The notes below the pieces were generated by a model that made no database searches, was not told where the DNA came from, and worked only from the letters and a program-made list of their open reading frames with translations. A stretch of 64,000 nucleotides of DNA from Bacteroidales bacterium (lineage in GTDB: Bacteria; Bacteroidota; Bacteroidia; Bacteroidales; GCA-2748055): contig JAIPBT010000001.1 of assembly GCA_021738565.1 (NCBI GenBank), positions 62,001 to 126,000 on the forward strand, given 5' to 3'. This document shows, piece after piece, positions 1 through 64,000 of the stretch. Within the stretch, counting starts at the first letter, position 1, and the number at the start of each line of letters is the position of its first letter. The position numbers and the translations under genes were made by a program.

Positions 1-625
1 TTATGATATGCTGGTAGTTGTCCTTGCGCAATGACAAATTCACAATCAATACATCTTTCCCCTTTGGCATCCCATAGCTCAACAATTTACCGCCCAGGTA
101 ACCACTCTGAAAGGCATCCTGACCAATAAATCCATCTATTGCGATCTCTTCGATCCTCGAATTGAAAAGAATGCATGGCACACCTGCATCCCGAACACGC
201 CGAATGAACATCACAGATGCATCACTGAAAACAGGTGCGAAAAGGATTCCATCATAATCGGCAGGTTGAACAGATGCCGCCTTCTTCTCAAAATCCCCTG
301 CCTGGTGTTGATCAAACCTGAGATAATCCACATGCATATCAAAATGATGCAATTCATCCAGTGCACGCTGCACTCCAATTTCCGGCAATTTCCAGAATGC
401 GTGTGCGGACACGACTTCAGGCATGCATACAAGGATCCGGTATGATTTTCCCATCGCCAATGCTCCGGCAATTATATCCGGTTGATAATCATACTCTTCA
501 ATAATTTCCTGAACCTTCTTTCTTGTGGATTCCGATACACCGCTGCGGTTATGAACCACCCTGTCTACGGTCCCGGGTGATACATTGGCCATTTTTGCAA
601 TATCCTTGATCCTGATCCTTGTCAA
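1..625 (-). CDS. LacI-family transcriptional regulator (C-terminus outside window)
   Basis: The minus strand is open from a TTG start at 625 to the window edge, about 208 residues. The N-terminus carries a classic LacI helix-turn-helix with the motif IKDIAKMANVSPGTVDRVV at residues 6-24, followed by a hinge and a periplasmic-binding-protein-like sensor domain (ILVCMPEV, then PADYDGILFAPV). The start is a TTG because no ATG precedes the helix-turn-helix; the next in-frame ATG lies inside it. The gene diverges from uxaE, and a perfect palindrome with a central CG, typical of LacI-family operators, lies between them at 732-753. It probably represses uxaE and the neighbouring uronate genes and responds to a uronate or a catabolite; the effector is inference. 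The ligand-binding C-terminus is not visible. Confidence 0.9.
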   Translation of the reverse strand, partial: MTRIRIKDIAKMANVSPGTVDRVVHNRSGVSESTRKKVQEIIEEYDYQPDIIAGALAMGKSYRILVCMPEVVSAHAFWKLPEIGVQRALDELHHFDMHVDYLRFDQHQAGDFEKKAASVQPADYDGILFAPVFSDASVMFIRRVRDAGVPCILFNSRIEEIAIDGFIGQDAFQSGYLGGKLLSYGMPKGKDVLIVNLSLRKDNYQHII

Positions 626-706
626 AATATAACTTTAATTACTTGTTTATTTGTATGTTATAATAATTTTAAATGATACATTCAATTCAAAAGTAATAAA
701 AAAATT

Positions 707-737
707 TTTGATATTAATGGATAATATACTATTTTCG
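707..737 (+). promoter_or_regulatory. Candidate Bacteroidetes-type promoter of uxaE
   Basis: TTTG at 707-710 is followed after 19 bases by TATTTTCG at 730-737, which matches the Bacteroidetes -7 consensus TAnnTTTG in seven of eight positions. Transcription would start near 744, giving a leader of about 20 bases to the uxaE ATG at 765. The -7 box overlaps the operator palindrome, so repressor binding would block the core promoter. Confidence 0.5.
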
Positions 738-753
738 TGTACGTACACGAAAA
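732..753. promoter_or_regulatory. Perfect 22-bp operator palindrome (LacI-type)
   Basis: The half-site TTTTCGTGTAC is followed directly by its exact reverse complement, with a CG at the dyad centre as in most LacI-family operators. It lies between the divergent LacI-type regulator (start 625) and uxaE (start 765), overlaps the candidate -7 box and the expected transcription start, and ends 11 bases before the uxaE ATG. I saw no second full copy elsewhere in the window by eye. Confidence 0.7.
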
Positions 754-764
754 AAATCATTAAT

Positions 765-2015
765 ATGTTACAATTGAACAAATACTCTTTTGGGATCGGC
801 GACAGGTTCACCATGCAGGGAAAAGCACAACTGAACGCCATAATCGGGATCAACAAGGCAGGAATACCTGTGGCTCCCGTGTGGAACAAATCAAACCGTG
901 AACACCAGATCGTTAACACCGGTCCGGCTGATACATGGAAGGAAGCTGCTGAATCTGTCAGCGCCCTCGGTTACGAAGGTCCCTGGTTTGTAGATGCAGA
1001 CCATATCAACAACAGCAATGTCGACCCGTATGTTGCACATTCCAATTTCTTTACAATTGATGTTGCCGATTTTATAGGCGCCCAAGCCGACCAGGAGGAG
1101 CTGGAGCAAATGACCCTGGCTATGGAACCGTTCACCGGGGAACTCCGGATCCCGGGTATCGAAAAACCTTTCGTAATAACCGGTGACATGATTTATGATT
1201 CTGTTAAAAAATTTTACAGGGCAATCAAGGAAGCATCTTCAATATACAACAGAATAAGGACCCTAAGGAAATCGGATGACTTCGTGCCTGAGATCTCCAT
1301 GGATGAGGTTGAAACGGCACAATCACCTGTTGAACTCTTCTTTATATTGTATATGATCCATCATCTTAAAATTCCTGCCCAGACCATTGCTCCAAAATTT
1401 ACAGGCAGGTTCAATAAGGGTGTGGATTACCAGGGGGACATCCGCTCCTTCAGGAAGGAATTTGAAGAGGACCTGATGGTCATCGATCATGCCGTGAGGC
1501 TTTTCGGCCTTCCGGGGAACCTGAAACTAAGTGTGCATTCAGGAAGCGATAAGTTTTCGATCTACCCGGTTATCAGCGAATTGATACACAAACACGACCG
1601 GGGCATACATGTTAAGACTGCCGGAACAACCTGGCTTGAGGAGGTGATCGGACTTGCCATGGCCGGTGGAGAAGCACTGGAAATGGCAAAAAGAATCTAT
1701 TCATTGGCCTACGGGAGAATGGATGAACTCTGTGCACCTTATGCCGCGGTAATCGATATCAAAAAATCTGAGCTTCCTGATCCGGAGGTTGTGTCGAATT
1801 GGAACAGTGCCCGGTTTTCAAATACACTCCGCCATATTCCCGGTCACCGGGATTATGACCCCATGTTCAGGCAATTGATACACGTGGGATATAAAGTTGC
1901 AGCGGAGCTGGGAGATCACTATATTGCAATGATTGAGAAACACAACAAAATCGTTGGGGAACAGGTAAAGGTGAATATCCTGGAGCGGCACCTGAAAAGA
2001 TTGTTTGGACAATAA
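765..2015 (+). CDS. uxaE: UxaE-type tagaturonate/fructuronate epimerase
   Basis: This 416-residue protein matches the UxaE family, which interconverts D-tagaturonate and D-fructuronate so that galacturonate and glucuronate catabolism share one branch. Recognisable segments are YSFGIGDRFTMQGKAQL near the N-terminus, WFVDADHINNSNVDPY near residue 80, LSVHSGSDKFSIYPVI in the second half and AGTTWLEEVIGLAMAGG after it. The open frame reaches further upstream to 651, but the ATG at 765 is preferred because the promoter and operator occupy the upstream part and the conserved family sequence begins there. It is followed by uxaC after a 231-bp gap that contains an octamer repeat. Cytoplasmic. Assignment rests on recalled family sequence; UxuA, UxuB and KdgK, needed to reach KDPG, are not in the window. 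Confidence 0.85.
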   Translation: MLQLNKYSFGIGDRFTMQGKAQLNAIIGINKAGIPVAPVWNKSNREHQIVNTGPADTWKEAAESVSALGYEGPWFVDADHINNSNVDPYVAHSNFFTIDVADFIGAQADQEELEQMTLAMEPFTGELRIPGIEKPFVITGDMIYDSVKKFYRAIKEASSIYNRIRTLRKSDDFVPEISMDEVETAQSPVELFFILYMIHHLKIPAQTIAPKFTGRFNKGVDYQGDIRSFRKEFEEDLMVIDHAVRLFGLPGNLKLSVHSGSDKFSIYPVISELIHKHDRGIHVKTAGTTWLEEVIGLAMAGGEALEMAKRIYSLAYGRMDELCAPYAAVIDIKKSELPDPEVVSNWNSARFSNTLRHIPGHRDYDPMFRQLIHVGYKVAAELGDHYIAMIEKHNKIVGEQVKVNILERHLKRLFGQ

Positions 2016-2150
2016 CCCGGAGCGAATGTCGAATGTCGAATTTCAATGTCAAAGGCCAGGGAATAGGATGGAAGGGGTGACCAGGAGAGGGGGTGACGGA
2101 GTGATCAGGGTTCCTGATAAGTATACCCTAACGCGACAATCGCCCCTGAC

Positions 2151-2228
2151 GAACCGTCGAACCGACGAACTGTCGAACCGTCGAACCGTCGAACCGTCGA
2201 ACTGTCGAACCGTCGAACCGTCGAACCG
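2151..2228. repeat. Tandem octamer array, unit GAACCGTC
   Basis: Nine consecutive 8-bp units plus a 6-bp partial unit fill the uxaE-uxaC gap. Six units are GAACCGTC; the others are GAACCGAC (second) and GAACTGTC (third and seventh). The array ends 18 bases before the uxaC ATG at 2247, so it lies in or just before that gene's leader. It belongs to the same sequence family as the array at 52947-53063 when the latter is read on the minus strand. Confidence 0.95.
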
Positions 2229-2246
2229 AATTAAAAACACATACAT

Positions 2247-3647
2247 ATGAAACCATTTCTCGATCAGGACTTTCTTCTGTACACCGATACAGCAAAAAAA
2301 CTATATCACAATTACGCGGCAGAAATGCCAATTATCGATTACCACAGCCACCTGAGCCCGGCAGACATAGCGCAGGACAGGAATTTCAACAACATCTCCG
2401 AGGTCTGGCTCGCCGGGGATCACTACAAATGGAGGGCAATGAGGGCGAATGGCATCGGTGAGAAATACTGCACGGGCGATGCATCTGATAAAGAAAAATT
2501 CATGAAATGGGCAGAAACGGTTCCTTCCACCCTAAGAAATCCATTGTACCACTGGACACATATGGAATTGAGAAGGTATTTCGGAATCACGGAATTGCTG
2601 GGCCCTGATACTGCTGAAAAGATATATAATGAATCAGGCGGGAAACTGCAGTCCGATGAATTCAGTGTAAGGAACCTGCTCAGGAAAATGAATGTCGAGG
2701 TGGTCTGCACCACTGACGACCCGGTTGACAGCCTGCAACACCATCAAAAGATACGTGAAGACAACTTTGAGGTCAGTGTGCTTCCAACATGGCGCCCCGA
2801 TAAGGCCCTGCATACGGAAAATCCCGATGCGTACAACAAATACCTTGATTTACTTGAAAAGGCATCGGGTCATGAAGTTAAAAATTTCATGGGCCTGCTG
2901 GAAGCGCTGCATCTGAGGCATGATTTTTTTCACGAAATGGGCTGCCGGCTTTCAGATCACGGACTTGAGACCTTCTATTTTGAGTCGTATTCCCATGATG
3001 AGATCGAGGAGATATTCAAAAAACTAAGGGACAAAAAAAAGGTTCCTGAGATCGATCATTTAAAATTCAGGACGGCCATGCTGATCGAACTTGCAGTGAT
3101 GGACCATGAAAAGAACTGGACCCAGCAGTTTCACGTCGGAGCCATCAGGAACAACAACAGCAGGATGATGCAACAATTGGGACCTGATACAGGATTTGAT
3201 TCCATAGGTGATTTTCAGGTGGCCGCAGCCATGTCAAAACTTTTTGACCGGCTCGACAGCACCGACCAACTCGCCAGAACAATAGTCTACAACCTCAATC
3301 CCGCCATGAATGAAGTAATGGTTACAATGGCCTATAATTTCAATGATGGAAAGATACCGGGTAAAATGCAGTTCGGTTCGGGATGGTGGTTCCTTGATCA
3401 GAAGAAAGGCATGGAAGAACAGATCAACACCCTTTCCCAACTCGGCTTGTTGAGCAAATTTGTAGGCATGCTCACAGATTCAAGAAGCTTCCTTTCATTT
3501 CCCCGGCATGAATATTTTCGCCGCGTGCTGTGCAACCTGATCGGAAACGATGTTGAAAACGGCGAGATACCGGATGATATGGAAATGGCTGGAAACATGG
3601 TAAAGGACATCTGTTACAACAACGCCAGAAAATACTTCAAATTCTGA
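2247..3647 (+). CDS. uxaC: Glucuronate isomerase (uronate isomerase)
   Basis: A 466-residue protein of the usual UxaC length (about 470). It converts D-glucuronate to D-fructuronate and D-galacturonate to D-tagaturonate in the cytoplasm. The N-terminus shows the amidohydrolase-superfamily metal motif DYHSHLSP (residues about 31-38), then WLAGDHYKWRAMRANG. Further family segments are TTDDPVDSL, LPTWRPDKAL, QFHVGAIRNNNSRMM and the C-terminal LSFPRHEYFRRVLCNLIG. The ATG at 2247 directly precedes the family start FLDQDFLL. With uxaE upstream it forms the entry of a hexuronate pathway, whose last step (KDPG aldolase) is encoded at 9694. Confidence 0.96.
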   Translation: MKPFLDQDFLLYTDTAKKLYHNYAAEMPIIDYHSHLSPADIAQDRNFNNISEVWLAGDHYKWRAMRANGIGEKYCTGDASDKEKFMKWAETVPSTLRNPLYHWTHMELRRYFGITELLGPDTAEKIYNESGGKLQSDEFSVRNLLRKMNVEVVCTTDDPVDSLQHHQKIREDNFEVSVLPTWRPDKALHTENPDAYNKYLDLLEKASGHEVKNFMGLLEALHLRHDFFHEMGCRLSDHGLETFYFESYSHDEIEEIFKKLRDKKKVPEIDHLKFRTAMLIELAVMDHEKNWTQQFHVGAIRNNNSRMMQQLGPDTGFDSIGDFQVAAAMSKLFDRLDSTDQLARTIVYNLNPAMNEVMVTMAYNFNDGKIPGKMQFGSGWWFLDQKKGMEEQINTLSQLGLLSKFVGMLTDSRSFLSFPRHEYFRRVLCNLIGNDVENGEIPDDMEMAGNMVKDICYNNARKYFKF

Positions 3648-3785
3648 CCAGGATGTTGCGCCACCCAGCCTCTGTAAAAGAATGTTTAAATACTTACATG
3701 TTTTTTTGAAAAGAAGCCTTTTCTGAAAGGATATTAGAAATGAAAATATTACTTTCACATACCATTTACCAACCATTTACAGCTT

Positions 3786-6218
3786 ATGAAATTCGGTTAT
3801 TTCGATGATCATTCCAGGGAATATGTAATAACAGATCCGGTTACTCCTTATCCATGGATCAATTATCTCGGCAATAAAGATTTTGTTTCCATTGTTTCGA
3901 ATACATCCGGGGGCTACTCCTTCTATAAGGATGCAAGGTTAAGAAGGATTACGCGATACAGGTACAACAATGTCCCGGTAGATGACGGGGGTAAATATTT
4001 CTACATCAATGAAAACGGGCACGTCTGGAACCCGGGATGGAAGCCTGTTAAGACAGAACTGGATTCATATGAATGTCGTCACGGACTTGGATATACGCGG
4101 TTTATCAGCAGCTCCATGGGATTGACCGCGAACCTGCTTTTCATGGTCCCGCTTGATGAAAATGTCGAGATACAGCGCCTGAAGCTAAAAAACAATTCCG
4201 ATAAATCCAGGAAATTCAAGCTGTTCTCTTTTGTGGAATGGAACCTCTGGAATGCGCTTGACGATATGACCAATTTTCAGCGAAATTACAACACCGGTGA
4301 AGTGGAAGTTACCGGTTCCACCATCTATCATAAAACTGAATACAGGGAAAGAAGGAACCATTTCTCTTTCTATCATGTAAATGCCCCTGTTGATGCGTTT
4401 GAAACCGACCGCAACAGCTTTATCGGACTCTACAATGGATTCGACAGGCCTGATGGCGTCTTCAGCGGCAGACTAAATAACGGTGTTGCACACGGCTGGT
4501 CCCCGATTGCTTCCCACATGCTCGAAATTGAACTGGCCCCCGGACAGGAAAAAGATTTTATATTCCTTTTGGGATACGTGGAGAATGATGAAGAGGAGAA
4601 GTGGGAGTCACCCGGGATCGTGAATAAAGAGAAATCACTGGATCTGATCAAAAGGTACAGCTCTCAGAATGAGGTAGACAGAGCATTGAAAGAGATCCGC
4701 TCCTATTGGGACAATCTGCTCTCTGTTTACAAACTGGAGAGCAACGATAACAAACTGAACCGGATGGTCAACATCTGGAACCCCTACCAGTGCATGATCA
4801 CATTCATGATGTCAAGGAGTGCCTCTTACTTTGAGAGCGGGATAGGTCGGGGTATGGGATTCCGGGATTCAAACCAGGACCTGCTGGGTTTCGTTCACCT
4901 GGTGCCTGAAAGGGCCAGGGAGCGCATTCTGGACCTTGCCGCAACCCAATTGGAAGACGGCGGAGCTTACCACCAGTTTCAGCCCCTCACCAAAAAGGGC
5001 AACGACGAAATTGGAGGAAATTTCAATGACGACCCCTTGTGGCTGATATGCTCCACGGTTGCTTACATCAGGGAAACCGGCGATTACACCATTCTCTCCG
5101 AGTCGGTTCCCTACGACAATGACGAAACCAGGGCACAATCCCTGTTCGATCACCTGACCCGGTCGTTTGACCATGTGATCAAAAATACAGGTCCACACGG
5201 ACTTCCCCTCATTGGAAGGGCCGACTGGAACGACTGTCTGAACCTGAATTGCTTCAGTACAAATCCCGATGAATCATTCCAAACCACCGAACACGGGGAG
5301 GGAGGCGTTGCCGAATCCGTTATGATCGCTGGAATGTTCGTTTTTTACGGCAAAGAGTACATGGAATTATGCATTCAACTGGGACATGAAGAAGAAGCGC
5401 GCCGCGCAGGACATCACATTGTTGCAATGGAAAAGGCCATTGATGAATTCGGTTGGGACGGCGAGTGGTTCCTGCGGGCCTACAACCATTACAGTGAAAA
5501 GATCGGGTCGGCAGAAAATGAGGAGGGAAATATATTTATTGAATCCAATGGATTCTGTGTAATGGCAGGAATTGGCATTGAGGACGGGAGGGCAAAAACT
5601 GCCATGGATGCTGTTAAGGAACGCCTCGATTGCCCCTATGGTATCGTTCTGAATAATCCACCCTTTACCAGGTACCACGTAGAAATGGGGGAGATCACCT
5701 CCTACCCTCCCGGTTACAAGGAAAATGCAGGGATCTTCTGCCACAACAACCCCTGGATCATGATCGCCGAATCAATGCTTGGGGACGGCAACCGTGCCTT
5801 TGAATACTACTCAAAGATCGCACCCGCTTACCTTGAAGAGATCAGTGACCTGCACAGAACCGAGCCATACGTGTACTCACAAATGATTGCAGGGAAAGAT
5901 GCTTTTAAGCCAGGAGAAGCAAAGAACAGCTGGCTTACAGGAACCGCAGCATGGAACTATTATGCCATCAGCAGGTACATTCTCGGGATCCAGCCGCAAT
6001 TTGCAGGACTCAAGGTTGATCCCTGCATCCCGAAAGAGTGGGAGGGATTCAGCGTAACCAGGAAATACAGGGGAAGCACCTACCACATTACGGTCAGGAA
6101 TCCGGACCATGTCTCAAAGGGAGTGAAAAAAGTTCTTGTGGACGGCACAAAATATGATTCGGAATTTCTGCCCATGGACGAAAGAAGGGAATATGCTGTT
6201 GAAGTTTTTATGGGATAA
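3786..6218 (+). CDS. GH94 glycoside phosphorylase, cellobiose phosphorylase type
   Basis: An 810-residue protein of the size of bacterial cellobiose phosphorylases (about 810-820), with no signal peptide, hence cytoplasmic. The N-terminus [16 protein letters not shown], then PWINYLG and [20 protein letters not shown], is typical of GH94 cellobiose phosphorylases. The alpha/alpha-barrel carries [12 protein letters not shown], in which Asp483 corresponds to the general acid of the family. The enzyme would cleave a beta-1,4-glucoside with phosphate to give glucose 1-phosphate and a free sugar. Related GH94 members use cellobionic acid, chitobiose or other acceptors; in this uronate setting a uronic- or aldonic-acid acceptor is possible but unproven. 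It is 138 bp downstream of uxaC and 61 bp upstream of a lipoprotein epimerase gene, on the same strand. Confidence 0.9.
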
Positions 6219-6238
6219 ACAGTATTTTCGTATCTTTG
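6207..6238 (+). promoter_or_regulatory. Candidate promoter of the lipoprotein epimerase gene
   Basis: A perfect -7 box TATCTTTG (TAnnTTTG) lies at 6231-6238, and 20 bases upstream is TTTA at 6207-6210, a three-of-four match to the -33 TTTG. It begins within the last codons of the GH94 gene and would give a leader of about 35 bases to the ATG at 6280. Confidence 0.4.
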
Positions 6239-6279
6239 ATAGCTTGTTTTTGTATACTAACACAAATAAAACTATAAAA

Positions 6280-7140
6280 ATGAAACGATTATTAATGAAA
6301 TCAGGATCACTTTTTGCATTGTTTGCTGCCGCACTTATGTTATCATCCTGCAGCTCCAAAGGCCCGGAACTGGGTATTGGACTCCAGCTCTATTCTGTCA
6401 GGGACGACATGAGAAAAGATCCCGTGGCCACGGTGGAGCAGGTAGGAAAAATGGGGTATGATTATGTTGAAACCGCAAGTTACGCAAACGGAAAGATCTA
6501 CGGAATGGAACCGTCTGAATTCAAAGCGCTTGTTGAAGAGAACGGAATGATCTTCAGGGGAGCCCATGCCGGACAGGCGGTCCCCGATTCGGGAAGCTGG
6601 AAATCACTGATGCCATGGTGGGACGAATGCATTGCCGCGCACAAGGAAGCCGGGGCTGAATACATTGTCCAGCCGTTTATGGGAGGCACAGGCTATGCAA
6701 GCCTTGCAGGATTGCAGGACTACTGTGATTATTTCAATGCCGTTGGAGAGAAATGCAATGCTGCGGGTATTAAATTCGGATACCACAACCACGCCGGTGA
6801 ATTCTCAGAGCTTGAGGGAGAGATCATCTATGATTACATGCTTGAAAATACGGATCCCGACAAGGTATTTTTCCAGCTTGACATTTACTGGATCTATGAA
6901 GGCGGTGGCGACCCGTATGCATATTTTGACAAAAAACCCGGAAGGTTTACCTCCTTTCACCTCAAAGATGAAAAAGAACTGGGCGGCACAGGAACAATAG
7001 ACTTTATGAAAGTTCTTGATCATGCAGAACAGGCAGGAGCCAGGTACCATGTAGTTGAAGTTGAAAAATACAACTTCGAACCGCTTGTAAGCATCGAAAA
7101 AAGTCTGGATTACCTGAAGGATATAGGTTACACAAAATAA
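6280..7140 (+). CDS. Lipoprotein sugar-phosphate isomerase/epimerase-like TIM barrel
   Basis: A 286-residue protein starting at ATG 6280; the open frame extends further upstream but the signal peptide fixes this start. The N-terminus is a lipoprotein signal ending in the lipobox LSSC, so the mature protein is lipid-anchored outside the cytoplasm. The rest is an AP-endonuclease-2-type TIM barrel (IGLQLYSVRDDMRKDP, then FGYHNHAGEF, FQLDIYWIYEGGGDP, SFHLKDEKELGGTG, HVVEVEKY), with conserved His, Glu and Asp positions for a metal site. Such exported epimerase-like proteins are frequent in Bacteroidetes sugar loci; an isomerase, epimerase or keto-sugar role is likely but the substrate cannot be read from the sequence. 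A terminator at 7166-7193 follows it. Confidence 0.85.
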   Translation: MKRLLMKSGSLFALFAAALMLSSCSSKGPELGIGLQLYSVRDDMRKDPVATVEQVGKMGYDYVETASYANGKIYGMEPSEFKALVEENGMIFRGAHAGQAVPDSGSWKSLMPWWDECIAAHKEAGAEYIVQPFMGGTGYASLAGLQDYCDYFNAVGEKCNAAGIKFGYHNHAGEFSELEGEIIYDYMLENTDPDKVFFQLDIYWIYEGGGDPYAYFDKKPGRFTSFHLKDEKELGGTGTIDFMKVLDHAEQAGARYHVVEVEKYNFEPLVSIEKSLDYLKDIGYTK

Positions 7141-7165
7141 ATCATTTCAAATAGATCTGATTAAG

Positions 7166-7193
7166 GCTGTCTCATTTCGGGACAGCTTTTTTT
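7166..7193. terminator. Rho-independent terminator between convergent genes
   Basis: GCTGTCTC pairs with GGGACAGC across a five-base ATTTC loop (8-bp stem with one G-U pair), followed by seven T on the plus strand. It ends the epimerase transcript. It lies 10 bases from the stop of the convergent WYL gene, whose transcript would have a weaker terminator without a T run. Confidence 0.8.
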
Positions 7194-7203
7194 ATAAAGA
7201 TCA

Positions 7204-7959
7204 TCAGGATGAATAGTAACCGAGCATGGTTTCCAATTCCGATCTCATGGTCTGCCTGAGCGATGACGGGGAAATCACTTTCAGGTCCTTTCCGTAACTG
7301 AGCAGCAAGGAAATAAATTCATAGGTAGGATGGATCCTGTAACTGAACACGATATTATTCCCGTTTTCCTCTTCAATGTTCTGTGATTCATGCCAGGGTT
7401 GGGTGATCAGGTATTGCGCCTGTGTCTTTTGTACAGCAATGGTAATCCGGGGAGGTTCTCCCGGTGGTGAAATGACACCGATGCTTTTCCTGAAATATTC
7501 ATTTGCATCAAATGCCTTCTTTTTATATGCAATATCTGATGTCTGGACATCCCGGATCCGGTCAAGGGAATAGGTACGAAGCTCGTTTTTAAAATCATGC
7601 AGCCCCAGAACATACCAGCGGTTCCTATATTCCTTCAACAGGTAAGGATGTATTTCAGCAAAGTAAGGCTTGTCTTCATAAAAGGGCTGGTAATAGATCC
7701 GCAAAACCTTTTCTTCTTTGATCGCCCGGATAATCACCGCGAGGAATTCACTGCCCTTTATGTGCGGCAGGCGTTCCGGAAATACAATATCATATTTGTC
7801 ATCTCCCGCAATGCCAAGGTTGATCTCAATGACATTGATCACTTTCTGCAGCGCCCCGGCTATATCACCGAAAATTTGGATGAATTTATATCTCTCAAGC
7901 AGGGCTGCTGCGTTTTTAAGGTTATTCAATTCTTCTTGTGTATATCCCGGTGTTGTCAT
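7204..7959 (-). CDS. WYL-domain protein lacking the N-terminal HTH (probable remnant)
   Basis: Read from the ATG at 7959 this encodes about 251 residues: a helical linker (TPGYTQEELNNLKNAAALL), then a WYL sensor domain with LRIYYQPFYEDKPYFAEIHP and NRWYVLGLHDF, and the C-terminal WCX-like extension. Family regulators have a winged-helix DNA-binding domain of about 80-110 residues before the linker; here it is missing. The frame stays open upstream to 8100, but those 47 codons (rich in Phe, Cys and Ser) do not resemble a helix-turn-helix. The divergent sulfatase starts at 8212, leaving too little room for the missing domain. It is either a 5'-truncated gene or an HTH-less WYL ligand-binding protein. 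The stretch 7960-8211 holds no other gene I can support. Confidence 0.65.
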   Translation of the reverse strand: MTTPGYTQEELNNLKNAAALLERYKFIQIFGDIAGALQKVINVIEINLGIAGDDKYDIVFPERLPHIKGSEFLAVIIRAIKEEKVLRIYYQPFYEDKPYFAEIHPYLLKEYRNRWYVLGLHDFKNELRTYSLDRIRDVQTSDIAYKKKAFDANEYFRKSIGVISPPGEPPRITIAVQKTQAQYLITQPWHESQNIEEENGNNIVFSYRIHPTYEFISLLLSYGKDLKVISPSSLRQTMRSELETMLGYYSS

Positions 7960-8211
7960 AACATTAAATGTTGATCTGCCTGTAAAGATAGTGAAATGGC
8001 AACATACCCTGGAATAAAGGTTACAATGGAATTCTGAAAATAAAAACCAAATAGTCAGCTTCAGCAAGCGCATGAAAAAACAGGGATCAAATGAAGTCAT
8101 TTGATTATCTGATACAAGGCTCCGGATCTGTTTCAGGCTAAGAAATAAATACTATATTTACAATTCTGACAGACATTTTAAAATTTGACCAACCAATAAA
8201 AAACACCAAAT

Positions 8212-9636
8212 ATGAAACGAACAGCAATTGTTTTCATTTTTCTTTCTGCATTATTTGCATTCAGCTGCAACAGCAATCAAAAAGAGATACCTGAAACCCC
8301 CAATTTTCTGATCTTTTTTGTTGATGACCTTCGACCCGAACTAAACTGTTACGGAGTTGAACAGATACATTCTCCCAATATTGACAGAATTGCAGCCGGC
8401 GGGCTGCAGTTCAACAAAGCTTATTGCAATGTGCCTGTATGTGGAGCATCGAGGGCCAGTTTGCTTACCGGGATCAGACCCACCCCGCAAAGATTCGTTA
8501 CCTATGACACCTGGACGGATGAAGATCTTCCGGGACACATATCCCTGCCTGCCTATTTCAGGGACAATGGCTATTATACTGTTTCCTTCGGCAAGGTATT
8601 TCATCACTTGAACGACAGCAAGGAGAGCTGGAGTGAACCTGCGTGGATGCCGCAAGCAACCTTCAGGGGATCATGGAGAGATTACATCTTACCTGAAACA
8701 ATAGAGCAGATCAAGACCGGGGAATACAGCGGTCCTTCCATTGAAAATCCGGGTAACGTGCCTGATTCAGCCTACAAGGATGGAAAAACAGCCAATGCTG
8801 CCATCAGGAAATTACAGCAACTGGCTAAAAAGGACCAGCCCTTCATGTTCTGGGTAGGTTTCCAGAAACCTCACCTTCCTTTCAATGCTCCATCCAAATA
8901 CTGGGATCTTTATGAAAGAGATGAAATGAATCTTGCCGATAACACTGACAAGCCTTTAAATGCCCCCGACAGGGCAATGCACAACTTTGGTGAATTAAGA
9001 GGTTACGATGACATCCCCCCGACCGGGCCGGTCAGTGATGAAAAAGCTGCCGAGCTCATTCATGGTTATTATGCAGCCACAAGCTACACAGATGCCATGA
9101 TCGGCAAGGTGATGGATGAAATTGAAAGTCTGGGGCTGGAGGAAAATACCATCGTTGCCGTATTCGGTGATCACGGCTGGAACCTCGGAGAACATGGTCT
9201 GTGGTGCAAGCATTGCAATTTTAACACCTCTCTCCAGGTACCGCTGATCATCAAGGTACCGGGAATGACCGATGGTGAGACCACAGAGGGAATTACCGAA
9301 TTTATTGACCTTTTCCCAACATTTACGGATCTTGCCGGACTTCCGGAACCTGACTGGGTGCATGGAAAAAGCCTGCTTCCCCTCTTGAAAGATCCAGGCC
9401 TGGATTGGAATGACCCGGTCTATTCAAGGTTTATTTTAGGCAATTCTGTCGTTACAAAAAACCATATTTATACTGAATTCATGATGTCCAGGAGGGATTG
9501 CACGATCGTCTCAAATATGCTGTACGATCACAGAACCGACCCGGATGAAAATGTAAACGTATCGGAAGAGGACAGGTATGCGCCCGTTGTTGATTCACTC
9601 AGTGTTTTGGTAAAAAAAGTGCACTTTGGAAAATAA
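8212..9636 (+). CDS. Lipoprotein sulfatase, iduronate-2-sulfatase-like (S1 family)
   Basis: A 474-residue type I sulfatase with a lipoprotein signal (lipobox FAFSC, Cys19). It has the formylglycine signature CGASRASLLTG with catalytic Cys77, which a formylglycine-generating or anaerobic maturase must modify. Metal ligands are seen in FFVDDLRPELNCYG at the N-terminus and FGDHGWNLGEHGLW in the C-terminal half. FGKVFHHLNDSKESWSEP and FQKPHLPFNAP resemble human-type iduronate-2-sulfatase, so a 2-O-sulfated uronic acid or related sugar sulfate is the best guess. It is 57 bp upstream of eda and the uronate TRAP genes, consistent with desulfating a uronate-containing glycan. Substrate is inference. 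Confidence 0.92.
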   Translation: MKRTAIVFIFLSALFAFSCNSNQKEIPETPNFLIFFVDDLRPELNCYGVEQIHSPNIDRIAAGGLQFNKAYCNVPVCGASRASLLTGIRPTPQRFVTYDTWTDEDLPGHISLPAYFRDNGYYTVSFGKVFHHLNDSKESWSEPAWMPQATFRGSWRDYILPETIEQIKTGEYSGPSIENPGNVPDSAYKDGKTANAAIRKLQQLAKKDQPFMFWVGFQKPHLPFNAPSKYWDLYERDEMNLADNTDKPLNAPDRAMHNFGELRGYDDIPPTGPVSDEKAAELIHGYYAATSYTDAMIGKVMDEIESLGLEENTIVAVFGDHGWNLGEHGLWCKHCNFNTSLQVPLIIKVPGMTDGETTEGITEFIDLFPTFTDLAGLPEPDWVHGKSLLPLLKDPGLDWNDPVYSRFILGNSVVTKNHIYTEFMMSRRDCTIVSNMLYDHRTDPDENVNVSEEDRYAPVVDSLSVLVKKVHFGK

Positions 9637-9693
9637 TCCGCGTCTGATTGGAAAATTATTATTTTTAGGTATTTAAAAGAATCCTTGGCAAAC

Positions 9694-10365
9694 ATGGCTA
9701 CATTATCAAGAATAGAAGTAATACAGGCAATGAAGGCATCCGCGGTGGTGCCTTTGTATTACAATCCGGATGTTGAAGTATGCAAAAATGTGATCAGGGC
9801 CTGCTACGATGGCGGGCTAAGGATCTTCGAATTTACAAATCGGGGTAGTTTTGCCCATGAAGTGTTCGGAGAACTTTCCAAATGGGCCGAAAAAGAATTG
9901 CCCGGTCTTGTGCTGGGGGTAGGATCGGTTGTAGATGCAGGGACAAGTTCCATCTATATTCAGCTTGGAGCTTCTTTTATTGTATCTCCGCTGCTAAACG
10001 AGGAGATGGCAAAGGTTTGTAACAGGAGGAAAGTTATGTGGATGCCTGGCTGCGCAACCGTATCTGAAATATCAAAAGCAGAGGAGCTTGGCGCTGAGGT
10101 TGTGAAGATCTATCCTGCACCGATGCTGGGTGGTCCTGATTTCATTAAGGCCATCAAGGGACCATGTCCGTGGACACAATTGATGCCCTCCGGGGGCGTA
10201 TCTCCTACACTTGATAATCTCAAGAAATGGTTTGATGCAGGGGCCTTCTGTGTTGGCATGGGATCCAAATTGATCACTGCGGACATCATACAGGAAGAAA
10301 AATACGATCTGCTGAGGGAGAAAGTAAAAGAAGTCGTTGAAATAGTTAACAAGATCAGGGGGTAA
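9694..10365 (+). CDS. eda: 2-keto-3-deoxy-6-phosphogluconate (KDPG) aldolase
   Basis: This 223-residue class I aldolase splits KDPG into pyruvate and glyceraldehyde 3-phosphate, the last step of the Entner-Doudoroff-type hexuronate pathway. Glu in FEFTNRG and the Schiff-base lysine in EVVKIYPAP (Lys138) match the KDPG/KHG aldolase active site; the phosphate-binding loop appears as QLMPSGGVSP. The ATG at 9694 is chosen over an in-frame TTG at 9685. The stop is 4 bp before the dctP ATG, so aldolase and TRAP transporter are co-transcribed, linking uptake to uronate breakdown. Confidence 0.93.
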   Translation: MATLSRIEVIQAMKASAVVPLYYNPDVEVCKNVIRACYDGGLRIFEFTNRGSFAHEVFGELSKWAEKELPGLVLGVGSVVDAGTSSIYIQLGASFIVSPLLNEEMAKVCNRRKVMWMPGCATVSEISKAEELGAEVVKIYPAPMLGGPDFIKAIKGPCPWTQLMPSGGVSPTLDNLKKWFDAGAFCVGMGSKLITADIIQEEKYDLLREKVKEVVEIVNKIRG

Positions 10366-10369
10366 ATTC

Positions 10370-11362
10370 ATGCGACAGCTCAAAAGGTTATCATTCCTGT
10401 TTGTGGTCATCTCACTGATTTTAAATGGTTGCATCGTTGATACTGGCACAAAGTCATTGAAGCTTGCCCACGGACTGGATCCCACCCACCCCGTCAGCCA
10501 GGCAATGGAATTCATGGCAGAAAGGTGCGATGAGATCTCAGGCGGCAAACTCATTATAGAGACATATCCATCCGGGCAGCTCGGCTCTGAACAACAGTGC
10601 GTGGAGCTCTTACAGATTGGCAGTCTGGCCATTACAAAGGTCTCTTCAGCAGTGCTTGAAAGCTTTACGGAGGAATTCAAGGTACTGGGGATCCCCTATC
10701 TCTTCAGGTCCAAAGAGCATGCTTTCAAAGTACTTGATGGTCCCATTGGTGATGATATCCTGCTCAGCCTTGAACCATACTGGTTACGGGGATTGTGTTT
10801 TTACGATGCCGGTGCCAGGAGCTTTTATACCATCGACAAACCCATTTACCATCCCGACGACCTTGCCGGGTTGAAGATCAGGGTCATGAAAAGTATCACC
10901 TCCATGGAGAATGTCAAGGCACAGGGGGGGTCTCCGACTCCTATTTCCTGGGGAGAACTATACACCGCGCTTCAAAGCGGGGTGGTAGATGGAGCAGAAA
11001 ACAACCCGCCCAGTTTCTATACCAGTCACCATTACGAGGTGTGCAAATATTATTCACTCAACGAACACACCATGGTGCCTGATGTCCTGATCATCAGTAA
11101 AAACATCTGGGACGATCTGACAGAAGAAGAGAAAAAATGGCTTCAGCAAGCCATCGATGAATCCGTTGTAAAACAACGTGAATTGTGGGCCATGTCAGAG
11201 GCGGAATCCCTGCGCAAGGTTGAAAAAGCAGGTGTAACGATCATCCATCCGGATAAGGCCCCCTTCGCGGAACGGGTCATGGCTTTCAGGGAAAGATACA
11301 GGGACAATGAAAAATTATACAGTTTGATACAAAGAATATCTGCAGCAGAAGAAGAAAATTAG
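10370..11362 (+). CDS. dctP: TRAP transporter substrate-binding lipoprotein (DctP/TAXI-type DctP family)
   Basis: A 330-residue solute-binding protein with a lipoprotein signal (lipobox LNGC, Cys21) instead of the cleaved signal usual in Proteobacteria. Family segments are LAHGLDPTHPVSQAMEFMAE, YPSGQLGSEQQCVELLQIG, the substrate-carboxylate arginine in LAGLKIRVM, and WGELYTALQSGVVDGAENN. It captures an organic acid outside the membrane for the DctQM permease. It is sandwiched between eda (4-bp gap) and dctQ (3-bp gap). A hexuronate is the likely substrate given the operon, since TRAP binding proteins for glucuronate and galacturonate are known; this is inference. Confidence 0.92.
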   Translation: MRQLKRLSFLFVVISLILNGCIVDTGTKSLKLAHGLDPTHPVSQAMEFMAERCDEISGGKLIIETYPSGQLGSEQQCVELLQIGSLAITKVSSAVLESFTEEFKVLGIPYLFRSKEHAFKVLDGPIGDDILLSLEPYWLRGLCFYDAGARSFYTIDKPIYHPDDLAGLKIRVMKSITSMENVKAQGGSPTPISWGELYTALQSGVVDGAENNPPSFYTSHHYEVCKYYSLNEHTMVPDVLIISKNIWDDLTEEEKKWLQQAIDESVVKQRELWAMSEAESLRKVEKAGVTIIHPDKAPFAERVMAFRERYRDNEKLYSLIQRISAAEEEN

Positions 11363-11365
11363 CGT

Positions 11366-11839
11366 ATGAGTTTTTTTAAAAAATCCAGCCGCGTACTTGA
11401 AATTGTCCTGGTGGTTCTATTGAGCGTCCTGGTGCTTGATGTTCTCTGGCAGGTGTTCAGCCGTTATGTGCTCAGTTCACCGAGTTCATTCACCGATGAA
11501 CTGGCCGGCTACCTCCTGATCTGGGTCAGCCTGCTCGGTGCTGCATATGTGGTCGGCAGACAGGAACACCTCGCCATAGACATACTTGTTCAACGGGCCA
11601 AACCAGCCAGGCAGCGCATATTGAAGATCATTATCCAGTCAGTGATCATGGGTTTTGCAGCCGCTGTCATGGTCATTGGCGGATCATGGCTTGTTTATAC
11701 CCGCTTCTACCTGGATGTAAAATCCGCCGCACTCCAGCTTCCGCTGGGATACGTCTATACTGTGCTGCCAATCAGTGGGATTATCATTGTATATTATTCT
11801 GTTCACCACCTTGTCAACATTGTTAAAAACAAATCTTAA
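11366..11839 (+). CDS. dctQ: TRAP transporter small membrane subunit (DctQ)
   Basis: A 157-residue protein with four predicted membrane helices (about residues 11-30, 47-67, 86-108, 126-147), standard for DctQ. The motif DELAGYLLIWVSLLGAAYV and GRQEHLAIDILV are typical. It bridges the lipid-anchored binding protein and the large DctM subunit. The gene starts 3 bp after dctP and ends 2 bp before dctM, so the three subunits are translationally linked. Confidence 0.92.
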   Translation: MSFFKKSSRVLEIVLVVLLSVLVLDVLWQVFSRYVLSSPSSFTDELAGYLLIWVSLLGAAYVVGRQEHLAIDILVQRAKPARQRILKIIIQSVIMGFAAAVMVIGGSWLVYTRFYLDVKSAALQLPLGYVYTVLPISGIIIVYYSVHHLVNIVKNKS

Positions 11840-11841
11840 AC

Positions 11842-13299
11842 ATGGAAGTTATTGTACTGGTCCTGAGCTTCGTTATCCTTCTTGTGCTGGGTGTACCCAT
11901 CGCTTTCAGCATTGGTGCTTCAGGTATCCTTACCATGCTGATCTCCATCGATTCTATCCCTGCATTTACAACCTACGCCCACCGGATGGCAACCGGGCTT
12001 GACAGTTTCGCACTGCTAGCCATCCCGTTTTTTGTCCTCGCGGGGAACATAATGAACAGCGGGGGTATCGCCATGAGGTTGATCAATTTTGCCAGGGTGC
12101 TTGTAGGCGGCCTGCCGGGCGGACTTGCATTTGTCAACGTGATCGCAAATATGCTGTTCGGCGCCATTTCCGGAAGTGCTGCAGCAGCAACTTCAGCCAT
12201 CGGCAGTATAATGGGCCCTGAAATGAAAAAAGAGGGATACAATGAAAACTTCAGTGCAGCAGTTAACATCACCTCAGCAACTACAGGACTTACCATCCCT
12301 CCAAGCAATATTCTTATCGTGTATTCACTAGCAAGCGGAGGCGCCTCGATCACGGCACTGTTCCTCGCGGGATATATTCCCGGGATCTTAACCGGACTGG
12401 GGATCATGCTCGTCGCCATGTCAATGGTCATTTATAAGAACAAAGGGATCCGGGGAATGATCAGGACACTTACATTTGTAATTATAGCCACTGCAATACT
12501 TGTTGGATTTGGAGCAGGACTGAAACTGATACATGATAATGCTTCCGTGGAATTTTTCAAAATGATCATCTATGGACTGATCGCCCTGGGAGCAGGATTC
12601 TGGATTTACAAAACCATTCAACACTGGGAAATGGCCAGAAAAGGGATAATGAAATTCCTCGATGCCATTCCTTCACTGTTGATGCTTGTCATCGTTATCG
12701 GGGGAATTGTAGCAGGTTATTTCACGGCCACAGAAGCCTCAGCTGTGGCGGTACTCTACGCACTCATCCTGGCACTGGTATACCGGGAAATGCGCCTCAA
12801 GGACCTGCCACAGGTATTTCTTCGCTCGGTCAGGACCACAGCCATTGTAATGCTGCTTGTCGCCACCAGTATCGGACTTTCATGGATCATGTCCTATGAG
12901 AATATACCGCAAAATGTGAGCAGCGGATTGCTCAGCATAAGTGATAACCCGATCGTAATCCTGCTGATCATCAATTTTATACTGCTGTTTGTCGGAATAT
13001 TCATGGATATGACACCTGCTGTTCTGATCTTTACGCCAATATTCCTTCCCATTGTTACAACTCAACTCGGCATGGATCCCATTCACTTTGGAATGATCAT
13101 GGTCCTCAACCTCTGTGTGGGACTCTGTACGCCACCCGTGGGTTCAGTTTTATTTATAGGGTGCAGTGTGGCCAACATAAAGATTGAAAAAGTCGTAAGG
13201 CCCCTGCTGCCAATGTTCATAGCAATGATCGTGGTATTGATGCTCGTAACATACATACCCGAACTAAGCCTGTGGCTGCCTGAAATGCTAATGAAATAA
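11842..13299 (+). CDS. dctM: TRAP transporter large permease (DctM)
   Basis: A 485-residue membrane protein carrying the DctM signatures GVPIAFSIGASGI, GALSGS-type loop FGAISGSAAAATSAIGS, TIPPSNILIVYSLASGG and, in the second half, YFTATEASAVAVLYALIL and LCVGLCTPPVGSVLFIG. It drives uptake with a sodium or proton gradient. Ordinary DctM proteins have about 425-430 residues; the excess lies mid-protein, around residues 200-275, where a region with two extra predicted helices is followed by a short basic stretch. This resembles the longer DctM variants of some lineages. Last gene of the eda-TRAP operon; the xylose regulator follows after 85 bp. Confidence 0.92.
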   Translation: MEVIVLVLSFVILLVLGVPIAFSIGASGILTMLISIDSIPAFTTYAHRMATGLDSFALLAIPFFVLAGNIMNSGGIAMRLINFARVLVGGLPGGLAFVNVIANMLFGAISGSAAAATSAIGSIMGPEMKKEGYNENFSAAVNITSATTGLTIPPSNILIVYSLASGGASITALFLAGYIPGILTGLGIMLVAMSMVIYKNKGIRGMIRTLTFVIIATAILVGFGAGLKLIHDNASVEFFKMIIYGLIALGAGFWIYKTIQHWEMARKGIMKFLDAIPSLLMLVIVIGGIVAGYFTATEASAVAVLYALILALVYREMRLKDLPQVFLRSVRTTAIVMLLVATSIGLSWIMSYENIPQNVSSGLLSISDNPIVILLIINFILLFVGIFMDMTPAVLIFTPIFLPIVTTQLGMDPIHFGMIMVLNLCVGLCTPPVGSVLFIGCSVANIKIEKVVRPLLPMFIAMIVVLMLVTYIPELSLWLPEMLMK

Positions 13300-13327
13300 A
13301 GGGATCACTGAATGATACGAATGATTC

Positions 13328-13353
13328 TTTGCGTATTTTTTACGCTAAGTTTG
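13328..13353 (+). promoter_or_regulatory. Candidate XylR operator overlapping a -7 promoter box
   Basis: The arms TTTGCGTA (13328-13335) and TACGCTAA (13341-13348) form an inverted repeat with one mismatch and a five-T spacer. A perfect -7 box TAAGTTTG lies at 13346-13353, overlapping the right arm; no TTTG is found at -33 spacing. Expected transcription start is near 13360, about 25 bases before the regulator ATG at 13385. A repressor bound here would occlude the promoter of the regulator-xylB-xylA operon. Confidence 0.5.
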
Positions 13354-13384
13354 TTTTTTGAAACATTAATACTTACATTTGTTC

Positions 13385-14128
13385 ATGCAGCACCCAGTTC
13401 GAAACTTCAATCCGCATCTGTCTGTCGACTGCGTTGTCTTTGGATTCGATGGCGAGCAACTCAAAGTCTTGCTGATCGAAAGACCAGGATCCGTGCAGAA
13501 GAGTGACCGGAATAAGAGATACAAACTACCGGGAGATCTGATCTTCAAAATGGAAAACCTGGAAAGTGCGGCACAAAGGGTGTTACACCAGCTTACCGGT
13601 CTGGAAAATATATTTCTGCGTCAATTCTCGGTGTTTGGAAAACCGGACAGGATCCCTGAAGGGGATGACCTAAATTGGCTTGAACATTCAACCGGAGTTG
13701 ACATAAACAGGGTGGTGACCACCGCCTATTATTCGCTGATCAGGATTGATAAAAGCAAGACAGCGAAAGAACTGCTGCACAATGCCAGTTGGCACAACGT
13801 TAATGCCCTTCCCGCCCTTGCTTTCGACCACAATTCCATCATTGAAAAAGGACTGGAATGCCTGCGAATGGCTATCAGGTTTGAGCCGATCTGCTTCGAA
13901 CTTCTGCCCGGAAGATTCACGGTCAGGCAGATACAAATCCTCTACGAGGTGATCCTCGGTCAGCAACTTGACAACAGGAATTTCAGGAAAAAGCTGCTCA
14001 AAGCCTGTTACATTGAGAAATTAGATGAAAAACAATCGGGGGTTGCCCACAAACCAGCCAACTACTATAAATTCAATAAAAAGAAATATATCGAATCAAG
14101 AAAGGATCTGTTGTATTACAATTTTTAA
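13385..14128 (+). CDS. NrtR-family Nudix-HTH transcriptional regulator of xylose genes (XylR/AraR-like)
   Basis: A 247-residue protein with an N-terminal Nudix-like domain (VDCVVFGFDGEQLKVLLIER, then YKLPGDLIF) and a C-terminal winged helix (about residues 165-235, with FTVRQIQILYEVILG). In the Nudix box the catalytic Glu residues are replaced (AAQRVLHQLTGL instead of REXXEEXG), so it should bind rather than hydrolyse its ligand. Bacteroidetes arabinose and xylose regulators of this family are established. Its position 12 bp before xylB supports xylose control. An ATG at 13385 is preferred to an in-frame TTG two codons earlier. Confidence 0.87.
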   Translation: MQHPVRNFNPHLSVDCVVFGFDGEQLKVLLIERPGSVQKSDRNKRYKLPGDLIFKMENLESAAQRVLHQLTGLENIFLRQFSVFGKPDRIPEGDDLNWLEHSTGVDINRVVTTAYYSLIRIDKSKTAKELLHNASWHNVNALPALAFDHNSIIEKGLECLRMAIRFEPICFELLPGRFTVRQIQILYEVILGQQLDNRNFRKKLLKACYIEKLDEKQSGVAHKPANYYKFNKKKYIESRKDLLYYNF

Positions 14129-14140
14129 CGAGCGAATCAT

Positions 14141-15628
14141 ATGTATCTATTAGGTTATGACGTTGGAAGTTCTTCTGTAAAGGCAAGTATCGTTGATGCC
14201 TCAACAGGTGAAAACATAGCTTCAGCTTTTAATCCAAAGAAGGAGATGAAGATCACTGCCAACCAGACAGGATGGGCGGAACAACTTCCTGAGACATGGT
14301 GGACGAACCTGAAACTATCCACTGAAGAAGTGTTACAGGTAGCGGAAATTGATGCCTCCAACATAAAAGCCATTGGGATCAGTTACCAGATGCACGGACT
14401 TGTAATAGTAGACAAGGACCTCGAGGTGCTGCGTCCTTCGATCATCTGGTGCGACAGCAGGGCTGTGGAAATCGGAGAAATGGCACTCGGTCAGATCGGG
14501 AAAGATCGCTGTCTGGCACACCTGCTTAACTCCCCTGGAAATTTTACCGCCTCAAAACTGCGTTGGGTAATTGAAAACGAACCCCAGGTATTTGAAAAGG
14601 CCCATAAGATCATGCTGCCGGGCGATTATATAGCAATGAAAATGACCGGTCAACTTAATACGACCATATCAGGCCTGTCGGAAGGAATTTTCTGGGATTT
14701 TAATGAGAACACGCTTGCTGAATTCCTTCTTGATCACTATTCAATTCCTGAATCCCTTGTTCCCGAGATTGTTCCGACATTCTCCGAACAGGGCCGGCTG
14801 ACCGGTTCTGCTGCAGAGGAGCTGGGACTGCTGAAAGGCACACCCATATCCTACCGGGCGGGTGATCAGCCAAACAACGCGTTTTCGCTGAATGTACTCA
14901 ACCCCGGGGAGATTGCCGCAACAGCAGGAACTTCCGGTGTCGTTTACGGGGTAAGTGATGAGATCAAGTATGATCCGGAGAGCCGCGTGAATACATTTGC
15001 ACATGTAAACCACAGTCCCGAACTCAACCGTCTGGGAGTGCTGCTATGCATCAATGGAACCGGGATCCAATATTCATGGCTGAAGAATAACCTTACTGCA
15101 AGGGAGGCGAATTACCCGGCACTGAATGACATGGCAGCAAAGATCCCCGAGGGCTCAGAAGGTTTGCTCATGCTGCCTTTTGGCAATGGTGCGGAAAGAA
15201 TGCTCAATAACAAGGAGACCGGTGCATCCATTCACCGGATGAACTTCAATATTCACAATGAAGCACACCTTGTCAGGGCTGCCCAGGAAGGAATTGTTTA
15301 CTCTTTCCAATACGGAATGGAGATCATGAAACAAACCGGCATTGACCCGAGGGTGATCAGGGCAGGAAATACCAATATGTTCCTTAGCCCGATTTTCAGG
15401 GAGACCCTGGCAACCTTAACCGGAGCAACCATTGAACTGTACGACACCGATGGTTCAGAAGGCGCTGCTAAAGGAGCCGGTGTAGGTTCCGGAATTTACG
15501 GCTCCTTTGAAGAGGCATTCGAGGGCCTGAAGAAAATATCCGTCATTGAGCCCGATCCTGGTAAATCTGATTTTTTCAGGGAACTGTATGGTCAATGGAA
15601 TGCCATTCTTACGAAAATGATTCAATAA
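14141..15628 (+). CDS. xylB: Xylulokinase
   Basis: A 495-residue FGGY-family kinase that phosphorylates D-xylulose to D-xylulose 5-phosphate. The N-terminal ATPase fold shows YDVGSSSVKASIVDA; ISYQMHGLVIVDKD and IIWCDSRAVEIG form the substrate region; AGTSGVVYGVSDE and the C-terminal GSEGAAKGAGVGSGIYG are FGGY motifs. The length is typical. It sits between the Nudix-HTH regulator (12-bp gap) and xylA (23-bp gap), which fixes the assignment to xylose rather than another FGGY sugar. Confidence 0.94.
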   Translation: MYLLGYDVGSSSVKASIVDASTGENIASAFNPKKEMKITANQTGWAEQLPETWWTNLKLSTEEVLQVAEIDASNIKAIGISYQMHGLVIVDKDLEVLRPSIIWCDSRAVEIGEMALGQIGKDRCLAHLLNSPGNFTASKLRWVIENEPQVFEKAHKIMLPGDYIAMKMTGQLNTTISGLSEGIFWDFNENTLAEFLLDHYSIPESLVPEIVPTFSEQGRLTGSAAEELGLLKGTPISYRAGDQPNNAFSLNVLNPGEIAATAGTSGVVYGVSDEIKYDPESRVNTFAHVNHSPELNRLGVLLCINGTGIQYSWLKNNLTAREANYPALNDMAAKIPEGSEGLLMLPFGNGAERMLNNKETGASIHRMNFNIHNEAHLVRAAQEGIVYSFQYGMEIMKQTGIDPRVIRAGNTNMFLSPIFRETLATLTGATIELYDTDGSEGAAKGAGVGSGIYGSFEEAFEGLKKISVIEPDPGKSDFFRELYGQWNAILTKMIQ

Positions 15629-15651
15629 AACACAACAAATAACAGATAATT

Positions 15652-16983
15652 ATGGACTATTTAACCGGAAACAAAGAGTATTTTAAAGGCATTGGGAAAA
15701 TCAAATACGAAGGTCGTGATTCTGACAATCCCCTTGCATATAAATTTTATGACGAAAACAAGGTAATCGCGGGAAAGACCCTGAAGGAACACCTCAGGTT
15801 TGCAGCAGCTTACTGGCATTCATTCTGTGACACCGGCAGTGATCCATTCGGACCTGGCACCATTGAGTTTCCATGGGACCAGGGTAGTGATGCAATTACC
15901 AAAGGCAAACAAAAAATGGATGCCGCATTCGAGTTCTTTACCAAGTTGGGCATACCCTATTACTGCTTTCACGACATTGATCTTGTGGATGAGGGAAACT
16001 CATTGAAAGAATATGAGAAAAATGTTTCTTCCATGGTAGAGTATGCAAAGGAGAAGCAAAAAGCTTCCGGTGTTAAATTACTCTGGGGAACTGCCAATGT
16101 ATTTTCAAACCCACGCTATATGAATGGCGCCTCAACCAACCCCGATTTCAATGCACTTGCTTTCGCGGGCACCCAAATTAAGAATGCCCTGGATGCAACC
16201 ATTGCATTGGGTGGAGAGAACTATGTATTCTGGGGAGGCCGCGAAGGGTATATGTCGCTCCTCAATACCAACATGAAAAGGGAACAGGAACACCTGGCCC
16301 GCTTTCTACACATGGCAAAAGACTATGCAAGGAAAAATGGATTCAAAGGACCTTTCCTTATCGAACCAAAACCGATGGAACCGACCAAACACCAGTATGA
16401 TTACGATACTTCAACAGTAATTGGTTTTCTCCAGAAGAACGGACTTGACAAAGATTTTAAGATGAACATCGAAGTGAACCACGCAACGTTAGCAGGACAC
16501 ACTTTCCAGCATGAGCTTCAGGTGGCAGTAGACAACGGATTGTTCTGCAGCATCGATGCCAACAGGGGGGATTACCAGAATGGATGGGATACCGACCAGT
16601 TCCCGGTCAACCTCTATGAGCTTGTCGAAGCAATGATCGTGATCATACAGGCAGGAGGATTTACTTCGGGCGGAATCAACTTTGATGCAAAAACACGTAG
16701 GAACTCCACTGATCTTGAAGACCTGTTCATTGCCCATATTTCAGGCATGGATGTTTTTGCGAGGGCGTTTGAGGTCACCCATGAATTGCTGGAAAAATCC
16801 CCCTACCTCAATATGATAAGAGAAAGATATGCGTCATTTGACAGCGGTGCAGGAGCAAAATTTGAAAAAGGTGAATTGAAACTGGAGGACCTCAGGGATC
16901 ATGCCTTCTCCAGCGGAGAACCTGCAATGCTAAGCGGAAAGCAGGAACTGTATGAATCACTGATCAACCAGTATATCAAATAG
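15652..16983 (+). CDS. xylA: Xylose isomerase
   Basis: A 443-residue class II xylose isomerase (about 440 residues usual) converting D-xylose to D-xylulose. Catalytic His is in [13 protein letters not shown], the metal and substrate residues in [42 protein letters not shown] and [16 protein letters not shown]. No signal peptide; cytoplasmic. It completes the regulator-xylB-xylA operon. The downstream 367 bp hold repeats and no gene. Confidence 0.97.
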
Positions 16984-16995
16984 AGTTTTTATTTG

Positions 16996-17224
16996 TTAGT
17001 TAGTTAGTTAGTTAACTCAAGTTGCCAGGTACTGGTTACTTGTTTCTATTTGTTTGATAAACAAGTTAATTTAAAATATTGTTGTTTCTGATCATTATTA
17101 ATGGATAGCTATTATTGTATAGTAATTCAGTGTATTAACCAGTCCCTCGACACTTCGGCTCCGCTCAGTGCACCGCTTCGCTCGTCAACCAGTAAACCAG
17201 TAACCAGCAACTTACATTAGTTAG
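16996..17224. repeat. Non-coding repeat element with imperfect terminal inverted repeats (MITE-like candidate)
   Basis: Four TTAG units (16996-17011) and two at the other end (17217-17224) bracket a stretch whose ends are inverted copies. The left arm is 17019-17040 (AAGTTGCCAGGTACTGGTT and following) and the right arm 17191-17213, whose reverse complement begins AAGTTGCTGGTTACTGGTT. The interior has a smaller inverted repeat (CTTGTTT with AAACAAG) and a GC-rich block at about 17134-17186 containing GACACTTCGGCTCCGCTCAG, a phrase I recall from intergenic DNA of many Bacteroidetes. The right end holds an octamer repeat AACCAGTA. No open frame of note. The whole gap 16984-17350 contains only this element and the hairpin after it. 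Confidence 0.5.
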
Positions 17225-17234
17225 TCTGTGAAAA

Positions 17235-17271
17235 GGCTGTCTCAAAGGTTGAAATGACCTTTGATTCAGTC
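17235..17271 (+). terminator. Long imperfect hairpin, possible terminator
   Basis: GGCTGTCTCAAAGGT and ACCTTTGATTCAGTC pair around a TGAAATG loop with two internal mismatches and one G-U pair; the top seven pairs are perfect. It is followed by the pyrimidine-rich CTCTCTTCTTTT rather than a clean T run. It begins with the same AAGGCTGTCTCA phrase as the terminator at 7164. It could end xylA read-through 250 bp downstream. Confidence 0.4.
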
Positions 17272-17350
17272 TCTCTCTTCTTTTACGTATATTGCATGGT
17301 AAATGCACCCCGGAACGCCATGTTCGGAATTAACGAATAAATTTGAACTT

Positions 17351-18364
17351 ATGAATGCGATATCACGTTTGCAACCGCTTGGATTCAACTGGGAAATGTA
17401 CGATCCTTTTATCTTCTGCGCTCACCACAAGGATCAGTATCCCAGGGGGACCAAAGAGTTCGGACCCGGTCCGGATTTGCTATCGGGAAGGAATATTGGA
17501 AATGATTTCACTGTGAAAAATGGATTCAGGATGTACCATGGCAATGTGGTCCCGGGCTTTCCTGTCCATCCACACCGTGGTTTTGAAACTGTTACGATCA
17601 CCCTGGAAGGACTGATCGATCACGCTGATTCCCTTGGTGGCGCAGGCAGGTACGGACAGGGCGATGTGCAATGGATGACAGCAGGAAAGGGCATACAGCA
17701 TGCAGAAATGTTTCCATTGATATACAGAGAAAAAGAAAATCCGCTTGAATTGTTACAAATCTGGATCAACCTTCCGAAAAAGAACAAATTCGTCGATCCA
17801 TATTATAAAATGCTCTGGCATGAAGACCTTCCCGTGATTAGGGAAAAAGACAAAAATGGCAGAAATATCATTACAAGGGTAATCGCAGGAACTTTCAGGC
17901 AAACCAGAGCACTTGATCCCACACCCGACTCCTGGGCAGCCGACCCGGGGAATGAGGTCGGTATATGGATCATTGAGATGGAGCCTGATTCTGAATTAAA
18001 ACTGCCTTCAGCCAATGAGCAGATCACCAGGACGGTTTATAATTACAGGGGGGATGGACTCATTATTGACGGACAGGAGATCCCCGGCTACCACCAGGCG
18101 CTGCTGAATGCATCTTCCGAACTTAACATTCGGAACAAGGAAGCTAAAAGCACCTTTCTGATTGCACAGGGCAAACCTATTGCAGAACCTGTGGCTCAAT
18201 ATGGTCCCTTTGTTATGAACACCAGGACTGAAATTCAACAGGCATACCAGGATTACACGACCACCCGGTTCGGAGGATGGCCTTGGGACAGGAATGACCC
18301 GGTACATGGAAGCGAACCTGTAAGATTTGCAAAATTTGCAGACGGGGAGAAAGAGGAACGATAA
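17351..18364 (+). CDS. Pirin family protein
   Basis: A 337-residue bicupin. The N-terminal cupin carries the metal ligands in PVHPHRGFETVTI, then DSLGGAGRYGQGDVQWMTAGKGIQHAE, as in pirins; the C-terminal cupin (IEMEPDSELKLP onwards) is more divergent. It is somewhat longer than the common 230-300-residue pirins. Pirins are iron-binding proteins; some have quercetinase activity and others act as redox-linked partners, so no reaction can be named here. The ATG at 17351 is chosen because the homologous region starts there; a TTG- or GTG-type extension to 17303 is open but unlikely. Stands alone, with a 98-bp gap before the acyltransferase-like gene. Confidence 0.85.
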   Translation: MNAISRLQPLGFNWEMYDPFIFCAHHKDQYPRGTKEFGPGPDLLSGRNIGNDFTVKNGFRMYHGNVVPGFPVHPHRGFETVTITLEGLIDHADSLGGAGRYGQGDVQWMTAGKGIQHAEMFPLIYREKENPLELLQIWINLPKKNKFVDPYYKMLWHEDLPVIREKDKNGRNIITRVIAGTFRQTRALDPTPDSWAADPGNEVGIWIIEMEPDSELKLPSANEQITRTVYNYRGDGLIIDGQEIPGYHQALLNASSELNIRNKEAKSTFLIAQGKPIAEPVAQYGPFVMNTRTEIQQAYQDYTTTRFGGWPWDRNDPVHGSEPVRFAKFADGEKEER

Positions 18365-18434
18365 GTCCTGACCCTGTAAATTAAACGCTTAACCTTTATC
18401 AATGATAAAACCATCCACTCATCTGACAAATTAT

Positions 18435-18442
18435 TACCTTTG
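18435..18442 (+). promoter_or_regulatory. Candidate -7 promoter box TACCTTTG
   Basis: TACCTTTG matches TAnnTTTG exactly and lies 20 bases before the ATG at 18463, which suits a very short leader. No TTTG is found at the -33 position, so the call is weak. Confidence 0.35.
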
Positions 18443-18462
18443 ATAAAGTCAAAATCACATTG

Positions 18463-19275
18463 ATGATGCCCGGTAAAAACCCCAATACAGATTGGAGAAA
18501 AGTTGCCTCTGCTATTTATAAAAAACCCGCTGATGCGAAAGTGTTCGGATCTGCTGAACTGGATGTCACTGACCTGGAAAAATACATATTTAAAAAAAGA
18601 AGGCAGGGCCTGAAGGTTACCATGACACATATATTCGCGCTGATTTTATCACGCGGACTGAGAGAAGAGGTTCCTGAATTAAATTGCTTTGTCAGAAGAG
18701 GAAATATCATTGAAAGAAAACAGGTGGATGCAATGGTGAGTATATTAATGTCCGATGGATCAATGAGTTCTGTAAAGATTGAAAATGCTGATACATTGAA
18801 TTTATATGAGTGTGCCGAAGAGCTGGCCAAGTCAATAAAAAACACAAGGGCGGGAGATGAAAGCAGAGCAATGCAAATGAAAGAGCTCGTAGGAAAGATC
18901 CCCTGGCCAATCAGAACCTGGTTCTTCAATCTCATTAAATTCCTTACAATAAAATGGGGCGTTTCCATCCCATCTGCCGGACTCAGCGATAATAATTTTG
19001 GCTCATTTGTATTAACCAACATAGGCAGTGTAGGATTGGATACCGGATACCCGGCAATGTTTCCAATTTCAAATGTGGCATTCGTTTTCGTCATTGGAAA
19101 AGCTGAGAAAAAGCCAGTGGTAATTGACGACAAGATCGTTATAAGAAAAATCATGACCATTTCAAGTGCCATGGATCACAGGATTGCTGATGCGATGCAT
19201 GGCGGAAAAATGTTCAGGTACATTAAAAAAATGATCAGGAAGCCGGAGCTGCTTGAAAAGAAACCAGTAAAATAG
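18463..19275 (+). CDS. Stand-alone 2-oxoacid dehydrogenase acyltransferase (E2 catalytic) domain protein
   Basis: A 270-residue protein (ATG 18463 or the next codon) that is only the catalytic E2 domain fold shared with chloramphenicol acetyltransferase; it has no lipoyl or peripheral-subunit-binding domain. Evidence is VTMTHIFALILSRGL, the trimer-core strand FGSFVLTNIGSVGLDTGYP, the FVFVIGKAEKKPVV strand and the active-site segment SSAMDHRIADAMHGGK. The normal motif DHRxxDG reads DHRIADA, so the Gly is lost although the His and Asp remain. No E1 or E3 genes are near. It may transfer an acyl group from CoA to an unknown acceptor. Confidence 0.8.
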   Translation: MMPGKNPNTDWRKVASAIYKKPADAKVFGSAELDVTDLEKYIFKKRRQGLKVTMTHIFALILSRGLREEVPELNCFVRRGNIIERKQVDAMVSILMSDGSMSSVKIENADTLNLYECAEELAKSIKNTRAGDESRAMQMKELVGKIPWPIRTWFFNLIKFLTIKWGVSIPSAGLSDNNFGSFVLTNIGSVGLDTGYPAMFPISNVAFVFVIGKAEKKPVVIDDKIVIRKIMTISSAMDHRIADAMHGGKMFRYIKKMIRKPELLEKKPVK

Positions 19276-19325
19276 GATAATAGTTTAAGGCAAATACCTG
19301 AATGTATCATGCCACCCATCCAAAC

Positions 19326-20618
19326 TTATATTTCTATTTTAAAAAGCCCTTTTGATGTTCGCATAAGGATATCTCCATTAACAAAAGCTGGCGTGGCCCA
19401 TATCTCACCTTTTAAACTGTTCTCTGCTACAAGCTCAAATGACCTTCCTGCCCTGAATACAAGCGTCTCTCCCCTGATTGAATTGACATAGACATTTCCG
19501 CCGGCAACAACAGGTGAAGAATTGTATTTTCCCTTGAGCTTCCGTGTCCATATGGTCTCTCCGTTGGCTGCATCAAGGCAATACAGTACACCCTTTGTAT
19601 CAATTGTGTAAAGCAGTCCTTCATATATTACAGGTGTCAGCAACTGAAGAATAGGAAATTTCTTTCTCCATATCACCTGGTCCGAAATATCCCCGGTCCC
19701 GTCCGGATCTGCGGCGAGCAGCTCACAGTATTTCTCTCCCTCTTCAGGAGTGACAAAACTGGTGAAGAAATATACCTTTCCACCATATTCCACAGGCATC
19801 GAAATGGTTGAATCCTCTCCCTGGGGAATATACCACACCTCTTCCCCTGTCTCCAGGTCATATGCGCTGCATGAAGCCGAGCCGTTTGAAATGAGAAGTT
19901 TCCTGCTATTTACTTCGATGACGATTGGTGTTACATATGCCTTTTTTCCGATTTCAAGCAGTGGCTCAAGAAATTCAGGATCCCTTTCTGCCTTCCAGAT
20001 GGTTTCGCCGGTCCGCTTATCAAGTGCATATATCTCCTGTACATCAGTACCCTCCATATGAACGATCAATTTATTCCCGTACAGGAACAGGGAAGACCCC
20101 GGGCCCTGGATGTGCTCACACTGCATATCGCTCCGTTTCCATACCAGATCGCCCGTCCCGGTATCAATACAGGCTGTTCCGTACCTTCCGAAATGAACAT
20201 ATACATATCCCTCCTCAATCGCCGATGTTGGCGTGGCATACGAATTGATGGAATGTTTCCCGTACACCTTTTCCGGATGGAAAAGATCTACATGATGCAC
20301 TGACTCACCACTGCTGATGTCATAGCAATCTGCAAACATATGCCTCCCGTCCGGTGTAGCAGAGGTCAGCCAGACCTGGTTGTTCATTACTACCGGGGAG
20401 GACCATCCACGTCCCTTAACGGCAACTTTCCAGTCAATATTTGTACTGTCGTTCCATGTTACCGGGTAGTCGCCCGGAGCTGCAATTCCGTCCAGATCAT
20501 TTCCCCGAAAATGTGTCCATGAATCTTTCTGTTGGCTGCATGAAGATGTAGCTAAAACTGTAATTGCAACCAGGGCATAGTAGTAAATTCCTGTTTTCAT
20601 CTGTTGTTTGTTATTCAT
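19326..20618 (-). CDS. PQQ-like beta-propeller lipoprotein (BamB-like fold)
   Basis: A 430-residue exported protein with a lipoprotein signal (lipobox ATSSC) and a series of PQQ-like blade repeats, each with a pattern such as CLDAANGETIWTRKL or YALDKRTGETIWKAE. The opening DSWTHFRGNDLDGI is the typical start of this group. No quinoprotein catalytic residues can be pointed to, so a structural or binding role is more likely than an enzyme. Its start overlaps the 3' end of the ABC permease gene by 8 bp (or begins at an internal ATG at 20600), so it is the third gene of that operon and may work with the transporter at the cell envelope. Confidence 0.87.
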   Translation of the reverse strand: MNNKQQMKTGIYYYALVAITVLATSSCSQQKDSWTHFRGNDLDGIAAPGDYPVTWNDSTNIDWKVAVKGRGWSSPVVMNNQVWLTSATPDGRHMFADCYDISSGESVHHVDLFHPEKVYGKHSINSYATPTSAIEEGYVYVHFGRYGTACIDTGTGDLVWKRSDMQCEHIQGPGSSLFLYGNKLIVHMEGTDVQEIYALDKRTGETIWKAERDPEFLEPLLEIGKKAYVTPIVIEVNSRKLLISNGSASCSAYDLETGEEVWYIPQGEDSTISMPVEYGGKVYFFTSFVTPEEGEKYCELLAADPDGTGDISDQVIWRKKFPILQLLTPVIYEGLLYTIDTKGVLYCLDAANGETIWTRKLKGKYNSSPVVAGGNVYVNSIRGETLVFRAGRSFELVAENSLKGEIWATPAFVNGDILMRTSKGLFKIEI

Positions 20619-23600
20619 TTCTTAGTGCACTGCTCAGTATCCGCCGCTTAAGGGCAGCCCCGGTCATTAAATAGATCCAAATGATCCCGTTAATTAAAAG
20701 AATGGCTACGATCAATAGTATGAAGGAGAACGATATGTCGTTGTTCTTGCTGAACAGGGCCGGTAACGTGGCTGTAATGGCAGCCAGTGAACCGATTATT
20801 GTTCCCGCCAGCAGCAAAGAGGCATATTCACGAACAACCATACTTTTGATCGTTTTTTTACCATATCCCAGCGCCCTCAAAACGGTCAGTTCCTCCCTCC
20901 TTTCAATCACACTCCTGAAAAGAACGATCGACAAACCCACGGTTCCCAGTAACAATCCCAGGGCCCCGAGGACCAGGAATATGGAAAGATAGGTATTTGT
21001 GATTGAATTGAACTCTGTCAGCCTTGCCGGTGCATATTCCATGCTCCATCCAAGGTCCCTCATTCCAAGTGTCAGTTCTTCACTTATCATTGCTGTGTCG
21101 TTTATATTACCATCGACCAGGAATACCCTTGTTCCGCTATTATCCGGGAATCTTTCAAGAAAATAATCACCGGAGATAAGTACATTTCCCTGGAATATTG
21201 AGGGAGCAAGTCCTCCAACCAGAAGCAGCCGCATCCGTTCTCCTTCAGCATCAAGATATTCCAGGGTGTCCCCCACTTTCATTCCAAGTCCCCATTTAAT
21301 AACCGTTTCATCTGCAATGGCAGGAACAAGGTCTCCGGGAAGGTCCTTCTTAAGCACATGCCAGGGTTGATCTTTGTCAAGCCAATCCGTTGCCGTTACA
21401 AACGAAAATCGGCCGGTTAACTGATTTGGGTCTACACCAAGGATCCCTGGGTTCGTGATGCGGTTGAGATTCAGGCATGAAGCATCGTCCCCTTCTGCAA
21501 TTCGCATCTGAACAATCCCGTAATCATCACTTAACCCATAGTTGTAACGCACCCGCTCTTTGTCAAGGTTTTGCAGCACAGGAACACTGGATTCGGCGTA
21601 ATAAAGAAAACCTCCTGTTCCGCTGGATGGGTCCTCTGCATTTATGAACAGGTCCTTCCTGTTGCTGCCTGTGGAAATGACCAGGAAGGTACCGATCGCA
21701 AAAAGTATAACGATGGAGATGCTCCTGGTGGTGTTCCTCAATGTGTTCTTGAATCCCAGTGTGGTTACGTTGCGAACATAAAATTGCGCCGAGCGCATTG
21801 AATAGAGCAGGTTGAAAACAAAAAGCAACCCGGATACCAGCAACAATCCTCCTGCTGCAAAAAACACAGATGCATTTACCACGTCACCTGCAGTATACTG
21901 AAGCAGGATCAGGACTATTGCTGCTGCAAATGCAATTAGAGCCGTGTACCGTATAAAACCTTTCCCGAAAAATTGCAGGGGATGTCTGGTTTTGCGCAAA
22001 TATTTTTCTGACTGCAACCGTATGAATCTCCTCAATGGAAAAAACATGGCTGCCCATGCAATAAGAATCGAAGCTAAAAATCCTGCAAAGAGGGTGAGTG
22101 GCTGAAGGTTGGTAACAAGCATCTCTGTCCGGACAATTTCCATCCAGATGCTGTTAAGGGCATAAAAAACAAGTTCATTGTAAAATACGGAAAGGATGAT
22201 CCCGGTGATGGCTCCGGCAGTGGCAATGAGGATGCCCTCCCACATAAGTATACGGGTGATCATTTTCCTGGTAATTCCGGTGGCGATTAGGGTCGATATC
22301 TGCTCTTTCCTCTCTTCGAGGTTCAACCTGAACAACAGCACCGTGAGCAAGATGGCTCCTGCCAGCAGGAAAAAGGAGAGTCCACCGAAAAGCTGGCTGA
22401 AGTCAACCCCGTTATTTGCGGCAAATTTCGCCTGCTCCTTTACTGATCTTATCTCAAATCCCAAGGCTTTAGGAGATATATTTTCCAGTATCGCCATTTT
22501 CAGGGAATCGATATCTTCTACTTTCCGGTCAATGCGGAAAGATGTATATTTTCCAAACCTGTTTGCCCAGATCTCTTCACCTGCGGAATTGGCAACAAAT
22601 GCTTTCGGGGTTCCCCTGTACCGTGTCCAGTAATCTTCGTCCTTATCCCTGATGCTGTCCAGGTCGATCGGTACACCTGTATCCCAGTCGCGACAATTGC
22701 CTGCATCAGATAAACCCGGAATATCCGGCATCAGGTCCTCATCCCCGTAAACCCCTTTCATGGGCGCCACCGACCTTACAGTAAAGGTCCTTTTTTCAGT
22801 CTGCAAATCACGCAGCAGGCCAACCACGTAATACCTCATCATGATGGTATCTCCTTCTTCAACTCCAATATCCTCTGCGAGCCATTGGTTAACAATTATT
22901 CCATCCCTGTCCAGTTCACTGTCGGGCAAGGTGGAAACGAAGGAATAGGGAGTGACATTCCCCTTGTGCGACAATGAATTGACAAAATAAGTAAGTACGG
23001 GCCGGGCACCAACAGAGGCAGTAAGTATGGCTCCGGCCAACGAGGAGTCAATAAATACCCGGTTGCTTTTTATATCCGTCTGCTCCTTGCCGGGACCACG
23101 GTGAAAATTCAAACCGATATCCCCAACGGTCCAATTGCTGTCAACCAGCTTTGCAACATCAAGGTTGTCCACCGGGTGCGGAAAGGAAAAGAGCAAAAGA
23201 TTCGCCCTGTCGCCCAATTCCATCAGTTCCGACAGCATGGATATAGAAAGGAATATATTGAAAGGAGCTGTCTGGCTATTCTTCAGGTTAAAGTTCCCAA
23301 GCTGATCGGTCCCTGCAATATCAGCAACGAGAACCCGCATAGAAACAGTACTTTCCGCGTCGGAAACAAAAGGGGCGTTCAACGGGACAAGACTTGCACG
23401 GGTCATTCTGACCAGGAATTCATCACCTTTTTCCAATTGGAGCCTGTCGGCAAGATTCCTGCTGATGATCACCTGTTCATTATGAAGATTTCCATACAGA
23501 TCCTTTTGCCCTGCAAAATCATCAAAGTTTGCATCCACCCCTATTACCTGTATATCATTGATGCGTTTTCTTCCCCCGTCAGAAACTGCCATTCCATCCA

Positions 23601-23868
23601 GCAAAAGAACCGGAGCGACAGAAATATCTGCATCTCTTTTGATCCTTTCCGCCAGCGAACGGGTAAAAAAGCGTTCGCCTGATCGCATGGTGTGCGTTAC
23701 TTCCCCGAGCCGCTGTTCCACAATTCTGTTCAGACTGTGTTTTACAGAATCCCCGACGATCAATGAACCCGTGAGCACAGCCGTACTTATGGCAATACCG
23801 AGGGCCAGTAATAAGTTTCTCTTGAAATAGTAAACCAGGCTTCTTATGATGAGTTTTCCCGCCTTCAT
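20611..23868 (-). CDS. Large FtsX-type ABC transporter permease
   Basis: A 1085-residue permease of the FtsX/MacB-PCD superfamily. A first membrane helix (LLLALGIAISTAVLTGSLI, about residues 18-36) precedes a long extracytoplasmic domain; a group of helices follows at about 490-700 (LSFFLLAGAILLTVLLFRL and others), then a second extracytoplasmic domain, then three C-terminal helices (about 960-1080, with LGALGLLLGTVGLSIVLFR). The double-FtsX layout resembles the YbbP/LolE-like group, which moves lipids, lipoproteins or peptides rather than importing solutes. It overlaps the ATPase gene by 4 bp, giving a classical ATPase-permease pair. Substrate unknown. Confidence 0.9.
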   Translation of the reverse strand: MKAGKLIIRSLVYYFKRNLLLALGIAISTAVLTGSLIVGDSVKHSLNRIVEQRLGEVTHTMRSGERFFTRSLAERIKRDADISVAPVLLLDGMAVSDGGRKRINDIQVIGVDANFDDFAGQKDLYGNLHNEQVIISRNLADRLQLEKGDEFLVRMTRASLVPLNAPFVSDAESTVSMRVLVADIAGTDQLGNFNLKNSQTAPFNIFLSISMLSELMELGDRANLLLFSFPHPVDNLDVAKLVDSNWTVGDIGLNFHRGPGKEQTDIKSNRVFIDSSLAGAILTASVGARPVLTYFVNSLSHKGNVTPYSFVSTLPDSELDRDGIIVNQWLAEDIGVEEGDTIMMRYYVVGLLRDLQTEKRTFTVRSVAPMKGVYGDEDLMPDIPGLSDAGNCRDWDTGVPIDLDSIRDKDEDYWTRYRGTPKAFVANSAGEEIWANRFGKYTSFRIDRKVEDIDSLKMAILENISPKALGFEIRSVKEQAKFAANNGVDFSQLFGGLSFFLLAGAILLTVLLFRLNLEERKEQISTLIATGITRKMITRILMWEGILIATAGAITGIILSVFYNELVFYALNSIWMEIVRTEMLVTNLQPLTLFAGFLASILIAWAAMFFPLRRFIRLQSEKYLRKTRHPLQFFGKGFIRYTALIAFAAAIVLILLQYTAGDVVNASVFFAAGGLLLVSGLLFVFNLLYSMRSAQFYVRNVTTLGFKNTLRNTTRSISIVILFAIGTFLVISTGSNRKDLFINAEDPSSGTGGFLYYAESSVPVLQNLDKERVRYNYGLSDDYGIVQMRIAEGDDASCLNLNRITNPGILGVDPNQLTGRFSFVTATDWLDKDQPWHVLKKDLPGDLVPAIADETVIKWGLGMKVGDTLEYLDAEGERMRLLLVGGLAPSIFQGNVLISGDYFLERFPDNSGTRVFLVDGNINDTAMISEELTLGMRDLGWSMEYAPARLTEFNSITNTYLSIFLVLGALGLLLGTVGLSIVLFRSVIERREELTVLRALGYGKKTIKSMVVREYASLLLAGTIIGSLAAITATLPALFSKNNDISFSFILLIVAILLINGIIWIYLMTGAALKRRILSSALRNE

Positions 23869-24542
23869 TTGGTGTGAAGTTTACCTTCTTTAAGTTCATA
23901 AATTGTATTCATGCGGGATGCAAGTTCCCGGGAATGTGTCACAAGGATGAGCGCAATGCCACTGTCCCTGTTCAACTTCATCAGCAAATCTGCCATTTTA
24001 TCCACGTTACTGCTGTCAAGGGCACCGGTAGGTTCATCTGCAAGCAAAACGGATGGATGATTGATCATGGACCTCACTACTGCTGCACGTTGACATTCTC
24101 CGCCCGACAACTGTCCGGGCAGTTTGTCCCTGTGCTCCCATAATCCCACCCTGTTTAGCAACTCCTCTGCATTGCGCAGTTTTTCCTTTTTACCGGATTT
24201 GTCCATCATGGTTGGTATCATTACATTTTCCAGCAAATTGCACTGCGGCAGCAAGTGATGGAACTGGAATACAAATCCGATCTCGCGATTTCGAAACCGG
24301 TCAAGCTCCTTTTCGCTGAACTCAGTAATGTTCTTTTCTTTGAAAATAAAATCTCCTCCGTCCGGGTGGTCAAGGGTTCCGATAATATTCAACAAGGTAC
24401 TTTTTCCGGAACCGGATGGACCCAGAATAGCTATAGAATCACCTTCATTTACCCGGAAGGAGAGACCGTTCAGCACAACCTGGTGTGAAGCTTCGCCAGG
24501 AACACCGTATGATTTCGTAATTTCATCCAATTGTATTAACAT
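23865..24542 (-). CDS. ABC transporter ATP-binding protein (LolD/MacB type)
   Basis: A 225-residue ATPase. Walker A GPSGSGKST, Q-loop GFVFQFHHLLPQ, signature LSGGECQRAAVVRS, Walker B VLLADEPTGALD and the switch His in LVTHSRELA are all intact. The closest group is LolD/MacB/YbbA, which partners FtsX-type permeases. The ATG at 24542 is preferred over a start six codons upstream because the conserved MLIQLDEITKSYG begins there. First gene of the ATPase-permease-propeller operon, divergent from the nitroreductase gene across 108 bp. Confidence 0.94.
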   Translation of the reverse strand: MLIQLDEITKSYGVPGEASHQVVLNGLSFRVNEGDSIAILGPSGSGKSTLLNIIGTLDHPDGGDFIFKEKNITEFSEKELDRFRNREIGFVFQFHHLLPQCNLLENVMIPTMMDKSGKKEKLRNAEELLNRVGLWEHRDKLPGQLSGGECQRAAVVRSMINHPSVLLADEPTGALDSSNVDKMADLLMKLNRDSGIALILVTHSRELASRMNTIYELKEGKLHTK

Positions 24543-24650
24543 AACACAAGATTTGTACACGAATATATTAATTCATTTTATATTAACAGGTGTTTATTTG
24601 ATCAGGATAAATATTAATTTGGTTGAAAATTAACAGCAAATTCATCAACA

Positions 24651-25535
24651 ATGAAAACCAGGATAACCATTGACCAGGGCCTTTGCAACCGGTGCAATAC
24701 CTGCCTTGATATCTGCCCGAACGGCATCTATTTATCTGATGGCGAACATGTTATTACAAGACATAACATGATCGATCTCTGCATTTCCTGCGGTCAATGT
24801 ATGGCAGTATGCCCAAACATGGCGATCAGGGTGAATGAACTCGATTATCAAAAAGACTTCTTCGAACTCAATGGTCATGAGGTGGACAGTGAAGCATTTC
24901 AATACCTGATCCAGTCAAGGCGCTCCGTAAGGAACTTCAGGGACAAACCGGTTCCTGACGACCTTCTGAAACAGGTAGCAGAAGCCATATCCTATGCTCC
25001 TCCCAGTTTTCCTCCCATCACAACAGAAATTACAATTGTCAATGGCAAAGACAAATTGAGCATGGTCTTGCCGGAGATGACAAAATTATACCAAAATCTT
25101 TTGAGGGCCATGAAGAATCCCATTGCAAGACGAATAGTCCGCAGACAAGCCGGTATTGAAAAATTCAAAGTGATAAAAGAACATATTGTGCCTATTTTTA
25201 AGAGGTCTATAGACGACCTAATAGCCGGCTCCCGTGATATCATTATACACAATGCTCCTGCAATGATACTTTTTCATGCCAATCAGGACGCCGGCAACTA
25301 CAGGACAGATCTCCACATTGCACTGACTTTCGGATTGCTTAAAGCACATTCTATCGGGCTGGGCGCTACTGCCATCGACCTGATCCCTCCTGCTGTGCAG
25401 AAGTCTCCTTCACTGCGTGAATTGTTCAGGATCCCTCCCGGGAACAATATTGAAGCATCCATGATCATAGGGTACCCTAAATACAGGTACCGCAGGGGCA
25501 TAAAAAGAGAATTGGCTTCTGTAACCTGGATTTGA
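24651..25535 (+). CDS. Ferredoxin-nitroreductase fusion protein
   Basis: A 294-residue protein with two N-terminal [4Fe-4S] motifs, CNRCNTCLDICP (12-23) and CISCGQCMAVCP (44-55), joined to a nitroreductase-fold flavin domain starting at LIQSRRSVRNFRDKPVP. The C-terminal FMN and substrate part includes AHSIGLGATAIDLIP. The ferredoxin domain would pass electrons directly to FMN; the physiological acceptor is unknown for this family. Cytoplasmic. Its stop is 13 bp from the stop of the convergent T9SS-secreted protein gene. Confidence 0.92.
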   Translation: MKTRITIDQGLCNRCNTCLDICPNGIYLSDGEHVITRHNMIDLCISCGQCMAVCPNMAIRVNELDYQKDFFELNGHEVDSEAFQYLIQSRRSVRNFRDKPVPDDLLKQVAEAISYAPPSFPPITTEITIVNGKDKLSMVLPEMTKLYQNLLRAMKNPIARRIVRRQAGIEKFKVIKEHIVPIFKRSIDDLIAGSRDIIIHNAPAMILFHANQDAGNYRTDLHIALTFGLLKAHSIGLGATAIDLIPPAVQKSPSLRELFRIPPGNNIEASMIIGYPKYRYRRGIKRELASVTWI

Positions 25536-25548
25536 TCCTTGATAAAAG

Positions 25549-28500
25549 TTAAAGGCTTACCATGAATTTTTCCCTGTAACGGTTGCCTGCAGCAACCACT
25601 TCAATGAAATAAATCCCATCTGACCCATTGAATTCAATCACAGACTCCTGTTGAAAAAGTTCTCCGTTCGCAAGGATTTTACCGGTAATATCGGTAATAG
25701 TATAGGTTGCTTCCCTGGTAAGCGCAGGAATCTCAAGATAAAGATGACCTTCATTCAATGGATTTGGATACAACAGGATCCTGTTGTTTTCCATGGATCC
25801 GACATACGTTGGAATGGCATCCTGAATGATCAAAATCTCATGTGATGTGTTACATGCTTCCAGGGTAATTTCAGCGGTACGGGATTCCTGTAGTGAATTT
25901 TCCTCAATGGTAATGATCACGGAATCATTATCAGATGTGACAACGGGCACTGCAAATGATTCAGGAATGAAAACAACATCAAGGAGATCATTGGTTTCAA
26001 CTTCAATTTCCACGACCTGCGCCTCATAGGTCACCGGTATGGAGTCAACCTGGACAATAAATTTACATTCTGCCGCTTCCTGTGTGACCGTTACCGCAAT
26101 TGTCTGGTTGCAGCCAACAACGGTAAAATGACCCTCCCTGCTTTCTATCATTGTATTTTCTGAAGCGGAAACCATAATGGTATCCTGGTTCATTTCAAAG
26201 GTGAGAAAATCACCCTCGACATCCCTGATCGAAAAACCATCTGCAGCTGTTACGGTCAGTTTCGCGGAAGATGCATCCGCAGCGAATTCCAGTAGGGTTT
26301 CTGAAAGTGATAGTTCGCAGCTGCTGAAGGACTCCAGGGCACCGGCATCCCTTTTCCCTTCGGGTTGATTGCCGCGCATGTCGTACAGGAAGGGACCGTC
26401 GGTTTGCCACCGGTACAATTCATCCACAGTGGTCTTTGCATCATACAACGACCCCCTGGATACCCTGAGAAAATCAATCATTCCGCTGAAGAAATTATTG
26501 TCACCATCTTTCCCCACAAAGAAATCTGAGCTGTTTGAAAGAGATGCCTCCGGATCAGGCAAACCTCCTGTTGTATTTCCATTGGATAATTGTCCGTCAA
26601 TATAGATATCTATTCCCCTGTTCCTGGTGATCTCCACCAGGAGGTGGTGCCACAAGGTATCATTCACAACGGTTTCACTTGCCTGTGCATATGCAGATCC
26701 GGAAGAGAGAATGGTCATTAATGCATTTCCTGAATCGTTTATAGTAAGCTCATAACCATCTGATCCATTATTCTTTGTGAAAATAACACCGCCTGTATGC
26801 CCTTCCGTAGTCCGAAAATATGCTTCCAGAATAAAATCATTATCTGCCATGTCCAGGTTGTTGCTTTTCACCGATGTAAATGTGGAATGAGCTGCCTGGC
26901 AAAAAACAGTAGCCCCATCAAAAATCAGAGCGCCGTCTGTCCAGTCTTCAAGGTCTCCCTTTACAAAACTTGAATCGGTTACTCCATAAGCTGTAAGGTG
27001 ATTTTTAGGTACATCCTTGTATGTCTCCCTGTTATTAAAATCCTCAGTCATGTAAAAATTGTCCCCCATGATCAAACTTGAATCTGCCGGGTGCCTGTAA
27101 AAATTCCATTCACCGACAACTTTTGCAAGCGGGAATGCAGTAAAGAATTTAACGCCCCGATCAATTGCTTCTGTATTTGATAGGATTCTGAAATCTTTTG
27201 CTTGCGGGTTTGCCACTACATCACCGGAAGCATTGTAACCTGTCTGGGTGAGCTGGGAATCATAGCCCCGGAGGATGGTTCTGAACTTCTCCAGCGAAAG
27301 ATCGGTGTTCCTGTTCTCAAGGCTTCCTACAAAAGGAGAACCACTCGCCACATTATAGCCATAGGATTCAAAGGGAATATATGCCGGATCGATCTCATGC
27401 CTGAAAAAAGTACCTACATCTGCACTTACATTTGAAAGATAGGCATTGTGACCGTTCAGAGCCAGGGCATCCTTCCATGCATTCAGGAAAGTACTTGTAT
27501 TGTAGGCCGTATTGTGCGCGTACATGTTGTAATAACCAAGTACCTGCATGATGGCGGCAGAGTTCCTGTTGTGTGAAACTCCTGAGGCTATATTGTTAAA
27601 AACAATGTGCTTGAAGGAACCGTCAAAATAAAAGGCATAGCCGATGGACTGATTGTTGTAATGCTTGTAACCCATGGCATTGTGTGAATAATTGTTGTAG
27701 CAATAGGCCGGACCGCCCTGCCAGCTTTCGATTCCACCGTAATCGTTTGTTCCAATAAGTGTATTGGATGCTTTGTTCTGGTGTATGAGTCCCCTGATGA
27801 ACGGCACATGGGCGGCACTGCTGCCTCCTTTTCCCCAGAACAAATCAATTCCGTTACCAAACGAGAAATTGATAATATTTCCTGCAACTTCCCCGTAATT
27901 CAGCTGCCCGTATATGGCAGGTATGGAACTATACCATCTGCCCTGGTGCCTGTAGCCATTATCATATATATTATTTCGCAATAGATGAATATCTTCAATA
28001 TAGGTTGCGCCTGCTGCAAATATGATGGCATGGTCTCCTACATGCTGAAAGTCATTGTCGCTCACCGTAATGCTGTGACTGTTCACTGCGGCTGATCCCG
28101 TATTGTTGAGTGAAATACCGCCATTCACGAAGTGGAATTCATTGTTCCTGATGGAAATGTTGCTGCAGATCCCGGTCATCCTGATGGTGGATTTCACATC
28201 GTTCTGACCGTATCTAACTCCGTGGGCCGTAGTTACACCAAACCAGATCCCGCTGATCTCAATATCGTGTTTGTTGTCGATGGTTATCAATTGCGTTTTT
28301 GTTGCCGCTTCAATCGTTGTTGTATTGGGATCTTTCTCTTCCTCAAGCCTGACAAACAACCGTTGAGTAGCCTGGTCGTAGTAGAACTCATTTACGGTAT
28401 CCAGGAGGAAGGGTGTGTTTTCAATAAAATAATGCGAGCCCACACCTCCAAAATTTGTATCATTCACTTTGATCCTGTTGTTGTCGGGGTCCCACTCCCC

Positions 28501-30084
28501 AACATCCTGTTTCCAAACGGTACACATCACTATGGCATCCTCCTGGCTAAAGATCGTAGCTCCGGAATAATGGGCAGGATCATTTTGAACCAGGTTGTTG
28601 TTATCCGTCAGCCAGAGCCCCCCGTCTCCTTCCGTCTTACCGGTCATTTTCCACCATGTCCTTAACAAGTCATCCTCTGTCCATTGGTAATTCGGTGAAC
28701 GGGCAACGTGCAACTGCCGGAATGTATCTCCATCCAGCTCACATACCATTTTGGTTTCCGGAAGTGAAACATCGGTGTACCATACTTTTTCAGGTTCAGG
28801 CATGTTCGAAGCCGTGGCAGCATCTGCCTGTATCCATCCGGATTCGATTCTTACCGAACCTAAAAAATAGGCCTGACCGGTACCCCAGGAGGGATCTGAA
28901 GTTAAGCGGACAGGTTCAAGCGGTGTGCCGGAATCTTTAGCATCGAGGACTCCCCTGTAAACAACACCGCGTTTGAATACATAGGTATGTATTCCGCTGC
29001 AAGCTGCTGCATTTGAAGTGGCATTGTTGTCCCATGGATGATGTTTCCATGGTGTAAGTTTTGTAAGTCCGTCATTTGTATCATCCCCGTTCTCATAGTC
29101 TATATATTTTACCGACGATCCTTCGGAATATTCAAATGCCAATGGTTTCCATTCAATATCTCCTCCCGGCATAATGCTGGCATGACTTGTTTCCCATGAA
29201 TATTTATAGTCGGCAGGAGAATCTCCAAACATCCAGTTCAGGCTGTTTGATGGTTCCGACCTGTTATCGGCCACATCGATGGCAACTACAGTGAAATCAG
29301 CCGAACTACCGGGCCGCTGGTATTTTACCTCGGCCACTGTGTCCGCTGATGACATCAGATACACACCATCCTTCAGGATCTTATAATATTTGATCCCGTT
29401 GTTGTCAGAGGCTGCATTCCATGTCAGGATCACCTCATTGAAGACCTCACTCACCCCCTGCAGTCCTGCCGGCGGTGTTGGAGGTTCACTGTCAGCGTTA
29501 TACCCTGTCAGTGTAATATCATCCAGGTAATAAGGATGTATATCCGGACTTGTATGTGTGAACCGTATAACCAGGTTTTCACTGGAAGGCAGTTCTTCTG
29601 CAAGTTCAACAAAAGCCCAAACCTGGTCATCCGCACAAGGCCATGCACTTCCCTCCAGCAGCGATGCCTTGTCGATAACGGACCAGGAAACGCTGTCTGT
29701 GGAATATTCTATTTCTGTAAAATTGTTGGTAAGCGCACAGGTTCCCCATCCGTTTGAGTTGTGCTTGATGCCAAAACTCAACCGGATCCCTGTATGATCC
29801 GATGTGTTGCACTCCATTACAAAGGTAACATTCTCTTCTCCACTCCAGCTTCCCATCAACACTGCGGCACCACCTGATGCCTGGTCATAACCCGTTGAAT
29901 TCGCTGTCTGGAACAGGTGCGGCACATCCCCTCCAAATTCCGCGTTACTGGTATAATCTGGATAGTCAGCAGGATCACCGGACCAGGTGGATGCTCCAAA
30001 GTTCTCCTGCAGGATCTGAATTTGAGAAAATGATACATTGTAGGCAAGAAAAGAAAGAACAAGTATAAAACAGATATGTCTCAT
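25549..30084 (-). CDS. Very large type 9-secreted multidomain protein with parallel beta-helix
   Basis: A 1511-residue exported protein. In order: signal peptide (about 1-20, ending before QIQILQENFG); a jelly-roll-like region with VMECNTSDHTGIRLSFGIKH and LVIRFTHTSPD (about 20-195); an FN3 domain (PTPPAGLQGVSEVFNEVILT onwards); a right-handed parallel beta-helix that opens with YIDYENGDDTNDGLTKLTPW and has many short strands (about 330-1000); a LamG/concanavalin-like domain (about 1090-1280, NDFILEAYFRTTEGHTGGVI); two BACON-like Ig domains (about 1290-1430); and a C-terminal sorting domain (YPNPLNEGHLYLEIP to the end) for type 9 secretion. The beta-helix suggests a polysaccharide lyase, hydrolase or binding protein. 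No catalytic residues can be named. A -7-like box TATTTTTG lies at 30126-30133 on its strand. Confidence 0.88.
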   Translation of the reverse strand: MRHICFILVLSFLAYNVSFSQIQILQENFGASTWSGDPADYPDYTSNAEFGGDVPHLFQTANSTGYDQASGGAAVLMGSWSGEENVTFVMECNTSDHTGIRLSFGIKHNSNGWGTCALTNNFTEIEYSTDSVSWSVIDKASLLEGSAWPCADDQVWAFVELAEELPSSENLVIRFTHTSPDIHPYYLDDITLTGYNADSEPPTPPAGLQGVSEVFNEVILTWNAASDNNGIKYYKILKDGVYLMSSADTVAEVKYQRPGSSADFTVVAIDVADNRSEPSNSLNWMFGDSPADYKYSWETSHASIMPGGDIEWKPLAFEYSEGSSVKYIDYENGDDTNDGLTKLTPWKHHPWDNNATSNAAACSGIHTYVFKRGVVYRGVLDAKDSGTPLEPVRLTSDPSWGTGQAYFLGSVRIESGWIQADAATASNMPEPEKVWYTDVSLPETKMVCELDGDTFRQLHVARSPNYQWTEDDLLRTWWKMTGKTEGDGGLWLTDNNNLVQNDPAHYSGATIFSQEDAIVMCTVWKQDVGEWDPDNNRIKVNDTNFGGVGSHYFIENTPFLLDTVNEFYYDQATQRLFVRLEEEKDPNTTTIEAATKTQLITIDNKHDIEISGIWFGVTTAHGVRYGQNDVKSTIRMTGICSNISIRNNEFHFVNGGISLNNTGSAAVNSHSITVSDNDFQHVGDHAIIFAAGATYIEDIHLLRNNIYDNGYRHQGRWYSSIPAIYGQLNYGEVAGNIINFSFGNGIDLFWGKGGSSAAHVPFIRGLIHQNKASNTLIGTNDYGGIESWQGGPAYCYNNYSHNAMGYKHYNNQSIGYAFYFDGSFKHIVFNNIASGVSHNRNSAAIMQVLGYYNMYAHNTAYNTSTFLNAWKDALALNGHNAYLSNVSADVGTFFRHEIDPAYIPFESYGYNVASGSPFVGSLENRNTDLSLEKFRTILRGYDSQLTQTGYNASGDVVANPQAKDFRILSNTEAIDRGVKFFTAFPLAKVVGEWNFYRHPADSSLIMGDNFYMTEDFNNRETYKDVPKNHLTAYGVTDSSFVKGDLEDWTDGALIFDGATVFCQAAHSTFTSVKSNNLDMADNDFILEAYFRTTEGHTGGVIFTKNNGSDGYELTINDSGNALMTILSSGSAYAQASETVVNDTLWHHLLVEITRNRGIDIYIDGQLSNGNTTGGLPDPEASLSNSSDFFVGKDGDNNFFSGMIDFLRVSRGSLYDAKTTVDELYRWQTDGPFLYDMRGNQPEGKRDAGALESFSSCELSLSETLLEFAADASSAKLTVTAADGFSIRDVEGDFLTFEMNQDTIMVSASENTMIESREGHFTVVGCNQTIAVTVTQEAAECKFIVQVDSIPVTYEAQVVEIEVETNDLLDVVFIPESFAVPVVTSDNDSVIITIEENSLQESRTAEITLEACNTSHEILIIQDAIPTYVGSMENNRILLYPNPLNEGHLYLEIPALTREATYTITDITGKILANGELFQQESVIEFNGSDGIYFIEVVAAGNRYREKFMVSL

Positions 30085-30309
30085 GGCAAATATGGATTTT
30101 AGTTAGTTAACTATGACAATATAACCAAAAATAGCCGGGTCAAAAAAAAACCTAAATATTATTCCAGGTAAATGAACTGGAGATGCCTTAATTCACCTGT
30201 TTATTTTCATGTTATGAATTTTTTGTTATAAATTCCACAGTAATTAAAAAACCACCTTTTCAACACAATATTTCATAACCAATCAGTATAGGCTTAAAAT
30301 ATATCCGTC

Positions 30310-31350
30310 ATGATATCTCCTATGTTCAACCACCTGTTGATTCCTTTTATCCTAGCTATGTTTCTGGCACTTACAATGGGTGGAAGTGGAACTGCACCTG
30401 CGTTTTCCGCCGCCTATGGAGCAAATGTGATTAAAAAAAGTCTCATCCCGGGTCTGTTCGGCATCATGGTATTTCTAGGAGCCATCATTGCAGGCAAGGG
30501 TACAGCCTCCACCATGGGAAAGGACCTGCTTTCCCCTGATATGATGACATTCACCGTGGTGTCTGTCATTCTATTTTCGGTTTCGATAGCGCTCCTGGTA
30601 GCAAACCTGGCGGGAATACCACAGTCGACCAGCCAGGCAACCGTCATGTCAGTCACTGCAGTAGCACTGTATTTCAGCGATCTCAACACGAGCAAATTAT
30701 TGCTGGAGATAATACCCACCTGGTTCATCCTTCCTTTTATATCATATTTCATCAGTCTTTTCATCGGTAAATACATTTACCGCCCCATGCGAAAGAGAGG
30801 ACTTACCCTGCAAAGATCCCAGAATCAAAACCTGAAGCCTGTATATAATGGCATACTGGTAACCATGTCATTGTACGTAGCTTTCTCCATTGGTGCAAAC
30901 AATGTAGCAAATGCTGCCGGTCCCATAGCAGCAATGACCGCCAATGAACTGAATATCTCAATCAACGAAAATTTTATTATCATCATGATCCTGTCAACAC
31001 TTATCGTTGCACCGAGTTTTGGCATTGGCAGTTCAATATTTGGTCATAAAATACTGCAGAATACGGGAAAGGAAATTGTACTGTTCGGTAAATTTGAAGC
31101 GGTGATCATTGCATTTGTTTCTGCAAGCCTCCTGCTTCTGGCGTCTGTGACAAAGGGAATTCCTACTTCGCTGGTTCAACTCAATGTAGCTGCCATTCTT
31201 GGCATCGGCGTCGCAAAGCTCGGTGCGAAAAATATCTTCAGGAAGACCGAGGTAAAGAAATTTTTCCTGATGTGGCTGATCGCTCCAGCCATTGCTTTCG
31301 GTATTTCATTTCTCCTTATCTTTGTTGCAGGCAAAATGGATCTGATATAA
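30310..31350 (+). CDS. PiT-family anion permease, resembling sulfate permease CysP
   Basis: A 346-residue membrane protein of the PiT family with two inverted halves. The second half has the family motif GANNVANAAGP. The first half reads MGGSGTAPAFSAAYGANVIKK where phosphate carriers have a GANDVANAFG-type motif; this matches the GASGAA...AYGS..IKK pattern I recall from Bacillus subtilis CysP, as do ANLAGIPQSTSQATV and the C-terminal IGIGVAKLG. It is therefore more likely a sulfate (or related oxyanion) importer than a phosphate carrier. It is followed after 107 bp by a cation-proton antiporter gene on the same strand. Confidence 0.8.
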   Translation: MISPMFNHLLIPFILAMFLALTMGGSGTAPAFSAAYGANVIKKSLIPGLFGIMVFLGAIIAGKGTASTMGKDLLSPDMMTFTVVSVILFSVSIALLVANLAGIPQSTSQATVMSVTAVALYFSDLNTSKLLLEIIPTWFILPFISYFISLFIGKYIYRPMRKRGLTLQRSQNQNLKPVYNGILVTMSLYVAFSIGANNVANAAGPIAAMTANELNISINENFIIIMILSTLIVAPSFGIGSSIFGHKILQNTGKEIVLFGKFEAVIIAFVSASLLLLASVTKGIPTSLVQLNVAAILGIGVAKLGAKNIFRKTEVKKFFLMWLIAPAIAFGISFLLIFVAGKMDLI

Positions 31351-31457
31351 AACAATGTCTGTGTTACGATAAATTTTTGCGAACCAGCAGCAGCGGTGGA
31401 ATGTTACATAAATATGCCCGGCAATGAAAGGCATTGCTATATAAAGACCCGGGAAGA

Positions 31458-33251
31458 ATGACCCAGAATATATTGATCAGTTTTGGAATAATCATACTGT
31501 TGGGCTTCACGGCCCAATGGCTCGCCTGGAGGATCAAAGTTCCGTCCATTTTGTTCCTTTTGCTTTTCGGTATCGTGGCTGGTCCGGTCGCAGGATACCT
31601 CAAACCCGACCAACTCCTTGGAGATGTTTTGATCCCTTTTGTCTCAATTTCAGTTGCGATCATACTTTTTGAAGGAGGTCTCACTTTAAAATTAAGTGAA
31701 TTTAAAGAGATCGGTAAAGTGGTTATCCTGCTCATCTCGGCAGGAGTATTGATAACCTGGGTGACAACTGCAGCTGCCGCTTACTGGCTTCTCGGATTGA
31801 AACTGGAGATCGCAGTTCTTCTTGGAGCGGTTCTAACTGTAACAGGGCCAACAGTAATAAGTCCGCTTTTGAGGAACATTCGTCCGAAGAAGAGTGTAGG
31901 GAATATCCTCAAATGGGAAAGCATATTGATCGATCCCATTGGAGCATTGCTGGCCATCCTTGTTTTTGAGGCAATCCTTATCAGGGAGATCGAACCGGCA
32001 GCTACCGCCATACTTTTCAGTCTTTTAAAAACGATCGGTCTGGGGCTCCTTATTGGCGGCTCATTCGCGATCATACTCACATTCCTAATGAAAAAATACT
32101 GGATACCTGATTTCCTGCATGAAGCAGCAACCCTTTCTACCGTCATAACAGCTTTCCTGATGTCCGATTATTTCCAGGAAGAATCCGGACTCCTGGCAAC
32201 AACAATTATGGGCATTGTTCTTGCAAACCAGAAACTGATCCCTGTCAAAAAAATCAAGGATTTCAAGGAAAACCTAACTGTCCTGATGATCCCAATACTT
32301 TTTATCTTACTTTCATCCAGGCTATCATTGGATGATATAAGCCTGATGAGTTATGCCTCCATCGTTTTCCTGCTTGTGATCATATTCCTGGGAAGACCCC
32401 TGTCCGTATTTGTTTCTACGATCGGATCGAAACTGAATATCAGGGAGAAATTGTTCTTAGCCTGGGTCGCCCCGCGAGGAATTGTAGCTGCTGCCGTCTC
32501 TTCAGTTTTCGCACTCAAACTCACAGACCTGGAATTGGATCAGATAGAATACCTGGTTCCATACACTTTCCTGGTAATTATTGGAACCGTTACAATTTAT
32601 GGACTTTCTTCGCCGCTGCTTGCAAAGAAACTGAACGTTTCACAGTCAGATCCTCAGGGTGTACTGATGGCAGGAGCTCAAAAATGGGCACTTCACCTGG
32701 CAAAAGAACTGAACGACCATGGACTGAAGGTGATCTTCCTTGATACCAACAGGAACAACGTGAAAAAGGCAGTAAAACTGGGGCTGAATGCTTACAAGGA
32801 AAGCATCATTGCAGAGGATATCATCGATGCACTCGATCTTGAAGGCATTGGCAAACTTCTGGCCATTACACCTAATGATGAAGTAAACTCTTTGGCTGTA
32901 CTCCATTTTTCTGATATTTTTGATGTGGAAAACATGTACCAGCTTACCCCGAACAGTGAAGAGGAGGAGGAGAAATACTCACCAAAACACCTTCGTGGGA
33001 GGTTCCTTTTCGGGAAGGGGATCAACTACACGGAGATCAATAAAAAAATCAATGAAGGCGCCGGGATCATATCCACAGAATTGACACAAAAAATTACGGT
33101 CGACCAACAAATGAGCAAAGAAAAAGATGCCGACATACCTCTGTTTATTATTGATCCGGGCAAAAAATTGATCCCTGTTACCTCAGGTATGAAAACCACT
33201 GTTGAAGAAGGCTCTGTTCTCATTTCACTTTCTACTGAGAAGAAAATATAA
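31458..33251 (+). CDS. CPA1 cation:proton antiporter with C-terminal TrkA-like regulatory region
   Basis: A 597-residue protein with about 12 membrane helices in its first 390 residues and a soluble tail. FEGGLTLKLSEF, TVTGPTVISPLLR, KWESILIDPIGA and WVAPRGIVAAAVSS are the sodium/proton exchanger core motifs, including the conserved Asp. The tail (GVLMAGAQKWALHLAKELND, LDTNRNNVKKAVKLG) is a TrkA-N-like Rossmann domain, although its GxGxxG loop is degraded to MAGAQKWA; a TrkA-C-like part follows. It exchanges Na+ or K+ for protons. The ATG at 31458 has a GGGAAG-like Shine-Dalgarno sequence just upstream. Confidence 0.9.
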   Translation: MTQNILISFGIIILLGFTAQWLAWRIKVPSILFLLLFGIVAGPVAGYLKPDQLLGDVLIPFVSISVAIILFEGGLTLKLSEFKEIGKVVILLISAGVLITWVTTAAAAYWLLGLKLEIAVLLGAVLTVTGPTVISPLLRNIRPKKSVGNILKWESILIDPIGALLAILVFEAILIREIEPAATAILFSLLKTIGLGLLIGGSFAIILTFLMKKYWIPDFLHEAATLSTVITAFLMSDYFQEESGLLATTIMGIVLANQKLIPVKKIKDFKENLTVLMIPILFILLSSRLSLDDISLMSYASIVFLLVIIFLGRPLSVFVSTIGSKLNIREKLFLAWVAPRGIVAAAVSSVFALKLTDLELDQIEYLVPYTFLVIIGTVTIYGLSSPLLAKKLNVSQSDPQGVLMAGAQKWALHLAKELNDHGLKVIFLDTNRNNVKKAVKLGLNAYKESIIAEDIIDALDLEGIGKLLAITPNDEVNSLAVLHFSDIFDVENMYQLTPNSEEEEEKYSPKHLRGRFLFGKGINYTEINKKINEGAGIISTELTQKITVDQQMSKEKDADIPLFIIDPGKKLIPVTSGMKTTVEEGSVLISLSTEKKI

Positions 33252-33399
33252 CCGGGATTACAACACCAAACAAGATTTTCAGTATTCCTTGTCCTATTTG
33301 CATGTGATGAAATGTGATTTTTCATTTACCAGGTGGTACTCCCAAACAAACAACAATCATATTCACAGCTAAAACAAATACATATTTTTTACACGGTCG

Positions 33400-33432
33400 T
33401 TTCATTTATCTGTAAATAAACCTGTATTTTTG
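33400..33432 (+). promoter_or_regulatory. Candidate promoter of the aspartokinase gene
   Basis: A perfect -7 box TATTTTTG at 33425-33432 is preceded by TTTC at 33400-33403 (three of four to TTTG, 21-base spacer). The start would lie near 33439 and the ATG is at 33459. Confidence 0.45.
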
Positions 33433-33458
33433 CCAATTCATTAACGAATTGAATATTT

Positions 33459-34841
33459 ATGCTTACAGTCCATAAGATTGGAGGAACTTCAATGTCGAAG
33501 TTCAATGAGGTAATTGAGAATATTATTATCGGACAGGCCAGGGACGGGAATTATTACAACAGGATATTCGTCGTATCTGCATACAGTGATGTAACCAACT
33601 GGCTTCTGGAACATAAGAAAACAGGGAAACCCGGGGTATATGACCTCTTCGTGAAGAATGCCAATTACAGCGAAGCGCTGGCATCATTGCTGGACAAACT
33701 TATTAAAATTAACAGGAAATTTGAGCCTTACGGACTCAACCAGGAAACTGCGAACAATTTTATCTCCCAACGGATCGAACAATCAAGGAATTATCTGAAC
33801 AACCTTGCTGAAGTGCTTGCGTCGGGATATGTCGATAAGAAAAATATTCTGTTGGCCGCCAGGGAAATCCTTGCTTCGATCGGTGAGGCACATTCCGCAT
33901 TCAATGCTGCAGAAATGCTTCAAAACCGTGGGATCAATGCACATTTCACCGACCTGTGCGGGTTCCATGATTCAGAATTTTTATCCATTGACGAAAGGAT
34001 CCACAAAACATTCAGCGATATTGATACATCAAATACGATTCCTATTGCAACCGGCTATACAAAGGGAACCGAAGGAATTATGAGAGAATTTGACCGGGGC
34101 TATTCTGAAGTGACATTCAGTAAGATAGCCGTTGAAACCAAAGCTGCTGAAGCTGTGATCCATAAAGAATACCACCTGTCAAGTGCAGATCCCCTCCTTG
34201 TGGGTGTAGAAAATTCACAGCCGGTAGGACAGACCAATTACAATGTAGCGGACCAGCTTGCTGATATCGGCATGGAGGCCATCCATCCAAAAGCAGCAAA
34301 ACCGCTTGAGCTGTCCGGGATCAACATAAGGATCAAGAATACGTTTGAACCGGAGCACCCCGGAACCCTTATAACCCGTGACTACAGGGGCAGGGAATCA
34401 AAAGTTGAGATCATATCCGGAACCGATAGGGTCATTGCCGTTGAGATCCATGATCCGCTTATGGTTGGACAGGTCGGATTTGATCTGCATTTCATGCAAC
34501 TGGTTGAAAATTATGGGATCAGTTATATACTGAAAGCAACCAATGCCAACTGTATAACCATGGTGATCTGGGAAAAGGACCACAACAAAGAACTGAAGAA
34601 AGAATTAGAGGACAGGTATTACGAGGTTACTTTCAAAGAGGTAGCGCTGGTTTGTGCACTCGGTACCAATATAGCCAAGCCGGGCGCCCTGGCCTCGGCA
34701 ACAAGGGCATTGTATGATGAAAAGATCAACATCGAAGCTGTTTCTCAGTCTTTAAAGCAGATTAACATGCAGTTTGTGATCAACCGGCAGGATTATAAAA
34801 AAGCCATCATCGCACTTAACAATGCACTTTGTCTTTCTTAA
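33459..34841 (+). CDS. Aspartokinase of the ectoine-associated (Ask_Ect) type
   Basis: A 460-residue aspartate kinase that phosphorylates L-aspartate for the aspartate-family pathway. VHKIGGTSMSKF at the N-terminus, RIFVVSAYSDVTNWLLEHKKTG, DRGYSEVTFSKIA, HLSSADPLLVG, TNYNVADQLADIGMEAIHP and RIKNTFEPEHPGTLI closely follow the sequence I recall for Ask_Ect of ectoine clusters, while common LysC/ThrA aspartokinases differ in most of these segments. A C-terminal region with two ACT-like repeats (VEIISGTDRVIAVEI, ALVCALGTNIAKPGALA) follows. No ectA, ectB, ectC or ectD is within the window. It may serve ordinary lysine/threonine synthesis or supply aspartate semialdehyde for an osmolyte made elsewhere. 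Confidence 0.9.
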   Translation: MLTVHKIGGTSMSKFNEVIENIIIGQARDGNYYNRIFVVSAYSDVTNWLLEHKKTGKPGVYDLFVKNANYSEALASLLDKLIKINRKFEPYGLNQETANNFISQRIEQSRNYLNNLAEVLASGYVDKKNILLAAREILASIGEAHSAFNAAEMLQNRGINAHFTDLCGFHDSEFLSIDERIHKTFSDIDTSNTIPIATGYTKGTEGIMREFDRGYSEVTFSKIAVETKAAEAVIHKEYHLSSADPLLVGVENSQPVGQTNYNVADQLADIGMEAIHPKAAKPLELSGINIRIKNTFEPEHPGTLITRDYRGRESKVEIISGTDRVIAVEIHDPLMVGQVGFDLHFMQLVENYGISYILKATNANCITMVIWEKDHNKELKKELEDRYYEVTFKEVALVCALGTNIAKPGALASATRALYDEKINIEAVSQSLKQINMQFVINRQDYKKAIIALNNALCLS

Positions 34842-34955
34842 ATAGTGGCTGCACTTTATTGACAGACTCTAAATAAACTGAGCTACCCATGGTGGCCCCA
34901 ATTTATGAACCGGGATGAATTGAACCTGTTTATTGACATGTGCAATCAGGATCAA

Positions 34956-36260
34956 TCAGCGTACTGCTGCCCCGACGCGTGACCTTTCGTAGATATCGAT
35001 CATTCTTTTTACCTGGCCCGCAACATGGAAATGATTCTCAACACCCTTCCTGCCATTCCTGCTGTATTCATCCATTCCTGCGGGATCTGACAACATCTCC
35101 TTTATGGCGTCTGCAAGTGCTTCCGGCGTGTTTGGTTCATATGTTATACCTCCACCAGAAAGTTTTAAAATTTCAGGGAAGGCCCCAAGTGCTGGCTGGA
35201 CGACAGGGACTCCCGATGCCATGGATTCAAGGAGGTAAATTCCAAATGCTTCACCTTTGCGAACAGGAACGGATACCAGGCTCACCCCGTTAAAAAATTC
35301 CCGGAGTCCGTCCTCTTCAAAATCACCATGGAATTTAACCGCTCTGTTAAGGTGATTGTCATGAATACGCTTCTTTATTTCATGTATGAATTGTTTGTCA
35401 TCCCCCGTTGCTCCACCTGTAATGTGGAGTTCCACATCAGCATACTCTTTGTCTTTCTTTAACAGGATAAAGGCATCCACAAGGATATCGAGGCCCAGTT
35501 CATGACTCATCCTTGAAACGTATCCAATTGTTCGCTTCTTCTGCGAAGGAAGATGAAATTCATAGTCTTCCGGATAAACGCCAATGTAAACGCTGTGCAA
35601 TTTATTTGTAGGGATATCCATCTGTTTTGTCATCTCTTCGGCATAATAATCACTCACTGCAATAAATGCATCAACATTATTTCCCCTGTCCGACATAAGG
35701 TCCCATACCTTTTGCTGCGTGGAGGGCTGCATTACATCGATCCACTGGTCCTCGTCCTGTAAAGAACATATAACAGGTACATTCAGCCTGGTGTGAAGTT
35801 CATGCGCCAGTCCGAGCAACAGTGCATTGGACAAATGAATCACATCAGGATTGCAATGTTCAACCATCCAGTCTATCATCCTGCTCAGCTCTTCTTGCTG
35901 CTGGCCTTCCTCCCCCAGGAGCATGGAAATGGTCATTTCCTCCAATCCCCTGGCACGTGTTGATCCGGCCATTCTGGCCGCAAATTTTAACATGGGCTTT
36001 GAGTTAAGCAACTTATCAACCCAGCCCGGAGCCTTTCTGAAAACCGGGAATTGCTGCTTCAGATAAATGCTGATCGCACCGTAAAAAACAGGGACCTCAC
36101 CGCTGATATCATGTTCATCGGCAAAAAGCGGCAGGTACATGGGTATCTTCACCACCTCATGTTCCGATGCCCTTAAGGCCTCAACAAACTTGCTGTCTCT
36201 CAAGCAATTTCCACAGTAAAAACTGCCCCCGGAACCCGGTATAATATGCATTATCCTCAT
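34956..36260 (-). CDS. GT4-type glycosyltransferase
   Basis: A 434-residue GT-B glycosyltransferase. The N-terminal half shows MHIIPGSGGSFYCGNCLRD and EVVKIPMYLP; the donor-binding half shows RTIGYVSRMSHELGLDILVD and the GT4 motif EAFGIYLLESMASGVPVVQP. A nucleotide sugar donor is expected; the acceptor is unknown. The ATG at 36260 lies 8 bp after the stop of the upstream propeller gene; a start at 36287 would overlap it. It is the last gene of the long minus-strand redox and beta-propeller run, and could decorate one of its secreted products. Confidence 0.88.
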   Translation of the reverse strand: MRIMHIIPGSGGSFYCGNCLRDSKFVEALRASEHEVVKIPMYLPLFADEHDISGEVPVFYGAISIYLKQQFPVFRKAPGWVDKLLNSKPMLKFAARMAGSTRARGLEEMTISMLLGEEGQQQEELSRMIDWMVEHCNPDVIHLSNALLLGLAHELHTRLNVPVICSLQDEDQWIDVMQPSTQQKVWDLMSDRGNNVDAFIAVSDYYAEEMTKQMDIPTNKLHSVYIGVYPEDYEFHLPSQKKRTIGYVSRMSHELGLDILVDAFILLKKDKEYADVELHITGGATGDDKQFIHEIKKRIHDNHLNRAVKFHGDFEEDGLREFFNGVSLVSVPVRKGEAFGIYLLESMASGVPVVQPALGAFPEILKLSGGGITYEPNTPEALADAIKEMLSDPAGMDEYSRNGRKGVENHFHVAGQVKRMIDIYERSRVGAAVR

Positions 36261-36268
36261 TATGTAAC

Positions 36269-37405
36269 CTATTTTTTTCCAAAACAATACAAACGGCCGT
36301 CCCCGGCACCCACGAAAAAGTATCCAGCTATTACAGCCGGATTGCCAGTAATACCACTGCCAAGTTCATAGGTCCACCCAATGCTTCCGTCAACCGGGTC
36401 CAGTAACAAAACATCACCCCGCATGTTAGCCACCAGCAGCCTGTCACCTGCCAGTACCGGGGATGCATCAACACGCCCCCGGGTATTTACTTTCCACTCA
36501 AGCTTTCCGTCCTTTTTCCTGAATGCATATACATACTTATCCCTGCTGCCAATAAAAACCTTGTCTTCTGAAAGGGAAGGCGATGCAATGAAAGGAAGTT
36601 CAGTTTCCTTATCGTTGTAATTCCAGCGCTCCTGCCCTGTTTTCAGATCCAGGCAGGTGAATTTGCCATCGTAATCACCCACGTAGGTAACCCAGTTATC
36701 TACTGCCACTGAACCGGCAACATACGTGGCCACCGTTTGTCTTTTCTTCAGCATCCCCGTTGCGGCATCCACCTGGTGGAGCAATCCGTCACATCCGCCA
36801 AATACTGCAACTCCTTGGTATACAGCAGGCGCACCGTTTAAAAAGTTATCAGCTTCATATTTCCAGAGTCCCTTCCCGGTGGAAGCATCGATCCCATGCA
36901 GGTAATAATCGTAGCTGCCGATCAACAGGACCCTGCCACCACCTTTGTTGTTCGTTGTACCGGCATTTCCATTGTATATATTTGGCGCCCCCATGATCTG
37001 TCCTTCTGTCTCATATGTCCACACAGTTTTGCCGGTGGCAACTTCTACAGCAAAAACTTTCCCGTCGAGATTTCCCACATATGCAATACCTCTGTCTATC
37101 AGGGCGGGAGCTTCGATCCCGTTGCCGGTATTGATCTTCCATTTCAGGTTTCCCTGCATGGTAATACCATAAAGGTTACCATCAACTGAACCCACCACGA
37201 TGATGCCATCACACACAACAGGGGCTGCCCTGATGGCATCATCTGTCTTGAAATTCCACAACATTTCCGGATCTTCGGGCAGATTTGCAGCAGTCCTTCC
37301 GGAAAAGTTGTTATCTCCCCTGAAGCCTGACCAGCATTGCTGCGGGTAAAGGTTGCCCGTGAGGACAAATACCAGTAAAAATATGCTACCGGATTTTATT
37401 TTCAT
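36269..37405 (-). CDS. PQQ-like beta-propeller protein, exported
   Basis: A 378-residue protein with an N-terminal signal peptide (IFLLVFVLTGNLYPQQCWSG, possible lipobox or cleavage near residue 20-25) followed by about seven PQQ-like blades. Each blade repeats a pattern such as GNLYGITMQGNLKWKINTG, FAVEVATGKTVWTYE and TCLDLKTGQERWNY. No enzyme residues are recognisable. It lies 92 bp downstream of the 2Fe-2S flavoprotein gene and just before the glycosyltransferase gene. This is the shortest of the propellers of the region and has no membrane anchor beyond its signal. Confidence 0.88.
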   Translation of the reverse strand: MKIKSGSIFLLVFVLTGNLYPQQCWSGFRGDNNFSGRTAANLPEDPEMLWNFKTDDAIRAAPVVCDGIIVVGSVDGNLYGITMQGNLKWKINTGNGIEAPALIDRGIAYVGNLDGKVFAVEVATGKTVWTYETEGQIMGAPNIYNGNAGTTNNKGGGRVLLIGSYDYYLHGIDASTGKGLWKYEADNFLNGAPAVYQGVAVFGGCDGLLHQVDAATGMLKKRQTVATYVAGSVAVDNWVTYVGDYDGKFTCLDLKTGQERWNYNDKETELPFIASPSLSEDKVFIGSRDKYVYAFRKKDGKLEWKVNTRGRVDASPVLAGDRLLVANMRGDVLLLDPVDGSIGWTYELGSGITGNPAVIAGYFFVGAGDGRLYCFGKK

Positions 37406-37497
37406 TGTATATTTTTTGTGTGATCGATCAAACTGGCCTCAAAACTGTTCATTTTGCATGTAAAGGAAAAATTCTCATCCTCACTTAACCAAGAATC

Positions 37498-39078
37498 TTA
37501 CCGGTCGTATTTTGAAAGTGCACCCGTGGGACACTCTTCAACAACCTGGTCGGCCACAACCGCCAACCCTGATTGCAAAGATTCATTGAACGGGACGTTG
37601 ATCACAACATCAAATCCCCTGCCAATATAACTCATGCCGTACTTTTCCCTGTGTTCTTCGGTAATGTGAACACACCTTCCGCATTTTATGCATTTGTTAG
37701 GTTCATAGATAACAAATTCATGCTGGATGTGTTGTGGATCCAACCCGTACTTTTTTACATGTTTCCTCTCTTCCGACCAGTAGTGTTTCTGGTTGGCGCC
37801 GTATTCATGAGAAAGCATTCGAAGTTTACAATCCTCCTCAATGGCCCTGCAGTCGCAATGCAAGCAGCGCGCAGCTTCCTGCATCACCTCCTCGCGGGTA
37901 AAACTTTCTCCGTCTGTGACGGGCTGAATGCGTTCATCGCGGTTTGACTCTTTAATGTATTCTACCACTTCATCCTGGAATAATTTTCCGAACCTGGAAT
38001 TGAAAAGAAAAGGCTCCCCTGTGACGATCTTTCCAGCAAGAAACTGATCGATACTGAATGCAGCCTCTTTCCCCTGCCCCAGTGTCCGTATGGCAAGCTT
38101 GGAAAAGCGGATGGCGCTCCCGGCAGCAAAAACCCGCGGATCCGATGTTTCATAGGTTTTCCTGTTTACCTCAACACCCTTGTCTGTCATCTTCAATCCC
38201 CAATCCTCCTTTCCGGAATTACCGCTTCCGGTTGCGATAAGAATTGCGTCAAACTCTTTTTTAAATACGGATAGATCCGCAGCATGTACATGCTTTCCTG
38301 GTTCCAACACCACACCGGTTTCTTCTATGAATGCGGTCTCACTTTGCAGGACTTCAGTCTCCAGTTTACCTTCTTTAACCTCATTCCATAAGCTCCCTCC
38401 GGGTTTCTCATTCCTGTCAAAAACGATACATTGATGACCCCTTAACTGCAGGTAGTATGCCACTGCAAGTCCGGCTGTACCTGCACCGATTATTACAACT
38501 CTCTTTCCCGATGGCGCTGATTTTTCAGGAGTTGCATGCTGTGCGGGATCAATATCAAAATCGCCTGCATATCTTTTAAGCAGGCAAATAGATACTGCGG
38601 AATCGACAGATTTGCGCCGGCACGCCCCTTCACACGGTGCAGGACATATCCTTCCTAAAACAGATGGCATGGCGATATCCTGCCTCACTACTTTCAGTGC
38701 TTCACCAAATTCACCCCCGGCCAGCAGCCTGTTCATCAACGGGATGTCCATATGGGCCGGACAGGTAAGCTGGCAAGGTGCCTCACAATCCCCTGTATGT
38801 TCGCTCAGTAAGAGTTCCAGGGCCATCTGCCTTGATTCTTCAATCTCATCATCCCTGGTGATGATCTCCATTCCCCCGACGGCTTTTACAGAGCAGGAAG
38901 GAAAAAGCTTGCCGTTCTTTTTATCTTTCACCATGCAGATCATGCAGGAGGTGAAATGCGGTTTCCCTTCCCTGTAACACATCGAAGGTATTTCAAACCC
39001 TTTCATACGTGCAGCAGCCATCACTGAAACCCCTTCCGGAACAGTTACTTCTTTGTTATCAATCTTTAATTTCAACAT
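37498..39078 (-). CDS. 2Fe-2S and GltD/NfnB-type flavoprotein (HydA-like N-terminus without hydrogenase domain)
   Basis: A 526-residue protein. The N-terminal domain is a NuoG/HydA-type [2Fe-2S] ferredoxin with Cys34, Cys45, Cys48 and Cys62. Then come Cys motifs of the GltD/NfnB type (CEAPCQLTC, 98-106, and CPAPCEGAC, about 145-153), an FAD/NAD(P) Rossmann fold with VVIIGAGTAGLAVAYYL, and a C-terminal ferredoxin remnant with CIKCGRC and a distant ECPTGAL. Only one [4Fe-4S] set can be completed; the second motif has lost its first three Cys. The composition suggests a flavin-based NAD(P)H/ferredoxin enzyme such as Sporomusa-type Nfn rather than a hydrogenase. The gene begins 29 bp after the NuoEF-like gene ends. 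Confidence 0.85.
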   Translation of the reverse strand: MLKLKIDNKEVTVPEGVSVMAAARMKGFEIPSMCYREGKPHFTSCMICMVKDKKNGKLFPSCSVKAVGGMEIITRDDEIEESRQMALELLLSEHTGDCEAPCQLTCPAHMDIPLMNRLLAGGEFGEALKVVRQDIAMPSVLGRICPAPCEGACRRKSVDSAVSICLLKRYAGDFDIDPAQHATPEKSAPSGKRVVIIGAGTAGLAVAYYLQLRGHQCIVFDRNEKPGGSLWNEVKEGKLETEVLQSETAFIEETGVVLEPGKHVHAADLSVFKKEFDAILIATGSGNSGKEDWGLKMTDKGVEVNRKTYETSDPRVFAAGSAIRFSKLAIRTLGQGKEAAFSIDQFLAGKIVTGEPFLFNSRFGKLFQDEVVEYIKESNRDERIQPVTDGESFTREEVMQEAARCLHCDCRAIEEDCKLRMLSHEYGANQKHYWSEERKHVKKYGLDPQHIQHEFVIYEPNKCIKCGRCVHITEEHREKYGMSYIGRGFDVVINVPFNESLQSGLAVVADQVVEECPTGALSKYDR

Positions 39079-39107
39079 TACCCTGCTTCATTATCAACTA
39101 TTATTGC

Positions 39108-41447
39108 TTACCTGGTTATGACTGCATTTTCCGGGCAGACCTGCCTGCATCCGTCGCATTTGATACATAACTCCTGGTTGATTTCATGTTTTTCGTGGGG
39201 TGTAAAAGGAATTGCATCAGCCGGACAATCCTGCGCACACAACGTACAACCAATGCAATCGTCTGTTATCTCGTAGTGGATCAGGTCCTTACATTTTCCC
39301 GTTGGACAAATCCCGTTGATGTGAGCCTCGTATTCTTCCCTGAAGAATGCCAGGGTTGTTTTTATGGGATTCGGAGCGGTTTTCCCCAGGCCGCAAAGAC
39401 TGCCCTTAACCGTCCAGTCTGCCAGCTTTTCCAGTTCTTCTAAATCTTTCATGGCACCTTCGCCCCTGGTAATTTTCACGAGTATTTCCAGCATTCTTTT
39501 TGTCCCGATCCTGCAAAACGTGCATTTCCCGCAGGATTCATTCTGTGTGAACGAAAGAAAATATTTTGCCATGTCAACCATGCAATCCGTATCATCGAGT
39601 ACAACCATCCCCCCGGATCCCATCATGGCCCCAACTTCTTTCAAAGATTCAAAATCGATCGGTGTATCTGCAAGGCTCGCGGGGATGCATCCGCCGGATG
39701 GTCCTCCTATCTGTATGGCTTTGAATTTCCTGCCATCGGCAACTCCACCCCCGATCTCCTCAACAACTTCGCGAATCGTCATCCCCATCGGCACCTCTAT
39801 AAGTCCTCCCCGAGCTACTTTTCCTGCAAGGGCGAAGACCTTTGTTCCCCTGAATGTTTCCGTGCCAATGCTGTTGAATGCATTCGCTCTGTGACGCAAA
39901 ATATAGGCAACCATGGCAAAGGTCTCTGTATTGTTGATAAGTGTGGGCTGGTCCCAAAGTCCTCTTTCTGCAGGGAAAGGTGGCCGGATCCTCGGGAAAC
40001 CCCGTTTCCCTTCAATGGAGGCCATCAGCGCTGTCTCTTCGCCGCAAACAAATGCACCCGCTCCCTGGTACACCCTGAGGTTAAAATCAAACCCTGAGTC
40101 AAGAATGTTTTTTCCAAGAAGCCCGTTCTCGTAACAGTTTTCAAGGGCCTGCTGTACACGTTTCACTGCAAGCGGGTATTCTGCCCTGATATACATGATC
40201 CCCTCATCCGCACCGATCGTATAACCTGCTACGATGATCCCTTCGATAATGCGGTAAGGATAGGATTCCAGCAACATGCGGTCCATGAAAGCCCCGGGGT
40301 CCCCTTCGTCCCCGTTGCAAATGACATATTTCTTATCACTTTGCCGGTCAGCAACAGCCTGCCATTTTTCTGCAGTGGGAAAACCTGCACCACCCCTGCC
40401 CCGGATCCCACTCGATCGAAGTTCATCAATGATGTGCTGCGGTTCTTGATTAAGGCTCTTCTTCAATGCGACAAACCCCTGTCTCTCTTTATATTCCTGG
40501 ATGTCAACAGGATTGATCACACCCCTGTATTCGGTAGCAATGGGGACCTGCTTATCCAGGAAGTCAGCCACATGCTTCTCACGCACATTCAGGGAATACC
40601 TTTCGATGCCGGTCCACCGTCCCTCATCCACAGCATTTTCCAAGGCATTCACAAAATGTCCCTTCAACCTGTTCCACAGCCCCGTGGGCTTGAAATGTTT
40701 CCTGACGATCTGATCGACATCAACGGCTTTAACTTTCGAATACAATGTTGATTCACCTTCCGGCGGGACCACTTCAACCAGGGGGACCTGGTGGCACATA
40801 CCAACACATCCAACATGCTTCAGATGAACATTCAGGCTGCTGCGTTCGATGGTGTTCTTAAGGGCATTACGGATCTCATCACTTCCACTTGCTACGCAGC
40901 AAGAACCTAGACCGATCCTTATCTCGCCCTGGATCTCCTGGCCGGTGGCTTTCCTGAAACGGCGCTTGCTGCCTCCGTCCTTTTCCCTTTCAAAATCCTC
41001 TATTACACCCGATACATTCCCCGATGCAACATGTCCATAAGTAATGTTATCGATCTGAACCACAGGTGCCAGTGTGCAACATCCCAGGCAGTTGACCTTT
41101 TCCACGGTGTACCTGCCATTCTCGCAGGTATCCTGTTCATCAGCCATCCCCAGTTTCCTCTTAATGGAATCATGGACCTGTTCGGCACCTTTCACGTGAC
41201 ATGCGGTCCCTACGCAAACCTTGATCATATGATCACCAGCTGGACTGAACCTGAATTGGCTGTAGAAACTGGCCACACCGGTGATCATGGCAGGGGTGAT
41301 CTCAGAGATATCGCATACCCTTCGAAGGGCCTCCTCGGGCAGGTAATTGTACCTCCCCTGGATCTCCTGCAAAATAGGTATCACAGAAGACTGGGTTTTT
41401 CCCAGGTTCTTAACGATGACATCAATATCTTTCAGTTCAATATGCAT
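39108..41447 (-). CDS. Fused NuoE/NuoF-like NADH-oxidising subunit (HydC-HydB-like)
   Basis: A 779-residue fusion. Residues 1-150 are a NuoE/HydC thioredoxin-like [2Fe-2S] domain (Cys78, Cys83, Cys120, Cys124); about 175-250 is a second thioredoxin-like [2Fe-2S] domain as in the N-terminus of HydB (Cys183 or 184, Cys214, Cys218); about 340-700 is the NuoF core with RGRGGAGFPTAEKW (FMN/NADH), NGDEGDPGAFMDR and the [4Fe-4S] motif ESCGKCTFCRIG; the C-terminus has two ferredoxin motifs (CIGCTLCAQDCP, CIKCDGCRQVCP). It oxidises or reduces NAD(H) in the cytoplasm and passes electrons along its clusters. No other complex I genes are adjacent, so it is not the NuoF of complex I. It starts 3 bp after the propeller gene at 41451. 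Confidence 0.92.
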   Translation of the reverse strand: MHIELKDIDVIVKNLGKTQSSVIPILQEIQGRYNYLPEEALRRVCDISEITPAMITGVASFYSQFRFSPAGDHMIKVCVGTACHVKGAEQVHDSIKRKLGMADEQDTCENGRYTVEKVNCLGCCTLAPVVQIDNITYGHVASGNVSGVIEDFEREKDGGSKRRFRKATGQEIQGEIRIGLGSCCVASGSDEIRNALKNTIERSSLNVHLKHVGCVGMCHQVPLVEVVPPEGESTLYSKVKAVDVDQIVRKHFKPTGLWNRLKGHFVNALENAVDEGRWTGIERYSLNVREKHVADFLDKQVPIATEYRGVINPVDIQEYKERQGFVALKKSLNQEPQHIIDELRSSGIRGRGGAGFPTAEKWQAVADRQSDKKYVICNGDEGDPGAFMDRMLLESYPYRIIEGIIVAGYTIGADEGIMYIRAEYPLAVKRVQQALENCYENGLLGKNILDSGFDFNLRVYQGAGAFVCGEETALMASIEGKRGFPRIRPPFPAERGLWDQPTLINNTETFAMVAYILRHRANAFNSIGTETFRGTKVFALAGKVARGGLIEVPMGMTIREVVEEIGGGVADGRKFKAIQIGGPSGGCIPASLADTPIDFESLKEVGAMMGSGGMVVLDDTDCMVDMAKYFLSFTQNESCGKCTFCRIGTKRMLEILVKITRGEGAMKDLEELEKLADWTVKGSLCGLGKTAPNPIKTTLAFFREEYEAHINGICPTGKCKDLIHYEITDDCIGCTLCAQDCPADAIPFTPHEKHEINQELCIKCDGCRQVCPENAVITR

Positions 41448-41450
41448 GTG

Positions 41451-43280
41451 CTATTTCCCGATACAGTACAAACTTTCACTTCCCCTGATGTATATCCTTC
41501 CTTCGGCAAATGCAGGGATTGCATAGGAGGCTTCGCCAAGGACCGGCTGACTTATTACGGTACCGGACCTGTCTGCCTTCATAATGTGCATCACACCGGT
41601 ATTGTCCATCTGATAAACTTTTCCCTCCACGATCATGGGTGAACTGTACAGGGTATTTCCAAAATCCTTTTCCCAGACCTGTTCTCCGCTTTTTGTGTCA
41701 TAGCAGACAAACACACCATAGCTTGTGGCAAGAAAAAGTAACCCATCGTGTGCAACCGGACTTGCAGCCTCGGAGAGGTAATCATATGATTCCCATTGTA
41801 TGCTGGCACCGGGCTCAGGGTTAATGGCCACGAGGCTGGCATATTCATTATTGGCAAACACCAGACCGTCATCGTATGCACAGGATGGACCAACCTCTCC
41901 CATCATGCAGGCAACTTTCCATATCTCCTCCCCGGTTTCAACATCATAACCCGCCACATTGGGATCCGTGTTGGTTACAACCTGCACCTTGCCATCATAT
42001 TCCACAAGGATCGGGGAGGCCCATGAGATATGGTTGTCTCTCGAAATGTCCCATACAGTCTCACCGGTCTGTGCATGCAATGCCAGCATTCTCCCTCCTT
42101 TCCCTGTGTCATACTGAACGATCAGTTTGTTGTTCCAGACCACCAGAGATGATGAATGTCCGTAATGATTCCTGGGCACGCCGAGGTTCCTCGCCCATGC
42201 ACGGTTTCCTTCAAGATCAAATGCGATGACATCACCGGTAGCGAATATGGCATAGACCCTGTATCCGTCAACGGCCATGGTGGGGGCAGCAAGGCCTGTG
42301 TCATCAGTAACATCGGGCATCTCTGAAGGGGACCCCGCAATATTGTCAGCCTTTCTTTCCCACAACAGCCGCCCGGTGTGCCTGTCATAACACATTACCA
42401 TGCGCGCTTCTTCATCGGCCCCGGATAAGAATACCCGGTCTCCCCATATCACAGGAGAGTTGAAACCGGGTTTTGAGATGGCCACTTTCCATATCACATT
42501 GGTACCTGCAGCGCCGTCCCAGTCCACCGGAATATTCCTGTGGTAGGATATGCCATTCCCCATTGGTCCCCTGAATGTGTTGTGCTGCTTTTTGAATTCA
42601 TCCAGACCAAATTGTTTTTCAGTGGTTTTCTTTTCAACAGCAGGTTCCGCGGCTGTTTCTGACACTTCCTGTTCTTCGCCAGTGGAAACTTCAACAGTCT
42701 CCTCCTCAAGGGGCTGTGCCACGCTGACTGAATCCCCTGATATTTCGATCACTTCAACACCTTCCTCAAGCGGAATATCTGAAACCTCTGCCCGCGGTTC
42801 AGGATAATAATTATCGATGTAATTCGTGCTGGAATAGGCTGCAAAGATCGCAAGTCCTATCAGGACCACTCCTGTTATCAGGAGCCAATGCCAGACCGTC
42901 TTCCTGGAATACAGATAATCCTCCTTCTCCTTGTCAGGCACCCCGATCTTGTGCTGAATATCGGTATAGACCTTTAATGAAAGTGCAAACAATATTCCGC
43001 CGATCAAAAGCAGGACAGCCCCGGTCCTGACCTGCCATGTGGCTGTGAAATAAGCTTTGCGTACCAACATGTCAAAATCACGGATCTCCTGCTTCAGCTG
43101 TTCATTCCGCGGATTTTCTTTCAATTGCTCAACCAGTGTGTTAAGGGTTTCACTCTCAAGCGGCTCGTATTTCTTAAGCTGGGCAAAATTGATGATCAGC
43201 AATGCAGCCACGACCAGGGTAAATATTCCTGATATCTGCATTACCTGCTTTGCGAGTTTTATTTTTTCTTCGTGGTTCAT
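41451..43280 (-). CDS. Membrane-anchored PQQ-like beta-propeller protein with three N-terminal helices
   Basis: A 609-residue protein with three predicted membrane helices at about residues 14-33, 85-105 and 130-150 and a coiled charged stretch between the first two. An acidic linker rich in Glu, Val and Thr (about 165-230) leads to a PQQ-like propeller starting FKKQHNTFRGPMGNGI, with blades such as MLALHAQTGETVWDIS and VAGYDVETGEEIWKVA. The propeller is placed outside the cytoplasm. The gene starts 1 bp after the NapH-like gene stop and ends 3 bp before the NuoEF-like gene, so it physically and translationally links the membrane iron-sulfur module with the cytosolic one. The only propeller here with multiple anchors. 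Confidence 0.87.
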   Translation of the reverse strand: MNHEEKIKLAKQVMQISGIFTLVVAALLIINFAQLKKYEPLESETLNTLVEQLKENPRNEQLKQEIRDFDMLVRKAYFTATWQVRTGAVLLLIGGILFALSLKVYTDIQHKIGVPDKEKEDYLYSRKTVWHWLLITGVVLIGLAIFAAYSSTNYIDNYYPEPRAEVSDIPLEEGVEVIEISGDSVSVAQPLEEETVEVSTGEEQEVSETAAEPAVEKKTTEKQFGLDEFKKQHNTFRGPMGNGISYHRNIPVDWDGAAGTNVIWKVAISKPGFNSPVIWGDRVFLSGADEEARMVMCYDRHTGRLLWERKADNIAGSPSEMPDVTDDTGLAAPTMAVDGYRVYAIFATGDVIAFDLEGNRAWARNLGVPRNHYGHSSSLVVWNNKLIVQYDTGKGGRMLALHAQTGETVWDISRDNHISWASPILVEYDGKVQVVTNTDPNVAGYDVETGEEIWKVACMMGEVGPSCAYDDGLVFANNEYASLVAINPEPGASIQWESYDYLSEAASPVAHDGLLFLATSYGVFVCYDTKSGEQVWEKDFGNTLYSSPMIVEGKVYQMDNTGVMHIMKADRSGTVISQPVLGEASYAIPAFAEGRIYIRGSESLYCIGK

Positions 43281-43281
43281 C

Positions 43282-44559
43282 TTAATTAAACTTTTTATCT
43301 ACCGGACAGTAATCCATACACCGGCCACAGCTGTAGCAATCTCCTTTATGGGGTTCATATCCTGTTCTTTTCCTGAGGAGGAACTGGTTCATGATCATGA
43401 TTCCCAGTACCAGTCCCAGGTATCCGCCCAGGAACCATCCGCCCTTTTTGAATTTCATGCGTACCAGTGAAGCATTTTCCACAAGCTGGTCCATTGATTC
43501 ACCAGATTCGAGGAAAGCTTGTATATCCAGGTTCTCTGTATCCTCCTTTAGCTCGGGGTGCGCGATGAGCAATTCAGAAAGGTATACGTCAGGGTGGGCC
43601 TTTGAAAGAAATACATGCGCCCCCGACACAGCTAATCCACCGGCAATGATCCAGATTGGTACGAGTAGGCCGAAGAGAATGTAATTCTTCATGGAACTCC
43701 TGACCGCGGCCTCTGTCCGTAGCTTTTCACTGGTCGGGGCCTCGATGGCATCGTAGGGACATGAATTTGAGCAAAGCTTACAATTGATGCATTCCGAAGG
43801 TGTAATGGTAAGGTGCTTGCCTGAAAAACGCGACATCCAGCTTAACAATACACCGTATGGACAAAAGATGCGGCAGTAAGGGCGGCCAAAGAACATGCCC
43901 AGCAAAAGGAATGCAATCCCCAGGACGATCATGGTGTAGGGTCCGTCCATCCTGAATATCCCCACAAACGGATCGTACCTGCAGATGATAAAATCGGTGC
44001 CGGTTGCAGCAAAAAGTACAGCAAGCCCGAGGTATACATGGGGTATGAATGAAAGTGTCTTCCTGACCCAGCTGGATACCGATACAGGCTGAATGGCGAT
44101 CAGGTCCTGGATCGCTCCGAGCGGACAAGCTGCCGCACAAAAGGTCCTCCCATAGAACAATGCTGCAACCAATGGAATGAGGAAGAACAACAATACCGTA
44201 AGGGATATCTTGTAAGCCGGATCAAATATGGCCAGCGTGACATTCTGAATGGAACCGATCGGACAGATGCAGCCATTCCTGTAGAAACCAAAATAGACAA
44301 GGGTAAAAACCGACAGCCAGAGAATTCCCCGCCTCGATCGCCTTTTAAAAATAAAATAGGAAGCAACTGCAAGTACAGCGATCAGGACCAGCACATCGAA
44401 CCACTCCAGGGCTGCCGCCCTTGGTTCAGGGGTAGTTGTGTCGGGCTGCTCATAACCGCTCTCAAATTCAGGCTTTGGAAAACGCTGCTGTGCCTGCAGG
44501 GCAATGAATGTGAAGATCATCACCAAAAACAATCCGGTTTTAAAACTGATCTTTATCAT
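43282..44559 (-). CDS. NapH-like membrane polyferredoxin
   Basis: A 425-residue membrane protein with about six helices. Between helices it carries the NapH/NosR-type motifs CICP (RNGCICPIGSIQN), CAAACPLGAIQD and CRIFCPYGVLLS, then a ferredoxin site CINCKLCSNSCPYD, and at the C-terminus another, CYSCGRCMDYCP. NapH-type proteins receive electrons from quinol and hand them on to extracytoplasmic acceptors. The start at 44559 overlaps the stop of the NapG-like gene in an ATGA. A long soluble loop (HPDVYLSELLIAHPELKE onwards) precedes the last helix. Confidence 0.88.
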   Translation of the reverse strand: MIKISFKTGLFLVMIFTFIALQAQQRFPKPEFESGYEQPDTTTPEPRAAALEWFDVLVLIAVLAVASYFIFKRRSRRGILWLSVFTLVYFGFYRNGCICPIGSIQNVTLAIFDPAYKISLTVLLFFLIPLVAALFYGRTFCAAACPLGAIQDLIAIQPVSVSSWVRKTLSFIPHVYLGLAVLFAATGTDFIICRYDPFVGIFRMDGPYTMIVLGIAFLLLGMFFGRPYCRIFCPYGVLLSWMSRFSGKHLTITPSECINCKLCSNSCPYDAIEAPTSEKLRTEAAVRSSMKNYILFGLLVPIWIIAGGLAVSGAHVFLSKAHPDVYLSELLIAHPELKEDTENLDIQAFLESGESMDQLVENASLVRMKFKKGGWFLGGYLGLVLGIMIMNQFLLRKRTGYEPHKGDCYSCGRCMDYCPVDKKFN

Positions 44560-45143
44560 ACCTGTGATGTCTCTTCGCCGTTTTGTGAAAAATCTCCCTT
44601 GATTATGTATGGCTCGCTGGCAGGAACCCTCTTTATTGCATCGGAAGGACAAACCCTCGCGATGGAACACTCATTGCAATTCACACAGATATTATGTCTG
44701 ATCTGAAGATGCAATGAGCCATTTCCGAAAGAGCTGCAGCCTTTCACGCATTTCGCACAGCCAATGCACAGGTCTTCATTTATGATGTATTCAAAATAGG
44801 GCTCTTCAATAAACTTTCGCTCAATGGCAGCAGCCGGACAAAGTTGCTTTTCCGCACCCGTCTCAAGTTCCGTTACCCCGGGCTTGAAATATCCACCGCA
44901 AAGGTCACAGTATCCGCATAGATCATATGCATGGACACATTTGACTGCGGAGGGTGAAAGTACACAATCGGTGGCGCACCTGCCACACTGGGTGCACTTC
45001 AAAGGATCGACCTGCCAGACATATTTTTCGGAACCGGAATTTACAGCAGCAACGGTTCCAACCCCGGCAAGCGACAATCCCAGCGTAAGCCTGGCTCCCT
45101 TGTTGATGAATTCCCTCCTGTTGTAAGATCTATCCTTAGCCAT
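44556..45143 (-). CDS. NapG/MauM-like exported polyferredoxin with twin-arginine signal
   Basis: A 195-residue protein. The N-terminus has a twin-arginine signal (NRREFINKGARLTLGLSL), so the iron-sulfur protein is folded before export. The body has four Cys clusters typical of NapG/MauM: CTQCGRCATDC, CGYCDLCGGYF with a later CPAAAIERK, CIGCAKCVKGC and CVNCNECSIARVCP. It likely shuttles electrons with the NapH-like protein encoded immediately downstream (ATGA overlap). The ATG at 45143 is preferred to upstream codons because it precedes the Tat signal; it overlaps the end of the 65-aa gene by 8 bp. Confidence 0.9.
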   Translation of the reverse strand: MAKDRSYNRREFINKGARLTLGLSLAGVGTVAAVNSGSEKYVWQVDPLKCTQCGRCATDCVLSPSAVKCVHAYDLCGYCDLCGGYFKPGVTELETGAEKQLCPAAAIERKFIEEPYFEYIINEDLCIGCAKCVKGCSSFGNGSLHLQIRHNICVNCNECSIARVCPSDAIKRVPASEPYIIKGDFSQNGEETSQV

Positions 45144-45333
45144 TTTTTCTTTCCTTTTGTGCCTTCGGTAATTTGCAACCCGACAGAAGATTACACTGAC
45201 TGCAACTGCCATTCAGACTGCAACTTGCGGAAAGGGTCACTTTCCCCTTGAACAAAAACACACCGGTCATGACCCCCATCGCTGTGAGAAGGGATGCCCG
45301 GGCAAGCGTTCTTATGAAGTCTTTTCTTTCCAT
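45136..45333 (-). CDS. Small Cys-rich membrane-anchored protein (65 aa)
   Basis: Starting at ATG 45333, this 65-residue protein has a basic start (MERKDFIRTLARA), one hydrophobic helix (SLLTAMGVMTGVFLFKG) and a compact Cys tail with CSLNGSCSQCNLLSGC (four Cys within 16 residues), then a basic end. The Cys tail would lie outside the cytoplasm and could hold a small iron-sulfur or metal site. It is 10 bp downstream of the NHL-propeller gene and overlaps the NapG-like gene by 8 bp. I do not recognise a family. Confidence 0.75.
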   Translation of the reverse strand: MERKDFIRTLARASLLTAMGVMTGVFLFKGKVTLSASCSLNGSCSQCNLLSGCKLPKAQKERKNG

Positions 45334-45343
45334 GGAATAAAAG

Positions 45344-46309
45344 CTATAATTTTTCAAAAACCCGCACCATATTGCGGTCAAAATCCAGTGCATAAATGAC
45401 ATCATTCTCATCCACCGCAACTTCCGGGGCCTGCCCCTCCTCCCTGAATTTCTCCGGTGGCGCCACCACTGAGATCATTTCTCCGGAACTGTCATATACC
45501 TTGATCCTTACAAGTCCCTTTTCACTCGTGACAAAGGATCCGTCAGACAGTGAAGTGATCTCTGCCGGATTGCAGCATCCCGAAAAACCCTCGATCGCCA
45601 TTGATCCCTTTTGCCAGAATCCCCTCATCTCTCCTTCAGCCGAGTAGTTTTCAATGGCATGTTTGCCCGGGTTGACCACCCACAGTTCTCCATAGCTATT
45701 CACCACAAGATCGAAATTGGCGCTGGGGACAATAAAACCATGACCGGCAGCACTTTCTGCCTTTCCTTCAAATGCTCCAAGCAGGTTGCCGTTAAAGTCA
45801 TACATAAGAACACGCCTGTTCCCTGCATCGGCAACATAAAGAATATGGTCACTTGCGCCAAGCGATGTGAATGTACAGTTCCTTCCCGGCGTATCCCACC
45901 TGCTGATCAGCTCCCCTTTCTTCGTGAACTTCTTAACATGATCCTCACAGGCCACAAACACTGCTTCAGAAGTCACCTCCAATGCCATAACCATGTCACT
46001 TTCTCCGGTGGAAACTTTCATTTTCTGTGTCCCCCCGGTTGTGATCGACTGGATTGTTTTATCCCCTGCCAGCCAAATGATGCCGTCGATGATGTCGATC
46101 GCACGTGGTTCGTAATTCCTTACGGGAAAATTTTTCGTTTCCCTGTATCCGATCAAAAACGGGTCCACAGTTTTGTATTCATCAATGTTGTATTCGTAGG
46201 GGTTGTCCCCCAGTTTGTCGGGCTTTTTGCCCGTAAAGTCAAGGACGATCACTGTTATTATTGCGGCGACCACCAGGATGATAATGAAAGAAAGGCTTCT
46301 CTTTTTCAT
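45344..46309 (-). CDS. NHL-type beta-propeller protein with N-terminal membrane anchor
   Basis: A 321-residue protein with one N-terminal helix (SFIIILVVAAIITVIVLDF) and a six-bladed NHL-like propeller (ILYVADAGNRRVLMYDFNGNL, SYGELWVVNPGKHAIENYSA). Near residue 245 it has GFSGCCNPAE, a Cys pair in a loop; the same pattern is typical of NHL proteins next to NapGH-like genes as far as I recall, but that is not certain. It is 7 bp downstream of the PQQ-like gene at 46317 and 10 bp upstream of the 65-aa gene. Probably extracytoplasmic; function unknown. Confidence 0.83.
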   Translation of the reverse strand: MKKRSLSFIIILVVAAIITVIVLDFTGKKPDKLGDNPYEYNIDEYKTVDPFLIGYRETKNFPVRNYEPRAIDIIDGIIWLAGDKTIQSITTGGTQKMKVSTGESDMVMALEVTSEAVFVACEDHVKKFTKKGELISRWDTPGRNCTFTSLGASDHILYVADAGNRRVLMYDFNGNLLGAFEGKAESAAGHGFIVPSANFDLVVNSYGELWVVNPGKHAIENYSAEGEMRGFWQKGSMAIEGFSGCCNPAEITSLSDGSFVTSEKGLVRIKVYDSSGEMISVVAPPEKFREEGQAPEVAVDENDVIYALDFDRNMVRVFEKL

Positions 46310-46316
46310 AAGTCTT

Positions 46317-47750
46317 TTAATTTCGATTCAATGCCATATCCAGGCATACCATGGTCTCAGAATCACGCAGGACCATATATCCATCAGCCACAGCGATAGG
46401 GGCCCATGCATCCGCACCGTCCTCAATGACCCTGTAGCTGTCGATCTGGATATATTGACTAACAGATGGCCTTGCAATTGTAAGCGTGCCATCATCACTT
46501 AATATAAAGAGTTTGTTGTCGGCGATTATATAGGGACCAAGTCCGAACCTCACGGTCTGTCCGCTGGACCATACCACTTTTGTAAAATCATCCGGATGAA
46601 CACAAACAAGTTCATTCCTGAGGGGTCCGGCATCCTTGGGCAGGATACCCAGCAAGTGTCCTTCGAAGACCACGGGGGTCTGTTGCTCACATGCCAGTCC
46701 CTCCTTCGGACTGTATTCCTGTAAAACCTCGGCATGGAAGGTCTCTCCTTCCTTTACTAATTGAAGGACCATGCTGCCTGCTCCATACCCGGCCGTAAGG
46801 AATATCTTTCCATCGGGAAGACATACAGGTGAGGGGGCAACAACATTGTGTTTCCATTCGGGTGCAGTCCACAACAGCTTACCGGCATCCCTTCCATCCG
46901 CTGCCACTCCAAAAGCGCCTCCTATGGCACTGTATACGTACATTTTTACTCCTTCAAATTCAAACGGCATAATGGATGAATGTGACATACCCCACTGCTG
47001 CTCATTGGGCGTTCTCCAGGCGATCTCACCTGTTTTGCAATCCACTGCAACAAGCAGGTTCTTTCCCCCGGTGGCAATGATGGCCATCCCGTTGTCGATC
47101 AAGGGACACTGACCCGTATACCAGAAGGGAATCTCAGAATCATAATCCTGTTCAACATTCAATCCCCACCTGAAGTCGCCATCCTCCCTGTCTACACACA
47201 TAACATGGCCCCGGGGACCAATGGTGACGATATATTCATCCGTAACGGCAGGCACGGTCCTTGACATCCCGTGGTTTCTTTTAACCGGGATCTTGTACCA
47301 CCTTCTCCATAATTCCGTCCCGGTTACAAGGTTGAAACACCGCAGCATATCCGACCTGATCTCCTCGTTATAATCAAGTACATATACCTTCCCCTCGTAA
47401 ATGGCTGCTCCGGCGTGCCCTTCTCCGAGATCGACCTCCCACAATTGGGTCGGTCCCTCTTCGGGGAATTCATCCATTAGCCGCACTCCGGAACGGCTTA
47501 TATTATCAAAATACTCACCACGGAACCGCGGCCAGGTCCCCTCAAGGACTGACTTCCTGCGTTCAAAACTTTCAAAGAACTCACCGATATTGATATCAAG
47601 GTTCACCTCCACCCCTTCACCCCTGTTATCCATTCCGGGAACACTTTCAACGAGATCCCGGTAAGGATCCTTCGTGATCCACCATGCAATTGATATGAAT
47701 CCTGCAAAGATCAGCAGCCAGGGAATGTATATGTCGGGTTTAATTCTCAT
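46317..47750 (-). CDS. PQQ-like beta-propeller protein with N-terminal membrane anchor
   Basis: A 477-residue protein with one N-terminal helix (YIPWLLIFAGFISIAWWI) and then a propeller. The entry segment WPRFRGEYFDNISRSG is typical of this group. Blades include VTGTELWRRWYKIPV, LVAVDCKTGEIAWRTP and AVADGYMVLRDSETMVCLD. It sits 7 bp before the NHL-propeller gene and 73 bp after the next propeller gene. Anchored at the outer face of the inner membrane; no catalytic residues seen. Confidence 0.87.
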   Translation of the reverse strand: MRIKPDIYIPWLLIFAGFISIAWWITKDPYRDLVESVPGMDNRGEGVEVNLDINIGEFFESFERRKSVLEGTWPRFRGEYFDNISRSGVRLMDEFPEEGPTQLWEVDLGEGHAGAAIYEGKVYVLDYNEEIRSDMLRCFNLVTGTELWRRWYKIPVKRNHGMSRTVPAVTDEYIVTIGPRGHVMCVDREDGDFRWGLNVEQDYDSEIPFWYTGQCPLIDNGMAIIATGGKNLLVAVDCKTGEIAWRTPNEQQWGMSHSSIMPFEFEGVKMYVYSAIGGAFGVAADGRDAGKLLWTAPEWKHNVVAPSPVCLPDGKIFLTAGYGAGSMVLQLVKEGETFHAEVLQEYSPKEGLACEQQTPVVFEGHLLGILPKDAGPLRNELVCVHPDDFTKVVWSSGQTVRFGLGPYIIADNKLFILSDDGTLTIARPSVSQYIQIDSYRVIEDGADAWAPIAVADGYMVLRDSETMVCLDMALNRN

Positions 47751-47823
47751 CGTGGTTCATGTTCACCGGATATATTATCTGATCAGGGCAACGAGGCCCG
47801 TTGTTTGTGTTTCTAATACTTCT

Positions 47824-49080
47824 TTAATCCGCAGCTATATCATAGACCAGGAGCACATCGTGGTGGCGCAGGAACAATTTCTTGTCGTAGATGGAAGGAT
47901 GTGCCCACCTTGGTCCGCGGCCATCATCCACACTAAAAGAACCCTTAACAAAGAATCCTTCCGGCGAGGGTTCCACCAGTGCCGTATAGCCCTGTTTCTC
48001 CTCAAAAACATAGAACATTCCATCTGCATAGATCATGGCACCTTTGTTGTGCCATTTCTCCTCGTACATAACCTCCCCAGTATCCCAGTCAAGGCAAACC
48101 CAGTTTCCGTTCCCGTTATTCAGCCAGTTGGATCCGTAAAGGTAACCATCCAGGTACACCATGCCGCCATGGTGATTATCCAATACATCGCTGGTCCATT
48201 TTACCGAAGCAGACCGGCAATCGTCCGACAGGCTTACCATAAGGGCCTGGTCATCGTAACCGCTGGAAACAAAAATTTCTCCGTCATGATAAACAGGCGT
48301 ATTGGTACTGATGCGTTTGCCCTTTTCCGTATATTCGGTCACAATATCCAGCACCCAGAAGATCTCTCCTGTAGAAGGATCGATCCCCACAAGGTCCTCG
48401 GAAGTGGTTGCTATGATCAGTTCAACTCCATTGTATTCGATCATCAATGGTGAAACGTAGGACCTTACGCCTCCCACACTTTTAGTTTCCCATATCACCG
48501 AACCGTCATCCTTATCCAGTGCCACCATCACCGTTTGCTCTCCTACCGGGGATGAAATGACCGCATCTTCTGTCAGAAGAACCGATTCGGCCATTCCCCA
48601 GCGATGGAACCCTGCATCATAGGCCTTATGTGTGTTCTGAGACCAAAGAATATGCCCTGTCTCTGCATCAATGCAATTCACTGTCCCCATTGCACCTGTA
48701 ATATATATCCTGCCTTCTTCAATGGCAGGAGTATTGCGCGTCTCCTGGAACGACTCCATCCAGGGCCTTCCGTAAATGGTCTCCCATAAAACATCCCCGT
48801 TTAAATTCAGGGCTGTGATCACCTCAAGTGTATCCCTTCTTCCTGTCACATAAATGATCCCATCGTAAAGAACCGGAGTAGAATAACCACCTCCCAATCC
48901 CTCCTTCTTCAATACCAGTTCCGGTCCGCCCTCCGGCCACTCTTTCAACAACCCGGTATCCGGGTATTTTCCATCGCGGTCGGGGCCCCTCCACTGTACC
49001 GGCTGTCCCGTAAGATCCAAAGTGCCCGTCAGAAGGATCACAATAATAACCAACATCAAATTTTTGTTCATATACTTCAT
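47824..49080 (-). CDS. PQQ-like beta-propeller protein, exported (paralogue A)
   Basis: A 418-residue protein with a signal peptide (LMLVIIVILLTGTLDLTGQP) and a propeller that begins VQWRGPDRDGKYPDTGLLKEWP. Very similar segments open the next two genes, showing recent or functional tandem duplication. Later blades include GSNWLNNGNGNWVCLDWDTG and HPSIYDKKLFLRHHDVLLVY near the C-terminus. The start may be the first ATG (49080) or MNKN three codons on (49071). Function unknown. Confidence 0.88.
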   Translation of the reverse strand: MKYMNKNLMLVIIVILLTGTLDLTGQPVQWRGPDRDGKYPDTGLLKEWPEGGPELVLKKEGLGGGYSTPVLYDGIIYVTGRRDTLEVITALNLNGDVLWETIYGRPWMESFQETRNTPAIEEGRIYITGAMGTVNCIDAETGHILWSQNTHKAYDAGFHRWGMAESVLLTEDAVISSPVGEQTVMVALDKDDGSVIWETKSVGGVRSYVSPLMIEYNGVELIIATTSEDLVGIDPSTGEIFWVLDIVTEYTEKGKRISTNTPVYHDGEIFVSSGYDDQALMVSLSDDCRSASVKWTSDVLDNHHGGMVYLDGYLYGSNWLNNGNGNWVCLDWDTGEVMYEEKWHNKGAMIYADGMFYVFEEKQGYTALVEPSPEGFFVKGSFSVDDGRGPRWAHPSIYDKKLFLRHHDVLLVYDIAAD

Positions 49081-49158
49081 TATTTAATCTTTCAAATTTA
49101 CCAAATTAATCCTGCATGTATTATGGTTGAATTAGCCGGTTCGATGTCCGGGTCATGC

Positions 49159-50400
49159 TCAGTTTTTCAAATTATATGCTATGAGCACATCGCCATGACG
49201 AACCAGCAACATCCCGTTATAAATTGAAGGCCTTGCCCAGAAAGGTCCCCTTCCACCTTTTATTTTAAATGAGCTGATAATATCCAGACCATTTTCGTCG
49301 GCATGCGCCAGTGCCATGTTGCCCCCCTTTTCATCGATCATATAAAGCATCCCGTCAGCCGAGATAACCGGCCCCTTGTTTTCCCATTCCTCTACCCACA
49401 TGATCTCCCCGGTTTCCCATCGCATACAAACCCATTTCCCGAAATTCCGGGTCAGAAAATTGGAGCCGTACACGAAATCTTCCAGTTTTATCAGCCCGTG
49501 GTTCTGGTTATCAAGTGTAACACAATCGTATTTTTCTGTTACTGAATTACCATCTTCAGATACTTCCAGCATCACTGAAGGAACATCCCACCCATCCGAT
49601 ATGAATATCTCATTTCCAAGGGTCAGCGGTGAATTGGCCAGTATGGTTACATTTTCACCCTTGTCAGACAAATGGTGGTAATGGTGGGTCCATTTTATTT
49701 CACCGGTCTCAGTATCCACTCCCATCACATGCGTGCGATTCATGGCGATAACCTGCCGAAGTCCCAGGGAGTCATCCTCAAGCAATACAGGAGATCCATT
49801 TGAACGCTCGGTACCAAGCGGTTCTGATTTCCACGCCGTTTGCCCGGTAAGCTTATCCAGGGCAATCACTGTTGTCTCACTCCCTCCCGGTGTAACGATG
49901 ATCTTATCATCCACCATCAGCAATGATTCAGAAACACCGAACATATCCCAATGACTTTTGAACCTTTCGTGGATATCCACATTCCATAGAATATCCCCCG
50001 TAACTGCTTCAAAACAAACCAGATTATCCTTGCCACTTAGCACGTAAACCTTTCCGTCATCTACCAGGGGAGTACACCTGCTGTCGGGTATCGACTGGTC
50101 CCATGACCTGCCAAAAGATCGCTGCCAGTCAATATTTCCGTTTAGATCCAGGCATGAAAGCATATCCAGTGAATCGATCATCCCTGTTACAAAAATGTGC
50201 CTTTCTGTGGCAACTGCAGACGAATATCCCCTTCCAATACCGCTGGCCTGGAAACTGATAGCGGGACCATTGACCGGCCAGGTTTTAAGCAAACCTGTAT
50301 CCGGGAATACCCCACTCCTGTAAGGTCCCCTCCACTGGGCTTCCTGACTGTGGCAAACCACAAAGAGAAATACTGCAAAAAAGACAAGAATTATTCTCAT
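49159..50400 (-). CDS. PQQ-like beta-propeller protein, exported (paralogue B)
   Basis: A 413-residue protein with a signal peptide (IILVFFAVFLFVVCHSQ) and the same entry as its neighbours, AQWRGPYRSGVFPDTGLLKT. Its C-terminal ARPSIYNGMLLVRHGDVLIA parallels the neighbours' ends, so the three form a clear paralogous set. Blades include LLSCLDLNGNIDWQRSFGR and VIALDKLTGQTAWKSE. It ends 78 bp before paralogue A and starts 5 bp after the end of paralogue C. Confidence 0.88.
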   Translation of the reverse strand: MRIILVFFAVFLFVVCHSQEAQWRGPYRSGVFPDTGLLKTWPVNGPAISFQASGIGRGYSSAVATERHIFVTGMIDSLDMLSCLDLNGNIDWQRSFGRSWDQSIPDSRCTPLVDDGKVYVLSGKDNLVCFEAVTGDILWNVDIHERFKSHWDMFGVSESLLMVDDKIIVTPGGSETTVIALDKLTGQTAWKSEPLGTERSNGSPVLLEDDSLGLRQVIAMNRTHVMGVDTETGEIKWTHHYHHLSDKGENVTILANSPLTLGNEIFISDGWDVPSVMLEVSEDGNSVTEKYDCVTLDNQNHGLIKLEDFVYGSNFLTRNFGKWVCMRWETGEIMWVEEWENKGPVISADGMLYMIDEKGGNMALAHADENGLDIISSFKIKGGRGPFWARPSIYNGMLLVRHGDVLIAYNLKN

Positions 50401-50405
50401 GTTTG

Positions 50406-51608
50406 TTATTTGATTCTGTAAGCGATCAAAGCCTGCCCGTGGCGCAGGTAAAGTATTCCCTCATGGATCACGGGGTGGGCCCAGTGCTGCTCGGATCCCT
50501 TTGTTACCCGTGTTTCGCTGACAAGGTCAAATTTCTCCGGGGTGACATTCACAAGGGCAAGTTCGCCCCTGTCAGAATAACAGTATAATTTTCCATCTGC
50601 CGCGATCACTACTCCCTTGCCGATCTCCTGGCTTGTGTACATATCCTCTCCTGTCTTCCAATCGACGCATCTCATGTCCCTGGCATAATCGCCCGACCCG
50701 TAAATGTACCCATCGATCAGAACAGCTCCCCCCATCCTGCTGTCAAGCGGATTGCTCCATACATGTTCTATGGCGCTGCCGTCATCACTTAATTCAAGTT
50801 TACCAGCTCCCTGACCGTAACCGCTGAAAAAGAAGAGGCCGCCATCGTGATAGATCGGGGTATTGGCATGTACCGAAAACTTGTTGGGGTGCTTGTGAGA
50901 CCAGAGCATCTCTCCGGTTTCTGCATCAAATCCCATAAGGAACGATTCTGAATGGGTGGCCAGTATTTTCCTTCCATTATGGACAAACAGCAATGGAGTG
51001 CAATATGCAGTGAGCTCTCCTTTGCCAGTGCTGCTCCATATCATCTCCCCGGTGTGCCTGTTGAAGGCCGCAAAATTATGCTTTTTACCGCCGGGTGTGG
51101 CATAGATAATATCCCCGTCGACCACCGGTGTTTCGTTGTATCCCCAGCTTAAAACTTCACCTCCCAGGTTATATACCATATCAATTTCCCAGACCTTCTC
51201 ACCGTTTTTATCATTGAAACAGGTCAGTTTACCATGACCACTTACAAGATAGACCCGGTCGCCCACAACCACGGGCGTTCCCCTTGTTCCGTACCAGCTC
51301 TTGCTGAATTCAGGTCCGTATGCTTTTTTGTATACCAGTTCACCGCCCTTGGTAAATTTAAAAAGATAGCCGGTTTCATCGATCATGCCCGAAGTATAGA
51401 TATTGCCACCTGATATTGCCACGGAAGAATGGCCCTGTCCAAGTGCCTCGTATGACCAGATTATTTCAGGTCCGTCTTCAGGCCATTCATCAAGCAGACC
51501 GGTTTCATTGTATATGCCACCGGTTCCATTGCGCCAAGCCGTTGGTTCCTGGGCATTGGCGAATGTTCCGATCAAGAACATGACAATGATTAATAATTTA
51601 ATTTTCAT
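50406..51608 (-). CDS. PQQ-like beta-propeller protein, exported (paralogue C), first gene of the run
   Basis: A 400-residue protein with a signal peptide (LLIIVMFLIGTFANAQ) and the entry PTAWRNGTGGIYNETGLLDEW, a diverged form of the WRGP-DTGLLK-W start of paralogues A and B. The C-terminal HPVIHEGILYLRHGQALIAY matches their ends. It is the first gene of the thirteen-gene minus-strand run. A -7-like box (TATCTTTG on the minus strand) lies at 51684-51691, 75 bp upstream, the best promoter candidate for the run; no good -33 TTTG is paired with it. Confidence 0.87.
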   Translation of the reverse strand: MKIKLLIIVMFLIGTFANAQEPTAWRNGTGGIYNETGLLDEWPEDGPEIIWSYEALGQGHSSVAISGGNIYTSGMIDETGYLFKFTKGGELVYKKAYGPEFSKSWYGTRGTPVVVGDRVYLVSGHGKLTCFNDKNGEKVWEIDMVYNLGGEVLSWGYNETPVVDGDIIYATPGGKKHNFAAFNRHTGEMIWSSTGKGELTAYCTPLLFVHNGRKILATHSESFLMGFDAETGEMLWSHKHPNKFSVHANTPIYHDGGLFFFSGYGQGAGKLELSDDGSAIEHVWSNPLDSRMGGAVLIDGYIYGSGDYARDMRCVDWKTGEDMYTSQEIGKGVVIAADGKLYCYSDRGELALVNVTPEKFDLVSETRVTKGSEQHWAHPVIHEGILYLRHGQALIAYRIK

Positions 51609-51980
51609 GGTTTTAGAATAATTTTCTATTTCGAAATGGACTGCCGAATTCCATTGTCAGTGAAACACAATATTTTAAAACCCCAAAGATATTATTTCGC
51701 CCCCTCAATAAGCCTTTTAAATTTCCATTTCAAAGTAATTCATAATTATTCTAATTAAACGATATAACTCCCTGTATTATTGTTCGTTATATCAGATTTC
51801 ATAGTTAGATTTATTCAACTCCTTCTCTATGGGAAGGAAAAATCAGCTGCATCCGGTCTGCGGAATGATTTTGGGCAGGAAATCCGGCTGGAAAAAATGA
51901 ATAATGTGCCGGCACATCATCTCAAACTCCTCCATCATATTTTTAAAATTTTTCATACCTTAGTGACAAATCAAATCGTC
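51609..51980. other. Divergent intergenic region, probable promoter of the beta-propeller/redox run
   Basis: This 372-bp AT-rich stretch separates the minus-strand run (start 51608) from the plus-strand aldo/keto reductase (start 51981). It contains TATCTTTG on the minus strand at 51684-51691, a perfect -7 match for the run. I see no gene with family support; the open frame running into the reductase from 51780 is a non-conserved upstream extension. Confidence 0.5.
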
Positions 51981-52940
51981 ATGAAACGAAGAGACTTTAT
52001 TTCAAAAACAGCAATGACCATTCCCATGTTAAGTATGTTTCCTGCCGATCTCTCCTCCATCGGAAGGGAGCTTTTGAAAGGCAAAATAGAAAAAAGGTCC
52101 CTGGGCAAAACAGGCATGAATATCTCTGCCATAGGCTTTGGCGGGATCGTTGTTATGAATGCAACCACCGAACAGTCGGCAGCCAGGGTGAAAGAGGCGA
52201 TCGACTTCGGGGTCAATTATTTTGATGTGGCCCCAACCTACGGCAATGCGGAAGAGATGCTGGGACCCGCCCTGGAACCCTATCGCAAGGATGTTTACCT
52301 GGCCTGCAAAACCAACCAGCGGAAAAAGGACGATGCCAGGAGGGAACTCGAAGAATCGCTGGAAAAGCTTCGTACCGATCATTTTGACGTTTACCAGCTC
52401 CACGCGGTTACATCGCTTGAGGATGTGGACACGATCTTCTCTGAGAACGGGGCCATGAAAACATTTCTCAAGGCGCGCGAGGAAGGCCTCGTCAGGAACC
52501 TCGGCTTCTCCGCCCATTCGGTTGAAGCGGCCCTGGAATTACTGAAACGTTTTGATTTCGACACCATCCTTTTCCCGTTCAATTATACCTGCTGGTACCA
52601 TGGTGATTTTGGTCCACAGGTTATGGAAATAGCAAAACAAAAGCAGATGGGGATCCTTGCACTTAAAGCAATGGCCAAAGGGCCATGGCCCGAAGGAGCG
52701 GAACGTACCGTGGAGAAAGCATGGTATGAGCCACTTACCGACAACGAAGATGCGCGGAAAGGATTGTACTTCACGCTGTCCCACCCGGTTGCTGCAGCCA
52801 TCCCTCCGGGCGATGAAAACCTCTTTGCCATGGCGCTCCGGCTCGCAACAGACTTCAAACCAATGGACGATGAGCAGATCCTCGAGATGAAGAAGAAAGC
52901 CATGAACACAGAACCGCTCTTCAGGTACCCGATGGGGTAG
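51981..52940 (+). CDS. Aldo/keto reductase with twin-arginine-type leader
   Basis: A 319-residue protein. The N-terminus MKRRDFISKTAMTIPMLSM looks like a twin-arginine signal, placing the enzyme outside the cytoplasm. The body follows the aldo/keto reductase barrel: FGVNYFDVAPTYGNAEEM with catalytic Asp and Tyr, CKTNQRKKDDARRELEESL with the Lys, and VYQLHAV with the His. The C-terminal half keeps ALKAMAKGPWP and an NADP-binding-like end. The ATG at 51981 is chosen because the signal starts there; 67 upstream codons are open but unrelated. The 16-bp (two-octamer) repeat array starts 7 bp after its stop. Confidence 0.87.
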   Translation: MKRRDFISKTAMTIPMLSMFPADLSSIGRELLKGKIEKRSLGKTGMNISAIGFGGIVVMNATTEQSAARVKEAIDFGVNYFDVAPTYGNAEEMLGPALEPYRKDVYLACKTNQRKKDDARRELEESLEKLRTDHFDVYQLHAVTSLEDVDTIFSENGAMKTFLKAREEGLVRNLGFSAHSVEAALELLKRFDFDTILFPFNYTCWYHGDFGPQVMEIAKQKQMGILALKAMAKGPWPEGAERTVEKAWYEPLTDNEDARKGLYFTLSHPVAAAIPPGDENLFAMALRLATDFKPMDDEQILEMKKKAMNTEPLFRYPMG

Positions 52941-52946
52941 GTTACT

Positions 52947-53063
52947 GTGCGACAGTGAGACGGTGCGTCGGTGAGACAGTGCGTCGGTGAGACAGTGCGA
53001 CAGTGAGACAGTGCGACAGAGAGACGGTGCGTCGGTGAGACGGTGCGTCGGTGAGACAGTGCG
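52947..53063. repeat. Tandem array, 16-bp unit made of two octamers
   Basis: Seven 16-bp units of the type GTGCGACAGTGAGACG plus a 5-bp partial unit, with A/T and A/G swaps at fixed positions. Each unit is two related octamers. Read on the minus strand the octamers are CGTCTCAC, CGACGCAC, TGTCTCAC and TGTCGCAC, which share the YGWCNNAC pattern of the array at 2151-2228. It lies between the reductase stop and the minus-strand dehydrogenase stop at 53164, a converging-gene gap. Confidence 0.95.
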
Positions 53064-53163
53064 GGCTCAATAGTAGCTGACACAGCATCACTGTAACACA
53101 ATTGGGGCCAGGGAAAAAGTTATTAAATTATATAGTGTCTGTCAATCCAGCCACTATATATAT

Positions 53164-54180
53164 TTAAAATTTCAGCAACAGCTTCATTACTTTGCCCGGC
53201 TCTTTTGCCCATTTCTCAATTGCACCCGGTGCTGAAGGGAGGTCAACAGTCCTCGTAATCACCTTATCAAGGGGAAACTGCTCGTTTTCGAGATAAGAGA
53301 TCACGGCCTGGAAATCATCAATTTCTGCATTCCTGGATCCGAGGATATCCATCTCTTTTTGCACAAACAATTTGGTGGCAAAAGCAACTTCCTCCGCTGC
53401 ATATCCAATACACACCACCCTTCCGCTGAAAGCAACCTCTTCTACCGCAGACCTGTAGGTAACCGGATTCCCGGCTGCTTCAATGATCACATCCGGACCT
53501 GCATCATGTGTAAGTGACAACAATTCACCGTGCATATCACCGTTGACGGAATTGATTACATGGCTGGCACCAAGGGACCTGGAGATCCCCAGCTTATGAT
53601 CATCAATATCTATGGCAATGACCTGTGCTCCCAGGGACACCGCACCTATGATCGCACCTGCTCCGATCATACCGCAACCCATTACCGCCACGGTATCTGT
53701 TGCCTTGATCCTTCCCCTGGCGCAGGCATGGAACCCCACCGTAAGGGGCTCCACGAGAGCAGTTTCAGTCCATCCCAGCGATCCTGTTTTAACAACCTTT
53801 TCCCATGGGACGGCAATGTATTCCTGCATGGCTCCATCTCGCTGCACCCCCATGGTCTGGTTAAATTGACAGGCATTGGGACGACCGTTCCTGCAGGATG
53901 AGCAGGTACCGCAATTCGTGTAGGGAATCACCGTTACCCGCTCCCCGTTTGTAAATCCTGCCGGGACACCAGATCCGGTTTCTTCAATTTCTGCCGAGAT
54001 CTCATGTCCCGGTATGCGGGGATAAGTGACCATGGGGTTTTTCCCCAGGTAGGTACTGAGGTCGGATCCGCAAAAGCCCACGTAGCGAAGCCGGAGCAGG
54101 ATCTCCCCATGATGTAAATCCGGTATTTCGGAATCGCCGGCTTCAATAACGCCGGGCTCTGTTATACGCAATAATTTCAT
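53164..54180 (-). CDS. Zinc-dependent medium-chain dehydrogenase
   Basis: A 338-residue MDR-family alcohol or polyol dehydrogenase. Catalytic zinc ligands are in VGFCGSDLS and PGHEIS; the structural zinc site has four Cys in CGTCSSCRNGRPNAC; NAD(P) binding is in AVMGCGMIGAGAIIGAV. It overlaps the aldo/keto reductase gene by 4 bp and is the last gene of a 6-deoxysugar operon, so it may oxidise a 2-keto-3-deoxy sugar acid or related hydroxy acid in the L-fucose or L-rhamnose non-phosphorylative route. The exact substrate is inference. Confidence 0.9.
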   Translation of the reverse strand: MKLLRITEPGVIEAGDSEIPDLHHGEILLRLRYVGFCGSDLSTYLGKNPMVTYPRIPGHEISAEIEETGSGVPAGFTNGERVTVIPYTNCGTCSSCRNGRPNACQFNQTMGVQRDGAMQEYIAVPWEKVVKTGSLGWTETALVEPLTVGFHACARGRIKATDTVAVMGCGMIGAGAIIGAVSLGAQVIAIDIDDHKLGISRSLGASHVINSVNGDMHGELLSLTHDAGPDVIIEAAGNPVTYRSAVEEVAFSGRVVCIGYAAEEVAFATKLFVQKEMDILGSRNAEIDDFQAVISYLENEQFPLDKVITRTVDLPSAPGAIEKWAKEPGKVMKLLLKF

Positions 54181-55232
54181 GCCTGCAGGTATTTGTATGT
54201 ACTGTTGATCAGTTGCTCATTTTTCATTTCATTCCAGAATTCACCGGGGATCTCCTGTCCAAGGGCCGAAACGTTTTGTTTCATTTTTTCCGGTTTGCTT
54301 GTGTTCAATGCAACACTTGCGATAGCGGGATGACTGATCCCGAAATTCAGGCTTGCCACACCGGGATCGACTTGGTACCGGTTGCATATGCCGAAGAACT
54401 TCTGACGCCATTCATAGATCATCTTTCCATGCCTGCTGATGGGATCCACATCCTGGTAATCAAACTTGTTTCCACCCGTCAGGTATCCGCCGTGAAACAG
54501 TGCGGAATTTATAATTCCCACCCCGTCATGATGCAACAATTCAATAAAATCAATGAGTTCCTGCGGATGCCTGAAGATCGTAAAGCTGTTGGCAAACATC
54601 ACCCAGTCGAATTGAACGTCATTGTAAAGTTCCCTGACCACTTTCCAGTCCTTGGACCCGATCCCGACTGCCCTGACCTTTCCTTCTTTTTTCAGATCGA
54701 AAAGGGCACGGTAGGATTCCAGTATCCTCCTGTACCTTTCATCCCTTTCACCAACATCGCCGGCACCATGAATATACTCATCTGGATCATGAACCGAAAC
54801 AGTCTCTGCCGAATATTTCCCTCCCATTAGCTCATTTCCCTGGTCATAGCACCGGATGATCTCATCGTATCCGAACAACAGTTCTGCATCATGATCCAGG
54901 TTCACCCAGGCGCCAGGTTCAAATTCCGGTTCGTCCTTTTCAAGGGGGATTCTGTACCAGCCCAGCTTGTTGCTGATCAGTACATCACTGGGGTCGACCC
55001 GTAATTCAGCCAGTCCCTTCCCGATCACTTCAAGTGCAAGACCGGCCCCGTATTTACCTGCAGTATCGATCACCACAGGTTTTTCGGTGCATTCGAACCA
55101 GGTCTTCATCAAACCCAGTTTATCACCGTATGAAAGCTCACGGTAAAGGTTGCCCAGGTAGCTGGTCCCATAGATCACTGGAGGAACCAATATTCCTGTT
55201 CGCCCCAGGGGTATGTTTGAATTCAATTTCAT
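54177..55232 (-). CDS. Aldo/keto reductase, aldose 1-dehydrogenase-like
   Basis: A 351-residue AKR with the tetrad visible: Asp and Tyr in VIDTAGKYGAGLALEV, Lys in LISNKLGWY and His in VSVHDPDEY. The long loop after Lys and the IPLGRTGILVPPVIYGTS start resemble L-fucose dehydrogenase and D-threo-aldose 1-dehydrogenase. It would oxidise L-fucose (or another 6-deoxyhexose) to its lactone with NAD(P). Between the lactonase (26-bp gap) and the zinc dehydrogenase (4-bp overlap), which supports this role. Confidence 0.87.
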   Translation of the reverse strand: MKLNSNIPLGRTGILVPPVIYGTSYLGNLYRELSYGDKLGLMKTWFECTEKPVVIDTAGKYGAGLALEVIGKGLAELRVDPSDVLISNKLGWYRIPLEKDEPEFEPGAWVNLDHDAELLFGYDEIIRCYDQGNELMGGKYSAETVSVHDPDEYIHGAGDVGERDERYRRILESYRALFDLKKEGKVRAVGIGSKDWKVVRELYNDVQFDWVMFANSFTIFRHPQELIDFIELLHHDGVGIINSALFHGGYLTGGNKFDYQDVDPISRHGKMIYEWRQKFFGICNRYQVDPGVASLNFGISHPAIASVALNTSKPEKMKQNVSALGQEIPGEFWNEMKNEQLINSTYKYLQA

Positions 55233-55258
55233 TTTTCGGGTGTTCTATATTGCATAAT

Positions 55259-56110
55259 TCAACCGGTCCCACTGACCTGGTCTTTTTTCAGGTTGTAGAA
55301 ATCAATGGCATTGGACCTGAATACCTGGTCCTTTTCCTCTTCAGTAAATGAAGCAAAATAATGAAAAGGAACCGACATAATGTCGGCATATTCTCCTGCA
55401 AGCCGGCATACCGGCCAGTCGGAACCCGTCATGAGCCGGCCGGTTCCGAATGCCTCAACCACAATATCAAGATATGGAACCAACTCCAGGTAATTCCAGT
55501 CACTATGATCCGCTTCTGTTACCAGTCCGCTTATCTTGCACCACACATTGGGATTTGCTGCCATCCTTGTTATATCTGTTTTCCAGGGTTCGATCTCCCT
55601 TTTTTTTATATTTGGCTTCGACAGGTGATCAATAACAAAACGTTGGTTTTTAAATTTCTGAACAAGTTGCAAAGCGTTGGGCAAATGCCGCGGAAACAGC
55701 AACAGGTCATAGGCCAGGTCGTACTGCCCCATGGCCGCGATCCCCATTGCAAAATCATCGCGGAGCATGAAACCAGGGTCCGGTTCATCATGGATCACGT
55801 GGCGAACACCGGAAAATTTCGGGTGAGATGAAAATGTACCGAGTTGATCTTTTGCTTCATCAGACAGAAGATCAACCCAGCCGACCACTCCCTTTATAAA
55901 TTCAAAACTGTCAGCCACATCAAGCAACCAATCGGTTTCTTCAACCGTCTGCCTGGCCTGGACAACAACGCTTTCTGAAAAACCGGATTTTTTCATCTCT
56001 TCCTGCAGTTCGCAGGGAAGGTAGTCCCTCTTCAGAATTCCCATGGATTCGTCCATCCAGTTATAATCCCTGTCGTTGTAAACCCACAGGTGATGGTGTG
56101 CATCGATCAT
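55259..56110 (-). CDS. Amidohydrolase-family sugar lactonase (L-fuconolactonase-like)
   Basis: A 283-residue protein of the COG3618 amidohydrolase group, which includes L-fuconolactone and L-rhamnonolactone hydrolases. MIDAHHHLWVYNDRDYNWM carries the HxH metal site; FVIDHLSKP and MTGSDWPVCR carry further metal and catalytic residues. It would open the lactone made by the neighbouring aldo/keto reductase. It lies 36 bp downstream of the mutarotase gene. No fuconate or rhamnonate dehydratase is found in the window. Confidence 0.9.
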   Translation of the reverse strand: MIDAHHHLWVYNDRDYNWMDESMGILKRDYLPCELQEEMKKSGFSESVVVQARQTVEETDWLLDVADSFEFIKGVVGWVDLLSDEAKDQLGTFSSHPKFSGVRHVIHDEPDPGFMLRDDFAMGIAAMGQYDLAYDLLLFPRHLPNALQLVQKFKNQRFVIDHLSKPNIKKREIEPWKTDITRMAANPNVWCKISGLVTEADHSDWNYLELVPYLDIVVEAFGTGRLMTGSDWPVCRLAGEYADIMSVPFHYFASFTEEEKDQVFRSNAIDFYNLKKDQVSGTG

Positions 56111-56146
56111 TTTTAAAGGATTACTATTAATTGTAAAGGCTGAAGG

Positions 56147-56521
56147 TCATTCCCCAAGTTTATAGATCCGTTCCATCAACTGCCATTTTTCATCAGCAGA
56201 AGCCCTGGAGGAGGTACGCTGGAACCTCGATACAAAAGCCTCCCATTCCGACTGGCGTGGTTGACTGGCCAATTCCGCCATGGCGCTTGCATGATCAAAT
56301 TCCGGTACGGTATCCATGATCATGAACAGCCGGTTCCCGGTGATGTAGATCTCCATGTCGATGATCCCGACTTCGATCATCCCCTGGCTGATCTCCGGCC
56401 AGGCCGAACCCGCTGCATGAACCTTTTTATATTCCTCGATCAATGCAGGATCATCCTCCAATGTAAGGGTCTTGCAAAAACGCTTGTAAAGCTCCGCCGG
56501 CTGACTGTTCAGGTATTCCAT
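56147..56521 (-). CDS. L-rhamnose/L-fucose mutarotase family protein
   Basis: A 124-residue RhaM-family (DUF718) protein that equilibrates sugar anomers. RFCKTLTLEDDPALIEEYKKVH, then IEVGIIDMEIYITGNRLFMIMD and the C-terminal EKWQLMERIYKL follow the family, with the His of KKVHAAGSAWPEI and the Trp region in place. The ATG at 56521 is preferred to an in-frame TTG three codons before. First gene of the 6-deoxysugar operon, about 233 bp from the divergent glycosidase gene. Whether L-fucose or L-rhamnose is the substrate cannot be settled. Confidence 0.9.
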   Translation of the reverse strand: MEYLNSQPAELYKRFCKTLTLEDDPALIEEYKKVHAAGSAWPEISQGMIEVGIIDMEIYITGNRLFMIMDTVPEFDHASAMAELASQPRQSEWEAFVSRFQRTSSRASADEKWQLMERIYKLGE

Positions 56522-56754
56522 ATTTCTCAATAAATTAATTCCAGAATCTGAAAGCTACAAAATAACACAAACATTGTGAAATACACCGATTAATTTTGTC
56601 CGGATGATTTAAGATCACCTTAAATAGCAACAATCAAAGATGCTGCTATTATAAAAATAAAAACTCCTTTGCATGTGGTTCCCATTTTCATTTTTCATAA
56701 GTTTAAAATTTTATAATTACTCCTAACTTTATGTCATTAACCAAATCAACCAAT

Positions 56755-58494
56755 ATGAAAAATTTACTGCTATCAATCCTGGCTATTTTTGCGCTGTCAA
56801 CAGTATTGACCGCCCAACCGTCCATCAATGGTATTTTTCACCGTGACCGGACCGTTGAAATGTATGACAGGGTGGAAATAATACTCCGAATCGACGCGGA
56901 ATATGAGAACCCTTTTGATCCGGAAGACCTGGATATTATGGCAACATTTGTTGCCCCTTCCGGAAAGAGCATACAAGTACCCGGTTTCTACACCCAGTCG
57001 GGATATTCCCCATTCAGGGTCAGGTTTTCTGCCGATGAAACAGGAGAATGGAACTATTCTGTGAAAGTCAGGGACCGCAATGGTGAAACCACCAGTGAGA
57101 ACAGGTCCTTCAGGGTGTTGGAACCCAAACGACACGGTCCCATCGAAATCGCTGAAAACAAGAGGTATTTGCAATACAGGGACGGCACCCCATGGTATGG
57201 TGTAGGAATGTGGTACAATGGGGAATCAGAACCGGAAGTGCTTGACGAATTGCAGGAAAAGGGCGCCAATTTCATCAGTCACCTGATACAACCCCTGGAA
57301 ACAAGGGCCACCGGACTGGGGAGGTATGACCAGCTTCTCTGTGAGCAGATCGACGAACTGCTTTTTGAACTTGAAGAACGTGAAATGCAGCTGGCTCTCA
57401 ATTTCTGGTTCCATTCCTTTCTTTCAGAGACCATCTGGCCTGGAGGGAACAGGCGCTGGGAAACCAATCCCTACCAGCTTGTCACTGATGCAAAGGATTT
57501 CTACAGCAGTGAAGACGCCTGGGAATACCAGGAAAAACTGTATCGATATATGATCGCAAGGTGGGGATACAGCAGTTCCCTTGCCATCTGGTTCATCGTT
57601 GATGAGGTAAATGGCACCGACGGATGGGCATACGGCGACAGCATAGGGGCTGCGAAATGGGTAGAAAAGGTACATAACTATTTCAGGGAAAACGATCCCT
57701 GGCAACATCTGACCACGGGAACAAGAAGTGGCGGGGTAAACGAATGGTGGGGGCGCGGATATGCTGTACTCGACTTTGCAGGCAGGGAGATATACGAAGC
57801 ACAGGGATTCCCGGTCAACAGCACTGGGAAGATCAAAGGGGATAAGACGCATCCCCTTACCCACAGCTACATGAATTACCATGGTGAAGTAGCAAAACTG
57901 TGGAAGAATTTTGAAAAACCGGCCATCATACCGGAAACCGGGTGGGACCATACCTTCTATGAAATGGAGATGCCCGGTTACCAGGCACAATATCACAACG
58001 CGATGTGGGTAAGCCTTGCATCGGGTGCAGCCATGTCACCTTTCTGGTGGTCCTATTCCAATTCGTTGAACGACAATACCGTAACCTATCAGCTGAGGTC
58101 CCTCAACAGGTTTACAAAACAGGTGCCTTTTTCTGAACTAACCAACCCTGAACCGATCGTTACGGAGAATGACGGAGCAGACATCTTCGCTGTCAAAAGC
58201 GACCAGATGATCTTTGGTTGGGCGGTGGATGCCAATACCGATATGTCGGGCAAGACGATCGTGCTGCCAGGCATCAAAAACGGAGACTACCGGCTCAGGA
58301 TATTTCATACCTGGCGGGGAGAATTTCTGAACAGTGAAGAACCCGGTGAAAGGGCAAGGAGAAACGATCCTGGCCTATCCGTAACATCGGTTAAAAACAA
58401 GCTTGAATTCACCATCCCTGTTCTGAAAATATCAGGGGGACATGCTGGTTATATAGGTCAGGATGTAGCATTTATCATCGAACCTGAAAATTAA
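56755..58494 (+). CDS. DUF5060-type glycoside hydrolase (clan GH-A fold), exported
   Basis: A 579-residue protein with a signal peptide (LLLSILAIFALSTVLTAQP), an N-terminal DUF5060-like beta-sandwich (PSINGIFHRDRTVEMYD to about residue 105), a TIM-barrel region, and a C-terminal beta domain. The barrel has candidate acid/base Glu284 in FIVDEVNGTDG and nucleophile Glu394 in IIPETGWDH, in the spacing of clan GH-A enzymes. Targets of such proteins include beta-glycosides in plant or algal polysaccharide; the exact family and substrate cannot be told. It stands alone between the mutarotase operon and the symporter gene end. Confidence 0.83.
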   Translation: MKNLLLSILAIFALSTVLTAQPSINGIFHRDRTVEMYDRVEIILRIDAEYENPFDPEDLDIMATFVAPSGKSIQVPGFYTQSGYSPFRVRFSADETGEWNYSVKVRDRNGETTSENRSFRVLEPKRHGPIEIAENKRYLQYRDGTPWYGVGMWYNGESEPEVLDELQEKGANFISHLIQPLETRATGLGRYDQLLCEQIDELLFELEEREMQLALNFWFHSFLSETIWPGGNRRWETNPYQLVTDAKDFYSSEDAWEYQEKLYRYMIARWGYSSSLAIWFIVDEVNGTDGWAYGDSIGAAKWVEKVHNYFRENDPWQHLTTGTRSGGVNEWWGRGYAVLDFAGREIYEAQGFPVNSTGKIKGDKTHPLTHSYMNYHGEVAKLWKNFEKPAIIPETGWDHTFYEMEMPGYQAQYHNAMWVSLASGAAMSPFWWSYSNSLNDNTVTYQLRSLNRFTKQVPFSELTNPEPIVTENDGADIFAVKSDQMIFGWAVDANTDMSGKTIVLPGIKNGDYRLRIFHTWRGEFLNSEEPGERARRNDPGLSVTSVKNKLEFTIPVLKISGGHAGYIGQDVAFIIEPEN

Positions 58495-58740
58495 TCGCTT
58501 CCGGACCTGCAATTGGCTCCTGGCACCTGGCTAAAAATAGCTATTTCGCTGCCGGACAATGTTTGAACCATGATTACGATGATTATTGGATTATGATGAT
58601 TTTCTTTGGTTCGGTGGCAGGGTTACACGGAGAGCAGAGATATTGGAGTTTCACAGAGTGAAGTCCTCCGTGGTTCTCAATATTCTCCGTGGTCTGCGTA
58701 ACTAATCCTTCGTAGTGTTTTGCAACTCCTTTGTGCCCTG

Positions 58741-58811
58741 GTCCCCCAGTCACCAAGTCTCCAGGTCTCCAAGTCCCCCTGCCCTGGCTTTTGGCCTCTG
58801 GCTATTGGCCC
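58741..58811. repeat. Short tandem arrays overlapping the 3' end of the symporter gene
   Basis: Five octamers of the type GTCTCCAA (58741-58780) are followed by four heptamers (CTGGCTT, TTGGCCT, CTGGCTA, TTGGCCC; 58784-58811). Upstream, 58621-58735 reads like other dispersed intergenic DNA (CTCCGTGGT twice). The rest of the gap from 58495 has no gene. The symporter stop at 58750 lies inside the first array. Confidence 0.85.
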
Positions 58812-60189
58812 CAACATACACCAGTCCGGCTCCTAAAATACCGAAAACAATAGGATCAAGGTCCAGCGGCAGATCGATACCCCATATGATCAGGCCCAGG
58901 GCTATGGTTCCTCCCGTTATCATGGATAACAATGCTGCAAACGGGTTCGGTTTTTTGGATACCAGCGCCACAACAACCGGCACGATCATACCGGCTACCA
59001 TGAACGAATAGGAATGCAGCATCAGCTCAAGGACATTTTCCATGCTCAGGGCAAGGAATAGTGCTGTTGCACCTATCACAAAAGTGATTACCTGTGAAAT
59101 GCGCAAACTGTTATTGGCGCGGTGCCGCCTCAGCACATCGGTCAGAATATTCCCCGACGAGGCCATCATGCAACTATCGGCGGTAGACATAATCGCAGAA
59201 AAGTAAGCAGAAATCACCAGTCCGAGCAAGCCCACCGGCAGTATGTTTTTCAGTAGCAGCGGCAGTCCCATTTCAGGATCAATGTTTGCCACCGTATAAC
59301 CGGCAATTACGTCCTGATCGATTGCCACCCTGGCAAACATCCCCAACAATGCACCCACAAAAGCCATCAGGGGGTATTCGAACAGGCCTGCAATGAACCA
59401 GGCACGCTGTGCGGTTTTTTGATCTCTTGCCGCATAGATCCGCTGGTAGAGTGTCATGCCAACGAACCAGATGGGTATGATGGTAAATGCCCAGTTAACG
59501 ATCTGCTGCCATGTGATATTTGTAAGTTTCAGAAACTCCGGCTGCAATGTTTCCCTTATTGCCGGCATACCGCCAATACTGGTAAACGCAAATGGCAGCC
59601 CGATGAGGGTCAGTCCTCCCATCAGGATGAGCCACTGGATCGTGTCGGTGTATATAACAGCTTTGATTCCCCCGAATACCGTGTATACAATGGTAATCAC
59701 CCCCATGACCAGCAGGGCATTGTTCAGCGTCAGTCCATCAAAGGTTGATGAGGCAAGCTTGGCCCCCGCCAGGATCTGGGAACTTGTAAATCCCAGGTAT
59801 CCTATGGCAGAAATGACACCGGCAATAAAAGCGACCCTCCTGTCGAAAATGTGCCCGAGGAACTGCGGAAAAGAATAGAAATTCTGCTTTTTCGCAAGGG
59901 AAGACACCAGCGGAATCAGGAAAACCCCGCTCAGCCATGCTCCCACAAGTCCGGTGAAAAGCAACCAGCTTCCGGAGACTCCCATAACGAAACCAAGTCC
60001 GCCAAGACCGATCGAGAAACCACCTCCTACATCCGTGGCGACTACCGATAAACCAATGTGAAGGCTGCTTAAGTTACGTCCTCCGACATAGTACTCATCA
60101 ATGTCCTTGTTTTTCCTGTAGAAGTGAAATCCTACCCATAGGATCACCGTCAGGTAGAGGGCTATGATTAAAAGATCTATTATGTGCAT
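58750..60189 (-). CDS. Sodium:solute symporter (SSS family)
   Basis: A 479-residue transporter with about 13 predicted helices. GFHFYRKNKDIDEYYVGGRNLSS, SVVATDVGGGFSIGLGG and the sodium-site region SAYFSAIMSTADSCMMASSG are SSS signatures. The last 19 residues (ANSQRPKARAGGLGDLETW) are encoded by the tandem repeats at 58741-58811, so the native C-terminus was probably replaced or extended by repeat spread. It follows a winged-helix gene with a TAATG overlap and is the last gene of the abl operon, suggesting uptake of a compatible solute or an amino acid. Confidence 0.9.
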   Translation of the reverse strand: MHIIDLLIIALYLTVILWVGFHFYRKNKDIDEYYVGGRNLSSLHIGLSVVATDVGGGFSIGLGGLGFVMGVSGSWLLFTGLVGAWLSGVFLIPLVSSLAKKQNFYSFPQFLGHIFDRRVAFIAGVISAIGYLGFTSSQILAGAKLASSTFDGLTLNNALLVMGVITIVYTVFGGIKAVIYTDTIQWLILMGGLTLIGLPFAFTSIGGMPAIRETLQPEFLKLTNITWQQIVNWAFTIIPIWFVGMTLYQRIYAARDQKTAQRAWFIAGLFEYPLMAFVGALLGMFARVAIDQDVIAGYTVANIDPEMGLPLLLKNILPVGLLGLVISAYFSAIMSTADSCMMASSGNILTDVLRRHRANNSLRISQVITFVIGATALFLALSMENVLELMLHSYSFMVAGMIVPVVVALVSKKPNPFAALLSMITGGTIALGLIIWGIDLPLDLDPIVFGILGAGLVYVGANSQRPKARAGGLGDLETW

Positions 60190-60407
60190 TATTTACCATC
60201 TTGAAATCTGCGAAAGTAGTTCGTTTCACGACCACGCTCAATTAATCCCTTATCCATCAGTGAATGAAGCACCCGCTGTCCGTGATTGGCTGATAGCCCA
60301 AGCCGCATAATGATCTCTCCAAATTTCAATTGACCACGCTGTTTAAGCAAACTCAGCATTCTTCTCTCATAAGGTCCCAAATCCTTTTCTACTTTTTGTT
60401 GACTCAT
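60189..60407 (-). CDS. Small winged-helix DNA-binding protein
   Basis: A 72-residue protein consisting of one winged helix: LGPYERRMLSLLKQRGQLKF then EIIMRLGLSANHGQRVLHSL (recognition helix) and DKGLIERGRETNY (wing). Too short for an effector domain, so it may respond through partners or be constitutive. Its stop overlaps the symporter start by one base (TAATG), and it lies 12 bp after the 4-Cys protein gene. It could regulate the abl operon it is part of. Confidence 0.8.
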   Translation of the reverse strand: MSQQKVEKDLGPYERRMLSLLKQRGQLKFGEIIMRLGLSANHGQRVLHSLMDKGLIERGRETNYFRRFQDGK

Positions 60408-60419
60408 ATTGATAAATTT

Positions 60420-60623
60420 CTATTTGTTTGAATATGGTGTTACTGTTTCATCTACTTCGGCATCCTGCTCCAGTAAATTGAATCTCGTACAATTCTTCCA
60501 GCCCTTGTAACCCCGGTGACAAAATACATTTCTCAGCAAATGCAAAGGCATATCATTAACCTTGGTTTCTCCTTTGTACACCGGGCAATCATCCGAAAAT
60601 CGGCATTGTGTTCCTAAATTCAT
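60420..60623 (-). CDS. Small 4-Cys protein of the abl operon (67 aa)
   Basis: A 67-residue soluble protein with Cys7, Cys13, Cys35 and Cys45. The layout C-x5-CPVY, then FCHRGYKGWKNCTRF resembles a recurring small 4-Cys module (CPFF...YC...CARY) that I recall from many redox and signalling proteins, which suggests a bound metal or iron-sulfur cluster. It overlaps the ablB stop by an ATGA. Function unknown. Confidence 0.72.
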   Translation of the reverse strand: MNLGTQCRFSDDCPVYKGETKVNDMPLHLLRNVFCHRGYKGWKNCTRFNLLEQDAEVDETVTPYSNK

Positions 60624-61474
60624 CCTTTACCCTTCTTTACATGTTTATACAAAACGTTCATACTCTCAATATCACCTGCAATATTTGTATTGTTGATCAA
60701 TGTACCTGCATACCTGTAGCCTTTGCTCAGAAAGGTCTTGTTCATTGGCAGCGAATTCAGACGTGCAATTGTGTAAAAAGTAACGATCCCCTGTCCAGCC
60801 ATCCGGTCCTCCATAACATCCAGCAGCGCAACCGATAATTTCTTTCCACGCGCCTGCGGAAGGGTTGCAAAATCCGTCATTTCAGCATTTTTTCCTTCCA
60901 TATCCGTTTCAGTCGATGAGAGTGCCACCAGCTTTCCTTCATCCTCGACACCAAAATACCATACATTGTCATCCATGGTCCTTCTTATGTAATCCTGATC
61001 GTGGATCGGAAACGGATAGCTTTTGAATACCTCGCTGTAAATGCCTGTGATCGCTTCAGTATCCTGGTGACCAAGTTTTCTGATATTGAGTCCGGCAGGC
61101 GGTGACGACTTTGTGATGGAACCATAATGAAATTGCCGAAGCAGCTGACTGAAAACGCGCATATTATCAGATTCCATGCCCAGCAACCTGTCTGAATTCA
61201 AGAATTTAGACATAAAGCAAACACCTGTATAACCGTTGTAAAACCGGGGTATGAATGCTTCCAGGATGTACCCATCTGCATAGAACAAAGGTGCAGACCA
61301 TGCAGGCACCTTACAAAATATCTTTGTGTAGGAATTTTCCCTGGCAAGTTTGTTTAAGTAACTGGTAATGGTATCTGCATCACTTTCATCAAGTTTTATC
61401 AGATAGATACGTTTGTTGTGCTCGCCATGTTGTATGATTGATTTATTTCCGATCTTTTCGATCTTATCCTGCAT
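60620..61474 (-). CDS. ablB: Beta-lysine N-acetyltransferase
   Basis: A 284-residue GNAT enzyme that acetylates beta-lysine to N-epsilon-acetyl-beta-lysine, a compatible solute. [20 protein letters not shown] at the N-terminus, [18 protein letters not shown], and the acetyl-CoA part [20 protein letters not shown], then [16 protein letters not shown], follow AblB. The ATG at 61474 is chosen because an AGGAGG Shine-Dalgarno sequence lies seven bases before it; it overlaps the ablA stop by 11 bp. The longer open frame upstream is inside ablA. Confidence 0.92.
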
Positions 61475-62780
61475 TTTCATCCCTCCTTTGAATACGTTCA
61501 TTGTTTTCAGGAACCAGTGATATGGTATCGCTCTGCTCCTGTAATAACTTCTCGATCCCGATGGCTTCCGATTCGTCCCCTTCCGACAGTTCAAGGTCCA
61601 GGCTGCATTTTTCGCAGTTCCGGTCACACATCTTTGGTTCGTAACTGTCGGGCTCCTGGTAGGTCGTAATCACCCCCTCGTAATTCCTCAGCACCACCTT
61701 GTTGGTCGACCACGATATGATGTAATTGGGCATCACTGGGATCTTGCCACCCCCGCCGGGTGCATCGATCACATAGACCGGCCTGGCAAATCCGCTAGTG
61801 TGGCCAACCAGGCTCTCCATGATCTCAATCCCCTTTCCGATGGGGGTCCTGAAATGTGACAGCCCTTCAGACAGGTCGCACTGGTAGAGATAATAGGGCC
61901 TTACCCGGTTTTCAACCAGTTTGTGAACCAGCGTTTTCATGATCCTCGGACAATCGTTAATGTCGGCCAGCAATACCGATTGGTTCCCGAGCGGGAATCC
62001 TCCGTCGGCAAGCATTGCCACCGCCTCTTTTGAAGAAGCTGTGATCTCCCTGGGATGGTTGAAATGCGTATTGATCCACAGGGGCTGGTATTTTTTCAAT
62101 ATACTGATAAGATCATCCGTGATCCTGTAGGGCAGAACCACCGGCATCCTGGTTCCTATGCGAATTACTTCAACATGCTCAATGCTGCTGATCTCCGACA
62201 ACAACCAGTCAATCATCTGGTCGGTGAGCATGAATGGATCACCGCCCGAAAGAAGTACATCCCTGACCTGCGGGGTCTTTCTTATGTAATCTATTCCTTT
62301 GCGCAACTGATCCTTCGTCGGAACAAAATCCACATCGCCCACTTTCCTTTTCCTTGTACAGTGGCGACAATACATCGAACAAACATTGCTCACATGAAAC
62401 AGAACCCTGTCTGGATAACGGTGTGTGATGCCCTCAACCGGACTGTCATGGTCTTCCGAAAGCGGGTCCTTCAGCTCGGCATCGGACATGATCAGTTCCT
62501 CAACCCCGCCGAAAGCCTGTCTGAACACAGGATCATTCCTGAAATTCTTTGTATTGATCAGCGACAGGTAATATGGGGTGATCGACAGCGGAAATTTGTC
62601 AAAGGTCTTCTTCAATTCCTTTCTTTCACTGTCATCAAAACGGATCCCTGTGAGCAATTCGAACTGATCCAGTGATTTTATTGAATGTTTCAACTGCCAT
62701 TTCCAATCGCGCCAGTTGCTAAGGTTTTTCTTGTTTTCAATCTTGTTCGCTATCTCCTGCTGCGCATCGTTAAAAATCAT
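61464..62780 (-). CDS. ablA: Lysine 2,3-aminomutase
   Basis: A 438-residue radical SAM enzyme converting L-alpha-lysine to beta-lysine. The cluster motif is CSMYCRHC (Cys134, Cys138, Cys141); PLP is bound by Lys346 in [15 protein letters not shown]; the C-terminal CDRNCEKC is the zinc-binding end of the family. The enzyme is oxygen-sensitive, in line with an anaerobe. It feeds ablB, encoded directly downstream with an 11-bp overlap. The pair may also serve lysine fermentation, but ablB in tandem favours osmolyte synthesis. Confidence 0.95.
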
Positions 62781-63073
62781 CTCTCGTTAATTTGTTTCTA
62801 TACGAACAAAATTAACAAAAATTGTCCGTCTTGCCGAAAATATTTTTTAACTGTATGATTATTAACTTTTTAACTGATATACGAATCAGTCATAACAGCT
62901 CAGTTTTACAAAGGTTCACGCAGATTTTCAATCGCAGTGCAATAAATTGCAGCACAGAAAAAAACTGAGAAAACTATTTCTGCGTATCCGCCAAAGGCGG
63001 ATTCTGCGAGAAACAAAAATCAACTGCATAACAGCCATAAACCATAAGCCAAAGGCAGAATTGTCCCCTGTCC
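62781..63073. other. Intergenic region with hairpin-forming repeats
   Basis: This 293-bp gap upstream of ablA has TGCAAT-AA-ATTGCA (a perfect 14-bp palindrome near 62937-62950) and a hairpin with ATCCGCC and GGCGGAT around an AAA loop (near 62985-63003), flanked by TTTCTGCG and CTGCGAGAAA. A phrase ACCATAAGCCAAAGGC follows. The right part resembles dispersed intergenic repeats; the left part, next to the ablA start, is AT-rich and likely holds the ablA promoter. No gene seen. Confidence 0.55.
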
Positions 63074-63550
63074 CTACTCATTTATTTCCCCTTCAACAGT
63101 CAGCACCGGTGAAGCCTCTACCTCCTGAATGTCGAGCATACTCACAAGCATGTCCAGCCCGTTTTGCAACATGGTGATCTCCTTCTCATCCAGTTCCTGT
63201 AAACGCTCAGACAGCCTTTCGTGTAAAAGTGCCGGAATGGTTGAAAGCATCTTCTGTCCGTCAGATGTGAGTGCGATGTTGACCACCCGTTTATCTCCGG
63301 ACTTTGGCAGCCTTGCCAGCAATCCTTTTTTTTCCAATCGATGAATGATCCCGCTTACAGTGCTTGAATTCAGGTTCAGGAATTTCCTGATCTCGCCCTG
63401 TGTTGACTGGAAGTTCGGGCAACGCTGCAGAAAATTGAGGCACAGGACCTGCGGGATGCTTACACCATGTTCTTTTTGTATCTTTTTAGATTCCAGGTTA
63501 ATAGATCTTACTATTTTCCTGATCTTGATAAGAATGTCTGTTGTGTCCAT
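63074..63550 (-). CDS. MarR-family transcriptional regulator
   Basis: A 158-residue MarR-type protein. The winged helix is in the middle: TQGEIRKFLNLNSSTVSGII and HRLEKKGLLARLPKSGDKRV, with flanking helices for dimerisation. It probably acts as a homodimer on a palindromic operator and may respond to a small molecule. Located 95 bp downstream of the sugar-isomerase stop and 293 bp upstream of ablA on the same strand; either neighbour could be its target. Confidence 0.9.
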   Translation of the reverse strand: MDTTDILIKIRKIVRSINLESKKIQKEHGVSIPQVLCLNFLQRCPNFQSTQGEIRKFLNLNSSTVSGIIHRLEKKGLLARLPKSGDKRVVNIALTSDGQKMLSTIPALLHERLSERLQELDEKEITMLQNGLDMLVSMLDIQEVEASPVLTVEGEINE

Positions 63551-63645
63551 GTTTCAATGATTCCGATTTACCAAAAGCATTTAAAGTTCAAATAAATGGT
63601 ATTAAACCCCGGGGTGTCTCGATGATATATCGGGATGAAGGAGGA

Positions 63646-64000
63646 TTAAACGATCTGCACACCGAAATCCATCAGTTCACCGAGGTCCCTGATCTGTTCG
63701 CTGCAGTCACCATAAACCATCGAAAGGTGATGCCCGAAATCCTGCATGGCCCGCATCGACTCTTTGCTGTTGTTTACTTCAATACTAACCGTTTGTGCAC
63801 AACCGATTCCTTCCATTCCTCCTCCGTCAGCTATCGCACCCGGCATCAGCAGCATCTTTGTTCCAGATGGATTGAACCTTGCCAGCGTCACCTTCTGGCC
63901 CTTGTGTTGTGCATAATCATACCGCAATGTTGCCCCAAAACCTGAATCTGTAAAACTCTTGATCTCGTAATAATCATCCTTCTCTCCGAAACCTTTCATT
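63646..64000 (-). CDS. L-fucose/L-arabinose isomerase family protein, C-terminal part
   Basis: The minus strand is open from the window edge to a stop at 63646, giving about 118 residues. SFTDSGFGATLRYDYAQHKG, KVTLARFNPSGTKMLLMPG and DFGHHLSMVYGDCSEQIRDL resemble the C-terminal beta-barrel of L-fucose isomerase-like sugar isomerases, including a His pair near the end. The rest of the gene lies outside the window. A 6-deoxyhexose or pentose isomerase is likely, which fits the deoxysugar operon at 53-56.5 kb. Confidence 0.65.
   Translation of the reverse strand, partial: MKGFGEKDDYYEIKSFTDSGFGATLRYDYAQHKGQKVTLARFNPSGTKMLLMPGAIADGGGMEGIGCAQTVSIEVNNSKESMRAMQDFGHHLSMVYGDCSEQIRDLGELMDFGVQIV

Follow-up and report, generated by a model that had tools for sequence, protein, structure and literature searches.

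Introduction

Two tracts of tandem octamers lie some 50 kb apart in a 64,000-nucleotide stretch of the genome of a Bacteroidales bacterium (GCA_021738565.1, contig JAIPBT010000001.1; hereafter referred to as the window). A sequence-only reading had assigned both to a single family of the form YGWCNNAC, which it regarded as a dispersed, intergenic octamer satellite that evolves by unit conversion. This raises the question of whether the two tracts indeed belong together and, if so, what kind of genetic element they represent, how widely it is distributed and how it may have arisen.

Results

The two octamer tracts of the window

The tracts described at positions 2151 and 52947 were confirmed and extend, as defined by pattern, over positions 2147-2226 and 52947-53058, respectively. 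Together with a heptamer array in the same gap as the first tract, they comprise the following features:

2147..2226, minus strand: array 1, ten octamers, reading GTTCGWCR on the minus strand and YGWCGAAC on the plus strand
2023..2050, plus strand: heptamer array CGAATGT, another island satellite (TRF)
52947..53058, plus strand: array 2, octamers GTGMGWCR, with GTGAGACR and GTGCGWCR alternating as a 16-bp dimer

Array 1 contains 10 exact YGWCNNAC units (TRF span 2150-2228; 2151-2228 in the sequence-only reading), including TGACGAAC, CGTCGAAC, CGACGAAC and TGTCGAAC. Array 2, which TRF delimits as 52947-53063 with a period of 16, carries the units CGTCTCAC, CGACGCAC, TGTCTCAC and TGTCGCAC on the minus strand, just as the sequence-only reading had stated, and is broken by a single off-pattern unit near 53019. 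The claimed intergenic location holds for both: array 1 is situated between a gene for a UxaE-like epimerase (stop at 2015) and uxaC (start at 2247), and array 2 is flanked by genes for an aldo/keto reductase (stop at 52940) and, in convergent orientation, a zinc alcohol dehydrogenase (53164-54180, minus strand). By eye, degenerate GTGA-type octamers are visible between the heptamer array and array 1, at positions 2060-2115. According to both TRF and a listing of the units, each tract consists of head-to-tail units of a single period, which are contiguous and free of spacers, unlike those of a CRISPR array. The window has 17 matches to three YGWCNNAC units in a row, all of them inside arrays 1 and 2, whereas 100 dinucleotide-preserving shuffles of the window yielded a mean of 0.01 such matches and a maximum of 1, with none reaching 17, so that the tracts are far from equally frequent in shuffled sequence.

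A dispersed family with a constrained unit

A search of the entire genome (3.98 Mb in 83 contigs) for three consecutive units returned 249 matches (144 + 105), a number that counts matches rather than distinct arrays, as opposed to 0 for the pattern read backwards. The further members predicted by the sequence-only reading thus exist, and the same unit recurs at many separate loci, bearing out its notion of a dispersed octamer satellite. In the window and 31 stretches around matches, a stricter pattern picked out 47 arrays of three or more units, and a slightly more permissive one 51. Many of the listed arrays sit near contig ends, and their density looks patchy along the genome. Outside the window, TRF detected no GTKNGWCR array in 200 kb of the genome away from the listed matches, in stretches that were picked once the match lists were known and are therefore biased against arrays.

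Both tracts fit YGWCNNAC, but its two central positions are not free. When they were left open, the first was T in 134, G in 98, C in 23 and A in 16, and the second C in 163, A in 105 and T in 3, of 271 units from 49 arrays, a sample drawn from the window and the 31 stretches chosen around matches. The family is best written as GTKNGWCR (reverse complement YGWCNMAC). Among 327 in-register octamers of the 47 arrays obtained with the stricter pattern, position 6 is A in 248, T in 62 and G in 17 cases, and position 8 is A in 162, G in 164 and T in 1; positions 1, 2, 5 and 7 look invariant partly because this pattern requires them. GTTCGWCR and GTGMGWCR units, the types found in arrays 1 and 2, are mixed inside single arrays elsewhere (e.g., contig C50 near 54100 and C5 near 18590), which makes arrays 1 and 2 members of one family rather than two, and both types occupy the same slot 5' of the same core sequence (see below). 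The assignment to one sequence family was therefore correct.

The order of units within arrays follows a distinct pattern. In a sample of 36 arrays with 307 units, the longest of which reaches up to 25 units, adjacent units were identical less often than after shuffling within arrays (0.19 versus 0.27 ± 0.02; n=271), whereas units two steps apart were identical more often (0.39 versus 0.27 ± 0.02; n=235), so that arrays tend to be built of 16-bp dimers. This order fits slippage or unequal exchange involving two units at once, while single-unit conversion by itself would not yield it. The proposed evolution by unit conversion thus stands only in part, as the order of the units points to slippage or unequal exchange. 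The same analysis gave no clear order for the octamer CYGCAWCA (60 units) and the heptamer AACCAGY (37 units), two other repeats from the surroundings of the arrays.

A composite element within mosaic islands

The arrays lie in islands that hold further short arrays, including the octamers CYGCAWCA, GTCYCCMR and others as well as the heptamers AACCAGY, CGAATGT and others (all names coined in this analysis), and several palindromes. Many islands share a common order of modules, namely AACCAGY heptamers, AACAAAATCA, the GTKNGWCR array, a core of ~40 bp (GTAWATGATCAACGGA...ATAGTATCTGATATAC), a CYGCAWCA array, AATTAARGCCAG and further heptamers. A model of the core sequence alone (R1, built from 25 copies) matched 43 places in the genome. 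An octamer unit stood directly before 28 of the 29 core matches in stretches that had been selected for their arrays. Because of this selection, 12 further stretches were taken around core matches outside them. Among the 16 core copies that these provided, 15 had an octamer unit before them on the same strand, with a slight bias toward such copies because the core profile starts with the last four bases of the unit, and 14 were followed by a CYGCAWCA unit; by comparison, one unit was present in 1.85% of random 68-nt windows. Conversely, a core was located 3' on the same strand in 23 of 51 arrays, 5' in none and only on the opposite strand in 1, with 10 of the cores in this count having seeded the profile. 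More than half of the arrays, 28 of the 51 with array 1 included, lack a core on their 3' side, and a search of the window with the core and element profiles recognised none beside array 1. For array 2, an extended element profile, which also holds two array units, matched positions 53042-53111 (E 1.7e-5), while the core alone gave an E value of 0.012 in this region. The extended match indicates that array 2 carries a shortened, decayed element:

53059..53111, plus strand: decayed composite element, comprising the second half of the core, one to two CYGCAWCA units and AATTGGGGCCAG (extended profile)

With its constant module order and one module of variable copy number, the composite element has the properties of a BOX/NIME-like modular mosaic. 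Some elements stand head to tail in one island (L158, L179, L170 and L152). Inspection of 29 copies by eye showed variable ends of the element and revealed neither fixed termini nor target duplications. The composite element, the dimeric order of the units, the other octamer and heptamer families of the islands and the restriction to one species among the genomes searched (see below) had all been missed by the sequence-only reading.

Two further features of the islands deserve mention. The palindrome AGCCGTAGCCTTGGCGAAGGCT and its variants lie within the CYGCAWCA array as if inserted, at L158:452-490 and, after the core, in L254, L255, L256, L259 and L260. In addition, truncated halves of composite elements are found at contig ends, in L262 (from ~560 to the end; end of C78) and L261 (up to ~218; start of C19). 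By eye, the sequences joined to these halves look like opposite ends of a single insertion, which may be an insertion sequence that entered a copy of the core.

Segments shared between distant loci

Several islands share longer segments with distant loci, including one in the window that borders on short arrays of other island families:

58556..58770, plus strand: segment 94% identical over 218 bp to L177:5385-5602, an intergenic site on another contig (stretch comparison)
58748-58775, plus strand: short array AGTCTCCA of another island family (TRF, period 8)
58784-58810, plus strand: short array CTGGCTATTGGCCT of another island family (TRF, period 14)

The segment at 58556-58770 lies between two convergent open frames (58494 and 58750), except for its last ~20 bases, which fall within the one on the minus strand. 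The two short arrays (58748-58810) overlap the 3' end of this minus-strand frame (58750-60189). Among the matches listed in this comparison, the weaker of which may be coding, L158 and L173 are 88% identical over 239 bp, spanning array, core and heptamers. The segments in L177 and L173 are intergenic as judged by open frames. Two other pairs, L170 and L260 (93% over 384 bp; small frames overlap) and L207 and L255 (94% over 242 bp), are of uncertain location. Judged by sequence identity, the match between the window and L177 may be taken as evidence of copying between loci.

Siting relative to genes

Of the arrays that could be classed with respect to their neighbouring genes, 15 lie between convergent, 16 between tandem and 10 between divergent genes, based on a crude ORF caller whose frames overlap 12 of the 47 arrays and which left 6 unclassed. 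The convergent share (15/41) exceeds that among gaps of 100 bp or more (7/67; Fisher p 0.0025), with arrays of one island not being independent in these counts; among all gene pairs it amounts to 26/193. The baseline was obtained from the window and 10 stretches not chosen for arrays. Between tandem genes, the arrays share the direction of the genes in 9 cases and oppose it in 7. Such siting is expected of insertions that are tolerated away from promoters, and it speaks against a role in the transcripts of the neighbouring genes.

Restriction to one species among the genomes searched and a different satellite in its sister

Three consecutive GTKMGWCR units occur 171 times in the source genome (53 + 118) but not once in 60 relatives, three of which belong to the same genus. 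Used as a DNA query, array 1 matched 1 of 61 genomes, the source genome itself, and the core model, whose search filters drop weak matches, gave a single weak match among the 60 relatives (G035, E 3.3e-4). When one composite element was compared with the phylum, 4 of 395 genomes matched, the three others by 26 to 33 bases only, in or beside the CYGCAWCA stretch. Going by these searches, the GTKNGWCR family is private to the species among the genomes covered. The relatives are draft assemblies (G001 is 68% complete), so repeats may have been lost in assembly, yet the arrays of the sister species G002 described below were assembled.

Here, 231 bp separate the UxaE-like gene from uxaC, with array 1 in between. 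This gap measures ~45 bp in G001, 57 bp in G026 and ~234 bp, of other sequence, in G003, and it is absent in G023, where the genes overlap. Inspected by eye, these four loci, out of eight in which the gap was sought, contain no array. At the site of array 2, the upstream gene was matched in 7 of 8 relatives, and no match ran on into the downstream gene, so that this site yielded no clean empty counterpart.

The sister species G002 has a satellite of its own. Its heptamers ACTGCSV gave 164 three-unit matches, compared to 21 for the reversed control, and outside G002 they were matched once in G042, twice in G048 (reversed control 1) and in none of the other 58 genomes, including the source genome. 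Queried with DNA from one such heptamer island, G002 gave matches at 55 places and the other three members of the genus at none. As a candidate core of these islands, a 40-base stretch matched 3 of 15 loci, with L223 and L231 representing the same place, and was dropped as too few. In 200 kb of four relatives, TRF reported no array of period 8 or multiples up to 32 above its threshold, although such samples miss dispersed families, given that the 20 kb of G002 among them missed its own heptamer arrays.

Other genomes contain short repeats of further kinds. An octamer array ATTCGCCY of 36 units, with C/T variants of one position interspersed, was seen in the same taxonomic family (G006, L229:1187-1474), and short quasi-repeats with TGATGCGG, CGAACTG, GACTACTGACTAC and similar words in another family of the same class (L196 and L200 of G190, L197 of G113).

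Octamer tracts in unrelated genomes and viruses

Tracts of similar octamers also turned up far beyond the genus. A scan of the named genomes with a five-unit pattern gave at least 113 stretches, of which many are homogeneous. Since they fit the pattern by construction, they are no evidence of common origin, and a spread of the family across phyla was set aside. Eight of these stretches, with CGACYAAC-type units, belong to Saprospiraceae bacterium SJ15 (L092, L098, L103, L124, L131, L142, L143 and L148), which would appear to be another genome with a dispersed octamer family. Among the other octamer arrays on contigs with five-unit matches, 10 of 22 contain ACYG, compared to 3.3 by shuffling, a difference confounded by the choice of contigs. 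Four-unit GTKMGWCR matches were found in 7 stretches on 4 viral contigs. Two of these IMG/VR contigs (L245, L247 and L251; L249 and L250) bear several GTGMGTCA arrays, with A/C at position 4 as here. The core profile had no match in the viral stretches, and their comparison with stretches of the source genome gave one 35-base match only. A search of plasmids returned one record, which matches the second octamer array only, and no phage record matched. A viral or plasmid carrier was set aside, and the viral arrays are read as probably independent octamer tracts.

Fold, RNA and enzyme searches

On neither strand do arrays 1 and 2 fold better than their shuffled counterparts. For one composite element, the fold z-scores were -2.2 and -1.9, and an alignment of 21 copies had no consensus fold (-1.3 kcal/mol). 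The second array of the element, read backwards (GTGWTGCR), resembles the first (GTGMGWCR), and the folds of single copies (L179 and L158) are ladders whose 5- to 6-bp blocks recur every 8 bp on both sides alike. Across 22 copies, however, pairing between the arms amounted to -13.1 kcal/mol, compared to -11.5 ± 4.4 for shuffled and -10.8 for reversed arms, with 2 of the 22 beating all 50 shuffles. Together with the missing consensus fold, this result led us to reject a conserved hairpin of the two arrays around the core as a general feature.

A search of four loci against Rfam identified tRNA only. BIME and REP/REPIN elements are defined by conserved, hairpin-forming palindromes and a linked Y1 (RAYT) transposase; here, neither core nor arms show consensus pairing, the palindromes of the islands being separate, and the single Y1_Tnp match of the genome, which looks like an IS200-type copy, contains an in-frame stop and has no arrays within the 1.8 kb around it. 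No reverse transcriptase (PF00078) was detected in the source genome, G002, G003 and G006.

Discussion

Collectively, our findings describe one octamer family that is dispersed over many loci of a single species among the genomes searched, occupies a defined place in a composite element, tends toward a dimeric build and is accompanied by segments shared between distant sites. On this basis, we consider the family most likely to be a neutral or selfish satellite that has grown by slippage and spread through the copying of intergenic segments. To the fuller account, a species-private, short-period satellite that resides in intergenic mosaic islands, grows by slippage, spreads by segment copying without benefit to the host and is replaced between sister species, we assign a probability of about 0.68. 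The octamer array would form the 5' arm of a composite element in many islands, and its length and unit variants would shift locally by replication slippage or unequal exchange, often in steps of 16 bp, i.e., two units. Segments of tens to hundreds of base pairs, comprising array and core, may then have been copied among intergenic sites by ectopic recombination, template switching or some transposition activity. Arrays would be tolerated where they leave promoters unbroken, with an excess between convergent genes, and would thus be effectively neutral or selfish. Finally, we infer that the whole repeat set has been replaced between sister species.

One alternative to this satellite is a non-autonomous mobile element (MITE-like or SDR-like), in which the core would be the mobile part and the arrays its arms or preferred target, with a transposase provided by this or another genome. 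The near-constant polarity of the 43 core matches relative to the array is what such an element would produce, and the truncated copies in L261 and L262 as well as the head-to-tail copies in L158, L179, L170 and L152 point in the same direction. However, neither fixed ends nor target duplications were seen by eye, the arms lack conserved pairing and a consensus fold, the sole Y1 transposase match is interrupted by a stop and has no arrays in the 1.8 kb around it, and 28 of 51 arrays do without a 3' core, so that we regard mobility of this kind as unlikely. Still less probable, in our estimate, is a function of the arrays as binding sites of some regulator, nucleoid protein or RNA-binding protein, which has been proposed for the TAACTGA repeats of Beggiatoaceae and the octanucleotides of Geobacter. 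The constrained unit, its regular 8-bp spacing and the proximity of array 1 to uronate genes and of array 2 to oxidoreductase genes would suit such a role, but arrays show no clear strand preference between tandem genes (9 versus 7) and are in excess between convergent ones, they are missing from four orthologous gaps and, as three-unit matches, from 60 relatives, and they exhibit no conserved fold and, in the four loci compared with Rfam, no match other than tRNA.

That many sites of one species carry the same word family, and its sister a different one, could also result from an enzyme that adds the same octamer at DNA breaks in a template-directed, telomerase-like manner. Yet the four genomes searched have no PF00078 match, and the addition of arrays alone does not explain why cores and flanking spacers recur with them, leaving this mechanism very improbable. 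Chance low-complexity sequence or an assembly artefact might be suspected from the YGWCNMAC tracts in many unrelated genomes and from the many arrays near contig ends; given 0.01 matches expected in the window, 0 for the reversed control in 3.98 Mb and a composite context common to many loci, we attach next to no weight to it.

It is tempting to speculate that the members of this genus each build their own set of short-word satellites on array-core-array elements, which are spread by a dedicated activity and wholly replaced between species, as a counterpart of eukaryotic satellite turnover, although we hold this broader idea to be doubtful. The composite element, the 16-bp higher-order period and the differing families in two congeneric species make the origin and turnover of such repeats testable within one genus and argue against a conserved regulatory role, whereas the papers on Beggiatoaceae and Geobacter considered here took such repeats as likely regulatory sites.

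Comparison with known systems

In the literature searched (titles and abstract openings, with most subscription papers outside its scope), we found no earlier description of the GTKNGWCR family or the array-core-array element. Relatives in kind do exist. In cyanobacteria, short tandemly repeated sequences, i.e., intergenic heptamers with small dispersed repeats embedded in them, have reportedly been described by Mazel in 1990 and Elhai in 2008, and some of the embedded elements have a conserved fold. Our system resembles them in its intergenic heptamer arrays with embedded conserved elements but differs in phylum, period, sequences and fold, which the core lacks. BIME/REP, BOX and the neisserial NIME are likewise modular composites with a variable number of internal boxes; their modules are palindromes or longer repeats, whereas those found here are 7- and 8-bp satellites.

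Short direct intergenic repeats have been reported from several phyla. According to the portions consulted of MacGregor (2015; PMC4679880), TAACTGA heptamers occur in marine Beggiatoaceae, cyanobacteria and five Bacteroidetes. Gramella forsetii and A. sublithincola have long TAACTGA arrays with other heptamers, while the corresponding gaps of close relatives are shorter and contain no obvious repeats, and in the BOGUAY genome the heptamers mostly stand just before start codons, in forward orientation (PMC4679880). The likeness to our family lies in short direct repeats scattered between genes. However, the TAACTGA repeats have a period of 7 and one fixed word across phyla, with no core described in those portions (PMC4679880), as opposed to a degenerate word, GTKNGWCR, of period 8 that is part of a composite element in one species and, according to the crude ORF caller, sits between convergent genes in 15 of 41 cases and points with tandem genes in 9 and against them in 7. 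Geobacter metallireducens, as far as the sections seen describe it, has dozens of dispersed sites made up of a few heptanucleotides or tandem octanucleotides (GTTGCTYN, TCTCCGTS[Y]); several octanucleotide sites are paired, and some multicopy families are unique to the species (PMC2700814). It thus shares with our system both the dispersed tandem octamers and the species-unique families. Its sites comprise three to five copies, form opposite-strand pairs and were read as regulator sites or RNAs (PMC2700814), whereas here arrays reach up to 25 units and a core lies between unlike arrays. Further short repeats on record are REPINs (PMC3116915) and, in Xanthomonas and Nostoc, a G-quadruplex repeat of heptamers (PMC4692102).

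The repeats of archaeal Borgs, in the excerpts consulted, are fast-evolving direct repeats whose formation is described as highly genome specific and for which slippage is discussed as an origin (PMC9879509). They differ from the family described here in having perfect units, with 43-65% of the repeats in genes (PMC9879509), as opposed to one degenerate word at many intergenic sites. By analogy, the GTKNGWCR system works like other intergenic short-repeat families, such as the TAACTGA heptamers, the Geobacter octanucleotides and the Borg repeats.
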